A stretch of 64,000 bases of DNA, taken from contig SOER01000005.1 of assembly GCA_021646405.1 (NCBI GenBank), positions 62,001-126,000 on the forward strand, read 5' to 3'. The stretch is from Candidatus Loosdrechtia aerotolerans (GTDB lineage: Bacteria; Planctomycetota; Brocadiia; Brocadiales; Brocadiaceae). The position numbers and the translations under genes were made by a program. Under the pieces are notes generated by a model, which saw nothing but the letters and a program-made list of their open reading frames with translations, searched no databases and had not been told where the DNA came from. Below are positions 1 through 64,000 of the stretch, piece after piece. Position 1 is the stretch's first letter. The number at the start of each line of letters is the position of its first letter.

Positions 1-1
1 G

Positions 2-931
2 GTTAGGGAGTTCTGTACAAATGGCAAAAATATGGGGAATGCCAATATTGCATGCTTTAAAAAGTACCGGCATGATATCGTGTATATCTTCTCTACCACG
101 TCTACTTTAGCAGAAGCCATGGGCACCAGGATGTACTTCCCTGAAGATGATGCACCGCAAGTAGAAACCCCGTTTATACAAACAAGAGAAGATCTTAAGA
201 ATCTTCAACCAGTAACTCCTGAAAAGGATGGCAGGATCCCTGTGTACATCGAAGCAGTAAAACGCTGTATGGAAGCTATCGGAGATGATGTTTTTATCGT
301 CCCTGTCATAGGAGCGCCATTCACAACATCTGCAGCTTTAAGAGGAACTGAGGTATTTATAAAAGAACTTTATACGGATCCCGAGCTGGTTCATACCCTT
401 ATGAAGATCGCTACCCAATCAGTTAAAAACCTTATTGATGCCTATGTAAAAGAAGGTGGCGTGCCTGCAACGGTTGAACCAGTGGCCACAGGGTCCATGA
501 TCAGTGAGAAACATTTCAGGGAATTTGTTCTGCCGTATTTAAAGGAAGTATATGCACATATCCATTCTCATAACCTTCCCGGCGTGCTTCACATCTGCGG
601 AAAAACAAAAAGAGTGATACAGTGTATGGCTGAGAGTGGTGCCGATATCCTGAGCATTGATAATATTAATCTCCAGGAAGCCAGAGAATTGGTGGGAGAG
701 AAGGTTTGCCTCATGGGAAATATAAGTCCGGCAGATGGCATGTTAAAAGGAGATCCGGAAATCATAACTACCATGATCAGGGATTGTATAGCAAAGGCAT
801 CGAATAATCCAAAGGGATATATTGTAGCAACGGGATGCGAGGTCCCTATAAAAACACCTCATGAGAATTTAGTAGCATTTCTTGAGGCAGGGAGAAGGTT
901 TGCACAGCTTCCTATTAATTTATCCTGTTAA
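2..931 (+). CDS. Uroporphyrinogen decarboxylase-fold corrinoid methyltransferase (MtaA/CmuA family), 5' end outside window
   Basis: The frame is open from base 2, so the N-terminus lies outside the window; a Met at 32 falls inside the protein. The product is a TIM-barrel methyltransferase of the UroD/MtaA/CmuA family. These proteins use a zinc-activated thiol to accept a methyl group from a corrinoid protein. The family zinc ligands are visible: His and Cys in LHICGKT (about 185 residues after the first Met) and a C-terminal Cys in ATGCEVP. True haem-pathway UroD lacks this arrangement. A second paralogue and a RACo-like activator follow on the same strand, which supports a methyl-transfer role rather than haem synthesis. 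The substrate cannot be told from sequence. Confidence 0.85.
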   Translation, partial: VREFCTNGKNMGNANIACFKKYRHDIVYIFSTTSTLAEAMGTRMYFPEDDAPQVETPFIQTREDLKNLQPVTPEKDGRIPVYIEAVKRCMEAIGDDVFIVPVIGAPFTTSAALRGTEVFIKELYTDPELVHTLMKIATQSVKNLIDAYVKEGGVPATVEPVATGSMISEKHFREFVLPYLKEVYAHIHSHNLPGVLHICGKTKRVIQCMAESGADILSIDNINLQEARELVGEKVCLMGNISPADGMLKGDPEIITTMIRDCIAKASNNPKGYIVATGCEVPIKTPHENLVAFLEAGRRFAQLPINLSC

Positions 932-1041
932 TTTAAAATAAAAACGTTTCCGAAAAAAGGTATTCATCCGATTAAGAGAGTTGTAACTCAAGATTTTCAT
1001 CCTGGAAAAGAGATTCTCAAACCGAAGGTTTCGATTACAGA

Positions 1042-2070
1042 ATGAATATTATGACAGAAAAAGAAAGACTTTTTAAAGTTCTTCGTGGTGAAAGTGTTGA
1101 CAGAACCCCCGTTATCTGTCCCGGTGGCATGATGACCATGGCAAGCAGGGAAGTTATGGTACAAACAGGTTGCTATTGGCCGGCAGTCCATAGGGATGCA
1201 GAGAAAATGGCAACACTCTCGGTTGCTATGCGGGAAAAGACAGGGGTTGAAAACATTGGTATTCCTTTCTGTATGACCGTTGAAGCTGAGGCCTTAGGCG
1301 GAGAAGTGGAAGACGGTGATGAAACGACTATACCTGGTATAGTAAATTACCCCCTCCAATCTGTTGAACAGTGGAGAGATTTAAAGAGACTAAACCCTTA
1401 CAAAGACGGCCGTCTTCCAACAATTCTCAAATGCACCTCGATACTAAAACAAAAAGTCCCGGATACTCCTGTAGTAGGCAATTTAGTTGGCCCGTTAAGC
1501 CTTGCTACCTCTCTTATCGATGCAGCAATACTTTATAAGGCAATTAAGCAATATCCGAAAGATGTCCACAACTTGCTCAAATTTTTAACGGACAACAGCA
1601 TCGAGTATGGTAAAGCACTCGTCAGGAACGGTACAGACCTTATTGTGATAGCCGACCCTTCTGCAACCGGTGAAATACTTGGACCTGTATTATTTAAAGA
1701 GTTTGCACTTCCGTATCTGAACGATATAACAACAAGTATGCATATGCTGGGTAAACCAGTTATTGTCCATATATGCGGAGATATACGTTCTATCTGCAAG
1801 CCTCTCAGAGAACTCTCTTCTGAATGCATCAGTATTGATTCTTTAGTAAACATAAAAAAGATGCGAAATGCTATTCCAGAAAAAAAACTTATGGGTAATG
1901 TGAGTACCATCCTCCTGCAAAATGGCCCTATAAGCAAAATACAAGTAGTTTCAAAGAACCTCTTGACATCGGGTATTGACATCCTTGCCCCTGCATGCGG
2001 CTTAAGCGCCAGAACACCGGTTAAACATATAAAGGCAATGTCAGAAATAGTAAAGGTATATACTACATGA
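1042..2070 (+). CDS. Second UroD-fold methylcobamide:thiol methyltransferase (MtbA/MtaA-like)
   Basis: A 342-residue paralogue of the upstream gene, near the usual 340-residue family length. The zinc-site pattern is VHICGDI followed by APACGLS near the C-terminus. The start at 1042 (MNIMTEKERLF) could instead be the ATG at 1051; neither has a strong ribosome-binding site. Its stop overlaps the start of the RACo-like gene as ATGA (2067-2070), so translation is probably coupled. Together these genes look like the methyl-transfer end of a corrinoid system whose corrinoid protein and substrate-specific methyltransferase would lie left of the window. Family assignment is firm; the methyl donor is unknown. 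Confidence 0.85.
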   Translation: MNIMTEKERLFKVLRGESVDRTPVICPGGMMTMASREVMVQTGCYWPAVHRDAEKMATLSVAMREKTGVENIGIPFCMTVEAEALGGEVEDGDETTIPGIVNYPLQSVEQWRDLKRLNPYKDGRLPTILKCTSILKQKVPDTPVVGNLVGPLSLATSLIDAAILYKAIKQYPKDVHNLLKFLTDNSIEYGKALVRNGTDLIVIADPSATGEILGPVLFKEFALPYLNDITTSMHMLGKPVIVHICGDIRSICKPLRELSSECISIDSLVNIKKMRNAIPEKKLMGNVSTILLQNGPISKIQVVSKNLLTSGIDILAPACGLSARTPVKHIKAMSEIVKVYTT

Positions 2071-3713
2071 TTGCTCAATACGCAAAGATAATTTTCTATC
2101 CTTTAAAGATTGAAGGAGTAGTACCAAAAGGTATCACTATTTTAGGAGCTGCCAGGAGGCTTGGCATTACTATGGAAGGCCCATGCAGCGGTACCGGTAA
2201 GTGTGGAAAAGACCTGGTACAGATAAGAATAAACAGGACCCTCAATACCGTGCTCGCCTGTAAAACCATTATAGAAACTGATATAGAGGTTTTTATACCT
2301 TATAATGAAAAGAGAATTTTAAAAATTATTGAAGGATTTTACACACAGGATAAAAAGAAATATACTGTCAATCCATCTATAAAAAAGGTATTTAACAAGC
2401 ATCATAATCTTTCTTCCACGGGTGTATATAGTAATGATAAACTCCTTTCTTTTGAAGAAGGTGATACAAGATCTCAAACATATGGAATCGCTTTAGATAT
2501 TGGTACAACAACACTCGTAGCATCCCTGGTTGATCTTACGACCGGTAAGATCATGGGTAATTCCTCAACACTGAACCCTTTGGTATACTACGGTCATGAC
2601 GTTATGTCACGGATAAAGTACTCTTCATCCCATGAGAACGGCCTTATGAGGATGCATAAAGAACTTATATCTGCCATTAATCTTCTCACGAATACCCTGT
2701 CAACTGAAAATGGTATAAAGGCAGAAAATGTCTATCAGGTCATAGCAGCAGGTAATACTACTATGCAACATATACTGCTCAATAAAGAGATCAGGGAAAT
2801 AGGTGAATATCCGTACAGGGCTGAAATACTCGATACCTTTTCAACTACAGCAAAAGAACTTGCCATTGATATACCTAGCTATGCCCCAATAACAGTCCTT
2901 CCCTGTATTTCAGCCTATGTTGGAGGAGATATAGTTGCTGGTCTTCTGGCTATTGAGCCTAAAACCGGAGAAGTACCGACTCTTTTTCTGGATATAGGCA
3001 CCAACGGTGAGTTGGTCCTCCTCCTGCATGATAGAATAGTGGCAACATCGACTGCTGCAGGTCCATGTTTTGAAGGTATGACAATAAGTTCGGGTATGAG
3101 GGCATGTGAAGGTGCAATCGAACATGTCAGTGCCGGAGAAGAAGGATTATCAATGGAGGTTATTGGTAACGGTCCACCAAGGGGCATTTGTGGAAGCGGG
3201 TTGCTGGATATAGTCTCAGAACTCATCAGGATAGGTTTTATAAATTCAAGGGGGCGTTTACAGAACAGGAATGGTGAAAAATCCCTTGTACATTATCAAA
3301 ACCATTTATTTGAGAAGGATGGGAAACGTTATTTTTCTCTTGCCAGCGATACATCAATTTCCCAGGAGGATATACGACAGGTTCAACTGGCAAAGGCCGC
3401 TATCAGGGCAGGGGTTGAAGTTTTGCTTACTACCTGCAATATAAGAGCAGATGATCTGAAAACGGTCGTAATAGCCGGGGCATTTGGTTATCATCTGAAT
3501 AAGGAAAGTCTCTTTCGTATTGGCCTTTTACCAAGACTTGCCGGGGTCGACTTCTCTTTTATAGGCAACTCAAGCCTTGAAGGTGCCGTAAGGATACTCT
3601 TAGATAAAGAGCTGTTAAACCGTGCAGCCCTGATAGCCAACACTGCTCAGGTTACAGAACTCTCTCAGGTTCCTGAATTTGAATCTATCTATATCAGGGA
3701 AATGCATTTTTAA
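2067..3713 (+). CDS. RACo-like reductive activator of corrinoid proteins (DUF4445/ASKHA) with a shortened 2Fe-2S domain
   Basis: Members of this family use a ferredoxin-type 2Fe-2S domain and an ATP-binding ASKHA domain to re-reduce inactive Co(II) corrinoid proteins. Residues about 1-80 are the ferredoxin part and about 130-540 the ASKHA part, with the phosphate-binding pattern ALDIGTTTLVASL and further motifs LDIGTNGEL and GICGSGLLD. The Fe-S domain is odd: C40 and C46 are present, but the usual third Cys of CGxC is Asp49, and the last Cys (C65) follows after only about 15 residues, so the usual intervening loop is missing. Cluster binding may be altered or lost. Translationally coupled to the upstream methyltransferase. 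Confidence 0.82.
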   Translation: MIAQYAKIIFYPLKIEGVVPKGITILGAARRLGITMEGPCSGTGKCGKDLVQIRINRTLNTVLACKTIIETDIEVFIPYNEKRILKIIEGFYTQDKKKYTVNPSIKKVFNKHHNLSSTGVYSNDKLLSFEEGDTRSQTYGIALDIGTTTLVASLVDLTTGKIMGNSSTLNPLVYYGHDVMSRIKYSSSHENGLMRMHKELISAINLLTNTLSTENGIKAENVYQVIAAGNTTMQHILLNKEIREIGEYPYRAEILDTFSTTAKELAIDIPSYAPITVLPCISAYVGGDIVAGLLAIEPKTGEVPTLFLDIGTNGELVLLLHDRIVATSTAAGPCFEGMTISSGMRACEGAIEHVSAGEEGLSMEVIGNGPPRGICGSGLLDIVSELIRIGFINSRGRLQNRNGEKSLVHYQNHLFEKDGKRYFSLASDTSISQEDIRQVQLAKAAIRAGVEVLLTTCNIRADDLKTVVIAGAFGYHLNKESLFRIGLLPRLAGVDFSFIGNSSLEGAVRILLDKELLNRAALIANTAQVTELSQVPEFESIYIREMHF

Positions 3714-3725
3714 CTGATCCGTGTG

Positions 3726-6083
3726 CTAATTTTCCCTAATATCTTTTTCACTAACCGGATATTCATGTCTCATTACAAGAGTTCTAAAACCCATGTTCAT
3801 CATTACAACATTATGGGGTATCAGGACATATTTCCAGGGTTTTCCTCCATTTTGAGTAGTATATTCTGTCGCATACTTACAATATTGAAAAGCTGCTTGA
3901 GCTTTTTCTTTAATATCCGTTAATTCGATGTCACCTTCTTTTTTTGTTTCCACCATATAAATGGTATCAACAGTCTCCACAACAAAATCGGGAATATATT
4001 GTTTTGAATTATGCCTCCAGTATACCATAAATTGATTAGGAGCCAGCCTCATCCACTTAAGGACAGACGTATCTTGCTCCAAGATAGAGGCAAAGTCCTT
4101 CTCTGTTTTAGAATCAAATTTATACAAACTATGACAAGCCTTTCTAAAACCACTAAATACTTTACCAGGAATGGCACTTGTTGGAGTAATTGTTTCTGCA
4201 AAATGATGAATGCTGTCTTTTGTATATTTTGAAAAGTTATGTTCTTCAATCCTTGTAAATGGCTTTACAACAGGTTTTTCATAGCCCGGTGCTTCATAGT
4301 AAAAATATTGCATTAACTGTGAATGAATATACTTTCCAATTTCTTTTTTATGATACTGGATAACGTTCATATACATATTATCATCAAGATACGTTTTGAA
4401 TTTCCCAACAGCCTGTTGTGCTAATTTAAATAACAAATCCGCTTGTGTATCATAATCTATTTCCGGATAATTTATAAGCTCATTCACTATGAGATTCTCA
4501 GGGTTATCAATAATAATTCTCCCTTTATCTATACCATTGAGAATCTCAAGGCTGTTCTCTTGTTCGCGAAGTTTCCTTATTAATATTTCCTCCGATATTG
4601 GCTGATAATTAAGACTTTTTGTGTCCAGGTCAAAATCCCTGAAGCCAGACCTTATTTCAGTATTTGGTTGGATAGTAATCCGTGGAATTTCTATAATATT
4701 TCTTACGAATTCATGTACTACTGTTTCATATGCAGCTTCAACTTCCTTTATCATCTCTGCAGCAAATAGATTTTTTTGCGGAGAACCATAAATCTTTTGT
4801 TTTATCTTCTCTAATGCGATTTGTTTAATTTCAGACCTCGTTAATTCATGAACATTTTTAACTGCACTATTCATTTCCGGAAGGGTTGAAAGGATCGTCT
4901 TTTGAAGATCCAGATTGATCAGTGCTTTTTACCTGCTTTCCGGTTCAGTAAGATTAGTTATCCTTTCTTGTTCATCTTCAAACTTCTGTTCAATGTTTGA
5001 AACAGAGGTAATAACTTCTTTTTGCTCATTTAATTCTTGTGTATCAATTACAATAATATTTTGCCGATTAATGACAGAATCAGGTTTATTTGCTTCATCT
5101 ATTATTTCCTGGAATTTATCATGAGCTACAATCGTCAATTTATCTACTTTGCCGTTTCCCGTCCTTTTCCCGTAAGACAATCGTAGTCCTCTGCCAATAG
5201 TTTGTTCTCGTAAGGTCAGTGATGTCGCTGTCCGCAGGGGGATGATTGTGTAAAGATTCGTTACATCCCAGCCCTCTTTTAACATGTTAACATGAATTAC
5301 AATTTCTATTTTGTTTTCAGGATTTTCTAAAGAAATTAACTTCTCGATAATTTTCATCTTTTTCTTCCCCGGACTGATTCGAATGAATCTCCATTACCTT
5401 ATCTGCATAATCACCATGAAAGAATGAATTCGAAATTATTAACTTTTTCAGGTCACTTGCATGTTCTGTATGCTGAGCAACAACCAATACAAACGGCTTG
5501 ATCCGTTTTTCCTTATTATTCCTTGCGTAAATATCCAACGCTACTTTCGTATCTTCGTGAATTCGTATGCCATCTTCCAGTTTTATTCTATCCAACTCTT
5601 CATTGGAGTACTGTACAGGATTGAAATCCTTTCTGGTAGCTACTGCAGGCTCTTTTACAAATCCATCCTGAATAGCTTTAGCTAATGAATATTCATAAAC
5701 AAAAAAGTTTCTCATGCCTTTTGACAAATACAGGTAAACTATAAATACCCCCATAAGCCGGGTCTTGCCAACCCGGTAGCCAGCGAAAAACAGATTGACG
5801 GGAAATTTCTCTCAAAATCGGTACAAGTAGGATAGGCGTTTTTAACTATCTCCAGTTCTTGCTGAAGGAAAGAACCCACCCCTAAATCCCCTCCCGAGAG
5901 GGGACTTTCTTTATTCCCCTCTTGGGAGGGGTTAGGGGTGGGTTCTTTCCCCTTTCGATAGAGGTAAGGGGTGTGTTTCCTCAAAGTCAATTTATCAGTC
6001 AACTCCGCCAGTATATTCAGGCTATCTGCCTGTGGTGTGCGAAGACTTAAGCGGTTTTTAATTGCCATGGCTATGCGGTTCAT
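3726..6083 (-). pseudogene. Type III restriction enzyme Res subunit, multiply broken
   Basis: One gene read right to left in three frames. The N-terminal piece (5739-6083) ends at the Walker A region. Loss of one G in a G-run near 5780 shifts the frame, and the next frame restores GVGKTRLMGVFIVYLY. After RNFFV the protein jumps to YEYSLAKAIQDGF, so a large internal segment with the DEAH box and middle helicase motifs is deleted. A second one-base shift near 5350 separates SGEEKDE from IIEKLISLE, which carries motif VI (GRGLRLSYGKR). Finally an in-frame TAA at 4929-4931 splits off the C-terminal 382-residue part. A palindromic element (5869-5948) sits in frame inside the first piece. The ATG overlaps the DUF1016 stop (ATGA). 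Clearly inactive. Confidence 0.9.
5869..5948. repeat. In-frame palindromic element, copy 1 (inside res)
   Basis: An 80-bp imperfect palindrome whose outer arms read AAAGAACCCACCCCTAA and its complement, with inner C- and G-rich arms around a TTTATT-type centre. Read on the minus strand it keeps the res frame open and encodes a peptide of the type PTPNPSQEGN...GGDLGVG. The res homology resumes on both sides. Related copies occur at 7098-7235 and 7647-7714, with a fragment near 6636-6665. Confidence 0.85.
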
Positions 6084-6496
6084 TTTTTGTCCTTGCTCAG
6101 TTTTATTTCCATTTCGATCAATTCCTTTTCGCGCAAAATTTCAACCCTCAATTCTTCTTCTGTAGCCGGTAATGTGTCCAGCTTAATTCGTGACGCAGTG
6201 CGTCACGAATTGGGAAAACCATATAAAATTTTCTTATATAACGCAGGTTGCTCTCATCGAAACCCTTGCCGAAATCTTTAGTCAGTCTTTTTGCAAGATT
6301 TATTAAAAGATATTCACCATACTCAGCTTTAATTTTCCCCTTCTGTTCTTGTTCAACAATAATACGGCCAATGCTCCAATAAGCCCGTACCATAATTGTA
6401 TTGACAGCTTTGAAAGATTTGGACCGTGCCTTCTCTAAAACTATCTTTATGCTTTTATACGTCTGTTCAATTGTGGATACAGGGCTATTTTTTCAT
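6080..6496 (-). pseudogene. DUF1016 (YhcG-type PD-(D/E)xK nuclease) gene with its middle deleted
   Basis: The N-terminal domain is recognisable (STIEQTYKSIKIV, then YWSIGRIIVEQEQ and FDESNLRYIRKFY, ending SWTHYR). The sequence then jumps, in another frame, to the family's C-terminal tail (LPATEEELRVEILREKELIE, stop at 6080). About two thirds of a normal 350-residue protein, including the nuclease core, is missing at a junction near 6175. The probable original start is the ATG at 6496, which now needs one base removed from an A-run to stay in frame. A 27-bp perfect palindrome (6185-6211) lies inside the coding part. The tail overlaps the res start by ATGA, which shows the original gene order. 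Confidence 0.8.
6185..6211. repeat. 27-bp perfect palindrome next to a deletion junction
   Basis: Thirteen-base arms (AATTCGTGACGCA and its complement) around a single central base, inside the DUF1016 remnant and about 10 bp from the point where the gene is deleted. It encodes RDALRHEL in the remnant, a place where the family often has other residues. It may be a cause or by-product of the deletion. Confidence 0.7.
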
Positions 6497-7031
6497 ATGT
6501 TTCTTTCTCTGGAAAAAAGCTTTTTTGTCCTCTCATTTCCCTTATGTGCCTATTACCATCCTTTAGTAAAGAGGGGATGGGGGAATTTGATTGCTTAGGT
6601 TCTTCATCCTTCTCCTTGGAAAAATGCTTCTTCAAACTCTCCTCCTTGGAGGGGTCAGGGGTGGATTCATTCGTCTTTATCCACTCCTCAATTGTAGTAA
6701 CAACCCCTTGTATATTCCCTTTAACGTCTGAATCATAAAATCTTAGAAACCTTACTCCAAGAGATTCCAATCTTGATTGTCTTATTCTATCTTCTTCACC
6801 CTTGTTTTCATGACTGACACCATCAATTTCAATTGCCAACATCAATTCATTACAGAAAAAATCTACAATATAATTATCAATAGGTTTTTGACGATCAAAA
6901 TCATATCCCAGCACTTGCTTCCCTTTTAAATATCTCCATAACAGTACCTCGGATAAAGTGCCACTTTTTCTCAAACGTCGTGCAACTTCTTTTAACTTTG
7001 GACTATACGGTAAAATAACTTTTCGTTTCAT
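6447..7031 (-). CDS. DUF559 endonuclease-like protein with repeat-derived C-terminal extension
   Basis: Residues 1-125 form a complete DUF559 domain, a Vsr-like PD-(D/E)xK fold: LWRYLKGKQVLGYDFDRQ, then YIVDFFCNELMLAIEIDG with the Asp and Glu expected of the active site, and an RxRxxxLESLGVRFLRF segment. The rest is not domain sequence. It runs through a fragment of the palindromic element (STPDPSKEE) and then into DUF1016 sequence, ending by read-through. A usual DUF559 protein is about 120 residues, so the real gene probably once stopped near 6650. The start overlaps the mod stop (ATGA, 7028-7031), so it was part of the R-M operon. The nuclease domain looks intact, but function is uncertain. 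Confidence 0.72.
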   Translation of the reverse strand: MKRKVILPYSPKLKEVARRLRKSGTLSEVLLWRYLKGKQVLGYDFDRQKPIDNYIVDFFCNELMLAIEIDGVSHENKGEEDRIRQSRLESLGVRFLRFYDSDVKGNIQGVVTTIEEWIKTNESTPDPSKEESLKKHFSKEKDEEPKQSNSPIPSLLKDGNRHIREMRGQKSFFPEKETYEKIALYPQLNRRIKA

Positions 7032-7097
7032 TCGAATAGTTTTCTCTGTTTATTATGGCCTTTGGAGTTATTATCTTTTTCAGGCTTTTTTCTTTTG

Positions 7098-7235
7098 CCT
7101 GAACCCACCCCTAAGTCCCCTCCCAGGAGGGGACTTTTATGGTTTCCTCCCAAGAGGGGACTTTCTACATTCCCCTCCCCGGAGGCATCTTTTTCTACAT
7201 TCCCCTCCTGGGAGGGGTCAGGGGTGGGTTCAGGC
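7098..7235. repeat. In-frame palindromic element, long copy (inside mod)
   Basis: Outer arms GCCTGAACCCACCCCTAA and its near complement at the right end enclose three further CCCCTCC/GGAGGGG units. On the minus strand it encodes PEPTPDPSQEGN and several GG-type repeats without breaking the mod frame. It looks like nested copies of the same unit. Confidence 0.8.
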
Positions 7236-7646
7236 AAATTGACAATATTCAGGCTATAATCTTCCTTCCCAAATTCACACCTGCCAAGCAACATATTGGG
7301 AATTTTTTTTATGGTAATAGTAGCGTAACGATTTTCGCAAGCTTCCTGGAAAGATTTACAGCAGATCAGAAGACTTTCGTCCGGTTTCATTTCTTCATGG
7401 ATCTTATCTAAAAACTGCACCGTAACGAATTGCGTTGTGGTAAATATATAATCCTTTTCAGTTGAACGGCCATGTTTCCAGTAAATATGTTCGTCCGGAC
7501 AATATCTAAAGCCTTCATGTTTTGCCATAGCTGTTGCGAGCATATCGGCATTATAACGTTCATCTATTATCCAGTTGTCATGTTTATCCTTTTTCAGCAA
7601 ACTTGGGGCTAAGTAGTAATACTTAAAACCACCGCCGCCTTGCCAA

Positions 7647-7714
7647 CCCACCCCTAAATCCCCTCCGGGGAGGGAACTTTCTTTATTCCCCTCCTGGGAG
7701 GGGTTAGGGGTGGG
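7647..7714. repeat. In-frame palindromic element, copy inside mod
   Basis: Arms CCCACCCCTAAATCCCC and complement, about 68 bp. It encodes PTPNPSQEGNKESSLPGG in the mod frame on the minus strand. Mod homology flanks it on both sides, so it was inserted without a frame break. Confidence 0.8.
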
Positions 7715-8385
7715 TATAATTTTTGATATTCCACCCTGATCCGTGCCGTCAATAACTTTTCTCAATCGCGGCAGACAGTGGGTATGGCAATGCTCGCCTA
7801 GTTCTATCCCTATCCACCTGCGGTTCATCTTATGAGCAACAGCGGCGGTTGTACCCGAGCCAAGGAAAGAATCAAGAACAAAATCACCTTCTATTGTAGA
7901 CATTTCCAGAATACGTTGAATAAGTTTTTCATTTTTTTCTCCACTTGGGAAATTCCATTTAAATGATGAAGCAGTAATATCTATCCATAAGGTATCACAA
8001 ATATCTTCTGTGCCAGAAGGAATTCTATATTGTGGTTTACCCGTTCTTGGATTTGAACGAAGGTCTCCACTATCTATTAGTGTCTTTGCACGATTTTTGT
8101 CATAAAGCCAATGTCTTCCTGCTGGAGGACGATGCCCAAAAAGTTCATACTCCATAGTTGGTCTTATCCCCGGTGCATCAAAGGCATGCCATCTTTCCCT
8201 TCTCTCAACAGATTTTGTTGGAGGAAGAACAAAACAATCGTCACTTTTTGCATAAAACACTATAACATCATGAGCATAATTTAAGGCCTTTACCTTTTCC
8301 CGTTCCCTAATATTCTTTTTTATACGAGATATAATTATCGTATTTCTAAAATTCTTGCGTCCAAAAATTTCATCCATAATAACCC

Positions 8386-8565
8386 TTAAATCTGTACTAT
8401 TGCTGCCAAGATTGATAGCGCAATGGGAATTGCTACCGTGGACAGCGTTTGCAAAGTCAACAGTTTTTTTGACTGCGAATAGATATATCGTTGAGCTACC
8501 AGACGGCCAAGTTGTTGCTGTGTATTTTGATCTTCAACAATTCTGTTGTCCATCATATTATCCAT
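8386..8565 (-). pseudogene. N-terminal fragment of an S-4TM family effector
   Basis: Starts MDNMMDNRIVEDQN at 8565 and contains LGRLVAQRYIYSQSKKL followed by the first part of a hydrophobic helix (IPIALSILAA). This pattern is typical of the start of S-4TM putative pore-forming effectors found beside CD-NTases. The reading ends at 8386 after about 59 residues where the mod fragment begins, so most of the membrane domain is deleted. Its start overlaps the stop of the upstream CD-NTase-like fragment by 8 bp, as expected for a coupled pair. Identification rests on pattern recognition only. Confidence 0.6.
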
Positions 8566-8776
8566 ATGTAGGAAAGTAATCTCCGAAAATAAGCCGCCAC
8601 TTGTCATAGGCTTCCCATGGTTTGTTTTCTCGTGCAAGTTTCTCAGCTTCCACCGCTCTGTTATAAGCAGTCTCCAGGCGGCTAACAACATCTTGAACCT
8701 TAGCCGCCGTATCCAAGTATGCCCCTACATTCCCTCCATAGCCAGACGGGTCTAACACAGTATACATGTTCCTCAA
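8558..8776 (-). pseudogene. C-terminal fragment of a probable CD-NTase (CBASS nucleotidyltransferase)
   Basis: A 72-residue tail with an acidic/basic helix (AYNRAVEAEKLARENKPWEA) ending WRLIFGDYFPTYG. The ending WR..FG..FP is common at the C-terminus of SMODS/CD-NTase proteins. No nucleotidyltransferase motif (GS...DxD) is present, because a stop lies just upstream and other sequence (a helicase tail) begins at 8780. The following gene is an S-4TM fragment, which supports a former CBASS-type operon. The apparent TTG start at 8776 is an artefact of truncation. Confidence 0.5.
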
Positions 8777-8779
8777 GAT

Positions 8780-8928
8780 TTAGGGTTTTTTTGCTTCTGT
8801 TTTACGGCATTTTAGCTCTTTATTTAATTTTTTCAATTCAATTTCCATACTGCCTTTCACATCTTCTGCCCATTTATCTAATTCTTCCATATCATTATCG
8901 AAGAAAGCCGCATTACGTTCTATAATTA
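8780..8928 (-). pseudogene. C-terminal fragment of a SNF2/DEAD helicase
   Basis: Reading leftward from the IS end gives RNAAFFDNDMEELDKWAED, then a Lys/Glu-rich coiled segment and a stop at 8780-8782. This pattern is characteristic of the C-terminal region of large SNF2-type helicases of phage-defence islands. Everything upstream was lost, and the IS701-like element now abuts it at 8929. Confidence 0.5.
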
Positions 8929-10019
8929 TAGGACTTACGCGATTGGCCTATGGCCAATCTTTAAAAAGCATAATTTTATGCGATAATATAAAGAAAGAGA
9001 AAGTATTTTGTAATCAATTTCAGGATCATAAAATTATGCGAAAACAAAAATGTTCTTTACAATTATATACCAATTTCTTGATTGCTAATCAGAACCGATA
9101 TTCTGGAGTAGAACTTTCAAAGGTAGCACCTTTTAAAGACATCAGTCATGACTCAATCTCTCGCTTCTTAGCCAATTCACACTTTACTCCTTCAGAGTTA
9201 TGGAATCAGGTTAAATCCTTAGTTGATAAAACAACAGGATATTTAATCTGTGACGATAGTCTGCTCGATAAACGGTATTCAAAGGTCAATGAACTAGCGA
9301 AAAAACAGTACAGTGGAAAAGAGCATAGGGTTCTTAATGGTATTTCTCTGGTAAATTTACTCTGGACAAAGGGTGATGAATTCATTCCGATTGATTATCG
9401 AGTATACCAGAAAGAAAATGACGATAAGACCAAGAATGATCATTTTCACGATATGCTCCAAAGAGCCAAACAAAGAGGATTTACTCCTCAGTATGTTCTG
9501 ATGGATGCCTGGTATTCCAGCATAAGCAATCTGAAACTTGTTACCAAGAAACTGAATTGGAACTTTATCTGTAACCTAAAATCGAATCGACAGGTTAGCG
9601 TGAGCCAAGGAACCTATATTCCGATAGCTGATTTGGATCTTACTGAAAAACAAGTAAGAAAAGTCTGGCTTAAGGAATATGGGTTTATCTTAGTCTGTAA
9701 GATAGTCCACAAAAACGGAGACATTACCTATTTGGCAACCAATGATTTAACCTTAACCGATTATGATACATTTACTGATCATTCCCATCAGAGATGGAAA
9801 ATAGAGGAGTTTCATCGAGGCATTAAACAAACAACGGGAATAGAGAAGTGCTATTCCACTCGAGCAACTTCTCAGTTAACCCATATATTTGCTTCTTTTC
9901 TTGCCTTTGTAAAATTGGAAACAAGAAGAATCAAAGAACGAATTCCCTGGTATGAGCAAAAAGCTTCTCTTACCAGGTCTGCTGTTACTCATTATTTATT
10001 AGCAAATGCGTAAGTCCTA
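8929..10019 (+). mobile_element. IS701-like insertion sequence, complete
   Basis: Terminal inverted repeats TAGGACTTACGC (8929-8940) and GCGTAAGTCCTA (10008-10019) bound a single transposase gene. The 4-bp direct repeat ATTA lies immediately outside both ends (8925-8928 and 10020-10023), a target duplication of the size usual for this family. The intact ends, clean duplication and open transposase frame suggest recent insertion, in contrast with the decayed genes to the left. Confidence 0.9.
9036..10013 (+). CDS. IS701-family DDE transposase
   Basis: About 325 residues from the ATG at 9036; a TTG at 8943 would add 31 residues lying within the IS end and is less likely. The DDE catalytic pattern is visible: ICDDSLLDKRYS (first Asp), VLMDAWYSS (second Asp) and RWKIEEFHRGIKQTTG (Glu, with the YREK-like region). 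The C-terminus ends within the right inverted repeat. No frameshift or stop is seen, so the enzyme is probably functional. Confidence 0.9.
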   Translation: MRKQKCSLQLYTNFLIANQNRYSGVELSKVAPFKDISHDSISRFLANSHFTPSELWNQVKSLVDKTTGYLICDDSLLDKRYSKVNELAKKQYSGKEHRVLNGISLVNLLWTKGDEFIPIDYRVYQKENDDKTKNDHFHDMLQRAKQRGFTPQYVLMDAWYSSISNLKLVTKKLNWNFICNLKSNRQVSVSQGTYIPIADLDLTEKQVRKVWLKEYGFILVCKIVHKNGDITYLATNDLTLTDYDTFTDHSHQRWKIEEFHRGIKQTTGIEKCYSTRATSQLTHIFASFLAFVKLETRRIKERIPWYEQKASLTRSAVTHYLLANA

Positions 10020-10072
10020 ATTAAATTAAGCTGAATACGAAGTGTTTAATGAATAGAGTGAAAATGTGGTTG

Positions 10073-10086
10073 TGTGACATGTCACA
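10073..10086. promoter_or_regulatory. Perfect 14-bp palindrome TGTGACATGTCACA
   Basis: Perfect dyad between the IS and the end of gpsA, followed within 20 bp by further GTGTCA/GACAC half-sites up to about 10117. It may be an operator of a gene removed by the IS insertion or part of a repeat. No adjacent gene start explains it. Confidence 0.35.
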
Positions 10087-10166
10087 AAGGTGTGTCAGTG
10101 TACAGGTAGACACGTCACATTCTCTTTTTAACTACAAGATTATCTGAAAAGTTTAGAGAGTGTCTG

Positions 10167-11192
10167 TTAGAATAATTCTTCCACTTCAGATTTTGGAGTG
10201 CGCATCATGAGATTGCTTACTGCTTCATCAGGACTTTTATTGGTAAAAAGGACGTTATAGATTTCCTGTGTAATAGGCATTTCTACGTTGAACTTATTTG
10301 AGAGTGCCATAACAGATTTTGTTGTCCAAACACCCTCTGCAATTTGCTCCGTATCTTTTAAAACTTCTTGCAGTGTTCTTCCCCTTCCGATTTGTTCGCC
10401 AACATGGCGGTTTCTGCCGTAAGGGCTAATACAAGTCGTTATTAAATCTCCCAGCCCGGTAAGTCCGGAGAAGGTGCTTCTCTGTGCTCCCATAGCAACA
10501 CCAAGGCGACTAATTTCTGCAATACCGCGGGTAATAAGGGCAGCTTTTGAGTTATCACCAAATTTTAAACCATCACAAATACCCGATGCTATTGCAATTA
10601 CATTTTTCATTGCAGCACCTAATTCAACACCAATGACATCAGGGTTTGTATAGACCCTGAACCGGTCGGTAGTAAAAATATCCTGCACAAGTTGTGCTAA
10701 ATGTATATCGTTTGATGATGCGACGACGGTTGTTGGTAGTTCACGCGCAACCTCTTCTGCATGGCTTGGGCCGAGGAGTAGGGTAATTGGCCGCTCTCCC
10801 AGGGTGTTTGTAATCACCTCACTTGGTCTCATGAGGGTATCATTCTCAACACCCTTTGTAACACTAACAATTGGTATCCCGGGTATAAAGAAGTTGTCTT
10901 TTAGTTTTGTAAGTACAGAACGCAAATAGGGGGTTGGTGTAGCGGAGATGATGAGGTGCGTGTTAAGGAGATTATGAGAAATATCAGACGTAATATGTAT
11001 CCCGGGAGGGATAGGAATGCCTTTTAAAAATTTAACATTTTCTCTTTTCTCTTTTAGATAATCTACGTATGATGGATTGGCGCCCCAGAGTGTAACTTCG
11101 TAATCCTTTTTGTGCAAAAGTATTGCAAGAGTGGTTCCCCATCCTCCGTTGCCAATAATGGTAATTTTTCTGATAGATGATTCTGAGATCAT
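10167..11192 (-). CDS. gpsA: NAD(P)-dependent glycerol-3-phosphate dehydrogenase
   Basis: Reduces dihydroxyacetone phosphate to sn-glycerol 3-phosphate for phospholipid synthesis in the cytosol. The 341-residue length is normal. The N-terminal Rossmann motif reads ITIIGNGGWGTTLA, followed by VSVTKGVEN, the LLLGPSHAEEVA segment, the catalytic-Lys region ELGAAMKNVIAIASG, and GLTGLGDLITTC in the C-terminal helical domain. The start is the ATG at 11192. It is the last gene of the prfB-glyA-gpsA run, with a strong hairpin between glyA and gpsA. The acyltransferase plsY, which uses its product, is at 24.7 kb. Confidence 0.96.
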   Translation of the reverse strand: MISESSIRKITIIGNGGWGTTLAILLHKKDYEVTLWGANPSYVDYLKEKRENVKFLKGIPIPPGIHITSDISHNLLNTHLIISATPTPYLRSVLTKLKDNFFIPGIPIVSVTKGVENDTLMRPSEVITNTLGERPITLLLGPSHAEEVARELPTTVVASSNDIHLAQLVQDIFTTDRFRVYTNPDVIGVELGAAMKNVIAIASGICDGLKFGDNSKAALITRGIAEISRLGVAMGAQRSTFSGLTGLGDLITTCISPYGRNRHVGEQIGRGRTLQEVLKDTEQIAEGVWTTKSVMALSNKFNVEMPITQEIYNVLFTNKSPDEAVSNLMMRTPKSEVEELF

Positions 11193-11214
11193 TTTCGATG
11201 GAAGGTATAAAACC

Positions 11215-11234
11215 GGGCCGGATTTCTCCGGCCC
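11215..11234 (-). terminator. GC-rich hairpin between glyA and gpsA
   Basis: Eight-base arms GGGCCGGA/TCCGGCCC around a 4-nt loop. On the plus strand it is followed by TTTT; on the minus strand, which is transcribed here, by GGTTTTAT. It could be a partial terminator or attenuator that lowers gpsA expression relative to glyA, or an mRNA-stabilising end. Confidence 0.55.
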
Positions 11235-11278
11235 TTTTACCGATGTTCTTAGAAAATTTTAACAGGAAATTATTATTA

Positions 11279-12538
11279 TTATTCTACAGACTGATATGCT
11301 TCTTTCTTGTAGAGTGGAAATTGAACACAAATATCCCGGACTGTTTTTCGAATCTCTTCCTTTATCCGAAAATCATTCGGTTGTGAAAGGACCTTGTCAA
11401 TACACTCTGCTATTTTCGTAACTTCAGTTTCTTTCATACCCCTTGAAGTTATGGTAGGTGTTCCTATACGAATACCACTTGGTTCGTTTGCACCTCTTTC
11501 ATCAAAAGGAATCGTATTCCTGTTTAAAATAATATCAACTGACTCAAGCAATAATTGAGCATCTTTTCCTGTCATGCCTTTATTATGCAAATCGATCAAA
11601 AAGAGATGATTGTCCGTTCCACCCGATACAAGGTTGTAGCCTCTTTTAATAAATTCCTGTGCCATCGCTTTTGCGTTTCTTACGGTTTGTTGCTGGCATT
11701 CTTTGTACCCTTCTGTCATTGCTTCTTTGAAAGCAACTGCTTTTGCTGCGATTATGTGCATGAAGGGTCCGCCCTGGATTCCGGGGAAGATGATCGAATC
11801 AATTTGTTTTGCGTATTTTTCTTTACAAAGAATCAATCCGCCTCTCGGTCCCTTGAGCGTTTTATGTGTTGTTGTGGTAACGAAGTCAGCGTAAGGGATT
11901 GGGCTGGGATGTACACCACCAACAACAAGTCCAGCGATATGGGCAATATCAGCCATAAAATAGGCACCAACTTCATCTGCAATTTTTTTGAATCTTTCAA
12001 AATCAAGTATTCTCGGATAGGCACTTGCACCAGCTATGATAAGCTGGGGCTTCGTGTTTTTTGCGATAGTCCGTACCTTATCATAATCAATATATCCGGT
12101 CTCTTTTTCCACACCGTAGTGAACAATATCGTAGAACATACCTGAAAAGTTCTTTTTGAATCCATGTGTGAGATGCCCACCGTGAGACAGATCCATTCCT
12201 AATATCCGGTCTCCTGGTTTAAGTACAGCAAAACAGACGGCCATATTAGCCTGAGAACCTGCGTGGGGTTGTACATTCGCATGCTCAGCTCCAAAGATCT
12301 GTTTTGCCCTTTTAATTGCCAAACTCTCTACGGTATCTACATTTCCACAACCTGCATACCACCGTTTTGAAGGGTATCCCTCTGCATATTTATTAGTCAT
12401 CAATGACCCTTGTGCTTCCTGTACTGCAGGGCTGCACACATTTTCCGATGCAATTAAATCAATCGTGTTTTGTTGCCTTTCCACTTCGTTCTGTATAGCA
12501 TGCCATACTTCTGGATCATCATTTTTTAATGTAATCAT
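11279..12538 (-). CDS. glyA: Serine hydroxymethyltransferase
   Basis: PLP enzyme interconverting serine and glycine with transfer of a one-carbon unit to tetrahydrofolate. The 419 residues match the family length. The PLP-lysine motif is [15 protein letters not shown] (Lys in the HKT part); other conserved segments are [22 protein letters not shown] and [14 protein letters not shown]. The start at 12538 lies 24 bp after the prfB stop, so the two are cotranscribed from the prfB promoter. Confidence 0.97.
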
Positions 12539-12562
12539 AATCCTTTCATTTATCCTTTATAT

Positions 12563-13673
12563 TTAGTTAGTTTTTGATACCTTCCACTTTAGATACTTTT
12601 CCATGAACTCATCAATTTCTCCATCCAACACAGCCTGTATATTCCCTGTTTCCTTGCCAGTACGAAGGTCTTTAACAAGGGAATAGGGATGTAAAACGTA
12701 TGATCGGATTTGATGACCCCATGCAATCTCTCCCTTTTCATCATATGCTGCCGAGAATTCTTTTTCTTTCTCTTTTTCTTTCATTTGATAGAGTTTTGCT
12801 TTCAACATGCTTAATGCCATTCGTCTATTCTGATGTTGTGAACGCTCACTCTGGCACTGGATAATAATTCCGGTAGGCAAATGGGTAATGCGAACGGCAG
12901 ATGATGTCTTATTAACATGCTGACCACCGGCCCCGGATGCCCGATACGTGTCTAACCGTATTTCACTTTCATTAATTTCAATTTCTTCTTCCTCTTCAAT
13001 TTCCGGTAACACATCGACTGCAGCAAACGATGTGTGGCGCCGTGCATTTGCATCGAAAGGGGAGATTCTTACCAAACGGTGCACACCAATCTCAGATTTT
13101 AAATATCCGTAGGCATAGTCACCCTTAATGAGTATTGTAATCCGCTTAATTCCCGCTTCTTCACCCGGGAGAACGTCAATGAGGGAAAACTGGTATCCGC
13201 TCTTTTCAATCCACCGGTTGTACATACGAAACAACATAGATACCCAGTCACAAGCCTCTGTTCCACCTGCCCCTGCATAAATGCTTAAATATGCATTACA
13301 GTAGTCATGGGGTTCGCCAAGCATGGTTCGCAATTCAACCTTTTCAAGCTTTTGGGCAAATGCTTTAATATCCTGGGCTACCTCTGATCCTACCTGCTCA
13401 TCATCTTCTTCCTCTGCAAGCATGAATAAACATTCAATATCATCAAGTTTTCTCTGCAGTTCGTGAAGGGGAGAAATAATTCCTTTCAGTGATTTTAACT
13501 TTCTAATAGTTTGCTGAGCCATGTTCTTATTTTCCCAGAAATGAGGAGAAGAGAGTTGCTTTTCCAGAAGAGATAACTCTTTCTCTTTGTTTACGAGGTC
13601 AAAGAGAGTCTCTAAGGTGTACGAGTCGTTCACGAAGGGGTGCCAGTTCTTTCTCGATATTACTGCTAACCAT
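12563..13673 (-). CDS. prfB: Peptide chain release factor 2, made by programmed +1 frameshift
   Basis: RF2 reads UGA/UAA stops. The long downstream frame contains the SPF stop-recognition tripeptide (VRISPFDAN) and the catalytic GGQ loop ([12 protein letters not shown]). The true start is not that frame's first Met. An ATG at 13673 opens a 24-codon leader ([20 protein letters not shown]...) ending CTT TGA C at 13604-13598; a +1 shift there continues as [14 protein letters not shown]. This is the classical RF2 autoregulatory site, giving about 369 residues (E. coli RF2 has 365). The usual strong SD-like AGGGGG before the slip site is weak here (AGAGAC). First gene of prfB-glyA-gpsA. Confidence 0.95.
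13598..13604 (-). promoter_or_regulatory. prfB: RF2 programmed +1 frameshift site CTTTGAC
   Basis: CTT (13604-13602) followed by in-frame TGA (13601-13599) and C. Low RF2 lets the ribosome pause at UGA and slip +1 to GAC, so RF2 controls its own synthesis. Leader and downstream frames both match RF2 exactly up to this point. Confidence 0.93.
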
Positions 13674-13740
13674 AGTATATATACCCTTAAAATTTCTATA
13701 CCGATAGGCATAGTTTCTGAGGAATAATTAATGAGGTAAA

Positions 13741-13770
13741 ATTATAAATAATAAAGTATAAATATGTCAA
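13741..13770 (-). promoter_or_regulatory. Sigma-70-type promoter for prfB
   Basis: On the minus strand TTGACA (13770-13765), an 18-bp spacer and TATAAT (13746-13741), both hexamers matching consensus. The -10 lies about 70 bp upstream of the prfB ATG. It diverges from the rsmD promoter 15 bp away. Confidence 0.8.
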
Positions 13771-13784
13771 TATGGAATTTGGAA

Positions 13785-13813
13785 TTGACTTAAAGAAAAA
13801 ATACCCTTATCAT
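13785..13813 (+). promoter_or_regulatory. Sigma-70-type promoter for rsmD-ispE-spoVG
   Basis: TTGACT (13785-13790), 17-bp spacer, TATCAT (13808-13813), about 150 bp upstream of rsmD and back-to-back with the prfB promoter. Confidence 0.6.
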
Positions 13814-13961
13814 TTTTTAATTAAATCCTTTATCAATACTATAGCAAAAACTCAACGGAATTGGAATATAATCAAAGAAAAGAGATTTGCAAAAAGGAAG
13901 TAAATGATAAGAGATGTAAGATATTGGCTCTTATTTTACCGTTAAAGGGTTGTGGAGTACC

Positions 13962-14549
13962 ATGAGGGTAATTGCAGGTAGTGCACGAGGTATATCTCTT
14001 TCTTCTGTGAGAGGGGAAAAGACAAGACCGATCCTGGATAGGGTAAAAGGTTCTCTCTTTAATATACTTTCGGGAGTTGTTCCCGGGTGTCGGGCTCTTG
14101 ATATGTTTGCGGGGACAGGTGCAATCGGAATAGAGGCACTGAGCAGGGGAGCTGAATCATGTGTTTTTATAGAAAAAGACAGGTCTGCAATTCAGGTTAT
14201 CAAAAAAAATCTTGAAGCAACCAGGCTTCAGAACAGGGGATTGATTCTGCAGTATGATGTATTTGAAGTCTCCGGATATCTTGAGAAGAACAATGTAAAA
14301 GCCGACGTGGTTTTTGCTAGCCCGCCATACCCTCTTGTTGAACAACATCCCTATATGGAAAGGCTTTTAACCCTGTTTTCGGTTTTATGCGATAAACATA
14401 TAATAGAACCGGAGGGGATAATAGTGTTACAACACAGGGCAAAAAAATTTGAAATTCCATCTGATGCTTTTTATTTGGAAATATTTGATACCCGGATATA
14501 TGGCGATACACAGCTTTCATTCTTTAAAAACAAGGATAATTTTCGATGA
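13962..14549 (+). CDS. rsmD: 16S rRNA (guanine966-N2)-methyltransferase RsmD-like, with SPPY in place of D/NPPY
   Basis: A class I methyltransferase that modifies G966 of 16S rRNA. The ATG at 13962 (MRVIAGSARG) fits the family start better than the TTG at 13950. Seen are the N-terminal KTRPILDRVKGSLFNIL region and the SAM motif ALDMFAGTGAIGIEALSRGA. The catalytic motif, normally (D/N)PP(F/Y), reads FASPPYPL, so the first residue is Ser. This may change activity, or the enzyme may tolerate it. The stop overlaps the ispE start as ATGA (14546-14549). Length is about 195 residues, normal for RsmD. Confidence 0.88.
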   Translation: MRVIAGSARGISLSSVRGEKTRPILDRVKGSLFNILSGVVPGCRALDMFAGTGAIGIEALSRGAESCVFIEKDRSAIQVIKKNLEATRLQNRGLILQYDVFEVSGYLEKNNVKADVVFASPPYPLVEQHPYMERLLTLFSVLCDKHIIEPEGIIVLQHRAKKFEIPSDAFYLEIFDTRIYGDTQLSFFKNKDNFR

Positions 14550-15442
14550 AAATTAGGGAAGAACAAGGGAAGGTACACGTTGCGGCACCGGCAAAGATTA
14601 ATATATTTCTCGAAATATTAGGTAAACGGCCAGATGGTTATCATGAGATTGAAACGGTTGTACAGGAGGTTAGTTTATACGATTATCTTTCAATAGAGAA
14701 GAGCAGAGGAGATAATACCATTGAGTTTACCTGTTCATATCCTAACCTTACTACCGGTGAAGATAATCTTGTTTTGAAAGCGGTACGGTTATTTCAGGAG
14801 GAATCAGGGGTTCTGAATGGAGTGAAAATACATTTAGATAAAAAAATACCGGTTGGGGCTGGACTCGGTGGAGGAAGCAGCGATGCTGCGGCTACTTTAG
14901 CCGGACTAAATAAATTATGGCAGACCGGGTATGATATCAAAAAACTTGCATCGCTTGCTGCAAAATTGGGTTCGGATACTGCATTTTTTATTTATGGGAA
15001 TACTGCGATATGTAGAGGAAGGGGTGAGGTTGTTACACCTTATCCTCTATTGTCAAAGTATAACTATATAATACTTTACCCAAGATTTGAGGTAAGTACT
15101 GCACTTATCTATAAAAATTTTAAATTTGACTTGACAAAAAAAATAAAAGATGTTAGCTTTACCTTACAGACACTTTTAGCAGGCGATCCGGAAAAATTAG
15201 GTGCGTATTTGTACAATCGCTTAGAAGAAGTGGCTTTTAGGATCTATCCCAGACTCGATGAGATAAAGAAAACGCTAGAAACGTTAGGTTTTTGTGGTAC
15301 GCTTTTATCAGGAAGTGGATCTGCTTTGTATGCTTTATATAAAGGAGAAAAGGATCAGGAAAAAATCGAACAAAAGATAAAAGACCTTAATATAGGTGAT
15401 GTGTTTATGGTAACCAGCGATTTCGATGATACTGCTAAGTGA
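14546..15442 (+). CDS. ispE: 4-diphosphocytidyl-2-C-methyl-D-erythritol kinase
   Basis: GHMP kinase of the MEP isoprenoid pathway that phosphorylates CDP-methylerythritol. Seen are the N-terminal APAKINIFLEILGKRPDGYH, the ATP-binding glycine loop IPVGAGLGGGSSDAAAT at about residues 105-121, and the C-terminal LLSGSGSALYAL motif. Length 298 is typical. It overlaps rsmD by 4 bp, and spoVG follows 18 bp later, the same order of neighbours as in several bacterial phyla (ispE-spoVG). Confidence 0.96.
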   Translation: MKIREEQGKVHVAAPAKINIFLEILGKRPDGYHEIETVVQEVSLYDYLSIEKSRGDNTIEFTCSYPNLTTGEDNLVLKAVRLFQEESGVLNGVKIHLDKKIPVGAGLGGGSSDAAATLAGLNKLWQTGYDIKKLASLAAKLGSDTAFFIYGNTAICRGRGEVVTPYPLLSKYNYIILYPRFEVSTALIYKNFKFDLTKKIKDVSFTLQTLLAGDPEKLGAYLYNRLEEVAFRIYPRLDEIKKTLETLGFCGTLLSGSGSALYALYKGEKDQEKIEQKIKDLNIGDVFMVTSDFDDTAK

Positions 15443-15460
15443 TCAGGAAGGGGGAAGACA

Positions 15461-15931
15461 GTGAATATTACTGAAGTCAGGGTAAAGTTAACGGAAGCTA
15501 AGAAGAATAGATTACAGGCCTTTTGTAGCATTACGATAGACAATGATTTTGTCGTAAGGGATCTAAAGGTTATCGAAGGACACAAAGGGGCATTTGTTGC
15601 CATGCCAAGCAGAAAACTTACGGATAGATGTCCTAACTGTAGCGGAAAAAACCATTTAATGGCAAAGTATTGTAATGATTGCGGTGCAAAGCTCGATGAG
15701 AAACGTGCAACGAAGGGTGTGGGCAGGCTAAAATTACATGCAGATACAGCACATCCAATAAATTCAAGATGCAGGGAAGAGATTCAGGAAAAGGTCCTCA
15801 GGGCATACAGAGAAGAGGTCGAAAAATCTAAGCAGCCGGGATATAAACCTCCAAAATATGAAGATATGGAAGACCTTGATTACGAAGATATAGAAGATAT
15901 AGAAGAGAAACCCAGAGAAAAGACTGAATAA
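15461..15931 (+). CDS. spoVG: SpoVG family regulator with an internal zinc ribbon and acidic tail
   Basis: Starts with GTG preceded by AGGGGG. Residues 1-52 match SpoVG ([31 protein letters not shown]). The segment where other SpoVG proteins have a short loop carries CPNC...CNDC (residues about 58-76), a four-cysteine zinc ribbon, and the SpoVG fold then resumes at [17 protein letters not shown]. Usual SpoVG is about 85-100 residues; this one is 156 because of the ribbon and a C-terminal Asp/Glu-rich tail. SpoVG proteins bind nucleic acid; an inserted ribbon may alter specificity. Third gene of the rsmD-ispE operon, followed by a terminator. Confidence 0.88.
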
Positions 15932-16053
15932 TAGCTATATCAGCTTTATTATCAAATTTACCTATCAATATCCATGCCAGATTATAGATTATAATAGGTT
16001 CACTCTTTGTTCGATCATGTTTTAACGCTTCCCCATCAAATCTTGAAATATTT

Positions 16054-16086
16054 AAAAGCGATACGTATAAAACGATCGCTTTTTTT
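16054..16086 (+). terminator. Rho-independent terminator after spoVG
   Basis: Nine-base perfect arms AAAAGCGAT/ATCGCTTTT around a 12-nt loop, followed by a run of T. It lies 120 bp after spoVG and 60 bp before ilvB, so ilvB should have its own promoter. Confidence 0.82.
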
Positions 16087-16145
16087 GTTTACTTTTAGTG
16101 CACTGTATATTGGTGACTAAACTATTTTATGTTATTTAAAAGCCA

Positions 16146-17819
16146 ATGATTAAAACAGGTTCAGAAATTTTACTTAACGCATTAATTCGAGAAGGGGTTG
16201 AATACATTTTTGGAATTCCCGGTGGTGCTGTCTTACCACTGTTTGATGTACTCTATGATTCTCCTATAAAATTTATTTTAACCAGGCATGAACAAGCGGC
16301 GGGGCATGCCGCTGATGGCTATGCCAGGGCCACTGGTAAAGTAGGTGTCTGCCTTGCTACATCAGGGCCTGGTGCTACAAACCTGGCTACGGCTATTGCA
16401 ACGGCATATATGGATTCCGTTCCAATAGTAGCTATAACAGGACAGGTTAAGACTTTCCTTATTGGGAATGATGCCTTTCAAGAAGCGGATATTATTGGTA
16501 TTACCCGTTCAATAACAAAACATAGTTATCTGGTGAAGGATATTCGGGATCTCGAAAGGGTTGTAAAGGAGGCATTTTACATTGCTGGTACAGGACGTCA
16601 GGGCCCTGTCGTAATTGATTTACCCGTTGATATTACCATGGAGAAATATGAAGAAGTAGTATCAGGAGGGGTCCATTTGCCAGGATATAAGCCCAGATAT
16701 GAAGGAAATATCCGCCAAATTAAAGTAGCTGCCGAAGCTATAAATAAAGCACAACGGCCTGTTATCTATACAGGAGGTGGAATTATTGCCTCTGATTGTT
16801 CAAATGAGCTGTTGGAGCTGGCAAAAAAGGGAAACCTCCCGGCATGCACAACACTTATGGGTCTTGGTGGTTTTCCCGAAGATCATCATTTGTCTCTCGG
16901 GATGCTGGGAATGCATGGTACTGCTTATGCTAATTTTGCAGTGACTGAGTCTGATGTCCTGGTAGCAATAGGTGCGAGGTTTGATGATCGTATTACCGGA
17001 AAGATTGATGAATTTGCTCCCCATGCAAAGATTATCCATATCGATATCGATCCTTCATCGATTAGTAAGAGCATTGGGGTGGACATCCCTGTTGTAGGTG
17101 ATGCAAAAAAAATCCTGCAAGAGCTTGTTAATTATGTGCTTTTTGTTGAGAGAAGAGAGTGGTTTGATAAGATCAAACATTGGAAAGAGAAACATCCCTT
17201 ATTGTATGATAACAATGGAAATGTTATTAAACCACAGTATGTGATTGAACAGCTATGTGACATAGCCCGGGGCAATGCTATTATTACAACAGAAGTAGGG
17301 CAAAATCAGATGTGGGCAGCTCAGTATTTTACCTATACAAAGCCGCGTACTTTTCTTTCCTCCGGCGGATTGGGAACTATGGGCTATGGCTTTCCTGCCG
17401 CAATAGGGGCACAGTTAGGATGCCCGGATAAGATTGTAGTGGATATTGCAGGTGATGGCAGTATTCAGATGAATATTCAGGAGTTGAGTACTGTTGCCCG
17501 TTTAAATATTCCCGTAAAGATTGCCATTCTGAACAATGGTTATCTTGGTATGGTGCGGCAATGGCAGGAGCTATTCTATAACAAACGGTATTCCGGTGTC
17601 CTTTTAGACGGTAACCCTGATTTTGTTAAATTAGCAGAGGCGTATGGTGTAAAAGGGTTCTTGATTGAAAAAAAGGAAGATGTCCGGCCTGCTATAGAAA
17701 AGGCATTTTCAATCGATGGGCCGGTTATTATGGATTTTAAAATAGACCCTGGTGAGAATGTTTTCCCTATGGTGCCTGCGGGACAAGCAATTCACAGGAT
17801 GATTGGAACTATGGCGTAA
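16146..17819 (+). CDS. ilvB: Acetolactate synthase, large subunit
   Basis: Thiamine-diphosphate enzyme that makes acetolactate or acetohydroxybutyrate in branched-chain amino acid synthesis. The catalytic Glu is in RHEQAAGHAADGYARATG (about residue 48). The ThDP/Mg motif reads GDGSIQMNIQELSTVARL and continues LNNGYLGMVRQWQELFY. The FAD-binding middle domain is recognisable. Length 557 is standard. No ilvN regulatory subunit follows; the next gene is rnfB, so the partner must lie elsewhere if it exists. Confidence 0.95.
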   Translation: MIKTGSEILLNALIREGVEYIFGIPGGAVLPLFDVLYDSPIKFILTRHEQAAGHAADGYARATGKVGVCLATSGPGATNLATAIATAYMDSVPIVAITGQVKTFLIGNDAFQEADIIGITRSITKHSYLVKDIRDLERVVKEAFYIAGTGRQGPVVIDLPVDITMEKYEEVVSGGVHLPGYKPRYEGNIRQIKVAAEAINKAQRPVIYTGGGIIASDCSNELLELAKKGNLPACTTLMGLGGFPEDHHLSLGMLGMHGTAYANFAVTESDVLVAIGARFDDRITGKIDEFAPHAKIIHIDIDPSSISKSIGVDIPVVGDAKKILQELVNYVLFVERREWFDKIKHWKEKHPLLYDNNGNVIKPQYVIEQLCDIARGNAIITTEVGQNQMWAAQYFTYTKPRTFLSSGGLGTMGYGFPAAIGAQLGCPDKIVVDIAGDGSIQMNIQELSTVARLNIPVKIAILNNGYLGMVRQWQELFYNKRYSGVLLDGNPDFVKLAEAYGVKGFLIEKKEDVRPAIEKAFSIDGPVIMDFKIDPGENVFPMVPAGQAIHRMIGTMA

Positions 17820-17963
17820 TTACTATTGTTAAAGATATATACAATACTTTACTATGAGGGCATTATGGAGTTACACGAAAATGGAAAATGAACATCATTA
17901 TTCCTATTGTTTCTATACTCCTCCGCGTTTTCGCAATAACGGAATGAATCTTGGAGAAATAAA

Positions 17964-18788
17964 ATGGATTTTATTTTAGGTGCTACAATAACATTAGGTA
18001 TCCTGGGTATGATTTTTGGTATTGGGCTGGCAATAGCATCAGATACCTTTGCTGTTAAAGTTGATCCGCGTATTGATAGTATTAATGAAATTCTCCCCGG
18101 TGCAAATTGTGGTGCCTGCAACCAGCCTGGTTGTAATGGTTTCGCACAGGCTGTTGTAGAGGGGAAGGCACTGGTAAGCGATTGTTCTGTAGGACAAGCG
18201 ACCGTGGCACAACGTATAGCAAATATTATGGGGGTTACATTTGAGAAAAGGGAACGTAGTATTTCTGTTGTGATGTGCCATGCAAGGGGTGTTAAGGATA
18301 AATTTACGTATGATGGAATTAAGGACTGCCGCGCTGCAAATATTATTGGTGGTGGTTTTTTAGGCTGTGATTACGGTTGCCTGGGGTTTGGTACATGTGT
18401 TGAGGCCTGTAAATTCGAGGCTATGTATATGGGAAAGGATGGTCTTCCCAAAGTTATTGAGGATCGCTGTACGGGTTGCGGAAAATGTGCTGTCGTCTGT
18501 CCAAGGAATATTATCAGTATGGTGCCGGAATCTAAGAGGGTACATGTCCGGTGCAAGTCTCTTGATAAGGGTGCAGTTGCCAGAAAGACTTGCCAGGACT
18601 CCTGCATAGCATGCAAACAATGCGAAAAGAAATGTCCCTATGATGCTATCCATGTGCAGAATAACCTTGCTGTGATCGATTATAACAAATGTACCTCATG
18701 TGGAAAATGTGTGGAGGTTTGTCCGAATCATACCATAATCAATTTTGCCAGGGAAAAAAGCCGTTCCATGAGTACCATATTAGCTTAA
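17964..18788 (+). CDS. rnfB: Electron transport complex subunit RnfB (ferredoxin-type)
   Basis: RnfB passes electrons between ferredoxin and the membrane Rnf complex. Seen in order are an N-terminal membrane helix (ILGATITLGILGMIFGIGLA), a 4Fe-4S domain (NCGACNQPGCNGFA ... SDC), then CxxxC..C clusters, and a set of bacterial-type CxxCxxCxxxCP ferredoxin motifs (CTGCGKCAVVCP, CIACKQCEKKCP, CTSCGKCVEVCP). Length 274 fits. A ribosome-binding site (GGAG) precedes the ATG. No other rnf gene is adjacent, so it may serve an rnf cluster elsewhere or another membrane oxidoreductase. Confidence 0.92.
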   Translation: MDFILGATITLGILGMIFGIGLAIASDTFAVKVDPRIDSINEILPGANCGACNQPGCNGFAQAVVEGKALVSDCSVGQATVAQRIANIMGVTFEKRERSISVVMCHARGVKDKFTYDGIKDCRAANIIGGGFLGCDYGCLGFGTCVEACKFEAMYMGKDGLPKVIEDRCTGCGKCAVVCPRNIISMVPESKRVHVRCKSLDKGAVARKTCQDSCIACKQCEKKCPYDAIHVQNNLAVIDYNKCTSCGKCVEVCPNHTIINFAREKSRSMSTILA

Positions 18789-18894
18789 GAACTTTTACTT
18801 CGGGGATACAGAGAATAAACACTGATTTTTGGAATAGAAAACTAACGGTAAAACGCTTATCTGCAAAAATCTGTATCCTGTATAAATAGCATAC

Positions 18895-19629
18895 ATGCAT
18901 CAAAATCGTTTTTATATACCAGAAGCTCCTGCAACCCGGGAAATATGGATTGAAGGCAGGGAGGCCCATCATATCCTGCATGTCAAACGGGCAAAACCGG
19001 GAAGTGAAATTATATTATTTGATGGGAAAGGAATTGAATATCTTGCACGTGTTGCTGAGATTACCGACAGTAAATTAAAGGTATCCATTGAGCAGTCGAA
19101 GGATATCGACAGGGAACCGAACATCAATATTACTATTGCATTTTCTATCCCAAAAGGAAAACTCGTAGGTTTTTTAATCCAGAAGTGTGTTGAATTAGGG
19201 GTAAAAACATTAATCCCTGTCCATTGCGAACGAAGTGTCGTCAATATTCGGGACAGACATGATATGAAACTGGAAAGATGGAACAGGATTGTGGTTGAGG
19301 CTTCCAAACAATGTAAACGAAATTCTATTACGAAGGTAGAGAAGGTAATACCGCTAAATGCCCTGATAAAAACTGCCAGTAACTATGATCTTTCTCTCAT
19401 TGCAAGTACTGAACTCAATGCCAGAACCTTAAAGAGTGTATTAGGAGAGCACCCTCTGATAAAAAAGATTATTTGTCTTGTCGGTCCTGAAGGCGGTTTT
19501 GTCAGGCATGAAATTGAAATAGCAATAGAGGCAGGTTTCATCCCCGTTAGTATCGGGGATTCAACACTAAGGATTGAAACAGCAGCTATCGCAATCTCTT
19601 CTATGTTCCTCTATGCATATTCTGGTTAG
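18895..19629 (+). CDS. rsmE: 16S rRNA (uracil1498-N3)-methyltransferase
   Basis: SPOUT-fold methyltransferase acting on U1498 of 16S rRNA. The 244-residue protein has the N-terminal PUA-like part (FYIPEAP, HHILHVKRAKPG) and the C-terminal knot with LVGPEGGFVRHEIE, LGDSTLRIETA-type sequence (IGDSTLRIETAAIA), all diagnostic. About 100 bp after rnfB and convergent with the Hsp20 gene. Confidence 0.94.
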   Translation: MHQNRFYIPEAPATREIWIEGREAHHILHVKRAKPGSEIILFDGKGIEYLARVAEITDSKLKVSIEQSKDIDREPNINITIAFSIPKGKLVGFLIQKCVELGVKTLIPVHCERSVVNIRDRHDMKLERWNRIVVEASKQCKRNSITKVEKVIPLNALIKTASNYDLSLIASTELNARTLKSVLGEHPLIKKIICLVGPEGGFVRHEIEIAIEAGFIPVSIGDSTLRIETAAIAISSMFLYAYSG

Positions 19630-19680
19630 AATTGTGTATCTGTTATGATTGAGGTCTTCAATCCACCTTTTCTAAATGAA

Positions 19681-19714
19681 GGCAAATATCCTTGTTTATT
19701 TTAGGATACTTGCC
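19681..19714. terminator. Hairpin between convergent rsmE and hsp20 genes
   Basis: Arms GGCAAATATCC/GGATACTTGCC (one mismatch) with a 12-nt AT-rich loop, between two converging stops. The T-tract is poor, so it may be a weak bidirectional terminator. Confidence 0.45.
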
Positions 19715-19730
19715 CTCATCCACATCAGTC

Positions 19731-20180
19731 TTACATAGCTTTGACTGTGATTTGTTTTGGTCTCATTGCTTCTTTCTTTTCCATCATAATTTCCAGCACA
19801 CCGTTCTTACATTCTGCTGTTATCCTATCAGGATCAACAGAGCTCGGTAAATCAATTGAACGTGAGAAGTTCCCGTAGCGTCTTTCCATGCGATAAAAAT
19901 TCCTTCCCTTCTCTTCTCTTTCTTCTTTCTTCTCTCCTGTCAATAAAAGGGTATTATTTCGTATGGAAATGTTTATATCGTTCGGATTAACGCCTGGTAT
20001 TTCTGCCTTTACCATAACTCTGTCTGCCGTTTCTGCCAGATCAATGGGGGGCATCCATCCCGTTATTTCAGCGGTAGGTTCTTCCCAGCCTCTGAAGAAA
20101 CGGTCGAACACCCGGCTTAACTCGTCGTGCAGTGAGGTAATGGCTGGCAACCGTGACCATTTCGTAAGTTCTCTTGGCAT
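19731..20180 (-). CDS. Hsp20/alpha-crystallin small heat shock protein (copy 1)
   Basis: ATP-independent holdase chaperone. The start is the ATG at 20180 (MPRELTKWSRLP), because AAAGGAGAT lies 6 nt upstream; an upstream ATG lacks this. The alpha-crystallin domain covers about residues 45-140 with AEIPGVNPNDINISI, an EKKEEREEKGRNFYRMERRYGNF-type loop (seen in shorter pieces) and FSRSIDLPSSVDPDRI, then the GVLEIMMEKK strand. Closely related to the next gene 145 bp upstream, so the pair arose by tandem duplication. Confidence 0.93.
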   Translation of the reverse strand: MPRELTKWSRLPAITSLHDELSRVFDRFFRGWEEPTAEITGWMPPIDLAETADRVMVKAEIPGVNPNDINISIRNNTLLLTGEKKEEREEKGRNFYRMERRYGNFSRSIDLPSSVDPDRITAECKNGVLEIMMEKKEAMRPKQITVKAM

Positions 20181-20325
20181 GTTGTATCTCCTTTCGAACA
20201 AAAAACTAGAAGAAAAAACTCATACTATCATCATAAATAGCCTTCAAATGATATACTAGATTGATTATCAATAGAGTATTCAGGTACAAAGACCATTCAA
20301 TTCTCTATTCGCATCAGCCAGGTCT

Positions 20326-20781
20326 CTACTCGGTCTTTATTGGTATCTGTTTTGGTCTTGCTGCCTCTTTCTTTTCCATGGTAATTTCAAGTACGCCATT
20401 TCTATATTCTGCATTTACCCTGTCTGGATTCACTGAACTCGGAAGATCAATGGTACGTGAGAATTTTCCATAGCGCCTTTCTATGCAATAATAGTTTTTT
20501 CCTTTTTCTTCTTTTTCCTCTTTCTTCTCACCATTGAGCATGAGTGTATTTCCCTGGACTGAGATATTTATATCATGCGGATCAATCCCCGGCAGTTCTG
20601 CCTTTACAAAGATCTTATCATCTGACTCTGACAAGTCTACCGGAGGAGCCCATGTGCCAGCTTCTATAGCACCAGGTTCCATATCCCATTCCCTGAAGAA
20701 ACGATCAATCATCCGGTTCATTTCATCCTGAAGCGAAGAAATGGTTGGTAAACGTGACCACCTAGCAAGTTGTCGTGCCAT
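20326..20781 (-). CDS. Hsp20/alpha-crystallin small heat shock protein (copy 2)
   Basis: Tandem paralogue of the neighbouring Hsp20, 151 residues, with AELPGIDPHDINISV, FSRTIDLPSSVNPDRV and GVLEITMEKKE. The start ATG at 20781 is preceded by AAAGGAGAT at the same spacing as copy 1. Each copy has its own leader region, so they may be expressed separately. No CIRCE element was seen upstream. Confidence 0.93.
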   Translation of the reverse strand: MARQLARWSRLPTISSLQDEMNRMIDRFFREWDMEPGAIEAGTWAPPVDLSESDDKIFVKAELPGIDPHDINISVQGNTLMLNGEKKEEKEEKGKNYYCIERRYGKFSRTIDLPSSVNPDRVNAEYRNGVLEITMEKKEAARPKQIPIKTE

Positions 20782-21690
20782 GTGTATCTCCTTTCAAAGT
20801 AAAAAGTACAACGCAAATATTCAATAGAACACAACTTATGTTATGGAAATTTCTTGTAAGACTGATATATCATACTATTAAAGTTACCATGGGGTATGGT
20901 ACAGAGAAATCTCCTTTTCCCTCCCCCTTACTCCCATATGCATCAAGCTAAGCTTTAGTAACTTACTCGCCTGTTGCTGGCCTGTTCCCAAACCATGCGC
21001 TGGGCCTGCCTCTTCCTCTTGTTCCCAAACTCTGTTTGGGAACACAATGGGCATCGAAACTCTGTTTCGAGGATGAAACACGAAACAGAGTTTCGCTAAA
21101 GGTGTTCCCAAACAGAGTTTGGGAACAAGCCGGTAGTAGCCCAACAAGCCAGTGGCAGGCCAAGCAGAGACGCAAGATTTTGCGTTTCTACTAAGACTTA
21201 GCTTGATGCATATGCCCTTACTCTCCCTCCAGAGGGGGACAGCCTCCTTGCGGATGCGATAAGTTCGCTGATTTTTGTCATCATAGGGGAAAGCATTTAC
21301 TCAGGGCAATCAGAGAAAAAGCCTTTTGGGCTTTGGGAAAAATACAATAAGGTATCTTCAGCCCCATGCATGCACCTGTCCCCTCTGGCTCATCCTTGCC
21401 CACATATTTTCAACCCGATAACTGGATATGAAGCACGAAATCCGAAACAAATTCCAAAATACAAAATTCCAATGGAAAAAACCGTGTTTTGAACATTTGA
21501 AAATTGAAATTGAGAATTTGTTTCGTATTTCGTGTTTAGCATTTCGGATTTCACTATCGAAGGGGGAGGGATCTTTTCTCTTTATCTCCTCTCCCACGTA
21601 TGAGATTGTCTCAACAACTGCATTCTTTACAAGAAATTCCACAACCTGGCAGGGAACTTCAAATACAACTTCCGAATCTTCAAAATATCT
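20782..21690. other. Gene-free 0.9-kb stretch holding two nested palindromic repeats
   Basis: Between hsp20 and the end of hemC no coding gene is supported. It holds the large palindromic element at 20934-21217 and a second imperfect palindrome at about 21428-21550, whose arms read GAAATCCGAAACAAATTC and GAATTTGTTTCGTATTTC. ORFs across it are translations of these repeats. Confidence 0.75.
20934..21217. repeat. Nested palindromic repeat, family GTTCCCAAAC/ATGCATCAAGCTAAG, copy 1
   Basis: Outer arms CATATGCATCAAGCTAAG (left) and its complement ending ATGCATATG (right). The inner part is built of GTTCCCAAACTCTGTTTG and GAAACTCTGTTTCG dyads in both orientations. Related copies are at 48334-48545 and 62242-62545. 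This copy lacks the AACCTGAATAATTAC outer ends of the other two. Confidence 0.85.
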
Positions 21691-22647
21691 TTATATATGG
21701 TTAATCGTCTTCTGAAATTGCTCGCGGATCTCGTTTAAGATTTTCATACCGCCATTTTCCAGCATTCTCTGGGCAAGCTCATCCCCTGTCTTTTCAGCTT
21801 GACTGACAGAGCCACTCTGTCTATCCCGTACAGCCTTTACACCGTCCACAGAACAGATAATTGCCTCAAGATGTACATCATCCCCCTGTATGTGGGCATA
21901 AGCCCCTATGGGAACCTGACAACCACCTTCAAGCCTTGCTAATAAGGCCCGTTCTGCTTCTACGGCAATTCTTGTCTGTGGATCATTCATACCTGAGATA
22001 ATTTTCTCAATTCGGGGATCATTTTTCCGTATTTCAATACACAACGAACCCTGCCCTACGGCGGGCAGCATTATATCAGAAGGTATGACTTGACTGATTT
22101 GACCCGGATAATTCATTCTCAGCAATCCGGCATGGGCCAGGATAATGCCCTCCATATCTGCAGTCTCGAGCTTTCTCAGCCGGGTATCCAGATTGCCGCG
22201 CAGATCAAGGATCCTGAGATCCGGTCTAAATGCCATCAACTGCGCCCTTCTCCGGAGACTGCTGGTACCAATCCGTGCGCCATGCGGTAAGTTTTCCAGA
22301 GTAGCATTGTTGCTACTAATAAGTACGTCGCGGGGATCTTCACGCCTGGGCGTTGCACCGATGATTAACTCCTCATGAATCTCCGTTGGCACATCTTTGG
22401 CGCTATGAACAGCAATATCGATCTTCTTGTCAATGAGGGCAACTTCCAATTCCTTGGTGAACAGACCGACTCCACCTAAACGTGATAAGGGGGCATCAGT
22501 GATTTTATCACCTTTTGTCGTTATTTTTTCAACACGAAATTCATATCCAGGATTTAATCGTTTTAGTTCAGATATAACCCAATTCGTCTGGATTAAAGCG
22601 AGTTTACTCCCTCTGGAACCAACGACGATCTGTTTTTCATTTACCAA
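21691..22647 (-). CDS. hemC: Porphobilinogen deaminase (hydroxymethylbilane synthase)
   Basis: Polymerises four porphobilinogens to hydroxymethylbilane in haem and corrin synthesis. The dipyrromethane-cofactor cysteine is in LEGGCQVPIG (about residue 243). Substrate-binding segments VGSRGSKLAL, HSAKDVPTE, GTSSLRRRAQL and LRGNLDTRLRKL are present. Length 318 is normal. Product supply for tetrapyrroles also feeds the corrinoid system at the left end. Confidence 0.96.
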   Translation of the reverse strand: MVNEKQIVVGSRGSKLALIQTNWVISELKRLNPGYEFRVEKITTKGDKITDAPLSRLGGVGLFTKELEVALIDKKIDIAVHSAKDVPTEIHEELIIGATPRREDPRDVLISSNNATLENLPHGARIGTSSLRRRAQLMAFRPDLRILDLRGNLDTRLRKLETADMEGIILAHAGLLRMNYPGQISQVIPSDIMLPAVGQGSLCIEIRKNDPRIEKIISGMNDPQTRIAVEAERALLARLEGGCQVPIGAYAHIQGDDVHLEAIICSVDGVKAVRDRQSGSVSQAEKTGDELAQRMLENGGMKILNEIREQFQKTINHI

Positions 22648-22712
22648 TGCTTGTCCTCTCCAATTTTATAATATTATTACATACTTATAAATCTATTCAA
22701 ATAAAGTTTTTT

Positions 22713-22741
22713 ATCATAACACAATCTATAAAATGTGTCAA
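22713..22741 (-). promoter_or_regulatory. Sigma-70-type promoter for hemC
   Basis: On the minus strand TTGACA (22741-22736), 17-bp spacer, TATGAT (22718-22713), ending about 65 bp before the hemC start. Confidence 0.8.
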
Positions 22742-22891
22742 ACTAAATGAAACTATTGAAATTTTAAATATTCCACTAGGTTTATGGCAGGTTTTTATGG
22801 TAAGATTTTCAGTAAGAATTGATTTTCATTATTTCTCATACTATCGGTTTTATTTTCCCTGGAATAAAAATTTGACAGGAGAATATCTTCT

Positions 22892-24730
22892 ATGAAAATA
22901 AGCTGTTGTCTCAGAACATATATTCTTACTGCCTTCATACTACTTTTATTCCCATTCCTGGCATTCGGAGAAACCTCTCTTTTTACCTTACGTGTAACGA
23001 GCTTAAAAGACCACATTTCTGCCGGTGATACTCTGCCCATTATTGTTACTATCACCATTCCTCCGGAACATTATATTTATAAAGACCAGATTACGGTAGA
23101 GAGCGGGGATCCTGCACAATTTACCGTGATATCGACGGAGCTTCCTCCTGAGAAGGTCAAGCATGATCCATTCCTGGAAGAAGAAGTGGCAATTTACGAA
23201 GAGCGTGTGGAGATAAAATCGCTCCTTCAAACATCACAGTACCTTCCTGCTGACATCTACAATCTGGAGATTAAGGTACATTACCAGGGGTGTTCAAAGG
23301 TAATTTGTTATGCCCCTAAAACTGAAACCCTTGCAGTTCCGGTACGCATAGGACCACCCGTAAAAGGGGAACCACCGGCAAGAGAAGAATCTGCCCCATT
23401 GGGAGAAAAGCCAGGCCCAATTCCGGTACCTGAAAAATCAGAGGAAGCAAGCACCTTCCAAAAAACACTTGAGACGAAAGGCATCCTTATCACAATAATC
23501 CTTATCTTCCTGGCAGGTGTTGGTTTAAGCTTTACTCCGTGCATATACCCCATGATACCCATTACTATAGCAGTAATTGGCGGACAAGCGGCAGGGGATC
23601 AGGTCAGAAGGCCATTTACCGCATTCCTCCTCTCATTAGTTTATGTCCTTGGTATTTCTATCGTTTATTCAACCCTGGGTGTCATTGCGGCCTCTACAGG
23701 AGAATTATTTGGCTCTGCATTACAAAACCCATGGGTCATAGGATTTATCGCAGCAATATTTATAGCACTTGCCCTCAGTATGTTTGGCGTATATACCCTG
23801 CAAGTTCCGTCCTTTATTTCTGACCGGCTGGGAGCAAAGAGGGGGAAAGGGTTCATGGGGATATTTATTATGGGATTAATTTCAGGAATCATTGCCTCCC
23901 CCTGTATCGGTCCTGTCCTTGCCAGTTTGTTGGTCTATATTGCTACTACAGGAAACAGGTTTCTGGGGTTCTGGATGCTTTTTATCTTTGCATGGGGACT
24001 TGGCATGCCCCTGCTCATTTTAGGAACCTTCTCCGGCGCCATAAAGGCCTTACCAAAGTCAGGAAAGTGGATGGTAACAGTCGAAAGGATATTTGGATTC
24101 CTCTTAATTGGAGCTGCCCTTTACTACTTAAGGATTATCATACCAAAAGATGTTTTTGTTGTTCTCCTGGGAATATTCCTGATTGTCATTGCGGTATTCT
24201 CAGGTGGTTTCGATATCCTGACTCACAGGAGTTCTTACTTCCAGCGCGCAAAGAAGGCCTTCGGCATTACAGCATTCATCTTCGGTGCCTATTTCCTCGT
24301 GGGACATCTTATGATCAAAGGATTGATTTTGCCAGCATTCTCACCCACACCTCCTTCATCGGCTGTATCACCACAGGAAGATATCCGTTGGATAACAGAC
24401 AAGGAAGAGGGCATGAGAAAGGCCAGGGCTGAAAATAAGGTAGCAATGATCGATTTTTGGGCGGAGTGGTGTGCAGCATGTATTGAAATGGATAAGATTA
24501 CCTATAAAGACTCGGCGGTTATTCAGGAACTACAGAGGTTTGTGAATATCAAGATTGACTGTACCAATCTCAATGACCCCGGAATCAAACAATTATGGGC
24601 TACCTACGGTGTTGTCGGTTTACCTACCGTTGTGTTTATCAACAGAGATGGAACAATTGCAGAGGACAAGACAGTCACAGGGTTTATGAATCCCAGGAAA
24701 TTTTTGACTATCCTCCGGAGTTTTGAGTAG
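22892..24730 (+). CDS. dsbD: Thiol:disulfide interchange protein DsbD
   Basis: Carries reducing power from cytoplasmic thioredoxin across the inner membrane, for disulfide isomerisation and cytochrome c maturation. Seen in order: a signal peptide (residues about 1-26); a periplasmic alpha domain with C134 and C139; eight-helix membrane domain with C217 in LSFTPCIYPM and C338 in IASPCIGPV; and a C-terminal thioredoxin domain with WAEWCAAC (C527/C530). Length 612 is full. In an organism rich in c-type cytochromes this fits cytochrome maturation. It converges with plsY, the stops being only 4 bp apart. Confidence 0.95.
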   Translation: MKISCCLRTYILTAFILLLFPFLAFGETSLFTLRVTSLKDHISAGDTLPIIVTITIPPEHYIYKDQITVESGDPAQFTVISTELPPEKVKHDPFLEEEVAIYEERVEIKSLLQTSQYLPADIYNLEIKVHYQGCSKVICYAPKTETLAVPVRIGPPVKGEPPAREESAPLGEKPGPIPVPEKSEEASTFQKTLETKGILITIILIFLAGVGLSFTPCIYPMIPITIAVIGGQAAGDQVRRPFTAFLLSLVYVLGISIVYSTLGVIAASTGELFGSALQNPWVIGFIAAIFIALALSMFGVYTLQVPSFISDRLGAKRGKGFMGIFIMGLISGIIASPCIGPVLASLLVYIATTGNRFLGFWMLFIFAWGLGMPLLILGTFSGAIKALPKSGKWMVTVERIFGFLLIGAALYYLRIIIPKDVFVVLLGIFLIVIAVFSGGFDILTHRSSYFQRAKKAFGITAFIFGAYFLVGHLMIKGLILPAFSPTPPSSAVSPQEDIRWITDKEEGMRKARAENKVAMIDFWAEWCAACIEMDKITYKDSAVIQELQRFVNIKIDCTNLNDPGIKQLWATYGVVGLPTVVFINRDGTIAEDKTVTGFMNPRKFLTILRSFE

Positions 24731-24734
24731 TACC

Positions 24735-25349
24735 CTATGATCCTACTTTATTTTCTGTACCATTTATTATTCTCTTAATATTTGTTTTATGACGAACAAC
24801 AAGAAGGACAGAAATGAACATGGAAAATAACGTTAAGTAAAGCCCGTTACCGAAAGGATCTTTACTCAATGTTATTAAACATACAACTAACGATACTGAG
24901 GCAAGCATAGAGCCCAGGGATATATAACGGGAAAGAGCAACTGTCAATACCCATACTCCTGCAGAGATAAAGAGCGATAAAGGGGCTAACCATAAAAATA
25001 CACCACAACCGGTTGCGGCAGCTTTTCCCCCCTTAAAACGGAGGAAGACGGGAAATGTATGACCGCATATTGCTCCTAACCCGCACAATATCAACAACAG
25101 ATTATGTCCATACCCGGAAACTAGCCGGTCAAAAAGAAAGACCGGCAGAAAACCCTTTACCATATCCAGGATAAATACAATAATACCATAGGGCCTGCCA
25201 ACTACCCTTCCAACATTTGTTGCACCCGGATTACCACTGCCATGCTGTCTGATATCAATACCTTTTACCCCTTTGGCTATCAGGAATCCAAAGGGAATAC
25301 TACCAATACAATACGAAATAATTGGCCCAATAATATTCTGTATTATCAC
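24735..25349 (-). CDS. plsY: Acyl-phosphate:glycerol-3-phosphate acyltransferase PlsY
   Basis: Multi-pass membrane enzyme that adds the first acyl chain to glycerol 3-phosphate. Conserved loops GSIPFG, GSGNPGATNVGR, KGGKAAATGCGVF and the hydrophobic helices are visible. The open frame extends to 25388, but GTG at 25349, preceded by GAAGGGG, is the better start and avoids overlap with the upstream kinase gene. It would use the gpsA product. Neighbours suggest an envelope lipid cluster. Confidence 0.92.
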   Translation of the reverse strand: MIIQNIIGPIISYCIGSIPFGFLIAKGVKGIDIRQHGSGNPGATNVGRVVGRPYGIIVFILDMVKGFLPVFLFDRLVSGYGHNLLLILCGLGAICGHTFPVFLRFKGGKAAATGCGVFLWLAPLSLFISAGVWVLTVALSRYISLGSMLASVSLVVCLITLSKDPFGNGLYLTLFSMFISVLLVVRHKTNIKRIINGTENKVGS

Positions 25350-25363
25350 AGTTACCCCTTCTT

Positions 25364-26266
25364 TCAGAAAATACCGAAGATCCGCCACCAGAATTTATGA
25401 AAAGAATAGTACGACTGATACTGCCGAAGAAATCGCTTCCAATCTCTATGAACCACGGTATCACATGTCATATAATACTTAAGAAACCTGATCCTGTCAG
25501 CCTTAGATATCAGACTAACTTTTCGGCTAAAAGAACTATTATATGACGATCTTGAGAGCCAGAATACCTTTTCAATGAAACGATCAAGACGCTGTAAATT
25601 TTTCATCCTTTGACGGAGTGTCAAACTCTCTGAAACAACTGATTTATCCAGGTCTATAATATAGGCATCGAATTCTCCGTTTTCACCCTCTTTTATAAGG
25701 ATATTCTTTAGGTGTAAGTCCGCATGGTAAATACCAATATCATGCATCTTTCTTATCAGTTTTATTAAAGCAAAAATAATAACTTTTTTCTGTTTTTGTA
25801 TCTTTTCAAAAGGAGATTCCTTAAGGAATTGCATTATGTCAACAGCACCGGATATCTCTTTTGATATAAAATTTGCCCGGTAAAATACGCCCAGAAACAT
25901 TCTTTTTGTAACAGCAATAACTTCAGCAGTGGGTACCCCTTTCTGAGAAGCAACCTCGTTTATACCTATATCAATTAAAGGCCGGTCTCCGTTCAAAAAA
26001 ACACCGCCAAACAGTTTTCCAAACAGTCCGCCATGCCGGTAATTCTTAATAATCAACCGTTCTGCATGGTTTTCCTTTAGAGGAACAGAGATGTAATTTC
26101 CTCTTCCGGACTTCATACCAGCGTTATCTCCGTATCTCTTATAAAGAGATTCTGTATCGCATAGTATGTGTTGTATACATTCCTGATACCCTTCTTTTAC
26201 CAATACGGTTAGCTTACCTCTTTTAACTACCGAAAAAGATACTGGTATTTTTTGTTGATACAACAT
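25364..26266 (-). CDS. Lipopolysaccharide kinase, Kdo kinase/WaaP family
   Basis: Protein-kinase-like fold that phosphorylates Kdo or heptose of the LPS core at the cytoplasmic membrane face. The catalytic loop is YHADLHLKNILI (HxDLxxxN) at about residues 180-191 and the metal motif is YIIDLDKS. N-terminal IIKNYRHGGLFGKLF carries the likely ATP-contacting lysine. Length 300 is a little above KdkA (about 240). It lies beside a heptosyltransferase on the opposite strand, supporting a role in LPS core assembly. Confidence 0.85.
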   Translation of the reverse strand: MLYQQKIPVSFSVVKRGKLTVLVKEGYQECIQHILCDTESLYKRYGDNAGMKSGRGNYISVPLKENHAERLIIKNYRHGGLFGKLFGGVFLNGDRPLIDIGINEVASQKGVPTAEVIAVTKRMFLGVFYRANFISKEISGAVDIMQFLKESPFEKIQKQKKVIIFALIKLIRKMHDIGIYHADLHLKNILIKEGENGEFDAYIIDLDKSVVSESLTLRQRMKNLQRLDRFIEKVFWLSRSSYNSSFSRKVSLISKADRIRFLKYYMTCDTVVHRDWKRFLRQYQSYYSFHKFWWRIFGIF

Positions 26267-26359
26267 AATACTACCCTGTTATTAATAATATCCAATCAAT
26301 ACTTGGTCCTTCATTATATATAAGGAGACAGATCATTACAAACTTAATCAGAAATGTTA

Positions 26360-26388
26360 TTGAAAACGGACTTCATACGGGTTATAGT
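26360..26388 (+). promoter_or_regulatory. Promoter for the heptosyltransferase gene
   Basis: TTGAAA (26360-26365), 17-bp spacer, TATAGT (26383-26388), 45 bp upstream of the start, in the divergent region with the Kdo-kinase-like gene. Confidence 0.65.
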
Positions 26389-26432
26389 ATTATCTTAAGT
26401 CTTTAGAATAAACTCTGTTAAAGAATATTCCA

Positions 26433-27518
26433 TTGAAAAAGCACTTCAGTAATCCCAAAAACATCCTTGTTGTTCGTTTAGGCGCAATGGGTGACGTCGT
26501 CCATGTTATCCCCGCCGTAAAAAATTTGAGGGCGGCATTTCCCTGCGCATATATTGCATGGCTCATAGAGGATAAACTAAAAGACCTGGCAGAAAGCATT
26601 CCGGAGATAGACGAGGTTATTGTCTTTCCCAGAAAGCAATGGCAGAACGATCTCAAACACCCCCGAAAATATGGTAAAATACTATCAGAACTACGGGTAT
26701 TTTTACAAAAATTACGGTATAAAAGGTACGACATCACACTGGATTTCCATGGTAATTTTAAAAGCGGATTATTGACGTTTTTAAGTAATGCAAAAACAAA
26801 GGTTGGCTTTTCAAAAGAATACTGTAAGGAATTTAACTTTATTTTTAGTAACAAACATATAACCCCACGTCAAAAAAAAATACACAGGGTTCATAAATAT
26901 CAGAGCCTTGTACACGGCCTGGGAATTACCACATCTGATCAAAAACCCTCCTTTTCTATTCCGGATAGCGATCATCTGTACATCAATAATTTTATACAGC
27001 AGAACAACCTTCATGAAAAGCCCATTGCAATAATCCATCCGGGCACAAGTGTATTTGGGAAATTTAAGCGCTGGCAATCTAAAAATTATGCCATTCTTGC
27101 AGACCAATTAATACAGAAACTTCAATACTCAGTTATTTTTACATGGGGTCCTTCAGAATATACTATCGTAGAAGAAATTATGTCCCTTATGCACCAAAGG
27201 GCAACGATCGCATGCAGAACATCATCGGCAAAGCAATTGATTGCATTATTACAACGGGCAGACCTTTTTATTGGCTGTGATACCGGCCCTACCCACATTG
27301 CCTCGTGTATGGGAATTCCAACGATTGCTCTTTTTGGTCCCAAGGACCCTGTGATTTATGCCCCCTATGGTGAAAATACGATAACTGTAAGGAAGGATAT
27401 ATCATGCAGCCCGTGCGAGAGACGAACATGCAGCCATGTTACCTGTATAAATTCCATAATACCGGAAGATATATTTCGTGAGATTAGTAATTTACATTTA
27501 ACTAGAAAAGAAATTTGA
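26433..27518 (+). CDS. Glycosyltransferase family 9 (LPS heptosyltransferase)
   Basis: Adds heptose to the LPS inner core. The N-terminal NILVVRLGAMGDVVHVIPAV and C-terminal DTGPTHIASCMGIPTIALFG are diagnostic for GT9. A Cys-rich C-terminus (CSPCERRTCSHVTC) is common in this family. The start is a TTG at 26433, since no ATG precedes the conserved N-terminal strand. 361 residues. Transcribed from its own promoter, divergent from the Kdo-kinase-like gene. Heptosyltransferase I versus II cannot be decided. Confidence 0.9.
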   Translation: MKKHFSNPKNILVVRLGAMGDVVHVIPAVKNLRAAFPCAYIAWLIEDKLKDLAESIPEIDEVIVFPRKQWQNDLKHPRKYGKILSELRVFLQKLRYKRYDITLDFHGNFKSGLLTFLSNAKTKVGFSKEYCKEFNFIFSNKHITPRQKKIHRVHKYQSLVHGLGITTSDQKPSFSIPDSDHLYINNFIQQNNLHEKPIAIIHPGTSVFGKFKRWQSKNYAILADQLIQKLQYSVIFTWGPSEYTIVEEIMSLMHQRATIACRTSSAKQLIALLQRADLFIGCDTGPTHIASCMGIPTIALFGPKDPVIYAPYGENTITVRKDISCSPCERRTCSHVTCINSIIPEDIFREISNLHLTRKEI

Positions 27519-27590
27519 CTTTTTCTCTATCGCTTGATATTATAACGCCTTATTATCTATACCAATATTTCAAGAAGGAGACTGTTAATT

Positions 27591-28562
27591 GTGGAAACTG
27601 TGGGTATATTCGGCTCAATTAAAGAATATATGGATGAGGTTGAGGCCCGATTCTATCAAGAACTGCAACCTGAAAACAATTCATTAGCAGAACTTATCTC
27701 ACATATCAGCAAATATAAAGGGAAAAGGCTGCGTCCTGCTCTGGTTCTCTTATCAGGGAAATGTATCGGTGAAATACTACCTCAGCATATAGATCTTGCC
27801 GTTGTGGTAGAAATGGTACATACTGCTACCCTTGTCCATGATGATATTATTGATGAGGCCACGATGAGGAGGCATGTTGAAAGTGTTAATTCAAGGTGGG
27901 GAAGAGAGATATCTATCTTATTTGGTGATTATTTATTTTCCAGAGGATTTACGATACTTTCAGCACTCGATTCTCAGGTTGCAACCCTCCTGCTTTCACA
28001 AACCGTCAATGTGATGAGTGAAGGAGAAATAATCCAACTTCAAAGGCGATATGATATTGAGTTGAGCGAGAACGATTATTTTGATATCATTGAAAGGAAA
28101 ACAGCCTCCCTCTGTGCTACGAGCTGTCGTTTGGGAGCGACGTTTGCGGGGGCAAACCGAAAGGTATCAGACCTGTTATACGCGTATGGTTTAAAGATCG
28201 GAATTGCCTTTCAAATTGTAGATGATTGCCTTGATGTAATGGGGACAGAGGAAGAAATAGGAAAATCATTAAATACTGATATCCTGAAGGGAAAACTCAC
28301 CCTGCCCCTGATCCGACTTGTTAATCAACTTTCCAAAAACAAGCTTGAAAATGCGCGTGATTTGATTTTTCAGCATGATGTGAAGGAAACGAAGAGTGCT
28401 ATTATTGAATTATTAACCGAACACGATGCAGTTGAATATGCCCTCAATACAGCGAGGGGTTACGTAAAGCAGGCACAGGAAGAGATAGCACCCCTTCCTG
28501 CCTCAAAATATAAAACCGCTCTCATGGATTTAGCTGATTGTATCGTTACAAGACGTAAATAA
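27591..28562 (+). CDS. Polyprenyl diphosphate synthase (octaprenyl/solanesyl type)
   Basis: Trans-prenyltransferase that elongates farnesyl or geranylgeranyl diphosphate to make the side chain of quinones. First Asp-rich motif LVHDDIIDEATMRRH and second FQIVDDCLDVMG are visible. The GTG start at 27591 follows AAGGAG by 9 nt. Length 323 is standard for IspB/HepT-like enzymes. Chain length cannot be inferred reliably. The tatA gene follows 19 bp downstream. Confidence 0.92.
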   Translation: METVGIFGSIKEYMDEVEARFYQELQPENNSLAELISHISKYKGKRLRPALVLLSGKCIGEILPQHIDLAVVVEMVHTATLVHDDIIDEATMRRHVESVNSRWGREISILFGDYLFSRGFTILSALDSQVATLLLSQTVNVMSEGEIIQLQRRYDIELSENDYFDIIERKTASLCATSCRLGATFAGANRKVSDLLYAYGLKIGIAFQIVDDCLDVMGTEEEIGKSLNTDILKGKLTLPLIRLVNQLSKNKLENARDLIFQHDVKETKSAIIELLTEHDAVEYALNTARGYVKQAQEEIAPLPASKYKTALMDLADCIVTRRK

Positions 28563-28581
28563 AAGATAGGAGTATGAATAT

Positions 28582-28791
28582 ATGTTTTCTATGCCTGGTG
28601 GTTGGGAATGGATCATAATCGGTGGTATTGTTTTCATTGTATTTGGGAAAAGACTACCGAACGTAATGAGATCGGTAGGAAAGAGTGTGGCAAGTTTTAA
28701 ACAGGGTTTTAAGGGTGTCGAAGAAGAGATCAAAGAGGTGAAAGAAATAAAAAGTGATATCGATAGTATCACAAAAATAAAATTAAGTTAA
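28582..28791 (+). CDS. tatA: Sec-independent translocase subunit TatA/E
   Basis: 69 residues: one N-terminal membrane helix (WEWIIIGGIVFIVFG), the KRLP hinge, and an amphipathic basic helix (RSVGKSVASFKQGFKG) with an acidic tail. It exports folded twin-arginine substrates. No tatB or tatC is adjacent. Cotranscribed with the prenyl synthase gene. Confidence 0.9.
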   Translation: MFSMPGGWEWIIIGGIVFIVFGKRLPNVMRSVGKSVASFKQGFKGVEEEIKEVKEIKSDIDSITKIKLS

Positions 28792-28806
28792 AATGCCCAT
28801 TTTCTT

Positions 28807-29610
28807 TTAACTTTTAATGTCTAATAAGTTAAACTTCATACCATCGCTGGCAGCAATGATTTTTAATCCGGTCTCTTTTGATAGCTCGTCAGCAATCACG
28901 TGTGGATGTGCTTTGACCATAGTCATACCAAAATGATTGAGAATTGTTACCCTGGGCTTCAGAGACATTACAATCTCCTTCACGTCCCGAATACTCAAAT
29001 GATATAACCATTTTTGCGTATCCTTATCTACCGTATAACGAACTACATTAACAACCAAAACATCCCCTTTATAATATTTCAATAAATCCGGGAAATAACG
29101 AGTATCAACAATGACTGAAATGGTATACTTTGGAGTGAAAAAATTTATGCCATACGTCTCACTTGGGTGCTGGTGTCTCAAAGGGGTTTTAAAAGAAACA
29201 GTATCCGACAGACTATACATTCCCCCTTCTTTCATAATTTCTATCCCTGCAATGTAGTCTCTTACATACTTAAATACAACCGGATCCTCTGTGAGCGCAT
29301 CTTCAGGGGTGTAAAGAACCCCTCGTTTTTTATATCCTCCTTCAGTCATAGCTTCAATCATCACATTCACATCTGCAGCATGATCAAGGTGTCTGTGGGT
29401 AAGAATAATGGCATCCAGTTTCATAGGGTCCATTTTTGGCCTGCTGGAAATGCACCGGACTAAACAACCGGGACCAGGATCCACCAGGACATTAAAACCA
29501 TCTAAAGAAAACCACATCCCTCCTGAGGCACGCAGTTGTTTCGACACAACAATCCGGGCCCCGGCCGTGCCGAGGAACTTTATAAAATCAGTTTCTGTAG
29601 TATTCTTCAT
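28807..29610 (-). CDS. Metallo-beta-lactamase fold hydrolase
   Basis: A 267-residue MBL-fold protein. The metal-binding signature reads LTHRHLDHAAD (HxHxDH with Arg), with further ligand candidates in VIVDTRYF and NHFGMTM. Resembles stand-alone RNase Z/PhnP-like hydrolases. Convergent with tatA. Substrate unknown. Confidence 0.8.
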   Translation of the reverse strand: MKNTTETDFIKFLGTAGARIVVSKQLRASGGMWFSLDGFNVLVDPGPGCLVRCISSRPKMDPMKLDAIILTHRHLDHAADVNVMIEAMTEGGYKKRGVLYTPEDALTEDPVVFKYVRDYIAGIEIMKEGGMYSLSDTVSFKTPLRHQHPSETYGINFFTPKYTISVIVDTRYFPDLLKYYKGDVLVVNVVRYTVDKDTQKWLYHLSIRDVKEIVMSLKPRVTILNHFGMTMVKAHPHVIADELSKETGLKIIAASDGMKFNLLDIKS

Positions 29611-29907
29611 GCAAAAGATAATACCATGAATTTTTCAAACAGAGAAACAGAAAAACAGGATATTGATTATTTTTTCAACATATTTGCCTTTACAAGCGAC
29701 TTGATTAACTGTATATATGTAATTTTAAAATTCCTTAATATCGATGTTAAGTTCCGGAAGAGCAGTATATGCGGTACATAAGGTATGGGACGAAGTTAAC
29801 ATATCGCGCTCCTCCGGAGTTCTGTTCTCATATTTCGTTTTCACGATTGTAGTTTACCCCTACGGGGTTATTTTTCAAAAACCCTTTAAACAATAAAGAA
29901 AGGACCT
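29611..29907. other. Intergenic region with a short repeat
   Basis: No gene is supported. The segment 29810-29885 holds GCTCCTCCGGAG and CCCCTACGGGGTTATTTTT units that recur at 36664-36832, so it is a dispersed small palindromic repeat. Confidence 0.6.
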
Positions 29908-30435
29908 ATGAATTTCAAAGGACACATTACCGGTGGAATCGTCAGTGGAACGATCCTTGCATCTGCAACATTTCTCCTGAAAGACTTTTTTGGGGGGGCT
30001 GACCCTCTTCAATCCGTATTATCAATCTTCGGGATAACCGTTTTTTTCAGCCTTTTTCCAGATGTTGATATAGGTTCGGTACTGCAACGGTGGTTTTATA
30101 GGGCAATATTCATCATCTTATTATATCTTGGATACCAAAAACAGTATGAACTTGCAACCCTCATAGCAATTATCGCCCTTACTCCGATATTGCATCATCA
30201 TCGGGGATGGACGCATAGTTATATCGCGGCGTTTTTCGTGCCTGTATCTTTAGCATGTCTGTACGAGTATATTCTTATAAAAGATCACCAATCATATACC
30301 TGGTCAACAAGACAAATTTACGGGTATATGCAGGATCACATGTGGGTGATCATTGCCTGTATTTTTGGCTGGTGTACCCATTTACTTCTGGACTCCCAAA
30401 TACCATTCTTTAAAAATGACAGAGGACACCAGTAG
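29908..30435 (+). CDS. YdjM/DUF457 family membrane-bound metal-dependent hydrolase
   Basis: 175 residues with several membrane helices. The family's His/Asp pattern is present: FKGHITGG at the N-terminus, FSLFPDVDIGS, HHHRGWTHSY and CTHLLLDS. YdjM of E. coli is LexA-regulated, but no LexA box was recognised here. AAAGGA precedes the ATG. Biochemical role of the family is unclear. Confidence 0.82.
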   Translation: MNFKGHITGGIVSGTILASATFLLKDFFGGADPLQSVLSIFGITVFFSLFPDVDIGSVLQRWFYRAIFIILLYLGYQKQYELATLIAIIALTPILHHHRGWTHSYIAAFFVPVSLACLYEYILIKDHQSYTWSTRQIYGYMQDHMWVIIACIFGWCTHLLLDSQIPFFKNDRGHQ

Positions 30436-30451
30436 GAAAATCAAAAAATAC

Positions 30452-30481
30452 TTGACGCTGCTTCCCTCATGCTATTATTAT
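30452..30481 (+). promoter_or_regulatory. Promoter for nikR
   Basis: TTGACG (30452-30457), 18-bp spacer, TATTAT (30476-30481), 33 bp before the nikR start codon. Confidence 0.6.
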
Positions 30482-30513
30482 AAAGAAAGTAACACAAGGA
30501 AGAAAGGAATACT

Positions 30514-30930
30514 ATGTCAGATTTGGTAAGATTTGGTATCTCTCTGGAAAAGGAATTGCTCGAGAGGTTTGACAGGCATATTAAAGGAAAAAAATACACC
30601 AACCGGTCTGAGGCTATACGTGACCTGATTCGGGATGATCTGGTTAAAAGAGAGTGGCTCGAGGATAAAGAGGTTACAGGATCAATTACCCTCGTGTACA
30701 ATCATCACAAAAGAGAGCTAACCAATTTCCTTATCGATATCCAGCATGATTATCATACTATCATCCTTTCTACTCAACACATTCATTTAGATGAAGATAA
30801 TTGTCTGGAGATAATTGTAATAAAGGGCAAACCCCAGGAGATTGAAGGGTTATACAGCAAGCTAAAATCGGCAAAAGGTGTAAAACATGGTGGACTTGCA
30901 ATGACAACGACAGGGAAAGAGATTGTTTAA
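30514..30930 (+). CDS. nikR: Nickel-responsive regulator NikR
   Basis: Ribbon-helix-helix repressor with a C-terminal ACT-like nickel-binding domain. N-terminal VRFGISLEKELLERFD and SEAIRDLIRDDL form the RHH; the nickel ligands appear in QHIHLDEDNCLE together with the upstream His in NHHKRELT. Length 138 matches the family. No GTATGA-N16-TCATAC operator was recognised nearby. The following gene encodes a His-rich secreted protein, possibly part of metal homeostasis. Confidence 0.93.
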   Translation: MSDLVRFGISLEKELLERFDRHIKGKKYTNRSEAIRDLIRDDLVKREWLEDKEVTGSITLVYNHHKRELTNFLIDIQHDYHTIILSTQHIHLDEDNCLEIIVIKGKPQEIEGLYSKLKSAKGVKHGGLAMTTTGKEIV

Positions 30931-31109
30931 TGCATGCCTCTTTCAAGAGAAAAAGATGCTTAATATATTTTTTCTATAAGTAGCACGAATATAATTATTA
31001 TAACATGCAGCGATATTATAATTTTCAACATGATAAAGCTGAACATCGCTAAGACAGGTAAATACAAAAAGGAAAAAATTTCACCATTTACATTGAAAAG
31101 GAGTTATCT

Positions 31110-31658
31110 ATGATAAAAAGTATTATTATAAAGTGCGGTATATTTCTCCTGCTTTTCTCCTGCTGTTACACGCATGGCATCTCTGCCCATGAGAGTCATA
31201 GTCATTCCCATGATACCCTAATAACCATTGGTAAAAAAACGTTTATTCACCTTAAATCGGCCTTATCTGTTTATCAGGATATCTATGATCAATTAGTAAA
31301 AAAAGATTTCAACAGAATAACGGACTTAGCTGAAGGATTATCTGAGGCCGCACAGCAGGCTATTCGAACCGAACCTGAGGGTCCTGGCCGTCACATGATG
31401 GAACATGTCCTTGACGGGGCAACAGGTTTACAGAAAGCAAAGGGCATGCAAGAAGCACAAGAGGCCTTTGCCTCAGTTACCGATGCTCTTTCCCCTTTTT
31501 TTACATCATGGCCTAACCAGTTAAAACGGAACAAATTGAAATTATGCCGCTGCAAGAATAAACACTGCTGGCTCCAGCCGCAGTATAGTCCCCTGGTATG
31601 CCCCTACTCTTCGGCCCAATCATCGGCCTGTTTAGATATAGAAGTGAAACACGAATAG
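31110..31658 (+). CDS. His-rich putative lipoprotein, DUF3347-like
   Basis: A signal sequence ends LLFSCC, which could be a lipobox, followed by a His-rich stretch (HESHSHSHD). The middle is helical. The end has CRCKNKHCWLQ and VCPYSS, Cys-rich and reminiscent of DUF3347 metal-binding proteins, but the match is weak. AAGGAG lies 7 nt before the ATG. Position next to nikR suggests a metal-binding function, which is inference. Confidence 0.55.
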   Translation: MIKSIIIKCGIFLLLFSCCYTHGISAHESHSHSHDTLITIGKKTFIHLKSALSVYQDIYDQLVKKDFNRITDLAEGLSEAAQQAIRTEPEGPGRHMMEHVLDGATGLQKAKGMQEAQEAFASVTDALSPFFTSWPNQLKRNKLKLCRCKNKHCWLQPQYSPLVCPYSSAQSSACLDIEVKHE

Positions 31659-31796
31659 AAAATTTTCTTCCTTAGAGCGTGTTATTCACTTTGAAATACC
31701 ACCTCAGCAAATCTTCTGAGCATGAGTATGGCGAAAGCAGGGAAATGAAGGCCAGATGTAACTTTATCTCTTCGATTTTCCAAAGGGGAGTATCTG

Positions 31797-33098
31797 TTAA
31801 AAGTTATACCCTACACTTCCAATAAAAGTCCTGTCTTCTTTCTCATTTCCCTCAGCCGGCGTGTTGTCATACTGGTCGAGGAATTCCAGACTCAATGCAA
31901 TGGCATTTGTTAAATTGTGTCTGATACCCAAGCCAGAATCCACACGCCAGTCATCACTATTTTCAACGCTTTGTGTATATTCTGATTTAGCATAGAGCTT
32001 TGTATCACTCCGTATGACCCAATCCACATATTGACCAACCCTTACGCCGAAATAGTCATCCGTTATTCCACCATGGAATCTCTCATACGTATATGCAGGT
32101 CCGGCTTCTGCTCTGTATCTTAACCACTCTTTATCGATAACCCGATAACCAGCGCCTGGTGATGAGATAAACCGATAATTTAAATCTTCGATCTCGTCAT
32201 GCTCAAAGTACTGGTTAAAAAATGAGTAAAATCTGGGGGTATGTTTGTATTCATATTTTCCGGTAGCTTTTTGCTCATTGATCGTCTCCACGTCTTCATC
32301 AGTAACTTTGTCTGTTACGGTCTCATATAAAGCAATCGCGTCAAAGTATATATTATCCGTCGCTCTTTCGTTAGCATAGCTTCCCTTTAGATGGACTGTT
32401 GTTGACTCTGTGTTTCCATCTTTCACGCTGATACCTGCATCAAAATTTCCTCTCCATGCCTTTAGTAATGCAGCCTCTGTTTCTTCCCCGGCCTGAGCAA
32501 TTTCTTCAACATTGGCAGTTGTTGCCTGCGCTGTACTACTTTCTGCTTCCGGTGTGTTAACCTCTAAAGGCTGAACCTCTTCCTTGCTGATAACAGACGG
32601 TGCATTATCGGGAACCGTCTGCTGTACCACCACTGCTTCTTCAGCAGCGATTTTCGTTGTTTCAATCCCCATATCAAATAAAGTTAATGTATCCGTCTTA
32701 GTATGAACGGCTTCTTTTATAGAAAAATTTTCTGGCTTAGGTATCCTGAGAAAAGAAACTTTCTTCCCACCTTCGTGGTCTACAATAATAATCTCTTTTC
32801 CTCCGGAAATAAGGTTTACATCGTCTAACAGAATATCACTTACCGTATCATCTGTTTTCCGAAAAGAAATGAATTCTCCGTTAACATTCACTATCTCTCC
32901 CTCAAAGACGGTACCATCAATCATTCTTATCTCATCTGCATATGCCGTCCCTATAAGATATACCCACGTTGCTAAAAAGGCCATTAGCGACACTATACAA
33001 AAACTTTTTTTGGAATAAATCTTTAAACTTTTACCCTTTGGTTTTCGTAAACGGTAAACATTTTGCCTACTACTTACTATACAATACATCCTGTTCAT
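31797..33098 (-). CDS. DUF481 outer-membrane beta-barrel protein
   Basis: Signal peptide ending TAYADEIR; then a small SH3-like domain (MIDGTVFEGEIVNVNGEFIS), a low-complexity linker rich in Glu/Ala/Thr, and from about residue 215 a DUF481 barrel (WRGNFDAGISVKDGNTEST ... FIGSVGYNF) ending in Phe, as outer membrane proteins do. The ATG at 33098 is preceded by GAAAGGAAA and is preferred to the one at 33116. About 433 residues. Role unknown. Confidence 0.85.
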   Translation of the reverse strand: MNRMYCIVSSRQNVYRLRKPKGKSLKIYSKKSFCIVSLMAFLATWVYLIGTAYADEIRMIDGTVFEGEIVNVNGEFISFRKTDDTVSDILLDDVNLISGGKEIIIVDHEGGKKVSFLRIPKPENFSIKEAVHTKTDTLTLFDMGIETTKIAAEEAVVVQQTVPDNAPSVISKEEVQPLEVNTPEAESSTAQATTANVEEIAQAGEETEAALLKAWRGNFDAGISVKDGNTESTTVHLKGSYANERATDNIYFDAIALYETVTDKVTDEDVETINEQKATGKYEYKHTPRFYSFFNQYFEHDEIEDLNYRFISSPGAGYRVIDKEWLRYRAEAGPAYTYERFHGGITDDYFGVRVGQYVDWVIRSDTKLYAKSEYTQSVENSDDWRVDSGLGIRHNLTNAIALSLEFLDQYDNTPAEGNEKEDRTFIGSVGYNF

Positions 33099-33136
33099 CA
33101 ATGTTTCCTTTCTCATCTAATGTAACATAAAATAGA

Positions 33137-33505
33137 TCAGCGCGGTCTCTTCCCGGACTGCAAAAGCAGGTATTCTCTTAGCGCAACCGCCTGATTATAT
33201 TCCACATCACGGGCTGAGAATAACAGCGTCAGCCGTCCTTTCGCCGCTTCATCAAGGAGCTTCTTCATAATCTGTGGCTTAGCGTCGAGTTCCAAAAAGT
33301 AACGACTCTTGAATACCTCCCATTTTGACTTGTCGTGACCAAACCACTTTCGCAAGGCTGTACTCGGTGCCACATCCTTCAACCACAAATCGGCCTGTAC
33401 ACGCTCCTTTGTCATTCCACGAGGCCACACCCGGTCCACAAGAACACGAAAACCATCGTGCGGATTGGCCGGTTCATAAACGCGTTTCGCATGAATATCC
33501 AGCAT
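33137..33505 (-). CDS. DUF488 family protein (YeaO-like)
   Basis: 122 residues with RVYEPANPHDGFRVLVDRVW, PRGMTKERV and LLFSARDVEYNQA, all conserved in DUF488. Function not established. Lies 20 bp upstream of the DUF481 gene on the same strand. Confidence 0.85.
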   Translation of the reverse strand: MLDIHAKRVYEPANPHDGFRVLVDRVWPRGMTKERVQADLWLKDVAPSTALRKWFGHDKSKWEVFKSRYFLELDAKPQIMKKLLDEAAKGRLTLLFSARDVEYNQAVALREYLLLQSGKRPR

Positions 33506-33872
33506 AATGTATTTTTGTTTGAATGGGTAATCCTCCTTCGCTGTATGACTTTAGAGCCTGCTCAAAGGCTAGCCGTATAAATGTCCTGTATTTTCTCTGT
33601 TCCTATTATAGCGAATTCTCAATTCTCTTTCACTTTAAATCTTCAGCAACAGAAAGAACCCATGACAAGACTTTTACGTGAGGAATACTCCGGTGTGTAT
33701 TATTATATTTATGTTATTAACCGGGAAAATGGCCAGTTAAAAAACATATTTTATATTTGTAAGGAAGTTATGAAAGGAAGTATCCTATGATTCAATTGAA
33801 TCCAAAATGAGGAGAAACAGGATATATGAGATATCTGTCTTGCTTATCCCATCTACCCTGTTTCACAAAAGA
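33506..33872. other. Intergenic region with a RAYT N-terminal trace
   Basis: No intact gene. At 33661-33740 the plus strand reads MTRLLREEYSGVYYY...VINREN, a degenerate start of a REP-associated tyrosine transposase (MARPLR.EY.G..YHV.NRG type), with an insertion that breaks it. A similar trace is at 36574-36640. Confidence 0.55.
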
Positions 33873-36272
33873 TTACGGCGCAGAAAGGTTGCGATCAAGC
33901 TTTGAGATAAAGGCATTAGCATCACCATTCAAAGAGGTATCAAAGGCATCTTCCGTTGTAGGAAAGTCTGATGACAAAGTAATACCAGTCACATAGACAT
34001 TCTTATCGCCATCCAGGGCTATAGAATAACCATGATCGTGACCATTTCCTCCCAAAAAGGTAGATGCACGTAGTTTTGTTAAATACTTATTGAGTTTTGA
34101 TACAAAGGCATCAGAATCACCATTCAAAGAGGTATCAAAAGCGCCTTCCGTTGTGGGAAAGTCTGATGACCGAGTCCTGCCAGTTACATAAACATTCTTA
34201 TCGCTGTCCAGGGCTATAGAAACCTGATCTTCAATTTCTCCCAAAAAGGTAGATGCACGTAGTTTTGTCAAATACTTGTTGAGTTTTGATACGAAGGCAT
34301 CTCCGCCATTAAAAGAGGTATCAAAGGCACCTTCTGTTGTGGGAAAGTCTGATGACTGAGTCCTGCCAGTCACATAGACATTCTTATCGCTACCCAGGGC
34401 TAGAGACTGACCATAATCATCGCTTTCTCCTCCCAAAAAGGTAGATCCCCGTAGTTTTGTTAAATACTTGTTGAGCTTTAATACGAAGACATCAGAACCA
34501 CCATTAAAAGAGGTATCAAAGGCATCTTCCGTTGTAGGAAAGTCTGATGACTGAGTCCTGCCAGTCACATAGACATTCTTATCGCCATCCAGGGCTATAG
34601 AATAACCATGGTCGTAATCATTTCCTCCCAAAAAGGTAGATGCACGTAGTTTTGTCAAATCTCTTTTTAACTTTGATACGAAGGCATCATAAAGACCGCC
34701 ATTAAAAGAGGTATCAAAAGCGCCTTCCGTTGTAGGAAAGTCTGATGACCGAGTCTCGCCAATCACATAGACATTCCTATCGCCATCCAGGGCTATAGAA
34801 TAACCAAGATCGTAATCATTTCCTCCCAAAAAGGTAGATGCACGTAGTTTTGTTAAATCACTATTGAGCTTTGACACGAAAGCATCAGAACGACTATTCA
34901 AAGAGGTATCAAAAGCGCCTTTCGTTGTGGGAAAGTCTGATGACGAAGTATGACCAGTCACATAGACATTCCCATCGCGATCCAGAGCCAGAGAATAGCC
35001 CCTATCAAAGCTTCCTCCCCCCAAATAGGTAGATGCACGAAGTTTTGTCAAATCACTGTTGAGTTTCGATACAAAGATATCAGAGATATCATCATCATCT
35101 CCAAAATTATAAGAGGTATCAAAGGCACCCTCTGTTGTGGGAAAATCGAGTGACTCAGTAGAACCAGTCACATAGACATTCCCATCGCGATCCAGAGCCA
35201 GAGAATAGCCCCTATCATAGCTTCCTCCTCCCAGATAGGTAGATGCAAAGAGTGGGTCTATAACGAGTTCCCGTGCTTTATCATAACTTGCGACCTTGAA
35301 ACCATAAACGAGTTGAGGAGTTCCGGGTTTGAAGTCGGAAGTCTTTGATTTTGAATTTCGGATCTCAGATTTCGGAATTGAGAAGCTCTGTTCTGTGTTC
35401 TGACTTCTGTCTTCCGTCTCCTGAATCCGGTATTCAACAGCTACTTCCACCTTCTTTCCATCTATTTCCTGATAGGCTACAGGTTTTGTGAAGGTAACGG
35501 TTCCTAAAACCGTTTCTGCCTCTAGCTGTCCTTCTTTATTCACTCGTAAAGCATTTGCACCGCTGAGCTTTACCTGTATTATCCCCGGATCTGTATCAGG
35601 GCTGATGTAAAAGAGCTTCTCCACGTTGTTTCCATACGCCTTTAATTTTAGGTCTATACCCTTATAGATCTCTCCAAGGTTAACAATCTCATACGTCAGG
35701 ATAGTGCTCTTCCACTGTGACGGGTCGTTCCCTTTAAAGTAATTTACCTCGGTTACCGACTTCTCTTCCCCTTCTATTGTATTAATCCTTCCCTGTACGA
35801 TCTCCTCTTTCAGCACCACCCTCTTTGCCCGTATCTCATGCTGTGCATTATTCTTTCCTAAAAGAGGTACTACGGTATTGCCCAGTACCAGAGAAGGGGT
35901 ATATGTCTCCGGATTCCCCTGTATTATATATCTTTTTAAATAGAGGTTTACAGGACTGTTAACGGTATGAAAATCTTTTATGGAAGCACATAAGTGTTCG
36001 CCCCTGCCTTTTCCATTGTCAATCTTTGGCAGGGAATAGACAATCTCCCCGTCTTTCGTTACAAAGACCTTCCCTCCAAAGGTGTTGGCGTAGAATTTTA
36101 CCCTTTCATCCACCTGACCTTCGTTGCTTATGAAAGGCATCTGGAGTTTCTGTATCTTCCCGGATATCTCTGTCTTTGATGGTTTGCCTATACCCTCCGT
36201 ATCGGCCAGAAGCGATTTGGATAAAGACATGGTTGACAAAAGAACTGCTGGTATTACAAAAGCCCTTTTCAT
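33873..36272 (-). CDS. Secreted SBBP seven-repeat beta-propeller protein
   Basis: Start ATG at 36272 (MKRAFVIPAVLLSTMSLSKS, a signal peptide) is preceded by GGGAGG. Residues about 30-370 are an N-terminal module common to SBBP proteins (FISNEGQVDERVKFYANTF, KGIDLKLKAYGNNVEKLFY). Then come seven repeats of about 65-70 residues, each with ST(Y/F)LGG, D.NVYVTG, DFPTTEGAFDTS and FVSKLN, matching a seven-bladed propeller; the sixth is shorter (STFLGEIEDQ). A repeat-derived insert at about residues 300-325 (EDRSQNTEQS, SEIRNSKSK) lies in frame before the propeller. Probably cell-surface; role unknown. Confidence 0.88.
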   Translation of the reverse strand: MKRAFVIPAVLLSTMSLSKSLLADTEGIGKPSKTEISGKIQKLQMPFISNEGQVDERVKFYANTFGGKVFVTKDGEIVYSLPKIDNGKGRGEHLCASIKDFHTVNSPVNLYLKRYIIQGNPETYTPSLVLGNTVVPLLGKNNAQHEIRAKRVVLKEEIVQGRINTIEGEEKSVTEVNYFKGNDPSQWKSTILTYEIVNLGEIYKGIDLKLKAYGNNVEKLFYISPDTDPGIIQVKLSGANALRVNKEGQLEAETVLGTVTFTKPVAYQEIDGKKVEVAVEYRIQETEDRSQNTEQSFSIPKSEIRNSKSKTSDFKPGTPQLVYGFKVASYDKARELVIDPLFASTYLGGGSYDRGYSLALDRDGNVYVTGSTESLDFPTTEGAFDTSYNFGDDDDISDIFVSKLNSDLTKLRASTYLGGGSFDRGYSLALDRDGNVYVTGHTSSSDFPTTKGAFDTSLNSRSDAFVSKLNSDLTKLRASTFLGGNDYDLGYSIALDGDRNVYVIGETRSSDFPTTEGAFDTSFNGGLYDAFVSKLKRDLTKLRASTFLGGNDYDHGYSIALDGDKNVYVTGRTQSSDFPTTEDAFDTSFNGGSDVFVLKLNKYLTKLRGSTFLGGESDDYGQSLALGSDKNVYVTGRTQSSDFPTTEGAFDTSFNGGDAFVSKLNKYLTKLRASTFLGEIEDQVSIALDSDKNVYVTGRTRSSDFPTTEGAFDTSLNGDSDAFVSKLNKYLTKLRASTFLGGNGHDHGYSIALDGDKNVYVTGITLSSDFPTTEDAFDTSLNGDANAFISKLDRNLSAP

Positions 36273-36850
36273 CTTTACATCCCTCCCTTTCTGCATTTGC
36301 CTTGCTGCAAAACGATAATTTTTGAAAAAATATCTTCTGCATAAGGCTATCTTGCTCCTGAAGTGTCAATTATACGTGTCAGTGTCAGTTATATGTGTCA
36401 GTGTCTGCTACTTATACTGATACTGTCCATTGTTACAAGGCCCTGCACTTTACGTCCCAACATCGCTAAGGATTTGCCTTTATCGTTCTGTTTTTGTATC
36501 GTTATCTTGAATGGAGAAATTACGTAGTTTACTATATGGCAAAACAAATACCAGTAAATATGAGAATGAAAAATCCTGGCAAGACCTTTCCATGTGGAAT
36601 ATTCCGGTGCATATTATTGTGTTATTAATCGGAAAGAATGGCCGGTTTTGAAAAAAACCTGAAAAGCTCCGTTAGGAGCGGTATGTTAATAGAAAAACAA
36701 TTTGTACCATTATCAAGCTCCGGAGGAGCGGCATAGAAGGCAGGCAATTCATATGCCGCACCTCTGGAGCTTATCCTCATATTTTCGTTTTATCTATTAA
36801 TATTTCACCCCTACGGAGTTATTTTTCAAAAACGAAAGCAACATTGCCCC
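36273..36850. other. Repeat-rich intergenic region
   Basis: Contains a tandem repeat at 36362-36405 (two and a third units of the type GTGTCAGTTATATGTGTCA), a RAYT N-terminal trace at 36574-36640 (ARPFHVEYSGAYYCVINRKE), and GCTCC/GGAGC palindromic repeats at 36664-36832 related to those at 29810-29885. No gene is supported. Confidence 0.65.
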
Positions 36851-37204
36851 CTATCCTCTTATGACGAGGCGAAAGATGAGTTCAAGGCCAAAGATAGTTG
36901 CCAATAAGACTGTGCACAGTATTGCATACTCCAGCAACCTCTTATCTCTTTTTTTCCTGAAGCGGGAGGTATAAACCAAGGCCATAATTGCAAGGATCGT
37001 TGAAAACACCTCAACGGTAGCAGATTCAACAGTACCTCCAATTCTCGCATACCGTCTGGCCAGTATCTCTAATAAGTCAAAGCCAAGACAAACATACAGG
37101 GCTATTACAGCAGGCTTAACGGACTTGTCAGGCCTTGCCTTCAGAAGCAATACAAGGGCCACACAGGCTGCCGTGAACGCGAATAACTCAAAAATCGATT
37201 CCAT
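36851..37204 (-). CDS. Small membrane protein, unknown
   Basis: 117 residues with about three membrane helices (FAFTAACVALVLLL, IALYVCLGFDLLEIL, YAILCTVLLATIFGLELIF). AAGGAAA precedes the ATG. It lies 50 bp downstream of yhaN on the same strand and may be the last gene of the yhaO-yhaN operon. No family recognised. Confidence 0.6.
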   Translation of the reverse strand: MESIFELFAFTAACVALVLLLKARPDKSVKPAVIALYVCLGFDLLEILARRYARIGGTVESATVEVFSTILAIMALVYTSRFRKKRDKRLLEYAILCTVLLATIFGLELIFRLVIRG

Positions 37205-37255
37205 GTTATATTTCCTTTTTGTGTAGGAATTTTCTCAAAGTGTGCAATCGAACCC

Positions 37256-40200
37256 TCAAGTAAGTTCATGGATAAAAACCCCTGCTTTCGCCTCAAGCCC
37301 GTCTGCCAGCTCAATAACCCGGCTGTGGTGAGTGAAAAGTAATACCTGGGTACTGAACGCCAGCTCCGCGAGGATATCGAGGCAGACCCTTGTACGGTTG
37401 TCATCAAAGCCTACGAGGATATCGTCGACGATAAAGGGCATGGGCTCTCCCTTGCTCAGATGTTGCTCAAGGGTAGCGAGACGAAGCGACAGGTAAAGCT
37501 GATCCCGGGTTCCGTCACTCATTCCATCGACGGTTACCTCAACATCGTTTGGACGAACACCAAGCAGGATGGGTTTGCCACTTTCATCCAATTCATCCCG
37601 AAGATTCGCATAAGATCCCAGGGTGAGTTTGGAAAAAAGCTCGCCAGCCCTGGCCAGAACCGGGGCCTGGTTTTTCTTCCGATAATCCTCTATTCGCTGT
37701 TCGAGAATAAGCGCAGCAATTTGCAAACGTAGATACTGTTCAACACCAGAAACCATGGTGGCAAGATGCTGCTCTGCCTCCTCCGATGCATTTGCGGCTA
37801 CGGCACTGCCATCCCTGGCCCTGATCTCGTTTTGAAGCGTTTGTCGTTGGTCCCGTAGCGTGTCCCGGTTTGCCTGCAGCTCTTTCAGTTCCGTGGATAT
37901 CCTCTCCAGTTCGCCCTCGGTAGCATCGATATCGGACTCGCTGGCCTCTTTCTCCAATTCCTGAATGCTCAAACCATCCCCATTGCGTGTGAGCTCTTGT
38001 CCAAGCGTATCAAGCTTCTGCTGCAGTTCGTGCTTTTTTCTCGAGTTTTCACCGGCCGATTCCAGCTCATCGTCGGTCTCAACACCTGCCTGTTCCCTCA
38101 ACAAAGCAAGCTGTTCGTGCGCCGTCCGAATCTTTATGCCGGCGTCTTCGATCTCTTCCTGTATCTCTTTTATCTGAACCTCTATCTTTTTGAGGCTTAC
38201 CCGCGCTTCACGCGCCTCATTCAGGTTCCGGTTAAGCTGAGCAGCAATAGTGCTCGCCTCCTGCCCTTCCCTTTTGAACCCAATACCATCGGCGAACTCA
38301 AACACCTTTTTTTCAAATTCCGCTGCAACCTGGTCCATTCCGAAAATTCGTCTACGCAATTCTTCTGATTTGTTATATTTTTCAAAGAACTTCACCAGTT
38401 GATCGAATATCTCAATTGCATGCTCCGGATGAACATCAGATTTCAATCCCAAACCGTCAATAGCCTGACCCCATTCCTGTATCCAGTTGGATTGATCATA
38501 TCCGATTGACTTGAGTTCTTCACGCGTTCTATTGATGTGAATCCCTGTTTTATCCAGCAAATGCTCGAGTTGACGCTTCCGCCCGAGAACAGCTTCCTCT
38601 TGTTCGACTCGCTGTTCACAGAGATTTATCATGGCCTCAAGACTCATCTCTCGCAGGTCTGTTGTATCGTCGAATTTGGATATGTGAAGCGAAATAGATT
38701 CCTTTAGTGCTTTACAGTTCCCGGCAAGTTTTTTCGCATCACCATCAACAGTATTCGCCGACCGAACGTTCTCCAGAAGCTTTTCTACTTTGAGAAGCCA
38801 CTGCTTCATCTCCCGGGGTGTTCCGGGATCGACTCCCAGCGGCTTCCAAGTATCATTCCATTCCTTCTGAAGGGCTTCCCTGGCCTCATTTGCCTTTCCG
38901 GTTTCTTCTATGATGTCGCTCTGACGCAATTTCAGGTCTTCAATCTTCGCCTCGAGACCTGCGCGTTTCACCACCTGGTCTGCGGCCAAACGAAGCCGGT
39001 CCGATACGTGATCTGCGGCATCAACCTTTTGTTCATAGAAACTAAGAAGATCGGAATCAGGCGCAAACTCCCTGATATCCTTTTCGACGTTATTCTTTTC
39101 GATATACTTGCGTTTTATAAGATTCCATCCGGTATTCCGTATTGTTCGCGATTCTTCCAGCTCCTGGATTGTTGGCACATCGCTTGTTAACAACAGCGCT
39201 TTTAGATCCTGTTCTGCCTGTTTCTGTTCCTTTTTGAGTTCCTTTTGTTTCCGGTTATAATCCCTGATATTACTGGATAGTTCTTCAAACTGTTTCTCGA
39301 ACGTATCCAGGGTCTCGGACACAGGCATGGCCACTTTTGCAAGCGCTTCGATTGTCCCGGAAAATCTTCCGAGCCTGGAAAACTCACTCTCACAGGCTGC
39401 TCTTTCATCGGAGGCACGTTTTTGCGAATCGGCCAGTCGCTGCTCAAGATCACCGGCCTTACGGGCCGCTGCAATCGCTGCCTTCAATTCGCTGAGATCC
39501 AAATTCGACTGAGCCTGTTCACTCAGCTCTTTCCTGATTGTCTCCTGTTCGTCTTCGCTATCTCGCAGTGTGGCCTCGGCCTTCTCCTTCTTTTGATTCA
39601 GGAGACCATGCTTCTGTGCCAAACCGGAAATCCACTTTTTGTTGTTGATCAGCGGTCGTAGCTGGTCGGCATCATCGAGACTGATATCAGGACGCACGCC
39701 TTTTAACAGTTGCTCTGCCTCATTGCGCAGCAAACGCCGTTTTCCATCCTGTTGCGGGCGGTCTTTAATTGTTTTTTCAACAGCACCCAATTCTTTCTGA
39801 ATGGCCAGGATTGTTTCTTCGTTATCCAGCAAGTCATTACGGACATTCAATGATTCTGATTCTTCTTTCAGACGAGACAGCCTGGTCTCGGCCCTTGCTT
39901 TCGCTTCACTGGCCGTTTGCAGGTTGTCACTGGCGGTCTTGCGTTTTTCTCCGAAATCTTCCGGCAGAAGCAATACTTCTCTCAATCCTTCAATTCTAAC
40001 CATTACGTCCCGGCGCTCAGCCAATGCAACTTTCACACGATTAAGCCGGTCCAGACGACTTTTCTCTCTGCTTTTCTCAATGATAGTATCCTCGACCTGC
40101 TTAATAGCAGAAAGGGTATCAGCGAGTTCTTTTTGCAACCTTTTCCATTCAGCAACAGGAAGACTCGCATTCCTGATTCGCTTTTGTGCTTCCTTGAAAT

Positions 40201-40768
40201 TGAGTATCGCATGGTTCAAAAGCTTTGTAGAAGCCCGGGGCTTGAAAAGTTCTTCAGCTTCACTTTGCAGCTCTGACAATATTTCGCGGAGACTTGCAGT
40301 ACCGACCGCTGCACTAAAGAGTGCTTGTCCGAGATCGCCGGATTGATTCAGCAGTTCCTGACCACCTGCTACCAATCTGCCATGATCTATTCCATGCAAT
40401 TTTGTAAACAGGTTCTCATCAATGCCACCTGGCAAAAATCGCAATAAAATCGAATCATCCAGGGCTGCATCGGTGCCGGGTTCTAAAAGGGTATTTTTCG
40501 TCCCCTTCCTCCGTACAAATTCTATTTCTTCGCCGCCTGAAAGACTGAGCTTACCGCCGATCCGAAGTTGAGAATTCGAGTGAAGATGATTGTCGTTCGT
40601 GCGGGCTGGAATTCCAAACAACCACGCAATGAGCGCTCTCAGTGAAGTACTCTTACCCGCTTCATTGTCACCGTATATCAAGTGTAGTCCTGAGGTCCCG
40701 TCAGATAGATTCAATGATTTGCCGGTGAAAGGACCATATGCAATCAGATCGAGGCGGTCGATTCTCAT
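37256..40768 (-). CDS. yhaN: Rad50/SbcC-like AAA ATPase YhaN
   Basis: 1170 residues. Walker A GDNEAGKST at 33-41 in an N-terminal half-ATPase (MRIDRLDLIAYGPFTGKSL), a long coiled-coil middle rich in Glu/Lys/Arg heptads, and the C-terminal half with the Walker B/D-loop (FIVDDILVGFDD, about residue 1110) and an ABC-like signature (DGMSDGTRDQLYLSLRLA). Its start overlaps the yhaO stop by ATGA. Pairs with YhaO as an SbcCD/Mre11-Rad50-like nuclease for DNA ends. DNA is visibly more G+C-rich than the housekeeping genes to the left. Confidence 0.9.
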   Translation of the reverse strand: MRIDRLDLIAYGPFTGKSLNLSDGTSGLHLIYGDNEAGKSTSLRALIAWLFGIPARTNDNHLHSNSQLRIGGKLSLSGGEEIEFVRRKGTKNTLLEPGTDAALDDSILLRFLPGGIDENLFTKLHGIDHGRLVAGGQELLNQSGDLGQALFSAAVGTASLREILSELQSEAEELFKPRASTKLLNHAILNFKEAQKRIRNASLPVAEWKRLQKELADTLSAIKQVEDTIIEKSREKSRLDRLNRVKVALAERRDVMVRIEGLREVLLLPEDFGEKRKTASDNLQTASEAKARAETRLSRLKEESESLNVRNDLLDNEETILAIQKELGAVEKTIKDRPQQDGKRRLLRNEAEQLLKGVRPDISLDDADQLRPLINNKKWISGLAQKHGLLNQKKEKAEATLRDSEDEQETIRKELSEQAQSNLDLSELKAAIAAARKAGDLEQRLADSQKRASDERAACESEFSRLGRFSGTIEALAKVAMPVSETLDTFEKQFEELSSNIRDYNRKQKELKKEQKQAEQDLKALLLTSDVPTIQELEESRTIRNTGWNLIKRKYIEKNNVEKDIREFAPDSDLLSFYEQKVDAADHVSDRLRLAADQVVKRAGLEAKIEDLKLRQSDIIEETGKANEAREALQKEWNDTWKPLGVDPGTPREMKQWLLKVEKLLENVRSANTVDGDAKKLAGNCKALKESISLHISKFDDTTDLREMSLEAMINLCEQRVEQEEAVLGRKRQLEHLLDKTGIHINRTREELKSIGYDQSNWIQEWGQAIDGLGLKSDVHPEHAIEIFDQLVKFFEKYNKSEELRRRIFGMDQVAAEFEKKVFEFADGIGFKREGQEASTIAAQLNRNLNEAREARVSLKKIEVQIKEIQEEIEDAGIKIRTAHEQLALLREQAGVETDDELESAGENSRKKHELQQKLDTLGQELTRNGDGLSIQELEKEASESDIDATEGELERISTELKELQANRDTLRDQRQTLQNEIRARDGSAVAANASEEAEQHLATMVSGVEQYLRLQIAALILEQRIEDYRKKNQAPVLARAGELFSKLTLGSYANLRDELDESGKPILLGVRPNDVEVTVDGMSDGTRDQLYLSLRLATLEQHLSKGEPMPFIVDDILVGFDDNRTRVCLDILAELAFSTQVLLFTHHSRVIELADGLEAKAGVFIHELT

Positions 40769-42030
40769 TTGGCGTCTCCTACCGTCAGCAACCTGCCAAC
40801 CAGCATATGTTTGGCCTCCTCAATCAAACGTTCGACCGTTTGATCTTCATCAAGGTTCAGGATGGAGTCAGCGCCAAAGGCCTCTGGTGGAATCTTCTGT
40901 CTGAGATCGGCAATCACATCCTTGAGGCCATTGATTTCGTCCGGATTGTTTGGTGTAGCTAATATGTCCCTGAGCAGTTTTCCGAATGCACTGTCTCCGG
41001 ACAACAGAGAATCCAAATCGAGCTTGCCAGCCGCTGCATTTTCAACCCTCTCTATCCATACATCATCACCGGCGATTTCCGCACCAAATGCCCTGATTTG
41101 CTGTTCAAACCGTTCCGGATATGCTGCAAGCTTATCCGACATTGAGGTTGCCCCTTCAAAACGGATGCGCATTGCGATGGGTCGTCCGTCTGCTGATATT
41201 CGTTCGTTTTCAATAACTATTCGGGTACGTTCCAGCACCTCTCGCATTTCAGCAGCATCTGTCAGATCGACGCTGCGTTCGGCCCAACGCAAAACATCCA
41301 ATGAGCACTTTTCAACTGCGCTCACAGCGCCGTCTTCGACGGTAATGAGCACACACCCCCTGGCACCGGTCTCCCGGATATGGCGGCCCTGAATACAGCC
41401 GGGAAACACAATCCATGGGTCTTCGGACACAAATTCCTGTTTGTGAACATGACCCAGCGCCCAGTATTGGTAGCCTTTGGACCGAAGCTCATCTATTGAG
41501 CAAGGGGCATAAATCGCATGACCTTCCCGGCCATCGAGGCTGGTATGGAGAAGACCGACATTGAACAAACCTTTTTCTGCTGCAGGAAATCCCGCTGCGA
41601 GATTCTCATCAACATGCTGTGTTCCAAAGCTCCGCCCATGAATCACAACCGCCAAATTATCGAGCCTTATCGTTTCAACATTACGGGGCGACAAAATCGT
41701 CATATTAGCGGGGCCATCCAGGGCTTTTGTCATACGATTGGCGGCATCGTGGTTTCCGGCAACGGTAAAAACCGGTATATTGTGCTGGCCAAGGCGGCCC
41801 ATTTGCTGGCTGAGGAAAATACCGGTACTGTAGTCCTTCCAGTCACCATCGTAGAGATCGCCTGCCAGCAAAACGAATGAGACCTTCTCTTCAATGGCAA
41901 GTTCTACAAGATTTTCGAAGGCCTTTCGGCACGCATTGCGAATGGATTCTGCAGGTGCAGATTCATAGCGAGATAAGCCGCGCAATGGGCTATCCAGGTG
42001 AATATCTGCTGCGTGAATGAATTTAAACAT
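40765..42030 (-). CDS. yhaO: Mre11/SbcD-like DNA exonuclease YhaO
   Basis: Calcineurin-like metallophosphatase that supplies the nuclease of the YhaO-YhaN complex. Motifs in order: IHAADIHLDSPLRG, LLAGDLYDGDW, VAGNHDAANR and ALGHVHKQ, giving the Asp/His/Asn metal ligands. The ATG at 42030 (MFKFIHAAD) is preceded by GAGGTGAC; the open frame extends 17 codons further but without a good signal. About 421 residues. First gene of yhaO-yhaN. Confidence 0.92.
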   Translation of the reverse strand: MFKFIHAADIHLDSPLRGLSRYESAPAESIRNACRKAFENLVELAIEEKVSFVLLAGDLYDGDWKDYSTGIFLSQQMGRLGQHNIPVFTVAGNHDAANRMTKALDGPANMTILSPRNVETIRLDNLAVVIHGRSFGTQHVDENLAAGFPAAEKGLFNVGLLHTSLDGREGHAIYAPCSIDELRSKGYQYWALGHVHKQEFVSEDPWIVFPGCIQGRHIRETGARGCVLITVEDGAVSAVEKCSLDVLRWAERSVDLTDAAEMREVLERTRIVIENERISADGRPIAMRIRFEGATSMSDKLAAYPERFEQQIRAFGAEIAGDDVWIERVENAAAGKLDLDSLLSGDSAFGKLLRDILATPNNPDEINGLKDVIADLRQKIPPEAFGADSILNLDEDQTVERLIEEAKHMLVGRLLTVGDAK

Positions 42031-42299
42031 TGTCACCTCATCATTGATAAAAAATGCCAAGAGACTGTCAGAAAAGTCCAAAATAAAATTGGGGAAAAAG
42101 ACCCTTCCTATAACTGCATCCCTTTAAGGTACGCACACCCACGATCAAACTCCAAAAAAGCACAGCACTGTTCCATATTCTGTAATTTGGTGCTTTCGTA
42201 GAAATTCCAAATTCCAAAACCCAAAATAGGACGCAGACTTGTCGTGAGCACAGCCGAATGATCTATGCAGATACCATAAATATTCTCTAAAAATCATAT

Positions 42300-43010
42300 G
42301 AACCACGGATGGACACGGATAAAAACAGATAAAAAATTTTCTCTATCCGTACTACAATCCATCAACTTCTTATTTTTTCTGCTCGTTTTTCAAAATACAC
42401 AACCGTAAGGCATTAATTCCGGCGGATTCAGGTTTGTAACCTGAACCCATGGGTTTATAGAGATGATGGGGTTGTGAGTAATCAATTACGAAATTAACAA
42501 CATAAAATATAGGGTTCAAGTTAGGCCTTCGGCGACTTTTGTCTGTTGTAAAGATGCAGGGCAAGGCTTTAGCCTTGCTTTCCCGCCAGAATACCTGTAC
42601 GGGGAGGCAACCCTAAAGGGTCGCCCTACTTTGAAATCCCTAAGCATGTACTTAACCCCGAAGGGGTGACATTATGAAGCTGTCAGTTCGACAAGCTCAC
42701 TACAAGGTTTTGGTGCATCCATTCCGGGTTAGCTGTTATTTTCATTTTTTATTTACAAGTATGTCACCCCTTCGGGGTTTACAATTCTTCTTAGGTCTTT
42801 TGCTATAATCATGGCATCCCTTCGGGATGAAAAACAATTCAACATAAAGAATCACTGTTGCATCATAGTAACATCTTTAACCTTATAACAACACCTTCCC
42901 GTAAACCCGCTTACATAAAATGAAAATTCCTATACATTCAAGTTACAAACTTGAACCAGCTCGAAACGGGAAAATTATTATCTGTTTTTATCCGTGTCCA
43001 TCCGTGGTTC
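42300..43010. repeat. 710-bp segment bounded by a 33-bp perfect inverted repeat
   Basis: The left end begins GAACCACGGATGGACACGG and the right end is its exact complement over 33 bp. Such ends resemble a non-autonomous transposon or a repeat copied in opposite orientation. The interior contains only shorter repeats. Confidence 0.7.
42652..42781. repeat. Palindromic pair, CCCCGAAGGGG type
   Basis: TTAACCCCGAAGGGGTGACAT at 42652-42672 and its near-exact complement at 42761-42781. Each arm is itself a small hairpin (CCCCGAAGGGG). Confidence 0.7.
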
Positions 43011-43192
43011 GCTTTACCTTCCCTTCTCCAAACCATACTGTTTGGAATTTAGGATTTGTTTTTTGGAATCGGAAAAGGAATTTGACAGGTTTTTCATACA
43101 ACGGCATGGTTGATTCCTTTTTTCATATATAAAAACCAAGCTCACTGGCGGGGATGGAACGTAGTGGAATCCCCGCCCAGTACAGCGCACTG

Positions 43193-46100
43193 TTAAGTCA
43201 TTTCTTTTACAAGTCTGACCCTTTCATTTTTTGCTTTGTATTTTTCTATGCGTTCACACTCCTCAAGAACGCTAACGCTCTGCATGACCCGCCTTTCAAA
43301 CTCCACCCGGGGATTTCCACGTGTCAATACTCCCAATTCTTTGAGCACACGGGATGTCAATGAATGCAGCGTGCAAGACTGATTCGGACACTTCGACAGA
43401 GCCTGAAGGATAGCAACCTGTATTTCTTCTGCGGATATTTCCTTTGCCCGACGCCCTGACGGGCTGAGGCCATCCTTTGGACCATTTACTGAGGAGTCCT
43501 CATTGTTGTCAACGCTGTCGTCATCTTTGGTAACGTCACAATCGAATTCGCCGCAATCCTCTTTCCGTATATCGGCTTCGGGGATTACATCCACGCACCG
43601 TGACATGGGAAAGATCTCCCGTGCCTTCAGCACCTGCCAAAGTCCTTCCAGCGCATCATCTCTGTTAGAGTAAAAGGCCGATTCCCTCACACGGAAGAAT
43701 TCCCAACCGCACCGCTCGAGTTGTCTTTGTCGCTTCATATCAGCTTCGTACCGGTCAGCCCCATGCCAATTGTCACCATCGCATTCTACCGCCAGACGCG
43801 CAATCCCGCCTTCAATTACAAGATCAATATGATATGTATCGACCGGAAATTGAGGAATCAAGTGATATCCCTTGCGACGAATTTCAAGAGCAACATCGAC
43901 TTCAAACCAGGAACCATTGACCACTCCTGGCTGATGAAAAGGCCTGGGAGGCTTTTCCAGCGAACGGTTGGCACGAAGCGCCTGATTCTCTATATAGCTC
44001 CAATCTACCGGATCATTAATGGGCGAGGTTCCTTGCCTCTCGAAGAATGCAAGTAACTTCCGCCGAAGGCAAGAAGCACTGAGGTCATCGCAAGTGACAG
44101 AGTGGAATAGAATCATCTGATCCCGGGCGCGGCTTGCTGCAACATTGAAGCGCCGTTCGTCGGCCGCCTTCGTGAGAGAACCGATTCTTTCGTTGTTGGC
44201 CGTAACAAGCGAAAGCAGCATAATATCGCGTTCGTCACCCTGAAAACTGTAAGGATTGCCGCAGACCAGGCGCCGCCGTTCCATTTCCCCGGCACCCAGA
44301 CGTTCAAGCAGATGGTTCTCAATCAAAGCCGCTTGTGCTTCACCCTGAAGAACAACCACGCCAATCGATTTATTATCATATCGGCTGTCGCCACACAGTT
44401 CGACAATCCTCTCAACAATAGCTTTGGCCTCCGGGCGATTGATTGTATGATTGTTTGAACCTTCGCGATACCCTCCACTTACAAAGACATGCTCAAGAGG
44501 AATCAATCGGTTCGGCCCGTATTGCCTCAAGGGAATCAGTGACGTTTCGGAATAGCAAAGGTCATTGCTGAAACGAATGATTTCCGGCATACAGCGGAAG
44601 TGCTCGCGCAGGGTAATTCGCCGGGTTCCGTAGCGAAGTTTTCCGTGGTCGAACAGACTGCTCTCAATATCGAATGACGATTTGAAGTGGAAATCGTAGA
44701 GAAATTCTTCCATCAGGCGATGCACGGCATCGCGAGGCAACCCCACGGCATCCGGACTGATCTGCTTATCGTCACCAACAATCAATATCTTCTTGCCCAG
44801 ATAGAACAGTGGAAGCGCCTCGACCCCACATTGCGAAGCCTCGTCAACAATGATGACGTCGAACATACCGGGCACAGGGTCCACCGTGTCCCAAACACGG
44901 TGTAACGGCATGACCCATGCCGGAACCGCATCACGGCATTGATTGAGGTGTCGTTGTGCCTCACGCCTGTGGCGTGATGCGTGCTTTCCTGTTCCTTTGC
45001 CAAGCCGCCGCATGGATTGCTGCCAGGCTTCCATGTGACGGCGATGCCGATCTTCAATCCGTCCTGGAGAATCAGGTGAGAAACAGAACGACCAGGCATG
45101 AAGCGAAGCTAATGTTGCGATAATGGCGTTGATCTCATCCTCAATCTGTTTAGTACGCCTGGTGAGAGCCGGTACATCCTCCCGCCGGACGTATTCCTCA
45201 ATCCAATATCGTGCCTGTGCCCAATGCCAGGCGTCCCCGATATGTTGAAATCGTTCGTCCCAAAATGATTCAGTGCAAGTTCGCTTCAATTCATTCGTGA
45301 GCTTTGGGAGCAGACAGCGCAATTGCAAAAGGTATTCATCCATCCACTGAAGACGCTGACGCTCCTTTTCCAATTCCTGAATCTTAATCGTGGCATTCAC
45401 GAACCCATCTGCATTTCGGCAACGAATCGCGTGCAGCAATTCATTCGTCATCGGATGTGCGTCTTTCATGGCGGCAGTGGACGATACCGGGGCCTCAATG
45501 CTTTGTATTTCTTCAGTGATAAGCCGCTTGCGTTGACGGACCTGTGCAAGGCGGCACGATGCGATCATTCTTTCAATCTGAGATTCGTCAGCCCAGACGG
45601 GTTCGGTTACATCCGGACACTGCCGTATAGTCTCACGGCATTTTTCAATAAGCGTTTCAAGCGACAGGGCGTTTTCAAGAGCATCGTGCAGTGATTTAAG
45701 CGTGGTCAGTTGCAGGGCGTAAGGACCCTGAGTTATATCGGATCGACCCGCCCAAAACCCCCACGCCTTCTCACATTCGATCCGGACATGCAATGCATCG
45801 GAAAGATCTGAGAAATGCCTGGCAGTGGAACAGGGAAGCCCGCCAATGCGCACGGTCTTGATCACATAAAGCCGCTCTTTCACCACTTTCGGACGAAATG
45901 GTCCCCAACCCAGTTTCCCGCCATTCTTCATGTGCTCTTTCAGTTTGCAGACGTCTTTATACAGCGCCCTGATATTGGTACTATCCGGAAACTCAACTCC
46001 GGTATCGTCCGCGACGGTAACCAGCGTTTCGATTGCAGCGACAGTGTCTCCCGTGACTCGGGAGAGTTCTCGCCATAAGGATGAATTGCCTCCCAAAACA

Positions 46101-48106
46101 TCACAAAGCGCATCGCGCATCCACCCGTACGGGGATGCCATCAGATTTCTATGCATGCCTTGAAAACCCAAAAGTGCTTTACGAATTTCTTCAATGGTTG
46201 CGGCATTGCTTTTTGATAACAACTCAGCGATATGTTCATCAGCCCCGCTTGCTGAGATATGCTCCTCCTCAGTCGACCTTGTCTCGTTCTGTACGAGATT
46301 GGTAAAATGCTCGGAGGACGGTAAGGTTTTGGGCCAAACAAGGCTCAATTCTCCGCGTTTTTCCGGTATGAAATATCGAAGGGCCGTAAGAACACTATGC
46401 ATGTCGCTTACGGATATCTGACAGATCTTATCCAGGGGGATGGTATCTGTAAACCATCCGTAGACACTTCGGTCACGGTTGACGGCTTCCGCGATTCGGG
46501 CTGCGGTGCCTCGATAGGTATCCTCTGCAATGGAATGGAAATGGGTTTCAGATTCCCGGATATCGAGGAGTCGCCGGTCGACCCTGGCTCTTTCCTCCCG
46601 GAGCTTTCGGAGGCGCTCTTCAAGTTCTGTGCGCTGTCGTTTGGCATGCTCTTCGTTCCATTCCTCATTCTTGCGGAGAATACCGCCAACACTGGATTCC
46701 AGAGAGCGACGCTCTTCAAGACCGCTGCCAAGTAGGTTGATGCAAAGGGGGTGCAATTCAGACGGTACGAGACCTTCAAGAACCTGAAGCGCCCGCGGCG
46801 TCTTAGCTGTGATAAGCGTTCGTTGTCCCGTGGCAAGCAAGTGGCAAATCAGATTCGCAATCGTATGCGATTTTCCCGTGCCGGGCGGCCCCTGCACAAG
46901 AACACCGCCTGACGCCCGAATCTTGTCAACAATACGGCGTTGCTCTTCGTTCGATGGCTTTGGGAAAAAGATCTCTCCATCGAATGTACTGTTTGGATTT
47001 CCCGGGCCATCACCTGTTTCGCGATCACCCTTCAGACGAATCTCGGCAAGGTCTGCGAATTCGCCGGGAATACCTTCACCTTTTTCTATCCGCTCCCTGA
47101 TCCGCTTCAATGTTTCGGTAAGGCCTTTGGTGGATCGCTTTCGCAAGATCAAAGCGGGGGCATATTCGACAATTGGCTTCTCTGAGGCACAGACGTCTTT
47201 CGCTTCCAGTGAGTCGTCATAATCGCCCCGCGAGTTAATCGAATGAACCAGGGCCTGAAGTACGCCTTCAATGCATCTCTTTTCCCACGGGTCGTCTTCG
47301 GCTCCGGTCAGCGAAGACTTTGCTGCCTCTTCGGCACGCGCTGGTTGGTCCCCGATATCCAACATATCGAGTTCGGGCCGTAGTTTGGTACCTTCGGTGT
47401 GCGGCCGGACGGTAAATTTACCCAAACGGGCTTCAAACTCGAGGATGGCGTCCGCGACAATCAAGTGGCGCCGGATATGTTGTCCGGTGGGCGTCTGCCA
47501 GGTTAGCAGGCCCATACCAAGCACGAGTTCGTATTCTTCGCCAAGCCGGAGTTGCTCTTGATGTATTGCAAAGAGTACGGAATATACTTGGTGGACCTTT
47601 TCCCACGCATTATGCTCTTCCGTCCACGGCAACCATTTATCTTTAATGTACCGATCCCATACCCGCTGAGTTTCAGGATGTTCTTCGAGGCGTTCGGTAC
47701 GCTGTATACTTTCCGGCTGATCCGATTCTTCGTGCCAGTCGGGATTTTGAACTTGACGGATAATTTCCGGGAGGAGTACGGGCAAATCGCCCTTGTTGCC
47801 GAGCGCCGATTGGTTCACCCAGTCTTTGCATTGAGCGGGAACGTCGGGTAATTCCGGCTCGCGCCGGTTTTGCACTTCCAGCCATTCGTCAGGCTCATGT
47901 TCCTCATCGCGCCCCCATGCCTGTGTGAAGCATCCCCGCTCGTGCGGAATGCTTGATATCCAAAGGACCTTCTCGTATTCGGCAATATCGCGGATCAGCT
48001 TAGTGCGCAGTGAAGCAAGCCGTGTCAAATAGTTGACAAGCCGAACGGCTTTCTGTACTTCAGGGCTATCTGTCTGTTGATCGCTCAAGGGTTTCCTTGT
48101 CTCCAT
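43193..48106 (-). CDS. Giant SF1 helicase with C-terminal nuclease and winged-helix domains
   Basis: 1637 residues. Residues about 1-350 are an N-terminal region of unknown fold. Walker A VQGPPGTGKSHTIANL is at 404-419. The DEAD-like Walker B IIVDEASQ lies near 1083, followed by GDDKQISP, QGDERDIML and a motif VI VAASRARDQM, as in UPF1/DNA2-type SF1 helicases. Around 1410-1480 is a restriction-endonuclease-like fold (YHIDLVIEGG...LAVECDGDNWHG, with Asp and ExxxD), of the DUF559/MTES_1575 type. A winged-helix tail ends the protein. The architecture is that of anti-phage helicase-nucleases; exact system not determined. G+C-rich, likely acquired. Confidence 0.82.
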   Translation of the reverse strand: METRKPLSDQQTDSPEVQKAVRLVNYLTRLASLRTKLIRDIAEYEKVLWISSIPHERGCFTQAWGRDEEHEPDEWLEVQNRREPELPDVPAQCKDWVNQSALGNKGDLPVLLPEIIRQVQNPDWHEESDQPESIQRTERLEEHPETQRVWDRYIKDKWLPWTEEHNAWEKVHQVYSVLFAIHQEQLRLGEEYELVLGMGLLTWQTPTGQHIRRHLIVADAILEFEARLGKFTVRPHTEGTKLRPELDMLDIGDQPARAEEAAKSSLTGAEDDPWEKRCIEGVLQALVHSINSRGDYDDSLEAKDVCASEKPIVEYAPALILRKRSTKGLTETLKRIRERIEKGEGIPGEFADLAEIRLKGDRETGDGPGNPNSTFDGEIFFPKPSNEEQRRIVDKIRASGGVLVQGPPGTGKSHTIANLICHLLATGQRTLITAKTPRALQVLEGLVPSELHPLCINLLGSGLEERRSLESSVGGILRKNEEWNEEHAKRQRTELEERLRKLREERARVDRRLLDIRESETHFHSIAEDTYRGTAARIAEAVNRDRSVYGWFTDTIPLDKICQISVSDMHSVLTALRYFIPEKRGELSLVWPKTLPSSEHFTNLVQNETRSTEEEHISASGADEHIAELLSKSNAATIEEIRKALLGFQGMHRNLMASPYGWMRDALCDVLGGNSSLWRELSRVTGDTVAAIETLVTVADDTGVEFPDSTNIRALYKDVCKLKEHMKNGGKLGWGPFRPKVVKERLYVIKTVRIGGLPCSTARHFSDLSDALHVRIECEKAWGFWAGRSDITQGPYALQLTTLKSLHDALENALSLETLIEKCRETIRQCPDVTEPVWADESQIERMIASCRLAQVRQRKRLITEEIQSIEAPVSSTAAMKDAHPMTNELLHAIRCRNADGFVNATIKIQELEKERQRLQWMDEYLLQLRCLLPKLTNELKRTCTESFWDERFQHIGDAWHWAQARYWIEEYVRREDVPALTRRTKQIEDEINAIIATLASLHAWSFCFSPDSPGRIEDRHRRHMEAWQQSMRRLGKGTGKHASRHRREAQRHLNQCRDAVPAWVMPLHRVWDTVDPVPGMFDVIIVDEASQCGVEALPLFYLGKKILIVGDDKQISPDAVGLPRDAVHRLMEEFLYDFHFKSSFDIESSLFDHGKLRYGTRRITLREHFRCMPEIIRFSNDLCYSETSLIPLRQYGPNRLIPLEHVFVSGGYREGSNNHTINRPEAKAIVERIVELCGDSRYDNKSIGVVVLQGEAQAALIENHLLERLGAGEMERRRLVCGNPYSFQGDERDIMLLSLVTANNERIGSLTKAADERRFNVAASRARDQMILFHSVTCDDLSASCLRRKLLAFFERQGTSPINDPVDWSYIENQALRANRSLEKPPRPFHQPGVVNGSWFEVDVALEIRRKGYHLIPQFPVDTYHIDLVIEGGIARLAVECDGDNWHGADRYEADMKRQRQLERCGWEFFRVRESAFYSNRDDALEGLWQVLKAREIFPMSRCVDVIPEADIRKEDCGEFDCDVTKDDDSVDNNEDSSVNGPKDGLSPSGRRAKEISAEEIQVAILQALSKCPNQSCTLHSLTSRVLKELGVLTRGNPRVEFERRVMQSVSVLEECERIEKYKAKNERVRLVKEMT

Positions 48107-48333
48107 AATTTTTCTAAAACTTTCACTAAATAATAATCACGTTGTTTTAATTCCGTGTTTTTTGCCTCTCATTCTTAATTTAAGACTTGCCTTTTCCCAA
48201 GGTATAGACAGACAAACTACGAAATTATTTGAGGCATACTACCACCTTCTTTTATCCACTTCAATCTTTTTTTGTTTGTTGATGCTTATTCAGATATGCT
48301 TATTTAGGTGTGATATTGACAGTCTCCTGGAGG

Positions 48334-48545
48334 AATTATTCAGGTTCATGGTTCAGGGTTAGGGGCATATGCATCAAGCTAAGTCTTAGTAGCCTGCTGG
48401 CCTGCCACAGGCTTGTTGGCTTGTTTCCTCTTGTTCCCAAACTCTGTTTGGGAACACAATGGTCATCGAAACTCTGTTTCGATGACGAAACACGAAACAG
48501 AGTTTGGGAACAAGCCAACCCTGAACCCTGAACCTGAGTAGTTAC
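48334..48545. mobile_element. MITE-like palindromic element, copy 2
   Basis: Ends AATTATTCAGGTTCATGG (left) and AACCTGAGTAGTTAC (right) are inverted repeats. Inside are the ATGCATCAAGCTAAG arm and GTTCCCAAACTCTGTTTG dyads shared with 20934-21217 and 62242-62545. It interrupts a RAYT gene directly after codon 21. Confidence 0.8.
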
Positions 48546-48611
48546 GTTGTTTCCTCTTAGGATTACATGATGGGGATATCCTGTCACTGCCAATCTTGCT
48601 ATTCGAGGCAT
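48546..48611 (-). pseudogene. RAYT (Y1 transposase) N-terminal fragment 1
   Basis: Reads MPRIARLAVTGYPHHVILRG, the conserved start of REP-associated tyrosine transposases, then runs into the MITE-like element. A REP hairpin (48657-48668) lies 46 bp upstream. The rest of the gene is absent. Confidence 0.75.
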
Positions 48612-48656
48612 GTCTCACTTTATATCGTCTCGCTATCCATCTTACCAAGAATAAAT

Positions 48657-48668
48657 GGGATGTGTCCC
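48657..48668. repeat. REP hairpin GGGATGTGTCCC, copy 1
   Basis: Twelve-base hairpin (GGGA/TCCC around TGTG) upstream of a RAYT start. Other copies: 50773-50784, 51096-51107, 54688-54699, 55937-55948, 57489-57500, about 57783-57794 (one-base variant) and 58186-58197. Confidence 0.8.
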
Positions 48669-48766
48669 TACTATTAATTAATGAGCACAAAAAATATAAG
48701 CGGAAGGTGCGGTCGCCAATGCCTTGTGCCTTGGAGATGAACCAATACGTTGAGTCTGGAAACACG

Positions 48767-50410
48767 CTATGGAACTCCTACCGGCCGGGAGGAAACGATC
48801 CACTTCCCAACCATGCCAATCGGTTGAGTACGAACCCACGAACCATCTCCATCCTGAGAGGTGTCCCGGCAGAAGCCATACGCTAGGTACTCCCCAGCTA
48901 TAAATTCAATCGCCGCCACGTGGAAGTTGTTGCCCGTGCCTCCCAGCCTCGCCTGTATTAGAGATGCCGCTGACTGGATAGTCTTTCCAAACAAGCCGCC
49001 TGGCCACCACGGTAGGTTGGGCGCGTTGTTGTCGCGCCAGTAATGGTGCAATTGCATGCCCTCACGGACCACCACCTCGAAGTTGCCGTGCGGAGCGCCG
49101 AAACTGCTCTGGATCAGGGCTGGCGCGGAAGCAACATGATCACCAAAGAGCGGGCCCTGGCGCCATGGCAGGTTTGGAAGATCGTTGTCGCGCCAGTAAT
49201 GCCGCAGCGATGCCGTCTCCCATAGCACGACTTCAAAGTTACTGCTTGTCCCAAAGTCACTCTGTATCAACGCTGGACGAGCCCGACCGGAAGGAGGGGT
49301 AATGACATCCGGAACTTCCTTCGGCGCTACAACAACCTTGAGTAATCCGTGCTCAACAGTTTGCCGCTCAACCCTGCCGGGACGCCCCAATGCGTCATAT
49401 AGTCGTACCTCCGACTCGAGTGCCCATGTATAAGTGCCGGGGTCGCGAAAGACTATGTCCACGCTTGTTTCGTTACCCGGAACGTTGATGACTCTGCCAT
49501 CACTAATCTTGACCCAGCTTGTTGGCTCGGTGAAACGTACGCCTGTGCCCAATCGATTCGCCCACCAACCCTTCAGAAACATCAGCATTTGCCTCCCCTT
49601 CCATATTTCCACCGGCCCATCCCGTTTAGTGGTGAGAGGTCGGCAGCAGCTATCTAGGCGCAGGCCGTTCCCGCGTTTGTATAGTCTTCCCTGCAACAGA
49701 TACTCATCTATCGTCTTCTTTTTGATTTCCTGGATTATCTCCCAGTCCTCTTTGGTGATGTCGAAATCCTCTCTGAGAGCGTCTATCTCATCTCGTGCCT
49801 TAAGAAGACCCTTCACCAAGGAGTCTTCCGCCTCCTCTACCGTTTTTCCGGCAACCAAGGCATCGACGTATGCCCACAGTCCGCGCCTTATCTTCGAATA
49901 GACCACACTGTTGTCAGCGGACAATACCCTCTTATCCGCTTGGATGAAATCCGTGAACCCATACCACGAACAGCACCCACCTCGTTCAACAGCTTCACGC
50001 CCCAAACCATACTCTGTGCATGTAGCTAGGTAATCCTCGTCCTGAATGTCTTCGTTTGAACAGGGATAACCAGTAAAACACGAGAACATGAAGACATGAA
50101 GGTCCTTGGTGAGAGTTCTGTGATTGTACTTAGTAATCGTTTCCTTCTCATCCGTATCCATAACGGAAAGTGTACTTCCATGGCCGAAGAACACGACAAG
50201 TTTTCGAACAGAATCTGGACTCCAATCGGAAAGATACGTCTCAATGTTCCACCGTGTTGCCCGCTTCTCCGGACTTTCTTCGATGGGGCCCAACTCCATG
50301 ACCTTCCTGCCTTTACTTCGCAGGTACTCACACAGACCTTCGCCCCACCAGGAGAAAGGCCAAGCAGCGCGGATAATGATGATCTCTGGTTGAGTAAACT
50401 GCTGTATCAT
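48767..50410 (-). CDS. Putative clan CD cysteine protease fused to lectin-like (PLL) repeats
   Basis: 547 residues, no signal peptide. Residues about 60-170 look like a caspase/gingipain-type domain: VVFFGHGS supplies His77 after a hydrophobic strand, and HVFMFSC supplies Cys111 after the next strand, the HG...(A/S)C order of clan CD. The C-terminal 180 residues hold three repeats with NFEVV(L/V)xE, L.HYWRDN and NLPW..G.LFG, resembling PLL-type beta-propeller lectin blades, fewer than a closed propeller needs. GGAGGAG precedes the ATG, and an 8+8 dyad lies just upstream. A toxin, adhesin or defence protease are all possible. Confidence 0.6.
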   Translation of the reverse strand: MIQQFTQPEIIIIRAAWPFSWWGEGLCEYLRSKGRKVMELGPIEESPEKRATRWNIETYLSDWSPDSVRKLVVFFGHGSTLSVMDTDEKETITKYNHRTLTKDLHVFMFSCFTGYPCSNEDIQDEDYLATCTEYGLGREAVERGGCCSWYGFTDFIQADKRVLSADNSVVYSKIRRGLWAYVDALVAGKTVEEAEDSLVKGLLKARDEIDALREDFDITKEDWEIIQEIKKKTIDEYLLQGRLYKRGNGLRLDSCCRPLTTKRDGPVEIWKGRQMLMFLKGWWANRLGTGVRFTEPTSWVKISDGRVINVPGNETSVDIVFRDPGTYTWALESEVRLYDALGRPGRVERQTVEHGLLKVVVAPKEVPDVITPPSGRARPALIQSDFGTSSNFEVVLWETASLRHYWRDNDLPNLPWRQGPLFGDHVASAPALIQSSFGAPHGNFEVVVREGMQLHHYWRDNNAPNLPWWPGGLFGKTIQSAASLIQARLGGTGNNFHVAAIEFIAGEYLAYGFCRDTSQDGDGSWVRTQPIGMVGKWIVSSRPVGVP

Positions 50411-50431
50411 GACACTAGCTCCTCCATAGTA

Positions 50432-50457
50432 TATCGTTAATATGATTTATAACGATA
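50432..50457. promoter_or_regulatory. Operator-like inverted repeat upstream of the protease-lectin gene
   Basis: TATCGTTA and TAACGATA, perfect 8-bp arms separated by 10 bp, 22 bp before the start codon and abutting its ribosome-binding site. Placement suits a repressor site. Confidence 0.5.
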
Positions 50458-51239
50458 GATTGTTTTGTAAACTCTTTTACAAATAGAAACTAAGACAAAA
50501 AATACCAAGAGCAATAAAGTTGACAATGTAATAATTCGTCTTCGGTAATTCTTAAAACGTCTTATAGCCTTCGCAAAAGCCGTACCATATGAAGCAACCT
50601 TCGGACAACGGGAGCACGAGCCAAATACAGCGGTTGTGACACAGCAGGGGGGAGCAAGACGTTTATCTGTGGGTATCTATGGTGTCTCACCGACAAGTAG
50701 GCGTGGACCCACCTTCATGCAAACAACACCATCAAACACCCAACGATCAAAGAAAGAGCCTAGAATAATTGGGGGACACATCCCATTTATTCTTCCTTTT
50801 TCTTTATTGGTCTGCCCTTTGGTCTGAATAGTAATCTTCTGGCCTAATTTTTCCGACAGACAGGCCATGAAATCTTCTCCACCAAGCGGTTTTCCCAGGC
50901 GGGTTTTTGCTCTGATCTCTTCAAGTGCATCTTCTCTTTCTTTGCTCTTCAAGTGTAACTTGTAGTCGGCCATCTCCATTTTATCAAATAGCGGCTCTTT
51001 AAGAAGGTTGTTGGCTTCACCGGTAATGCGAGACCTGGCGCTGGAATATGGGTAATCTTCCTGGTTATTTACCATCTTTTGCCCTTACAACAAATGGGAT
51101 GTGTCCCCAATTACACGGATGAGTGACTGGTGCGGATTTATAATCCGTAACTAAAAAACCTGAAAATACGGGTGCAGTACCTGGGATGAATGCTTATTGG
51201 ATAGTATAGTTATTTCATTTAATAAGGCAAAAAATCTGT
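50458..51239. other. Region with REP-bounded RAYT fragment, no intact gene
   Basis: Apart from the REP-bounded unit at 50773-51107 nothing is supported. 50458-50770 and 51108-51239 show no gene or clear site. Confidence 0.6.
50773..51107 (-). mobile_element. REP-bounded RAYT C-terminal unit (copy A)
   Basis: A RAYT C-terminal part (EDYPYSSARSRITGEAN, FDKMEMADYKLHLKSKERED, LGKPLGGEDFMACLSEKLG, then QTNKEKGRINGMCP) lies between inverted REP hairpins GGGACACATCCC (50773-50784) and GGGATGTGTCCC (51096-51107). The N-terminal catalytic HUH and Tyr region is absent, so this is a non-autonomous, MITE-like derivative. An almost identical arrangement is found at 57489-57794. Confidence 0.75.
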
Positions 51240-51408
51240 GATTTTTTGCTAATGAAATATATTGAGAAATTTCCTTTTCTCCCATGTCTTTCGGATGGCG
51301 TTTTTGTGAAACAAGATATATCGTCTAACCCAGTCTACCTATGCCTGTTCGGTACGTATTGAATAATGTTTTCCGAATAACGTCATGAATCTGATCAAGC
51401 AATTTCAT
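51240..51408 (-). pseudogene. Integron integrase intI, N-terminal remnant 1
   Basis: From ATG 51408 the minus strand reads MKLLDQIHDVIR. With a one-base shift comes KHYSIRTEQA, a stop, then VDWVRRYILFHKK and, after another shift, RHPKDMGEKEISQYIS. This is the SAM-like N-terminal domain of integron integrases ((P)KLLDQ.R..IR.KHYS.RTE.AYV.W...FI.FH..RHP..MG..E). The catalytic C-terminal domain and the IntI-specific patch are gone. It points away from a plus-strand cassette array, the normal integron layout. Confidence 0.75.
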
Positions 51409-51454
51409 ACAAACTCCATGTGCAGTATTTTTGTTTTTCAGTATAATAATAGCG

Positions 51455-51483
51455 TTGATACAATATATTGAATATGGTAAGAT
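51455..51483 (+). promoter_or_regulatory. Candidate cassette promoter Pc of integron 1
   Basis: TTGATA (51455-51460), 17-bp spacer, TAAGAT (51478-51483), in the attI-like stretch between the intI remnant and the first cassette and directed into the cassettes. Confidence 0.55.
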
Positions 51484-51544
51484 CTGCAACATAAAATATC
51501 AAGAATACTGTATTATACTACTGCAATTAGGCAGTATAATCTAT

Positions 51545-51551
51545 GTTAGGC
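51545..51551 (+). other. attI x attC junction, integron 1
   Basis: GTTAGGC, the consensus recombination core; the cassette would start after the first G. The sequence between 51409 and 51545 is the probable attI region. Confidence 0.6.
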
Positions 51552-51585
51552 GGATTGGCGCAGCGCACCGATTAAGGCGAATGAC

Positions 51586-51924
51586 ATGAATCGAAGCACG
51601 GAGAACAGTGGAGTCGAAGCAGCCCGAGCGAGATGGCTTGAGGCGAGCCACGCAGCTTCAAAGCTCGCCGCTGAGCTCTTTCAACCGGGTAGCGGCTACG
51701 GAGACCCGGATGCTCGGGCGTCGGATGAACATCGGCTTGAGTCCGCGCGCCTGGACGCGGAACGCCTCTTCCGTGAGTATCACGACCTTGACCGGCGCGA
51801 GATGGAACTGAAGATGCTCGAACTTCAGCGCTCTCAGCGCTTGGCGACTTGGGCGTCGTTCGCGGTCGCTGCCGTCGTTGGATTGGCAACGGTGGTTAGC
51901 ACGTTGGTGGCGTTGTTCAAGTGA
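51586..51924 (+). CDS. Cassette 1: small C-terminal membrane-anchor protein, unknown
   Basis: 112 residues. An N-terminal charged, helical part (RARWLEASHAASKLAAELF, DAERLFREYHDLDRREMEL) is followed by one membrane helix (WASFAVAAVVGLATVVSTLV) at the C-terminus. No family recognised. The gene sits alone in a cassette bounded by GTTAGGC (51545) and the attC at 51947-52006. It is much more G+C-rich than the flanks. Confidence 0.65.
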   Translation: MNRSTENSGVEAARARWLEASHAASKLAAELFQPGSGYGDPDARASDEHRLESARLDAERLFREYHDLDRREMELKMLELQRSQRLATWASFAVAAVVGLATVVSTLVALFK

Positions 51925-51946
51925 AGGCCGGTCGAGCACGAACACC

Positions 51947-52006
51947 GCCTAACAACAGCATGCAGCGGACGGCGCTTCGCGCCGCCGCTGATGCTGATCG
52001 TTAGCT
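51947..52006 (+). other. attC site (59-be), 60 bp
   Basis: Starts GCCTAAC and ends GTTAGCT, with long imperfect arms CAGCATGCAGCGG.. and ..CCGCTGATGCTG around a CGCTTCGCG centre. Size and core sites match a classical integron attC. It separates cassette 1 from cassette 2. Confidence 0.9.
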
Positions 52007-52030
52007 TCACATCACGGGAGGCCATAATCT

Positions 52031-53185
52031 GTGCTCTTTGCAATTGATCCTGTCGGCAAGAAAGCCACCGCGGTCGAGACTGCCTCGCTCGCGGATCTCG
52101 GTCTGCGGGAAAGACACGATCTTCAGGAATGGGTGTTATCTAATCCGACAATCCTCGGCGAGGACCTCTTCATCATTACCGATGAGTTCTCGCGGTTCGA
52201 TCGGACCCGTGAACGTCTTGACCTCCTCGCTCTAGATCGACAGGGGAAAGTCGTAATCGTGGAGCTCAAGAGATCCGCCGTTGGCTCTCACGCGGAACTT
52301 CAAGCAATCCGGTACGCCGCATATTGCTCAACTATGACGCTTCAAGACCTCGCGGAAATCCATGCCGAGTTTCGAGCGCGGCGGAACGTGGCGATCACGG
52401 CCGAAGCTGCAGCAGAGGCGATGCGGGAATTCGTGGAGGACCCAGACTTCGTCGAAGTGGACAGCAAGCCACGAATCGTGTTGGGAGCCGAGACATTTCC
52501 GGCGGAGATCACGGCGTCCGTCCTGTGGCTGCGGGAGTGTGATATCGACATCAAATGCATCCGACTCCGTCCGCACCGTGTTGGCGAACATCTACTGCTC
52601 GACGCATCAATCCTCATCCCTCTTCCAGAGGCGGAATCATTCATCATCCGCCGTGAGAAGAAAGAAGCGAAGCTCGAACGCCAAGCTCGCGAGGCAGCCA
52701 ATTCTGAGGAAATTCAAGACCTCTACGGAAAGATAATCGAGCAGGCAGCCAATCATCCGGCCTTTCGCAGAAAGGCGCCACCGAAGTCATCCGCCCTCTA
52801 TTACAGGAACATCGGCCGCCGAAGCTATTTGGCCGCCATTCGTCGAGCCGGCGAAATGCGCATCGAATTGTACATCGACGAAGCCGAGAAGGAGTTCAAT
52901 CGCAATCTCTTGGCGGCGCTAGAAGAGCAACGGTCCAAAATCGAAATTGATCTTGGCGTGAACCTGGTGTGGGACGGATCGGGAAATACTCGGAAGTGTG
53001 CAATCTTACTTTCGAGAGAGCCGCAGGCTGATGATACGATCGAGGATGTGGCAGCTTGGGCAGCAACCTGGCTCACGCGTTTTTACGATGTCTTCGCCCC
53101 ACTTTACGAAAGAGCCATCCGGCGCGCCCGCGAGATTGCAGGTGAAGAACTGGGCCCCGAATCCGGGCTGGCGTCACTGAGCTAA
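52031..53185 (+). CDS. Cassette 2: PD-(D/E)xK nuclease (NucS/DUF91-like)
   Basis: Starts GTG at 52031 after GGGAGG, 25 bp after the attC. Residues about 30-85 carry LQEWVLSNPTILGEDL, RLDLLALDRQG and VVIVELKRS, the Asp and ExK catalytic set of NucS/DUF91-type nucleases. A middle and C-terminal region (SRKAPPKSSALYYRNIG-like and IELYIDEAEKEFNRN) resembles a DUF4268-type domain. 384 residues. The stop codon TAA lies inside the first core site of the next attC, typical of cassettes. Confidence 0.8.
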   Translation: MLFAIDPVGKKATAVETASLADLGLRERHDLQEWVLSNPTILGEDLFIITDEFSRFDRTRERLDLLALDRQGKVVIVELKRSAVGSHAELQAIRYAAYCSTMTLQDLAEIHAEFRARRNVAITAEAAAEAMREFVEDPDFVEVDSKPRIVLGAETFPAEITASVLWLRECDIDIKCIRLRPHRVGEHLLLDASILIPLPEAESFIIRREKKEAKLERQAREAANSEEIQDLYGKIIEQAANHPAFRRKAPPKSSALYYRNIGRRSYLAAIRRAGEMRIELYIDEAEKEFNRNLLAALEEQRSKIEIDLGVNLVWDGSGNTRKCAILLSREPQADDTIEDVAAWAATWLTRFYDVFAPLYERAIRRAREIAGEELGPESGLASLS

Positions 53186-53273
53186 CAAACGCTTGCAGGA
53201 GACCGGCGGCCGGCCATCCGAGCATCTTGCTGACGGCGGTGAGGCCGCCGGCTCCTGAAGCTTGACGTTAGGC
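53181..53273 (+). other. attC site, 93 bp
   Basis: Core GCTAACA (53181-53187) and GTTAGGC (53267-53273). Arms AGGAGaCCGGCGGCC and GGCCGCCGGcTCCT pair with few mismatches. Lies exactly between cassettes 2 and 3. Confidence 0.9.
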
Positions 53274-53285
53274 TTTAAATCAGCA

Positions 53286-53738
53286 ATGGCAGAGACATAT
53301 TGCTTTCCAGATGATGTGGCTGACCTTAAAGATAGGGTGCTGAAAGCTATATCTCCTATTGCACCGATTACTGACGAGACGAAAACAGAAGACAAATTCC
53401 TGTTTAACGCACAAAGAACAGATGCGGGTCGTTCATTGCCAGAGTATTACCTTTGCTATTTCTTGTTGGTAGAGCTGCTCGGTTTTAAGAATCTTGGCCA
53501 ATTTGAAAAAATATCGTGGTCAGTGCCAATTGATTTCAACGGTGTGGCATTTCTCATTGAGCATAGAAAATTCGGTGTTGGTGTGTTTGCGCATGATGCC
53601 AAGAGTCAAGAAGGTGAAGCAAAGGAGATTGTTAAGAGGATCCACAAGGGAGTGAAATTGGCAAGACCGGAGAACAAAACAGGGTCACCCATTAGAAGGC
53701 TTTTGTCAAGCGAAAAAAATAAGGTGGAAACTCAATGA
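53286..53738 (+). CDS. Cassette 3, gene 1: hypothetical partner of the Mrr-like nuclease
   Basis: 150 residues from the ATG at 53286, 13 bp after the attC core. Sequence is soluble and mixed alpha/beta (RSLPEYYLCYFLLVELLGF, WSVPIDFNGVAFLIEHRKFG). The C-terminus is basic. No family recognised. Its stop overlaps the nuclease gene start (ATGA, 53735-53738), so the two are probably coupled and act together. Confidence 0.65.
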   Translation: MAETYCFPDDVADLKDRVLKAISPIAPITDETKTEDKFLFNAQRTDAGRSLPEYYLCYFLLVELLGFKNLGQFEKISWSVPIDFNGVAFLIEHRKFGVGVFAHDAKSQEGEAKEIVKRIHKGVKLARPENKTGSPIRRLLSSEKNKVETQ

Positions 53739-54616
53739 AACTTAATAGCCAGATGCCGAAATACCATGAACTCATGAATCCACTACTTAAAGCTCTTCAT
53801 GAGTTAGGCGGCTCTGGGTCTATTGAAGAGATCGCACAAAAAGTATCAGAATTGTCAGGCTTACCAGAAGATATATTGAATCTTCCACATAACCCGGAAA
53901 AAAGCAGTCAGACTGAAATTGAATATCGTTTGGCATGGGCACGCACCTATCTAAAAAAATATGGTTTATTGGAAAATTCAGATAGAGGTATTTGGCTAAT
54001 TGTTCCAGAAAAACGCAATGTAAAATCGGTTGATCCTCAAGTTGTTGTAAAAACAGTACGAGATGAACACAAAAAACAGAAACAAGCCATCGAAAAGGAA
54101 AAATTACCTGAAGCAGATGCAGATACAGATATTGAAATCCCAGATGAGGCTGAGTCTTGGCGTAGTACCCTCCATCAAATCCTCATACATGAAATATCTC
54201 CAGATGCTTTTGAAAGGTTGGCAAAAAGAATCCTAAGGGAATCTGGTTTTGTACAAGTTGAAGTAACCGGTCGTTCTGGGGATGGTGGAATCGACGGTAA
54301 AGGTATAATGCGGTTAAGTGGCTTGCTGAGTTTTCACGTAATTTTTCAGTGCAAGAAATATAAGGGAACTGTTACTGCCTCAGAGATACGTGACTTCAGA
54401 GGTGCAATGATAGGGCGAGCTGACAAGGGCCTGTTTATTACAACAGGCACTTTTACTCGTGACGCTATCCGAGAAGCTACAAGAGATGGTGCACCACCAA
54501 TTGATCTTGTTGATGGGGACCAACTCGCCGACAAGTTAAAGGAATTGGGCCTCGGAATAAAAAAAGAAATGGTGGAAAAAATTTCAGTTGATACCGAGTG
54601 GTTCAAATCAACATAA
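53735..54616 (+). CDS. Cassette 3, gene 2: Mrr-family restriction endonuclease
   Basis: 293 residues. An Mrr N-terminal winged-helix domain (residues about 1-95, ALHELGGSGSIEEIAQKVSE, ARTYLKKYGLLENSDRGIW) precedes an Mrr catalytic domain (about 145-285): FERLAKRILRESGF, VTGRSGDGGIDGKG (catalytic Asp) and VIFQCKKYKG (QxK). Mrr enzymes cut modified DNA. No attC follows; the array is cut by a REP/RAYT fragment from 54688. Confidence 0.88.
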   Translation: MKLNSQMPKYHELMNPLLKALHELGGSGSIEEIAQKVSELSGLPEDILNLPHNPEKSSQTEIEYRLAWARTYLKKYGLLENSDRGIWLIVPEKRNVKSVDPQVVVKTVRDEHKKQKQAIEKEKLPEADADTDIEIPDEAESWRSTLHQILIHEISPDAFERLAKRILRESGFVQVEVTGRSGDGGIDGKGIMRLSGLLSFHVIFQCKKYKGTVTASEIRDFRGAMIGRADKGLFITTGTFTRDAIREATRDGAPPIDLVDGDQLADKLKELGLGIKKEMVEKISVDTEWFKST

Positions 54617-54951
54617 TAACAATCAAAGATATTATCATCTTCGCTTTATGATGCCTCAGGTTATTTATCTTACTATTTGAATAATTAGGGACACATCCCG
54701 TTTATTCTTCCTTTTTCTTTATCGGTCTGCCCTCTGGTCTGAATAGTAATCTTCTGGCCTAATTTTTCCGACAGACAGGACATGGAATCTTCTCCACCAA
54801 GCGGTTTTCCCACCATAAATACCTGACTTTATCTATCATGCATGAGTGATATCTGCATTCCCATAGACGACCTGTTCCAAAGTATTTGAAGTCTTCCTTT
54901 TCGTAAAACCTCCACTTTATCTCAAAGGAGACATCGAAACGATATTCCTGC
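54617..54951. other. Interval with REP and RAYT tail fragment
   Basis: REP hairpin at 54688-54699, then a RAYT C-terminal fragment on the minus strand (54700-54814, GKPLGGEDSMSCLSEKLGQ). 54815-54951 shows no gene. Confidence 0.65.
54688..54814 (-). pseudogene. RAYT C-terminal fragment (copy B)
   Basis: Same C-terminal tail as the 50.8-kb and 57.5-kb copies, cut short at 54814. One REP hairpin at its 3' end (54688-54699). Confidence 0.7.
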
Positions 54952-54980
54952 TTGACGTTATTATCGTTAACCGTTATTAT
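54952..54980 (+). promoter_or_regulatory. Promoter for higBA, probably leaderless
   Basis: TTGACG (54952-54957), 17-bp spacer, TATTAT (54975-54980). The expected transcription start, 7 nt on, coincides with the GTG start of higB at 54987. Confidence 0.7.
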
Positions 54981-54986
54981 GGTACT

Positions 54987-55268
54987 GTGATAGTATCATT
55001 CAAATGCATAGAAACTGAGAAAATATGGAACCAGGAACATTCCCTGAGATTTCCAGTTTCTATTCAGCGTATCGCTTTAAGAAAACTTTTTATGCTTCAC
55101 AGGGCAAAGGAACTGCAGGATTTAAGAATACCACCTGCAAATCGCCTGGAAAAACTCAAAGGTAACAGAACCGGGCAATACAGCATACGAATAAACGATC
55201 AATGGAGAATTTGCTTTATCTGGAATGAAGCAAATGCATCCGATGTTGAAATTGTTGATTATCATTAA
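54987..55268 (+). CDS. higB: HigB-type RelE-superfamily toxin
   Basis: 93 residues. RelE-fold mRNA interferase that cleaves mRNA on the ribosome. Seen are the helix KLFMLHRAKELQDLR, the strand LEKLKGNRTGQYSIRIN with basic residues, and QWRICFIWNEA near the C-terminus. Start GTG at 54987; no Shine-Dalgarno, in line with a leaderless transcript. The antitoxin follows by 14 bp, so the order is toxin first, the HigBA arrangement. Confidence 0.9.
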   Translation: MIVSFKCIETEKIWNQEHSLRFPVSIQRIALRKLFMLHRAKELQDLRIPPANRLEKLKGNRTGQYSIRINDQWRICFIWNEANASDVEIVDYH

Positions 55269-55282
55269 GAAAGGAATTTAGA

Positions 55283-55588
55283 ATGAAAAAGATTTCTAAT
55301 ATACACCCAGGAGAAATTCTTGAAGAAGAATTTCTCAAAGTATTTTGTATTTCTGCATACAGACTTGCAAAAGAAACCAAAATGCCACCTACAAGGGTTT
55401 CTGAAATAATAAAAGGAAAAAGGAGAATAACAGCAGATACGGCTCTGCGTCTTTCAAAGTTCTTTGGCACAACGCCGGATTTCTGGCTTGGCCTTCAAAT
55501 GGAGTATGATTTAAGAGAAGAAAAATCTGTAAAAGCAAAAGAAATTGATTCGATAAAAAGGTTAAAGTCACTTCCTGTAGTTGGTTGA
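55283..55588 (+). CDS. higA: HigA antitoxin (helix-turn-helix, XRE type)
   Basis: 101 residues. HigA N-terminal HPGEILEEEFLKVF, then the HTH SAYRLAKETKMPPTRVSEII and RRITADTALRLSKFFGTTP, with DFWLGLQMEYDLR at the end. It neutralises HigB and represses the operon. AAGGAA precedes the ATG. Complete. Confidence 0.93.
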   Translation: MKKISNIHPGEILEEEFLKVFCISAYRLAKETKMPPTRVSEIIKGKRRITADTALRLSKFFGTTPDFWLGLQMEYDLREEKSVKAKEIDSIKRLKSLPVVG

Positions 55589-55986
55589 GTCATTGGGGTC
55601 TTGATTCTTGTTCTCAAGCATTTCCTGTTAAAATATTGTGTATAGCAAAGAGGAATGCCCTGCATCATCTTGTAAAGCGCGGTTTCTTTAAGGGTTTTAC
55701 AAGCAGGTGCACGTGATTTGTCATAAGGCAGTAAGCCAGTATTGACGTTTCTTTTTCGGATGAGTATCTTTCAAGCAGGGATATATATACCTTTGAAAAT
55801 CTTCTCTGTTCAGAAAGACCTTTTCCTTGCTGTTTCCTCTTAGGATTACATGATGGGGATATCCTGTCACTACCAATCTTGCTATTCGAGGCATGTCTCA
55901 CTTTATCTCATCTCGCTATCCATCTTGTCAAGAATTGGGATGTGTCCCTATTATTCCCCCTATTATTCCCCCTATTATTCCCCCTA
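55589..55986. other. RAYT fragment, REP and a 12-bp tandem array
   Basis: No intact gene. Features inside are listed separately: RAYT remnant 55615-55894, REP 55937-55948 and tandem array 55946-55993. Confidence 0.6.
55615..55894 (-). pseudogene. RAYT N-terminal fragment 2
   Basis: ATG at 55894 opens MPRIARLVVTGYPHHVILRG and continues to the TNHVHLLV catalytic HUH motif, but a 2-bp TA insertion at about 55785 and another shift near 55690 break it. The C-terminal half is absent; the homology ends just after higA. REP hairpin at 55937-55948 upstream. Confidence 0.75.
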
Positions 55987-55993
55987 TTATTCC
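55946..55993. repeat. Four-copy 12-bp tandem repeat
   Basis: CCCTATTATTCC repeated exactly four times (48 bp). It starts inside the REP hairpin and ends where the intI remnant has lost its continuation, so slippage at the REP may have replaced integrase sequence. Confidence 0.8.
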
Positions 55994-56082
55994 CAATGAA
56001 CATAAGCCTCTTCTGTCCTCATGCTGTAGTGCTTTACCCTGATTTCATCACGCACCTGATCCAGCAGTTTCGGTTTAGACAT
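55987..56082 (-). pseudogene. Integron integrase intI, N-terminal remnant 2
   Basis: A 31-codon open stub: MSKPKLLDQVRDEIRVKHYS, then MRTEEAYVHW and a stop created by the tandem repeat. This is the start of an IntI-type tyrosine recombinase, better preserved than remnant 1. The remaining 290 or so residues, with the catalytic Arg, His and Tyr, are missing. It is divergent from the cassettes to its right, as in integrons. Confidence 0.78.
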
Positions 56083-56112
56083 AATGATTGCTTTTTGCTT
56101 CAAGAAAAAATA

Positions 56113-56142
56113 TTGAAATGTTTTGGTAGTTTAAGGTATATT
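56113..56142 (+). promoter_or_regulatory. Candidate cassette promoter Pc of integron 2
   Basis: TTGAAA (56113-56118), 18-bp spacer, TATATT (56137-56142), directed into the cassettes. The 56160-56250 stretch resembles 51485-51551 of integron 1, so it is probably attI. Confidence 0.5.
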
Positions 56143-56244
56143 ACCAGCAAAATGTTCGTGAACATTATTATATACCCAAATAACCGTATATCAAGTTATC
56201 AGTAAACGTATTATATGTACTAATAGCCGTAAAATAAGACAGAT

Positions 56245-56658
56245 GTTAGTCGAAACTTCTACGCCGCCATCAATGAACGTGAAAGGTTGAAACAATTTCT
56301 CGGCTTTTTCCTATTCGTCGAAAGGTATACCCACATCACCTATAAGACATTGAGCTACGAAAGCCACGCACATACAGCATTCAACATGCCTGCACGAATC
56401 GAAGAACCAATGAGGAAATTCTTTGAGCAGCGCTTCTTTCATGATTCAAAGAATCTTTCACAGCAGTTCCATTGGTGCGCGATGTTTGCATGGCCAAGCT
56501 TGGACGCTAAGAATATGGATGTGTTTCTGGAGATTAAGAGAGTGCGGGATCTGCTGACACATGGCGAACACATTGAAGAGTCTGCGCTACCTGTCGAAAA
56601 AACAAAAACCCTCGCTCTGAAACTGTTTAGAACAAGAGGCCGCGAAGTCGTCTCGTAG
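56245..56658 (+). pseudogene. Integron 2 cassette: HEPN-like protein lacking a start
   Basis: The frame is open from about 56245 to 56658, beginning right at the GTTAGTC junction and encoding NFYAAINERERLKQFL and then FFEQRFFHDSKN ... VFLEIKRVRDLLTHGEHIEE. The RDLLTH sequence fits the RxxxxH active-site motif of HEPN ribonucleases and lies in a helix as expected. No ATG or GTG with a ribosome site exists; only a TTG at 56287. The attC at 56691-56787 follows. Either truncated on insertion or translated from an unusual start. Confidence 0.5.
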
Positions 56659-56690
56659 CGAAGGAGCAAGTCGGCATAGATAAAGATGCA

Positions 56691-56787
56691 GCTAACATCC
56701 GCATGTAGGCGGACACACCAAAATGTCACGCATTTGCTGGGACAAAATGCGCGCCATTTCAGCGTGCCGCTGATGCGGGCGTTATTC
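56691..56787 (+). other. attC site, 97 bp, divergent core
   Basis: GCTAACA at 56691-56697 and a variant core GTTATTC at 56781-56787. Arms ATCCGCAT / ATGCGG and GGCGGACAC / GTGCCGC pair. Between the HEPN-like cassette and hicAB. Confidence 0.75.
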
Positions 56788-56833
56788 ATAATAAAATAAT
56801 CAAATAACCATTAATTTCTGGTAAAATATAGCA

Positions 56834-57094
56834 ATGGGTAAGCATGAGAAACTTTTACTTAAAATTCTTAGTGGAACATCCGATGCGAGTATTCAATTTG
56901 AAGACTTATGTAACCTGCTAAAACACTTAGGTTTCGAGATGAGAATTAAAGGTAGCCATCACATATTCAGAAAAGAAGGGGTTATAGAAAAGATTAATCT
57001 TCAGCATGAGGGTAACATGGTAAAACCTTATCAGGTTAAACAAGTAAGAAATGTTATAGTGAAGTATAAACTCGGAGGGAATATTGATGTATAA
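56834..57094 (+). CDS. hicA: HicA mRNA interferase toxin
   Basis: 86 residues, slightly longer than the usual 60-80. Double-stranded-RNA-binding-like fold with the catalytic His in IKGSHHIFRKEG, and HEGNMVKPYQVKQVRNVI at the C-terminus. Cleaves mRNA when unbound. Probably the next cassette after the attC at 56691. It overlaps hicB by 8 bp. Confidence 0.92.
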   Translation: MGKHEKLLLKILSGTSDASIQFEDLCNLLKHLGFEMRIKGSHHIFRKEGVIEKINLQHEGNMVKPYQVKQVRNVIVKYKLGGNIDV

Positions 57095-57299
57095 ATACGA
57101 AATTATTATTTACTGGAGCAACGAGGATAATACCTTTGTAGCAGAAGTTCCTGAACTTCCTGGGTGTACAGCACATGGTAGCACTCAAGAAGACGCATTA
57201 AAAAATGCTAAAGAGGCAATTCAATTATGGATTGACACAGCTAAGGAATTTAGCGATCCTATACCTGAACCTAAGGGAGGAAGATTGATATTTGCTTAA
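57087..57299 (+). CDS. hicB: HicB antitoxin
   Basis: 70 residues, start ATG at 57087 inside the end of hicA (GGAGGG upstream). The partial RNase H-like fold is typical: EVPELPGCTAHGSTQEDALK and KEAIQLWIDTAKEFSDPIP. No separate DNA-binding domain, as in short HicB proteins. Neutralises HicA. Confidence 0.92.
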   Translation: MYKYEIIIYWSNEDNTFVAEVPELPGCTAHGSTQEDALKNAKEAIQLWIDTAKEFSDPIPEPKGGRLIFA

Positions 57300-57313
57300 A
57301 ATAAAACCGGCAT

Positions 57314-57360
57314 GCCTAAAAAATCCAGCGGACGGCAAAAGGCGCCGCCGCTGGATTTTT
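57314..57360. terminator. Strong hairpin after hicB: terminator or degenerate attC
   Basis: AAAATCCAGCGG and CCGCTGGATTTT arms with an inner GGC..GCC, followed by T-rich sequence. It begins GCCTAAA, close to an attC core, but no clear GTTRRRY ends it. It could be both. Confidence 0.55.
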
Positions 57361-57488
57361 ATCGTGTGTGCCGTGCATGTTACAATGCATGGGAGTGGAA
57401 GTCTCCTGTCCGGGCAGATGAGGCCGAAGGACAAACGAAACCCCAAGGGCATCATCGTGAGGTGATGTCTGGAGATAATGGATAGTTG

Positions 57489-57794
57489 GGGACACATCCC
57501 ATTTATTCTTCCTTTTTCTTTATCGGTCTGCCCTTTGGTCTGAATAGCAATCTTCTGCCTAATTTTTCCGACAGACATGCCATGAAATCTTCTCCACCAG
57601 GCGGTTTTCCCAGGCGGGTTTTTGCTCTGATCTCTTCAAGTGCAACTTGTAGTCGGCCATCTCCATTTTATCAAATAACGGTTCTTTAAGAAAGTTGTTG
57701 GCTTCACCGTTAATGCGAGACCTGGCGCTGGAATATGGGTAATCTTCCGGGTCATTTACCATCTTTTGCCCTTACAACAAATGGGATGTGCCCC
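57489..57794 (-). mobile_element. REP-bounded RAYT C-terminal unit (copy C)
   Basis: Like 50773-51107: the RAYT tail (EDYPYSSARSRINGEAN onward, with a short deletion and frameshift after YKLHL) lies between GGGACACATCCC (57489-57500) and a variant GGGATGTGCCCC (57783-57794). The two units share ends and orientation. Confidence 0.75.
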
Positions 57795-57796
57795 CA

Positions 57797-57910
57797 ATTA
57801 CAAAAAACTCAAGAACCGCGTAATCCTGATAATATGCATGGATGTGCGGAGGGTTATGTTCTTTTGGAGAACAATACATCCTGATAATGATGAGGTCTTC
57901 CGGTTCGCCC
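57797..57910 (-). pseudogene. DUF4160-like fragment
   Basis: Minus-strand reading IIIRMYCSPKEHNPPHIHAYY resembles the start of DUF4160 proteins (II.MY..DH.PPH.HA.Y). It is fused in frame to a RAYT piece upstream and ends without the rest of the domain. DUF4160 genes often pair with DUF2442, and a DUF2442 gene lies at the window's right end. Confidence 0.5.
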
Positions 57911-57924
57911 GAATAATTAAGTAT

Positions 57925-58143
57925 GGTGTCCCTGGAATACAAGGGTGTTACAATCAGGTGTACGTGATTTGTCATAAGGCAGTAAGCCAGTATTAACGTT
58001 TCTTTTTCGGATGAGTATCTTTCAAGCAGGGATATATACCTTTAAAAATCTTCTCTGTCCAGAAAGACCTTTTCCTTGTTGTTTCCTCTTAGGATTACAT
58101 GATGAGGATATCCTGTCACTACCAATCTTGCTATTCGAGGCAT
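57925..58143 (-). pseudogene. RAYT N-terminal fragment 3
   Basis: ATG at 58143 opens MPRIARLVVTGYPHHVILRG and extends to LMTNHVHLIVTP (HUH motif). At this point homology stops at a GGGACACCATACTTAATTAT boundary, which recurs near 61625-61651. Frameshifts are present. REP at 58186-58197 lies upstream. Confidence 0.72.
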
Positions 58144-58435
58144 GTCTCACTTTATATCGTCTTGCTATCCATCTTGTCAAGAATTGGGATGTGTCCCTAT
58201 TATTCCAATTCTTCATTATTTCTATTATTCCTCTATTATTTAAAAGCCATTATATAGGGATAATTGACAAGAAATCAAAAATATCTTTATCGAGATTTCA
58301 TTTTCTTGCCTTGTCATTTTGAAAGATTTGACCCCTTTGACCCACACAACATATGTTATATGTACAGGCAGCAATTGCATTCTCGGATAGCCTGGCAAGG
58401 CATAACCACATTTGACAAAAACCCGAAAACACTCT

Positions 58436-59176
58436 TTAGTCCCGATTGGCTTCAGCGGTGGTTAGGTCTCTTGATAAAACATATGCATTTCTACCATTTA
58501 TTTTTATAATATCAACAATACCACAATCCTTTAAAGCATTTGACAAATCATAATACGTTTTGGATTTGTATCCTATTCTTTTCATATGACCAACTACATC
58601 ATTCATAAACACTGGTTTAGATGATTGCTTCAAAAAACTTATTAGATGGTTTGCTTGGCTACAAACCCTGCCGCTTTTTAACCTCTTGGCCATATTTTGT
58701 CTAGCTAAGTTTCGTTCGCTTTGTATTGCTGTTTGCGGCATCGACTCAAAGATCACTTTTTTATCATCTTTAATATCTACCTGTAAGTCTTCATTAAGAA
58801 TATTATTTATAAGTTTTTTATCGTTCTTCTTTTTTAAGTATTCAAGCAAATAATCCGATGCTAACTCTATATATTCAATGCCAAAATATTCAAAAGAACG
58901 TTTAAAATTTTCAGGGATTCTATTTGCAGCTAGTACTACCCTAATAGGTATTTTTTCCCCTTCCAATATATGCCCAGCATAATCCAGTAACTGGGCAATA
59001 TCTTTTCGCGTTGCCACTAATTTAACTTCAACAACTAGTTTTTGGCCATTGATATCTTCAAATAAAATGTCCAGCTTCTTTCCTTTAAGATAAACCTGGT
59101 TCCCAATAAATTTAATATCCTTTTCAATTAAATCAGGATACTTAATCAGAATTTTCTCTAATGTCTTTTCGTCCAT
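58436..59176 (-). CDS. Cassette-borne DUF91/NucS-like nuclease
   Basis: From the ATG at 59176 (MDEKTLEKILIKYPDLIE; the open frame extends further only into the attC). Residues about 35-60 give KKLDILFED and QKLVVEVKLVA, the Asp and ExK of a NucS/DUF91 PD-(D/E)xK nuclease, then QLLDYAGHILEGE. The C-terminal half may be a winged-helix domain (FMNDVVGHMKRIGYKSKTYY). AGGTG precedes the start. About 246 residues, intact. It directly follows the minus-strand attC. Confidence 0.8.
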   Translation of the reverse strand: MDEKTLEKILIKYPDLIEKDIKFIGNQVYLKGKKLDILFEDINGQKLVVEVKLVATRKDIAQLLDYAGHILEGEKIPIRVVLAANRIPENFKRSFEYFGIEYIELASDYLLEYLKKKNDKKLINNILNEDLQVDIKDDKKVIFESMPQTAIQSERNLARQNMAKRLKSGRVCSQANHLISFLKQSSKPVFMNDVVGHMKRIGYKSKTYYDLSNALKDCGIVDIIKINGRNAYVLSRDLTTAEANRD

Positions 59177-59197
59177 AAAACACCTTCTCCCAAGAGA

Positions 59198-59268
59198 CCC
59201 AACGGCCAAGCATTACCTGCGGCTGCGAAGCAGAGCGGAACAGCCGTCAGGTGCATGCCTTTGTTGGC
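59198..59268 (-). other. attC site on the minus strand, 71 bp
   Basis: Read on the minus strand: GCCAACA core, arms GGCATGCACCTGaCGGCTG and CAGCCGcAGGTaATGC, and the CGTTGGG core. The adjacent stop codon of the upstream gene (59273-59275) lies 5 bp before it, as is usual for cassettes. Shows a second array in opposite orientation. Confidence 0.85.
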
Positions 59269-59272
59269 CACG

Positions 59273-60141
59273 CTATTGTTTGGAAACAAATTGCAGAAAT
59301 TCCCGGACTTTATCCTTCTCCTTGAACGCTCCTTCGACACGGTCACCGTTTGAAAATGTGACGAGGATTTCATACTTTCGGAATTCACCAGATCCCTCGT
59401 AAATCCGATGTTCATCGAGAAATCTAATCGCATCGTTGATAGTCACAAACTCGTTTGATCTGCCATAAAGAGGAATGATGACAATCCTCTCGACCATGCG
59501 ATTCAGTCGATCACTGAGTGCGACCATGAATTTATCGAGTCCTCCCTGATTGGCAACCACAAGATGTCTCTTTATCCTCTCTGTCATGCACTGGGGAGCC
59601 GCCTCGATCTTCTTGACACATTTCTGAAAGGCTGCATCTGGGGTTGTTTCATCAAAGGCAATATCAATCCCTTCTGCAGCAAAAGCGGCAACTAACGTTT
59701 TATATGGGAAGTAGAGCACTTGAAAACCAAGCGAACGAGCTGTTCAAGAGATCCTTCAGTGAAGACACCAGACAGAACAGCACCGAGAAATGGATTGGAC
59801 CACTGGAATTTTTCAGCCAGAGGTAAAATCGCTCCTTGAATCTCCTGCGCCTTATTCCGTGAGTGCTTAGTGTATCGACGCCAAGCAACTTCAATAAACG
59901 CAACGGGGATGCCTGTTATTGTGTCGTTACCATCTCTTTCCAAAACATAGTCAAGATCGTGAACATTGCCATAAGGGTCTTCCCATGTAACCTTCTTCCC
60001 TTTCCTCGACTTGCGTGATTTCTTTTGATGATCGAGGTACAGATTCTTCTCCCTTGCGAAGTTCGATAGAAACGGCTCAATGACAGCCTCGAGGAGATTG
60101 CCAATGATTTGTCCGAATTTGTGAGACGGGGATTCAGCCAC
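59273..60141 (-). pseudogene. Type II restriction endonuclease, single frameshift
   Basis: GTG start at 60141. Frame 1 (to 59692) contains DLDYVLERDG and IPVAFIEVAWRRYTKHSRNK, an Asp...ExxxR catalytic region of a PD-(D/E)xK-like restriction enzyme, and FLGAVLSGVFTEGSLEQL. A one-base loss near 59728 moves the continuation, GFQVLYFPYKTLVAAFAAEG, into another frame, which runs to 59273. Restoring the base gives about 290 residues. It starts 7 bp after the end of the methyltransferase gene. Specificity unknown. Confidence 0.75.
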
Positions 60142-60147
60142 GTGTGT

Positions 60148-61472
60148 TTACCCTTCGATCCAAAGCCTGCCCTCCTTCAAGGGGACTCTGTGTTTTCTAT
60201 TCTTCCACTTGATGTTCCGATCCCGAATCTTCTCAAAAGAATAAGATCTAAAACCTGCGGCAAGAGCCAACTCCCCCAGCCATGTGTCAACATTCAGATA
60301 GACACCATAAGGTGCAGAATCGCCGATAACGAAACACACGAACGTCCAGGCCGGCAAATTTGTCTCAATGACTTGAAAACGAGACCGAGATCCCTGAAGT
60401 ACGCCGCTGCCATCGTATGATAGCTCTTTCTTCCCCCCTTAGTCTCCCGGACTTCCGCTAATGTATGACAAGCGGTTGAAAGGTCTCTCCTGATTGGATC
60501 TAACACAGGTTCTGCGAGCAGCTCATCAAGTAACAGTTTCTCTGCAGCGGCATGCTGAGAGCATGAGCGGATAAGATGCTGGCGAACAGCATTTTGTAGG
60601 TCTCCCCATCCATTGATTTCACCCCAGAAAGTCATTTCCAGGCGTGTGGCGTCAGCATAGTCGTAGTTGTTCGGATAGGGAGGAGATGTCACAACCGCAT
60701 CAACTTGAAGTTGTGAACAGCCCTCCGGGGCACGTGCATCAGTCATCAGGATGTGGCTATCTGAGCACCAACCGTTACGCTGGATGTACTCCACATCCTG
60801 CAATATCTCAGTAGCCTTGAACTGAAACGCCGCTAACGGTGTTTGGACGCTTGCCTTATTCTTATTTGGCAATACGTACTGCCACTGAGCAGTTCCTACT
60901 CCGCTACAGGGTCGAAGAATTGCAGTCAGAAGAAGCCAGAGCAGTTCTGATTCGGGTGTTTTTTTATCAAACTCAGCCAAGAACACGTCTCGCATCACAA
61001 ATAGCGGAGACAGGACTTCTGGTGTGTAACATTTGGTTAGGAGGGATGAAGCCTCTTTCAACTCGATGGACAACTTCTCAGGAATGGAGTCTGCAAAACG
61101 CTGGAAGAGTGAACTGAGAGTTGATGAATCAACCTGGATGCCACGGAGTTTTGCATTGGCAATCCGGTAAACGAATGGATGTGTTTCAAACCCCCAACTC
61201 TGAACGTGTTCGGCATCACAGGCAAGCAGGGTAGTGCCCACGCCGGAAAAAGGATCCAGGACAACGAATGATGGCGATCCGTCGCGACGCTCACGAATCA
61301 ACGATCGGACCCAATCGGCGGAAAACCCAGCAGAGTACCGAAACCAACGGTGAACCGGGAGCGCCATATTATCGACAAAGGCACCAGAACGCCCATTGAC
61401 GCTGGCGTCTGTGACCGGTACCGTAGCTTCCATATCAAAAAGGCTGCGTTGGTATGAAAGAGATATCTTCAT
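60148..61472 (-). pseudogene. Type II DNA methyltransferase, single frameshift near the C-terminus
   Basis: SAM motif VLDPFSGVGTTLLAC at about residues 72-86 and catalytic motif VVTSPPYPNNYDYADATR at about 263, so an amino-methyltransferase (SPPY, N4-cytosine or N6-adenine). The reading is intact to CRPGR, then a one-base loss near 60342 shifts it; the next frame gives FVCFVIGDSAPYGVYLN and WLGELALAAGFRS up to the stop at 60148. Likely inactive or C-terminally altered unless the shift is a sequencing error. Partner of the adjacent endonuclease. Confidence 0.8.
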
Positions 61473-61885
61473 ATTTCAATAAGTTTCTGTATGCCTCATA
61501 TAATCCTCATCTCAGAAGAATGTCTGCAAACGTTGATTTCCTCGCTGAGTAATATGATGTGACACTTCCGGTACAACCACACGTGCAATCCTTGACATAG
61601 GCTTATCTTAATTATTTTAATAACAAAGTCAATAATTAAGTATGGTGTCCCAAAAAATCCCAGAATTCAAACATATTACGAAGAAGTTGATGGCATCAAA
61701 TCTTTATTTTTTTGACAAATTTACCATTTTGAAACAGGCTGTCCGAGAATTCACTTTTTCGCGGTCTCCCAAGTCATATGTCCTTGTAAATCAATATCTG
61801 AAATTTCATGAATTTGCATTCTCGGACAGCCTGTCAAGGTCTGACCCCTATCCGATAGCAGAAAGCGATCAGGTGAAGCGACTTG
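61473..61885. other. Interval with a palindromic repeat
   Basis: No gene supported. A 15-bp inverted pair AGGCTGTCCGAGAAT (61736-61750) and ATTCTCGGACAGCCT (61818-61832) brackets 67 bp; the predicted plus-strand ORF here is a read-through of it. Confidence 0.6.
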
Positions 61886-62028
61886 TTATGCCTTGGTTAA
61901 CTTATCGTACGGTTCTGGTTCAACATCAGGCACTTTTTTTAATATAGCTTCAAAATCTTTTCTTCTTTAGCAATTTTCTTAATTTTTTTGTGTAACGATT
62001 CCGGTAATCTTATACTCAAAGTACTCAT
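61886..62028 (-). pseudogene. Ribbon-helix-helix antitoxin with internal frame loss
   Basis: ATG at 62028 after AGGAG: MSTLSIRLPESLHKKIKKIA is an RHH DNA-binding N-terminus. After KEEK the frame is lost and a second frame gives DFEAILKKVPDVEPEPYDKL to a stop at 61886, an ending common in such antitoxins. The region between (about 10-15 residues) is deleted. Its start overlaps the PIN gene stop (ATGA). Confidence 0.65.
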
Positions 62029-62215
62029 AATAAGTCTCCTTGCAATCCAATAAATTCTTTAGGCGTTATTGGTTCCGGTTTAAATTGTTCCAAGCCTTTA
62101 AAATGTTTACTATTGTAAGTAACAATGTAATCACAATTACCTGCTACTGCTAATTCCAAAATCATATCATCTTTTTGGTCTTTTAAAACTGGCCTCCATA
62201 AATAAAAAATCTCTT
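62025..62215 (-). pseudogene. PIN-domain toxin, C-terminal part only
   Basis: Reads EIFYLWRPVLKDQKDDMILE, then LAVAGNCDYIVTYNSKHFKG, a PIN-domain RNase C-terminus with its Asp residues (KDDMILE and nearby). The N-terminus with the first catalytic Asp is replaced by the MITE-like element (62242-62545). The long open frame to 62606 is translation of that repeat. Pairs with the RHH antitoxin by ATGA overlap. Confidence 0.7.
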
Positions 62216-62241
62216 GATGGATACAAATTTTACAAAAATAG

Positions 62242-62545
62242 TAATTACTCAGGTTCAGGGTTGGCTTGTTCCCAAACAGACAGGCTGGGTCAAATGGATT
62301 CCTTTGTCTTAAAAGTGGGGAATAACCCTTAAAAATTATCCATTTTATCTTAAATTTATAGCTCTTAATCCTTAAAGTGGGGAAGAAACGCCTCAAAATG
62401 TACGAAAATTGTTTATTTGACCCAGCCTGTCTGTTTGGGAACAAGCCTGTGGCAGGCCAAGTAGAGACGCAAGATTTTGCGTCTCTACTAAGGCTCAGCT
62501 TGATGCATATGCCCCTAACCCTGAACCATGAACCTGAATAATTAC
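62242..62545. mobile_element. MITE-like palindromic element, copy 3, with a nested palindrome
   Basis: Outer ends TAATTACTCAGGTTCAGG and CCTGAATAATTAC are inverted repeats. The ATGCATCAAGCTAAG-type arm is at 62490-62515. Inside, CCCAAACAGACAGGCTGGGT and its complement form a second palindrome around AT-rich DNA, suggesting that one element inserted in another. It truncates a PIN toxin gene. Confidence 0.82.
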
Positions 62546-62699
62546 GAATAGATTGGTACTCAAACAAATCACGCGGATTACGCAAGAAGCAGGATACCTT
62601 TACCACTGGTAATCAAACGACAGATGCTGCAGATGAGGCTATCGAAATAATCGACGTATCTGCACACCAACCACGACGCATCCCTTCAAAGCAATGGCG

Positions 62700-62958
62700 C
62701 TATTGTATCAAACTAAAAAAGCAATTTCCTATCATCGCAGATGAAACTTTTTTTCTCCTCACCCATTCCGCTACCTCTTCCGTGCAATAACCCAAACCGC
62801 ATGAATAATCCCGGGAATATAGCCGAACAGAGTGAGCAGGATATTCAGCCAGAAATGAAGTCCTATGCCGACCTGCAGAAAAACACCCAGCGGGGGCAGC
62901 AATATGGCAAAAAGAAGTCTAATTGGATCCATTCACGTACTCCTTTCTATTGTATCAA
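62700..62958. mobile_element. 235-bp insertion with 12-bp direct repeat, carrying yqaE
   Basis: CTATTGTATCAA occurs at 62700-62711 and 62947-62958, exactly where the transposase homology breaks and resumes. The DNA between holds one complete gene (yqaE) with its ribosome-binding site. Such a repeat is what a transposition event would leave, but no inverted ends were recognised. Confidence 0.65.
62771..62932 (-). CDS. YqaE/Pmp3 family small membrane protein
   Basis: 53 residues, ATG at 62932 with AAAGGAG 8 nt upstream, TAG at 62771. Reads MDPIRLLFAILLPPLGVFLQ, then GLHFWLNILLTLFGYIPGII, and HAVWVIARKR at the end: two helices with the conserved PPLGV and GYIPGIIHA. Proteins of this family occur in plasma membranes and are stress-linked. 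Complete gene inside the 12-bp-repeat insertion. Confidence 0.9.
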   Translation of the reverse strand: MDPIRLLFAILLPPLGVFLQVGIGLHFWLNILLTLFGYIPGIIHAVWVIARKR

Positions 62959-63319
62959 GAAAATCTATGAGGTAGGTCCCCTGTGCTGTCCAAACTGCAG
63001 CGGGGAAATGAAGATTATCAGTTTTATCACTGACCAACAGGTAATACGCCAGATACTCAAACACCTCGGTCTTTGGACGCCTTCCAGAGACCCCCTGACA
63101 CCGTACCTCCCCTAAAAACCATGAACTGGTCTATGAGCTTTTTGATGACCTGTCTGCATTCAACAGAGTGGCAGATGATGAATCCTGTATTATGCCAAAC
63201 TGAACTATTTGGTTTATGCCATTTATTACAGGAGACAGGGATAGTCTGTTTATCCCACGGCAATACCATACTAAAAATCAGGTAATGTGCAGCAAATTAC
63301 CCATCCACAGATAATACTT

Positions 63320-63871
<552 letters not shown>

Positions 63872-64000
63872 TCAACTCTGGCCCGTTCGTCGTCGTTGCA
63901 GCCATCGCTCAAATGAAGCCTGGCTCTCGCTCGACTTCTTACCGAGCAATATTCCTTCAACCCCAATATCTTCATCTAAATCAGGCCAATGAATTCCATA
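63872..64000 (-). CDS. DUF2442 domain protein, partial (runs off the window)
   Basis: From the window end the minus strand reads YGIHWPDLDEDIGVEGILLG, then SESQASFERWLQRRTGQS and a stop at 63872. The segment WPDLDEDI.VEGIL is the DUF2442 C-terminal signature. Proteins of this family usually accompany DUF4160. The start lies right of the window. Confidence 0.75.
   Translation of the reverse strand, partial: YGIHWPDLDEDIGVEGILLGKKSSESQASFERWLQRRRTGQS

Follow-up and report, generated by a model that had tools for sequence, protein, structure and literature searches.

The minus strand of the 64,000-nucleotide stretch of DNA analysed here (the window) carries a genuine attC site at 59197-59269. 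With a probability of about 0.85, this site closes a cassette in which a DNA methyltransferase (MTase) gene is followed by a restriction endonuclease (REase) gene, a truncated cassette with a NucS-domain nuclease gene comes next on the same strand, and together they make up an inverted mini-array without an integrase of its own, next to a plus-strand array with many restriction and toxin-antitoxin genes. The features of the minus-strand segment are as follows.

58436-58465, minus strand: attC truncated to its left half, which coincides with the last 30 bp of the nuclease gene (29 of 31 columns identical to the attC at L137:15557-15587)
58436-59176, minus strand: gene for a nuclease that has the NucS C-terminal domain; a probable second cassette (Pfam NucS_C, 27.8 bits; below the NCBIfam cut-off)
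59197-59269, minus strand: attC closing the restriction-modification (R-M) cassette (40.4 bits with covariance model R1, the site being outside the training set; fold)
59273-60141, minus strand: type II restriction endonuclease gene (tblastn against an intact homologue; PADLOC REase_II on the intact homologue L048)
60148-61472, minus strand: DNA methyltransferase gene (tblastn with the L047 MTase; N6_N4_Mtase; PADLOC MTase_II on the homologue P0002)
61475-61660, minus strand: repeat-derived sequence in place of the cassette 5' end (partial copies on contigs C27 and C23)

The attC site and its predicted mobility

The minus strand of 59197-59269 reads GGCCAACAAAGGCATGCACCTGACGGCTG...CAGCCGCAGGTAATGCTTGGCCGTTGGGT. 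Its R'' (GGCCAAC) and R' (GTTGGGT) boxes are complementary and carry the AAC...GTT core, and the site has a central stem (ACCTG-(A)-CGGCTG / CAGCCG-CAGGT) and a 15-nt loop. The extrahelical A that sets the orientation lies in the 5' arm (minus strand) and is in register with model R1, and the predicted G^TT crossover point falls within GTTGGGT (59203-59197). Because R'' is one base off RYYYAAC, a strict motif scan does not recover this site. An Rfam scan of the whole window found nothing, and DNA and pattern searches of the organism's own genome recovered no further copy.

Model R1 was trained on 21 attC sites from the integron-integrase surroundings of same-family genomes and from the organism's own integron on contig C11. 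The training sites were picked by fold scan and by eye, their loops were trimmed, and none was taken from the window, to avoid circularity. Paired changes in the training alignment were far above those of shuffled and slid controls. With this model the site scored 40.4 bits in minus orientation (E 3.3e-7 in the window) and ranked sixth in the genome-wide search (E 1.7e-5), all R1 E-values being rough owing to a short calibration. Three of the five higher-scoring sites in the genome lie within ~3 kb of the integron integrase (IntI) gene, and the other two are plus-strand sites of the window. At E 1e-4, R1 had no match in 83 of the 118 planctomycete genomes sampled, and matches of this size are therefore not background; all seven sampled members of the window's family had a match. 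The first-pass annotation had read a minus-strand attC at 59198-59268, and the covariance-model scoring that it proposed bears this reading out; the poor attC fold that it named as evidence against the site did not show in this independent model, with which the site scores well.

Folding of the single sequence was modestly better than that of its shuffles (z -2.8 and -2.6), and the R boxes were unpaired in the minimum-energy fold. Both the modest z (about -2.7) and the unpaired boxes would also fit a palindrome that arose by chance or a transcription terminator downstream of the REase gene. We regard this explanation as very improbable, as sequence and structure fit an attC model trained elsewhere (E 3.3e-7), with the R boxes, the extra base and the spacing all in register. 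Moreover, no T run follows the hairpin, and in other genomes these genes are closed by different attC sites. Folding of the bottom strand, a further check proposed by the annotation, gave an R-box pairing probability of 0.16, among the lowest of 27 sites (0.3 to 0.99 in most of the other attC sites compared), because GGCCAA competes by pairing with TTGGCC. Such low pairing predicts weak recombination at this attC. In the Vibrio cholerae integron, experimental inversion caused cassettes to be excised more often and was costly while the integrase was active (PMC11023631).

The restriction-modification pair as a two-gene cassette

The MTase gene directly precedes the REase gene, whose stop codon lies 3 bp before R'' in the same orientation as the attC. 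The annotation had placed a stop codon 5 bp before the site. It had also called the upstream genes a type II R-M pair, and this assignment is supported by family membership through intact homologues, which PADLOC places with REase_II (PDLC03525) and MTase_II (PDLC03306); the Pfam domain of the MTase is N6_N4_Mtase. The window-type REase differs from the known pair in belonging to no Pfam or NCBIfam family. Its structure model (pLDDT 89.7) gave only weak fold matches to the solved nucleases AF1548 and BstEII.

Neither gene is intact in the assembly. Comparison with homologues by tblastn located one frame change in each, near 59737 in the REase gene (frames 59692-60141 and 59273-59719) and near 60345 in the MTase gene (first frame 60294-61472). 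The frameshifts may be assembly errors, in which case the R-M system would be intact and active in the organism. A draft genome in 61 contigs, a single change per gene and the good conservation of the remainder of both proteins are consistent with this. On the other hand, both genes are hit, and a broken REase is also found in several other loci (L047, L056, L091 and L092), which also fits real decay. We hold assembly error to be somewhat short of an even chance, the present data fitting either reading. In view of the frameshifts and the competing hairpin, the present function of the R-M genes and the mobility of their cassette are doubtful. In an intact copy, the methyltransferase would mark a DNA motif and the endonuclease would cut unmarked incoming DNA, which may amount to an anti-phage role.

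Relatives of the REase were found at 48 places in genome contigs from many phyla, two archaeal lineages included, and the MTase is directly upstream in nearly all of these ~48 loci. An attC directly follows the REase in L055/L142 (from the window's own family; 29 bits) and, by fold scan, in a gammaproteobacterium (L065), where the right half of an attC also stands before the MTase at the contig start. In two desulfobacterial lineages (L060 and L052) an attC or attC-like site is directly before the MTase, and L052 has a weaker attC candidate after the REase. In the closest relative (L047) an attC-like sequence was recognized after the REase by eye only; the window shares 82% DNA identity with this locus over 2.2 kb, from the R'' box into the MTase gene, as would be expected of a mobile cassette. 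Since the pair is flanked by attC sites in several unrelated genomes, the MTase and REase genes are, as judged from these sequences, a two-gene integron cassette. The annotation had suggested looking for the same cassette elsewhere and had taken an absence of integron neighbours from all related contigs as evidence against its reading; such neighbours exist. Many other loci have the pair with no detectable attC, and so it is not a cassette everywhere. The REase relatives found on plasmids are distant, at about 48% or less. The pair also occurs in the archaea Methanoperedens (L063) and Methanocellaceae (L075), and these two loci gave no attC match.

The upstream bound of the cassette is missing: the R1 search of the window found no attC upstream of the MTase, whereas L052 and L060 do have a bounding site there. 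A 28-aa reading upstream of the MTase had been taken, by eye only, for the start of an IS200/RAYT transposase, and was rejected as library searches were negative. A perfect 33-bp inverted repeat with a 119-bp spacer is present at 62263-62447.

The NucS-domain gene and its truncated attC

The nuclease ATG lies 20 bp past R' of the attC. The annotation had placed a NucS-like nuclease right after the site; the position and the NucS C-terminal domain are confirmed, but the protein is not NucS. Its match to the NCBIfam NucS model reached 44.9 bits against a cut-off of 216 and covered only NucS positions 129-247 of 250, so that the N-terminal half is lacking. Its placement with PDC-S11 in PADLOC is weak.

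The last 30 bp of the nuclease gene, stop codon included, resemble the left half of an integrase-adjacent attC in a relative (L137:15557-15587). The alignment has 29 of 31 columns identical and a score of 26, compared to a maximum of 18 among 60 shuffles, and the right half of the site at 58436-58465 is missing. The truncated attC suggests that the NucS-like gene probably came next in the inverted array as a cassette of its own, its attC having been cut by a later rearrangement. The annotation had the attC at 59197-59269 join the R-M system to the nuclease; the pair and the nuclease probably belong instead to two distinct cassettes. No relatives of the NucS-like protein were found in plasmids or viral contigs, only distant ones occur in two same-family genomes, and no relative was found that carries the NucS-like gene as an intact cassette. 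It is hence the truncated attC that argues for the cassette history of this gene.

Capture of the R-M cassette alone at a secondary site in the chromosome, next to an ordinary, non-cassette NucS-like gene, would account for the single intact minus-strand attC, and in L055 the pair and its attC indeed adjoin thiC-like chromosomal genes. We consider this unlikely, given that the final 30 bp of the nuclease gene match half of a relative's integron attC and that its start codon follows the attC at a cassette-like spacing of 20 bp. In favour of the inverted mini-array we counted the R1-scored attC, the stop codon 3 bp before R'', the conserved pair, the attC-flanked relatives, the span of identity with L047, the truncated attC, the plus-strand array together with an IntI in the genome, and the GC of neighbouring genes, which ranges from 0.32 to 0.61. 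Counted against it were the presence of only one intact inverted attC, with none upstream of the MTase, the frameshifts, the pairing probability of 0.16 and the want of a relative with an intact NucS-like cassette.

The plus-strand array, the integrase and the family

A plus-strand cassette array at 51545-57369 of the window has two strong and two degenerate attC sites, and its genes include a DUF4268/PDC-S11 gene, an Mrr-type restriction gene, HigBA and HicAB. Its sites are as follows.

51947-52006, plus strand: attC (61.8 bits, best of the genome)
53180-53273, plus strand: attC (45.5 bits genome-wide; 14.3 bits as a partial match in the window with filters off)
56691-56786, plus strand: degenerate attC-like site (21.1 bits, E 0.58 genome-wide; fold)
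57314-57369, plus strand: degenerate attC-like site after HicAB (23.1 bits, E 0.0038 in the window)

Direct repeats of 56-175 bp with 89-96% identity are found in and around this array, and could have mediated rearrangement. Repeat pairs are at 55690-55957/57941-58206, 54678-54812/57479-57612 and 51000-51115/57687-57802, and one copy encodes a piece of an IS200-like transposase (Y1_Tnp). In the proposed course of events, an integron integrase presumably inserted the R-M cassette by acting on the bottom strand of its attC in folded form, which here is the plus strand. A later rearrangement at repeats would have cost this cassette its 5' end and the second attC its far half, and the same event may have inverted the segment. 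Elsewhere in the window, a weak attC-like site on the minus strand at 43127-43198 (23.3 bits, E 0.0034 in the window) is directly after a gene for a 1637-aa helicase/MTES_1575 nuclease at 43193-48106.

One clear integron integrase was found in the genome, on contig C11 and not on the window's contig. It lies in C11:126250-130353 (L009, L010) with three attC sites on the opposite strand; a cassette-position gene there resembles a family 1 glycosyl hydrolase by eye. Further attC matches far from the integrase are at C22:103764-106484 (two on the minus strand, 2.6 kb apart), C51:195-254 and C23:32727-32836. The annotation had proposed an inverted array or an integrase-less CALIN, a cluster of attC sites lacking an integron integrase (IntegronFinder, PMC9024848). 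The truncated attC at the nuclease end and the lack of an IntI nearby agree with this, although the genome as a whole does have an integrase. With two strong plus-strand sites and the site at 59197-59269, the window holds at least two attC sites together with cassette genes and no integrase nearby, as CALINs do, but its sites are in both orientations, and the minus-strand part (one intact and one truncated attC) would not by itself reach the two-site threshold for reporting. CALINs are common (PMC9024848, PMC9668308). Chromosomal integrons have likewise been reviewed as anti-phage biobanks (PMC12409362), and the window resembles them in having type II and type IV restriction genes as cassettes; it differs in its host, an anammox planctomycete, and in that the R-M cassette is inverted, truncated and frameshifted. 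That the host is an anammox bacterium follows from the hydrazine synthase alpha domain encoded in its genome, which 14 control genomes lack; a genome of the same family is labelled Planctomycetota.

Cassettes of this kind are already known, and the present case adds one that carries defence genes, in a CALIN of an anammox planctomycete. One type II R-M pair is thereby seen as a cassette of integrons not only in anammox planctomycetes but also in desulfobacterial lineages and a gammaproteobacterium. Anammox genomes can thus be counted among those with defence genes on integrons, by a mechanism already known; among the papers listed by a literature search on integrons and anammox, none is by its title a study of anammox integrons. 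Within the window's family, attC matches at E 0.001 were present in all 33 genomes (1 to 28 each), and a strong integrase match in only 15 of these. We tentatively suggest that dispersed attC cassettes are numerous in this anammox family, often far from an integrase and in either orientation, and that they act as a scattered store from which restriction, nuclease and toxin-antitoxin genes are exchanged with other phyla; the inverted array of R-M and NucS-domain genes would be one example. This family-wide picture may outweigh the single site in worth.
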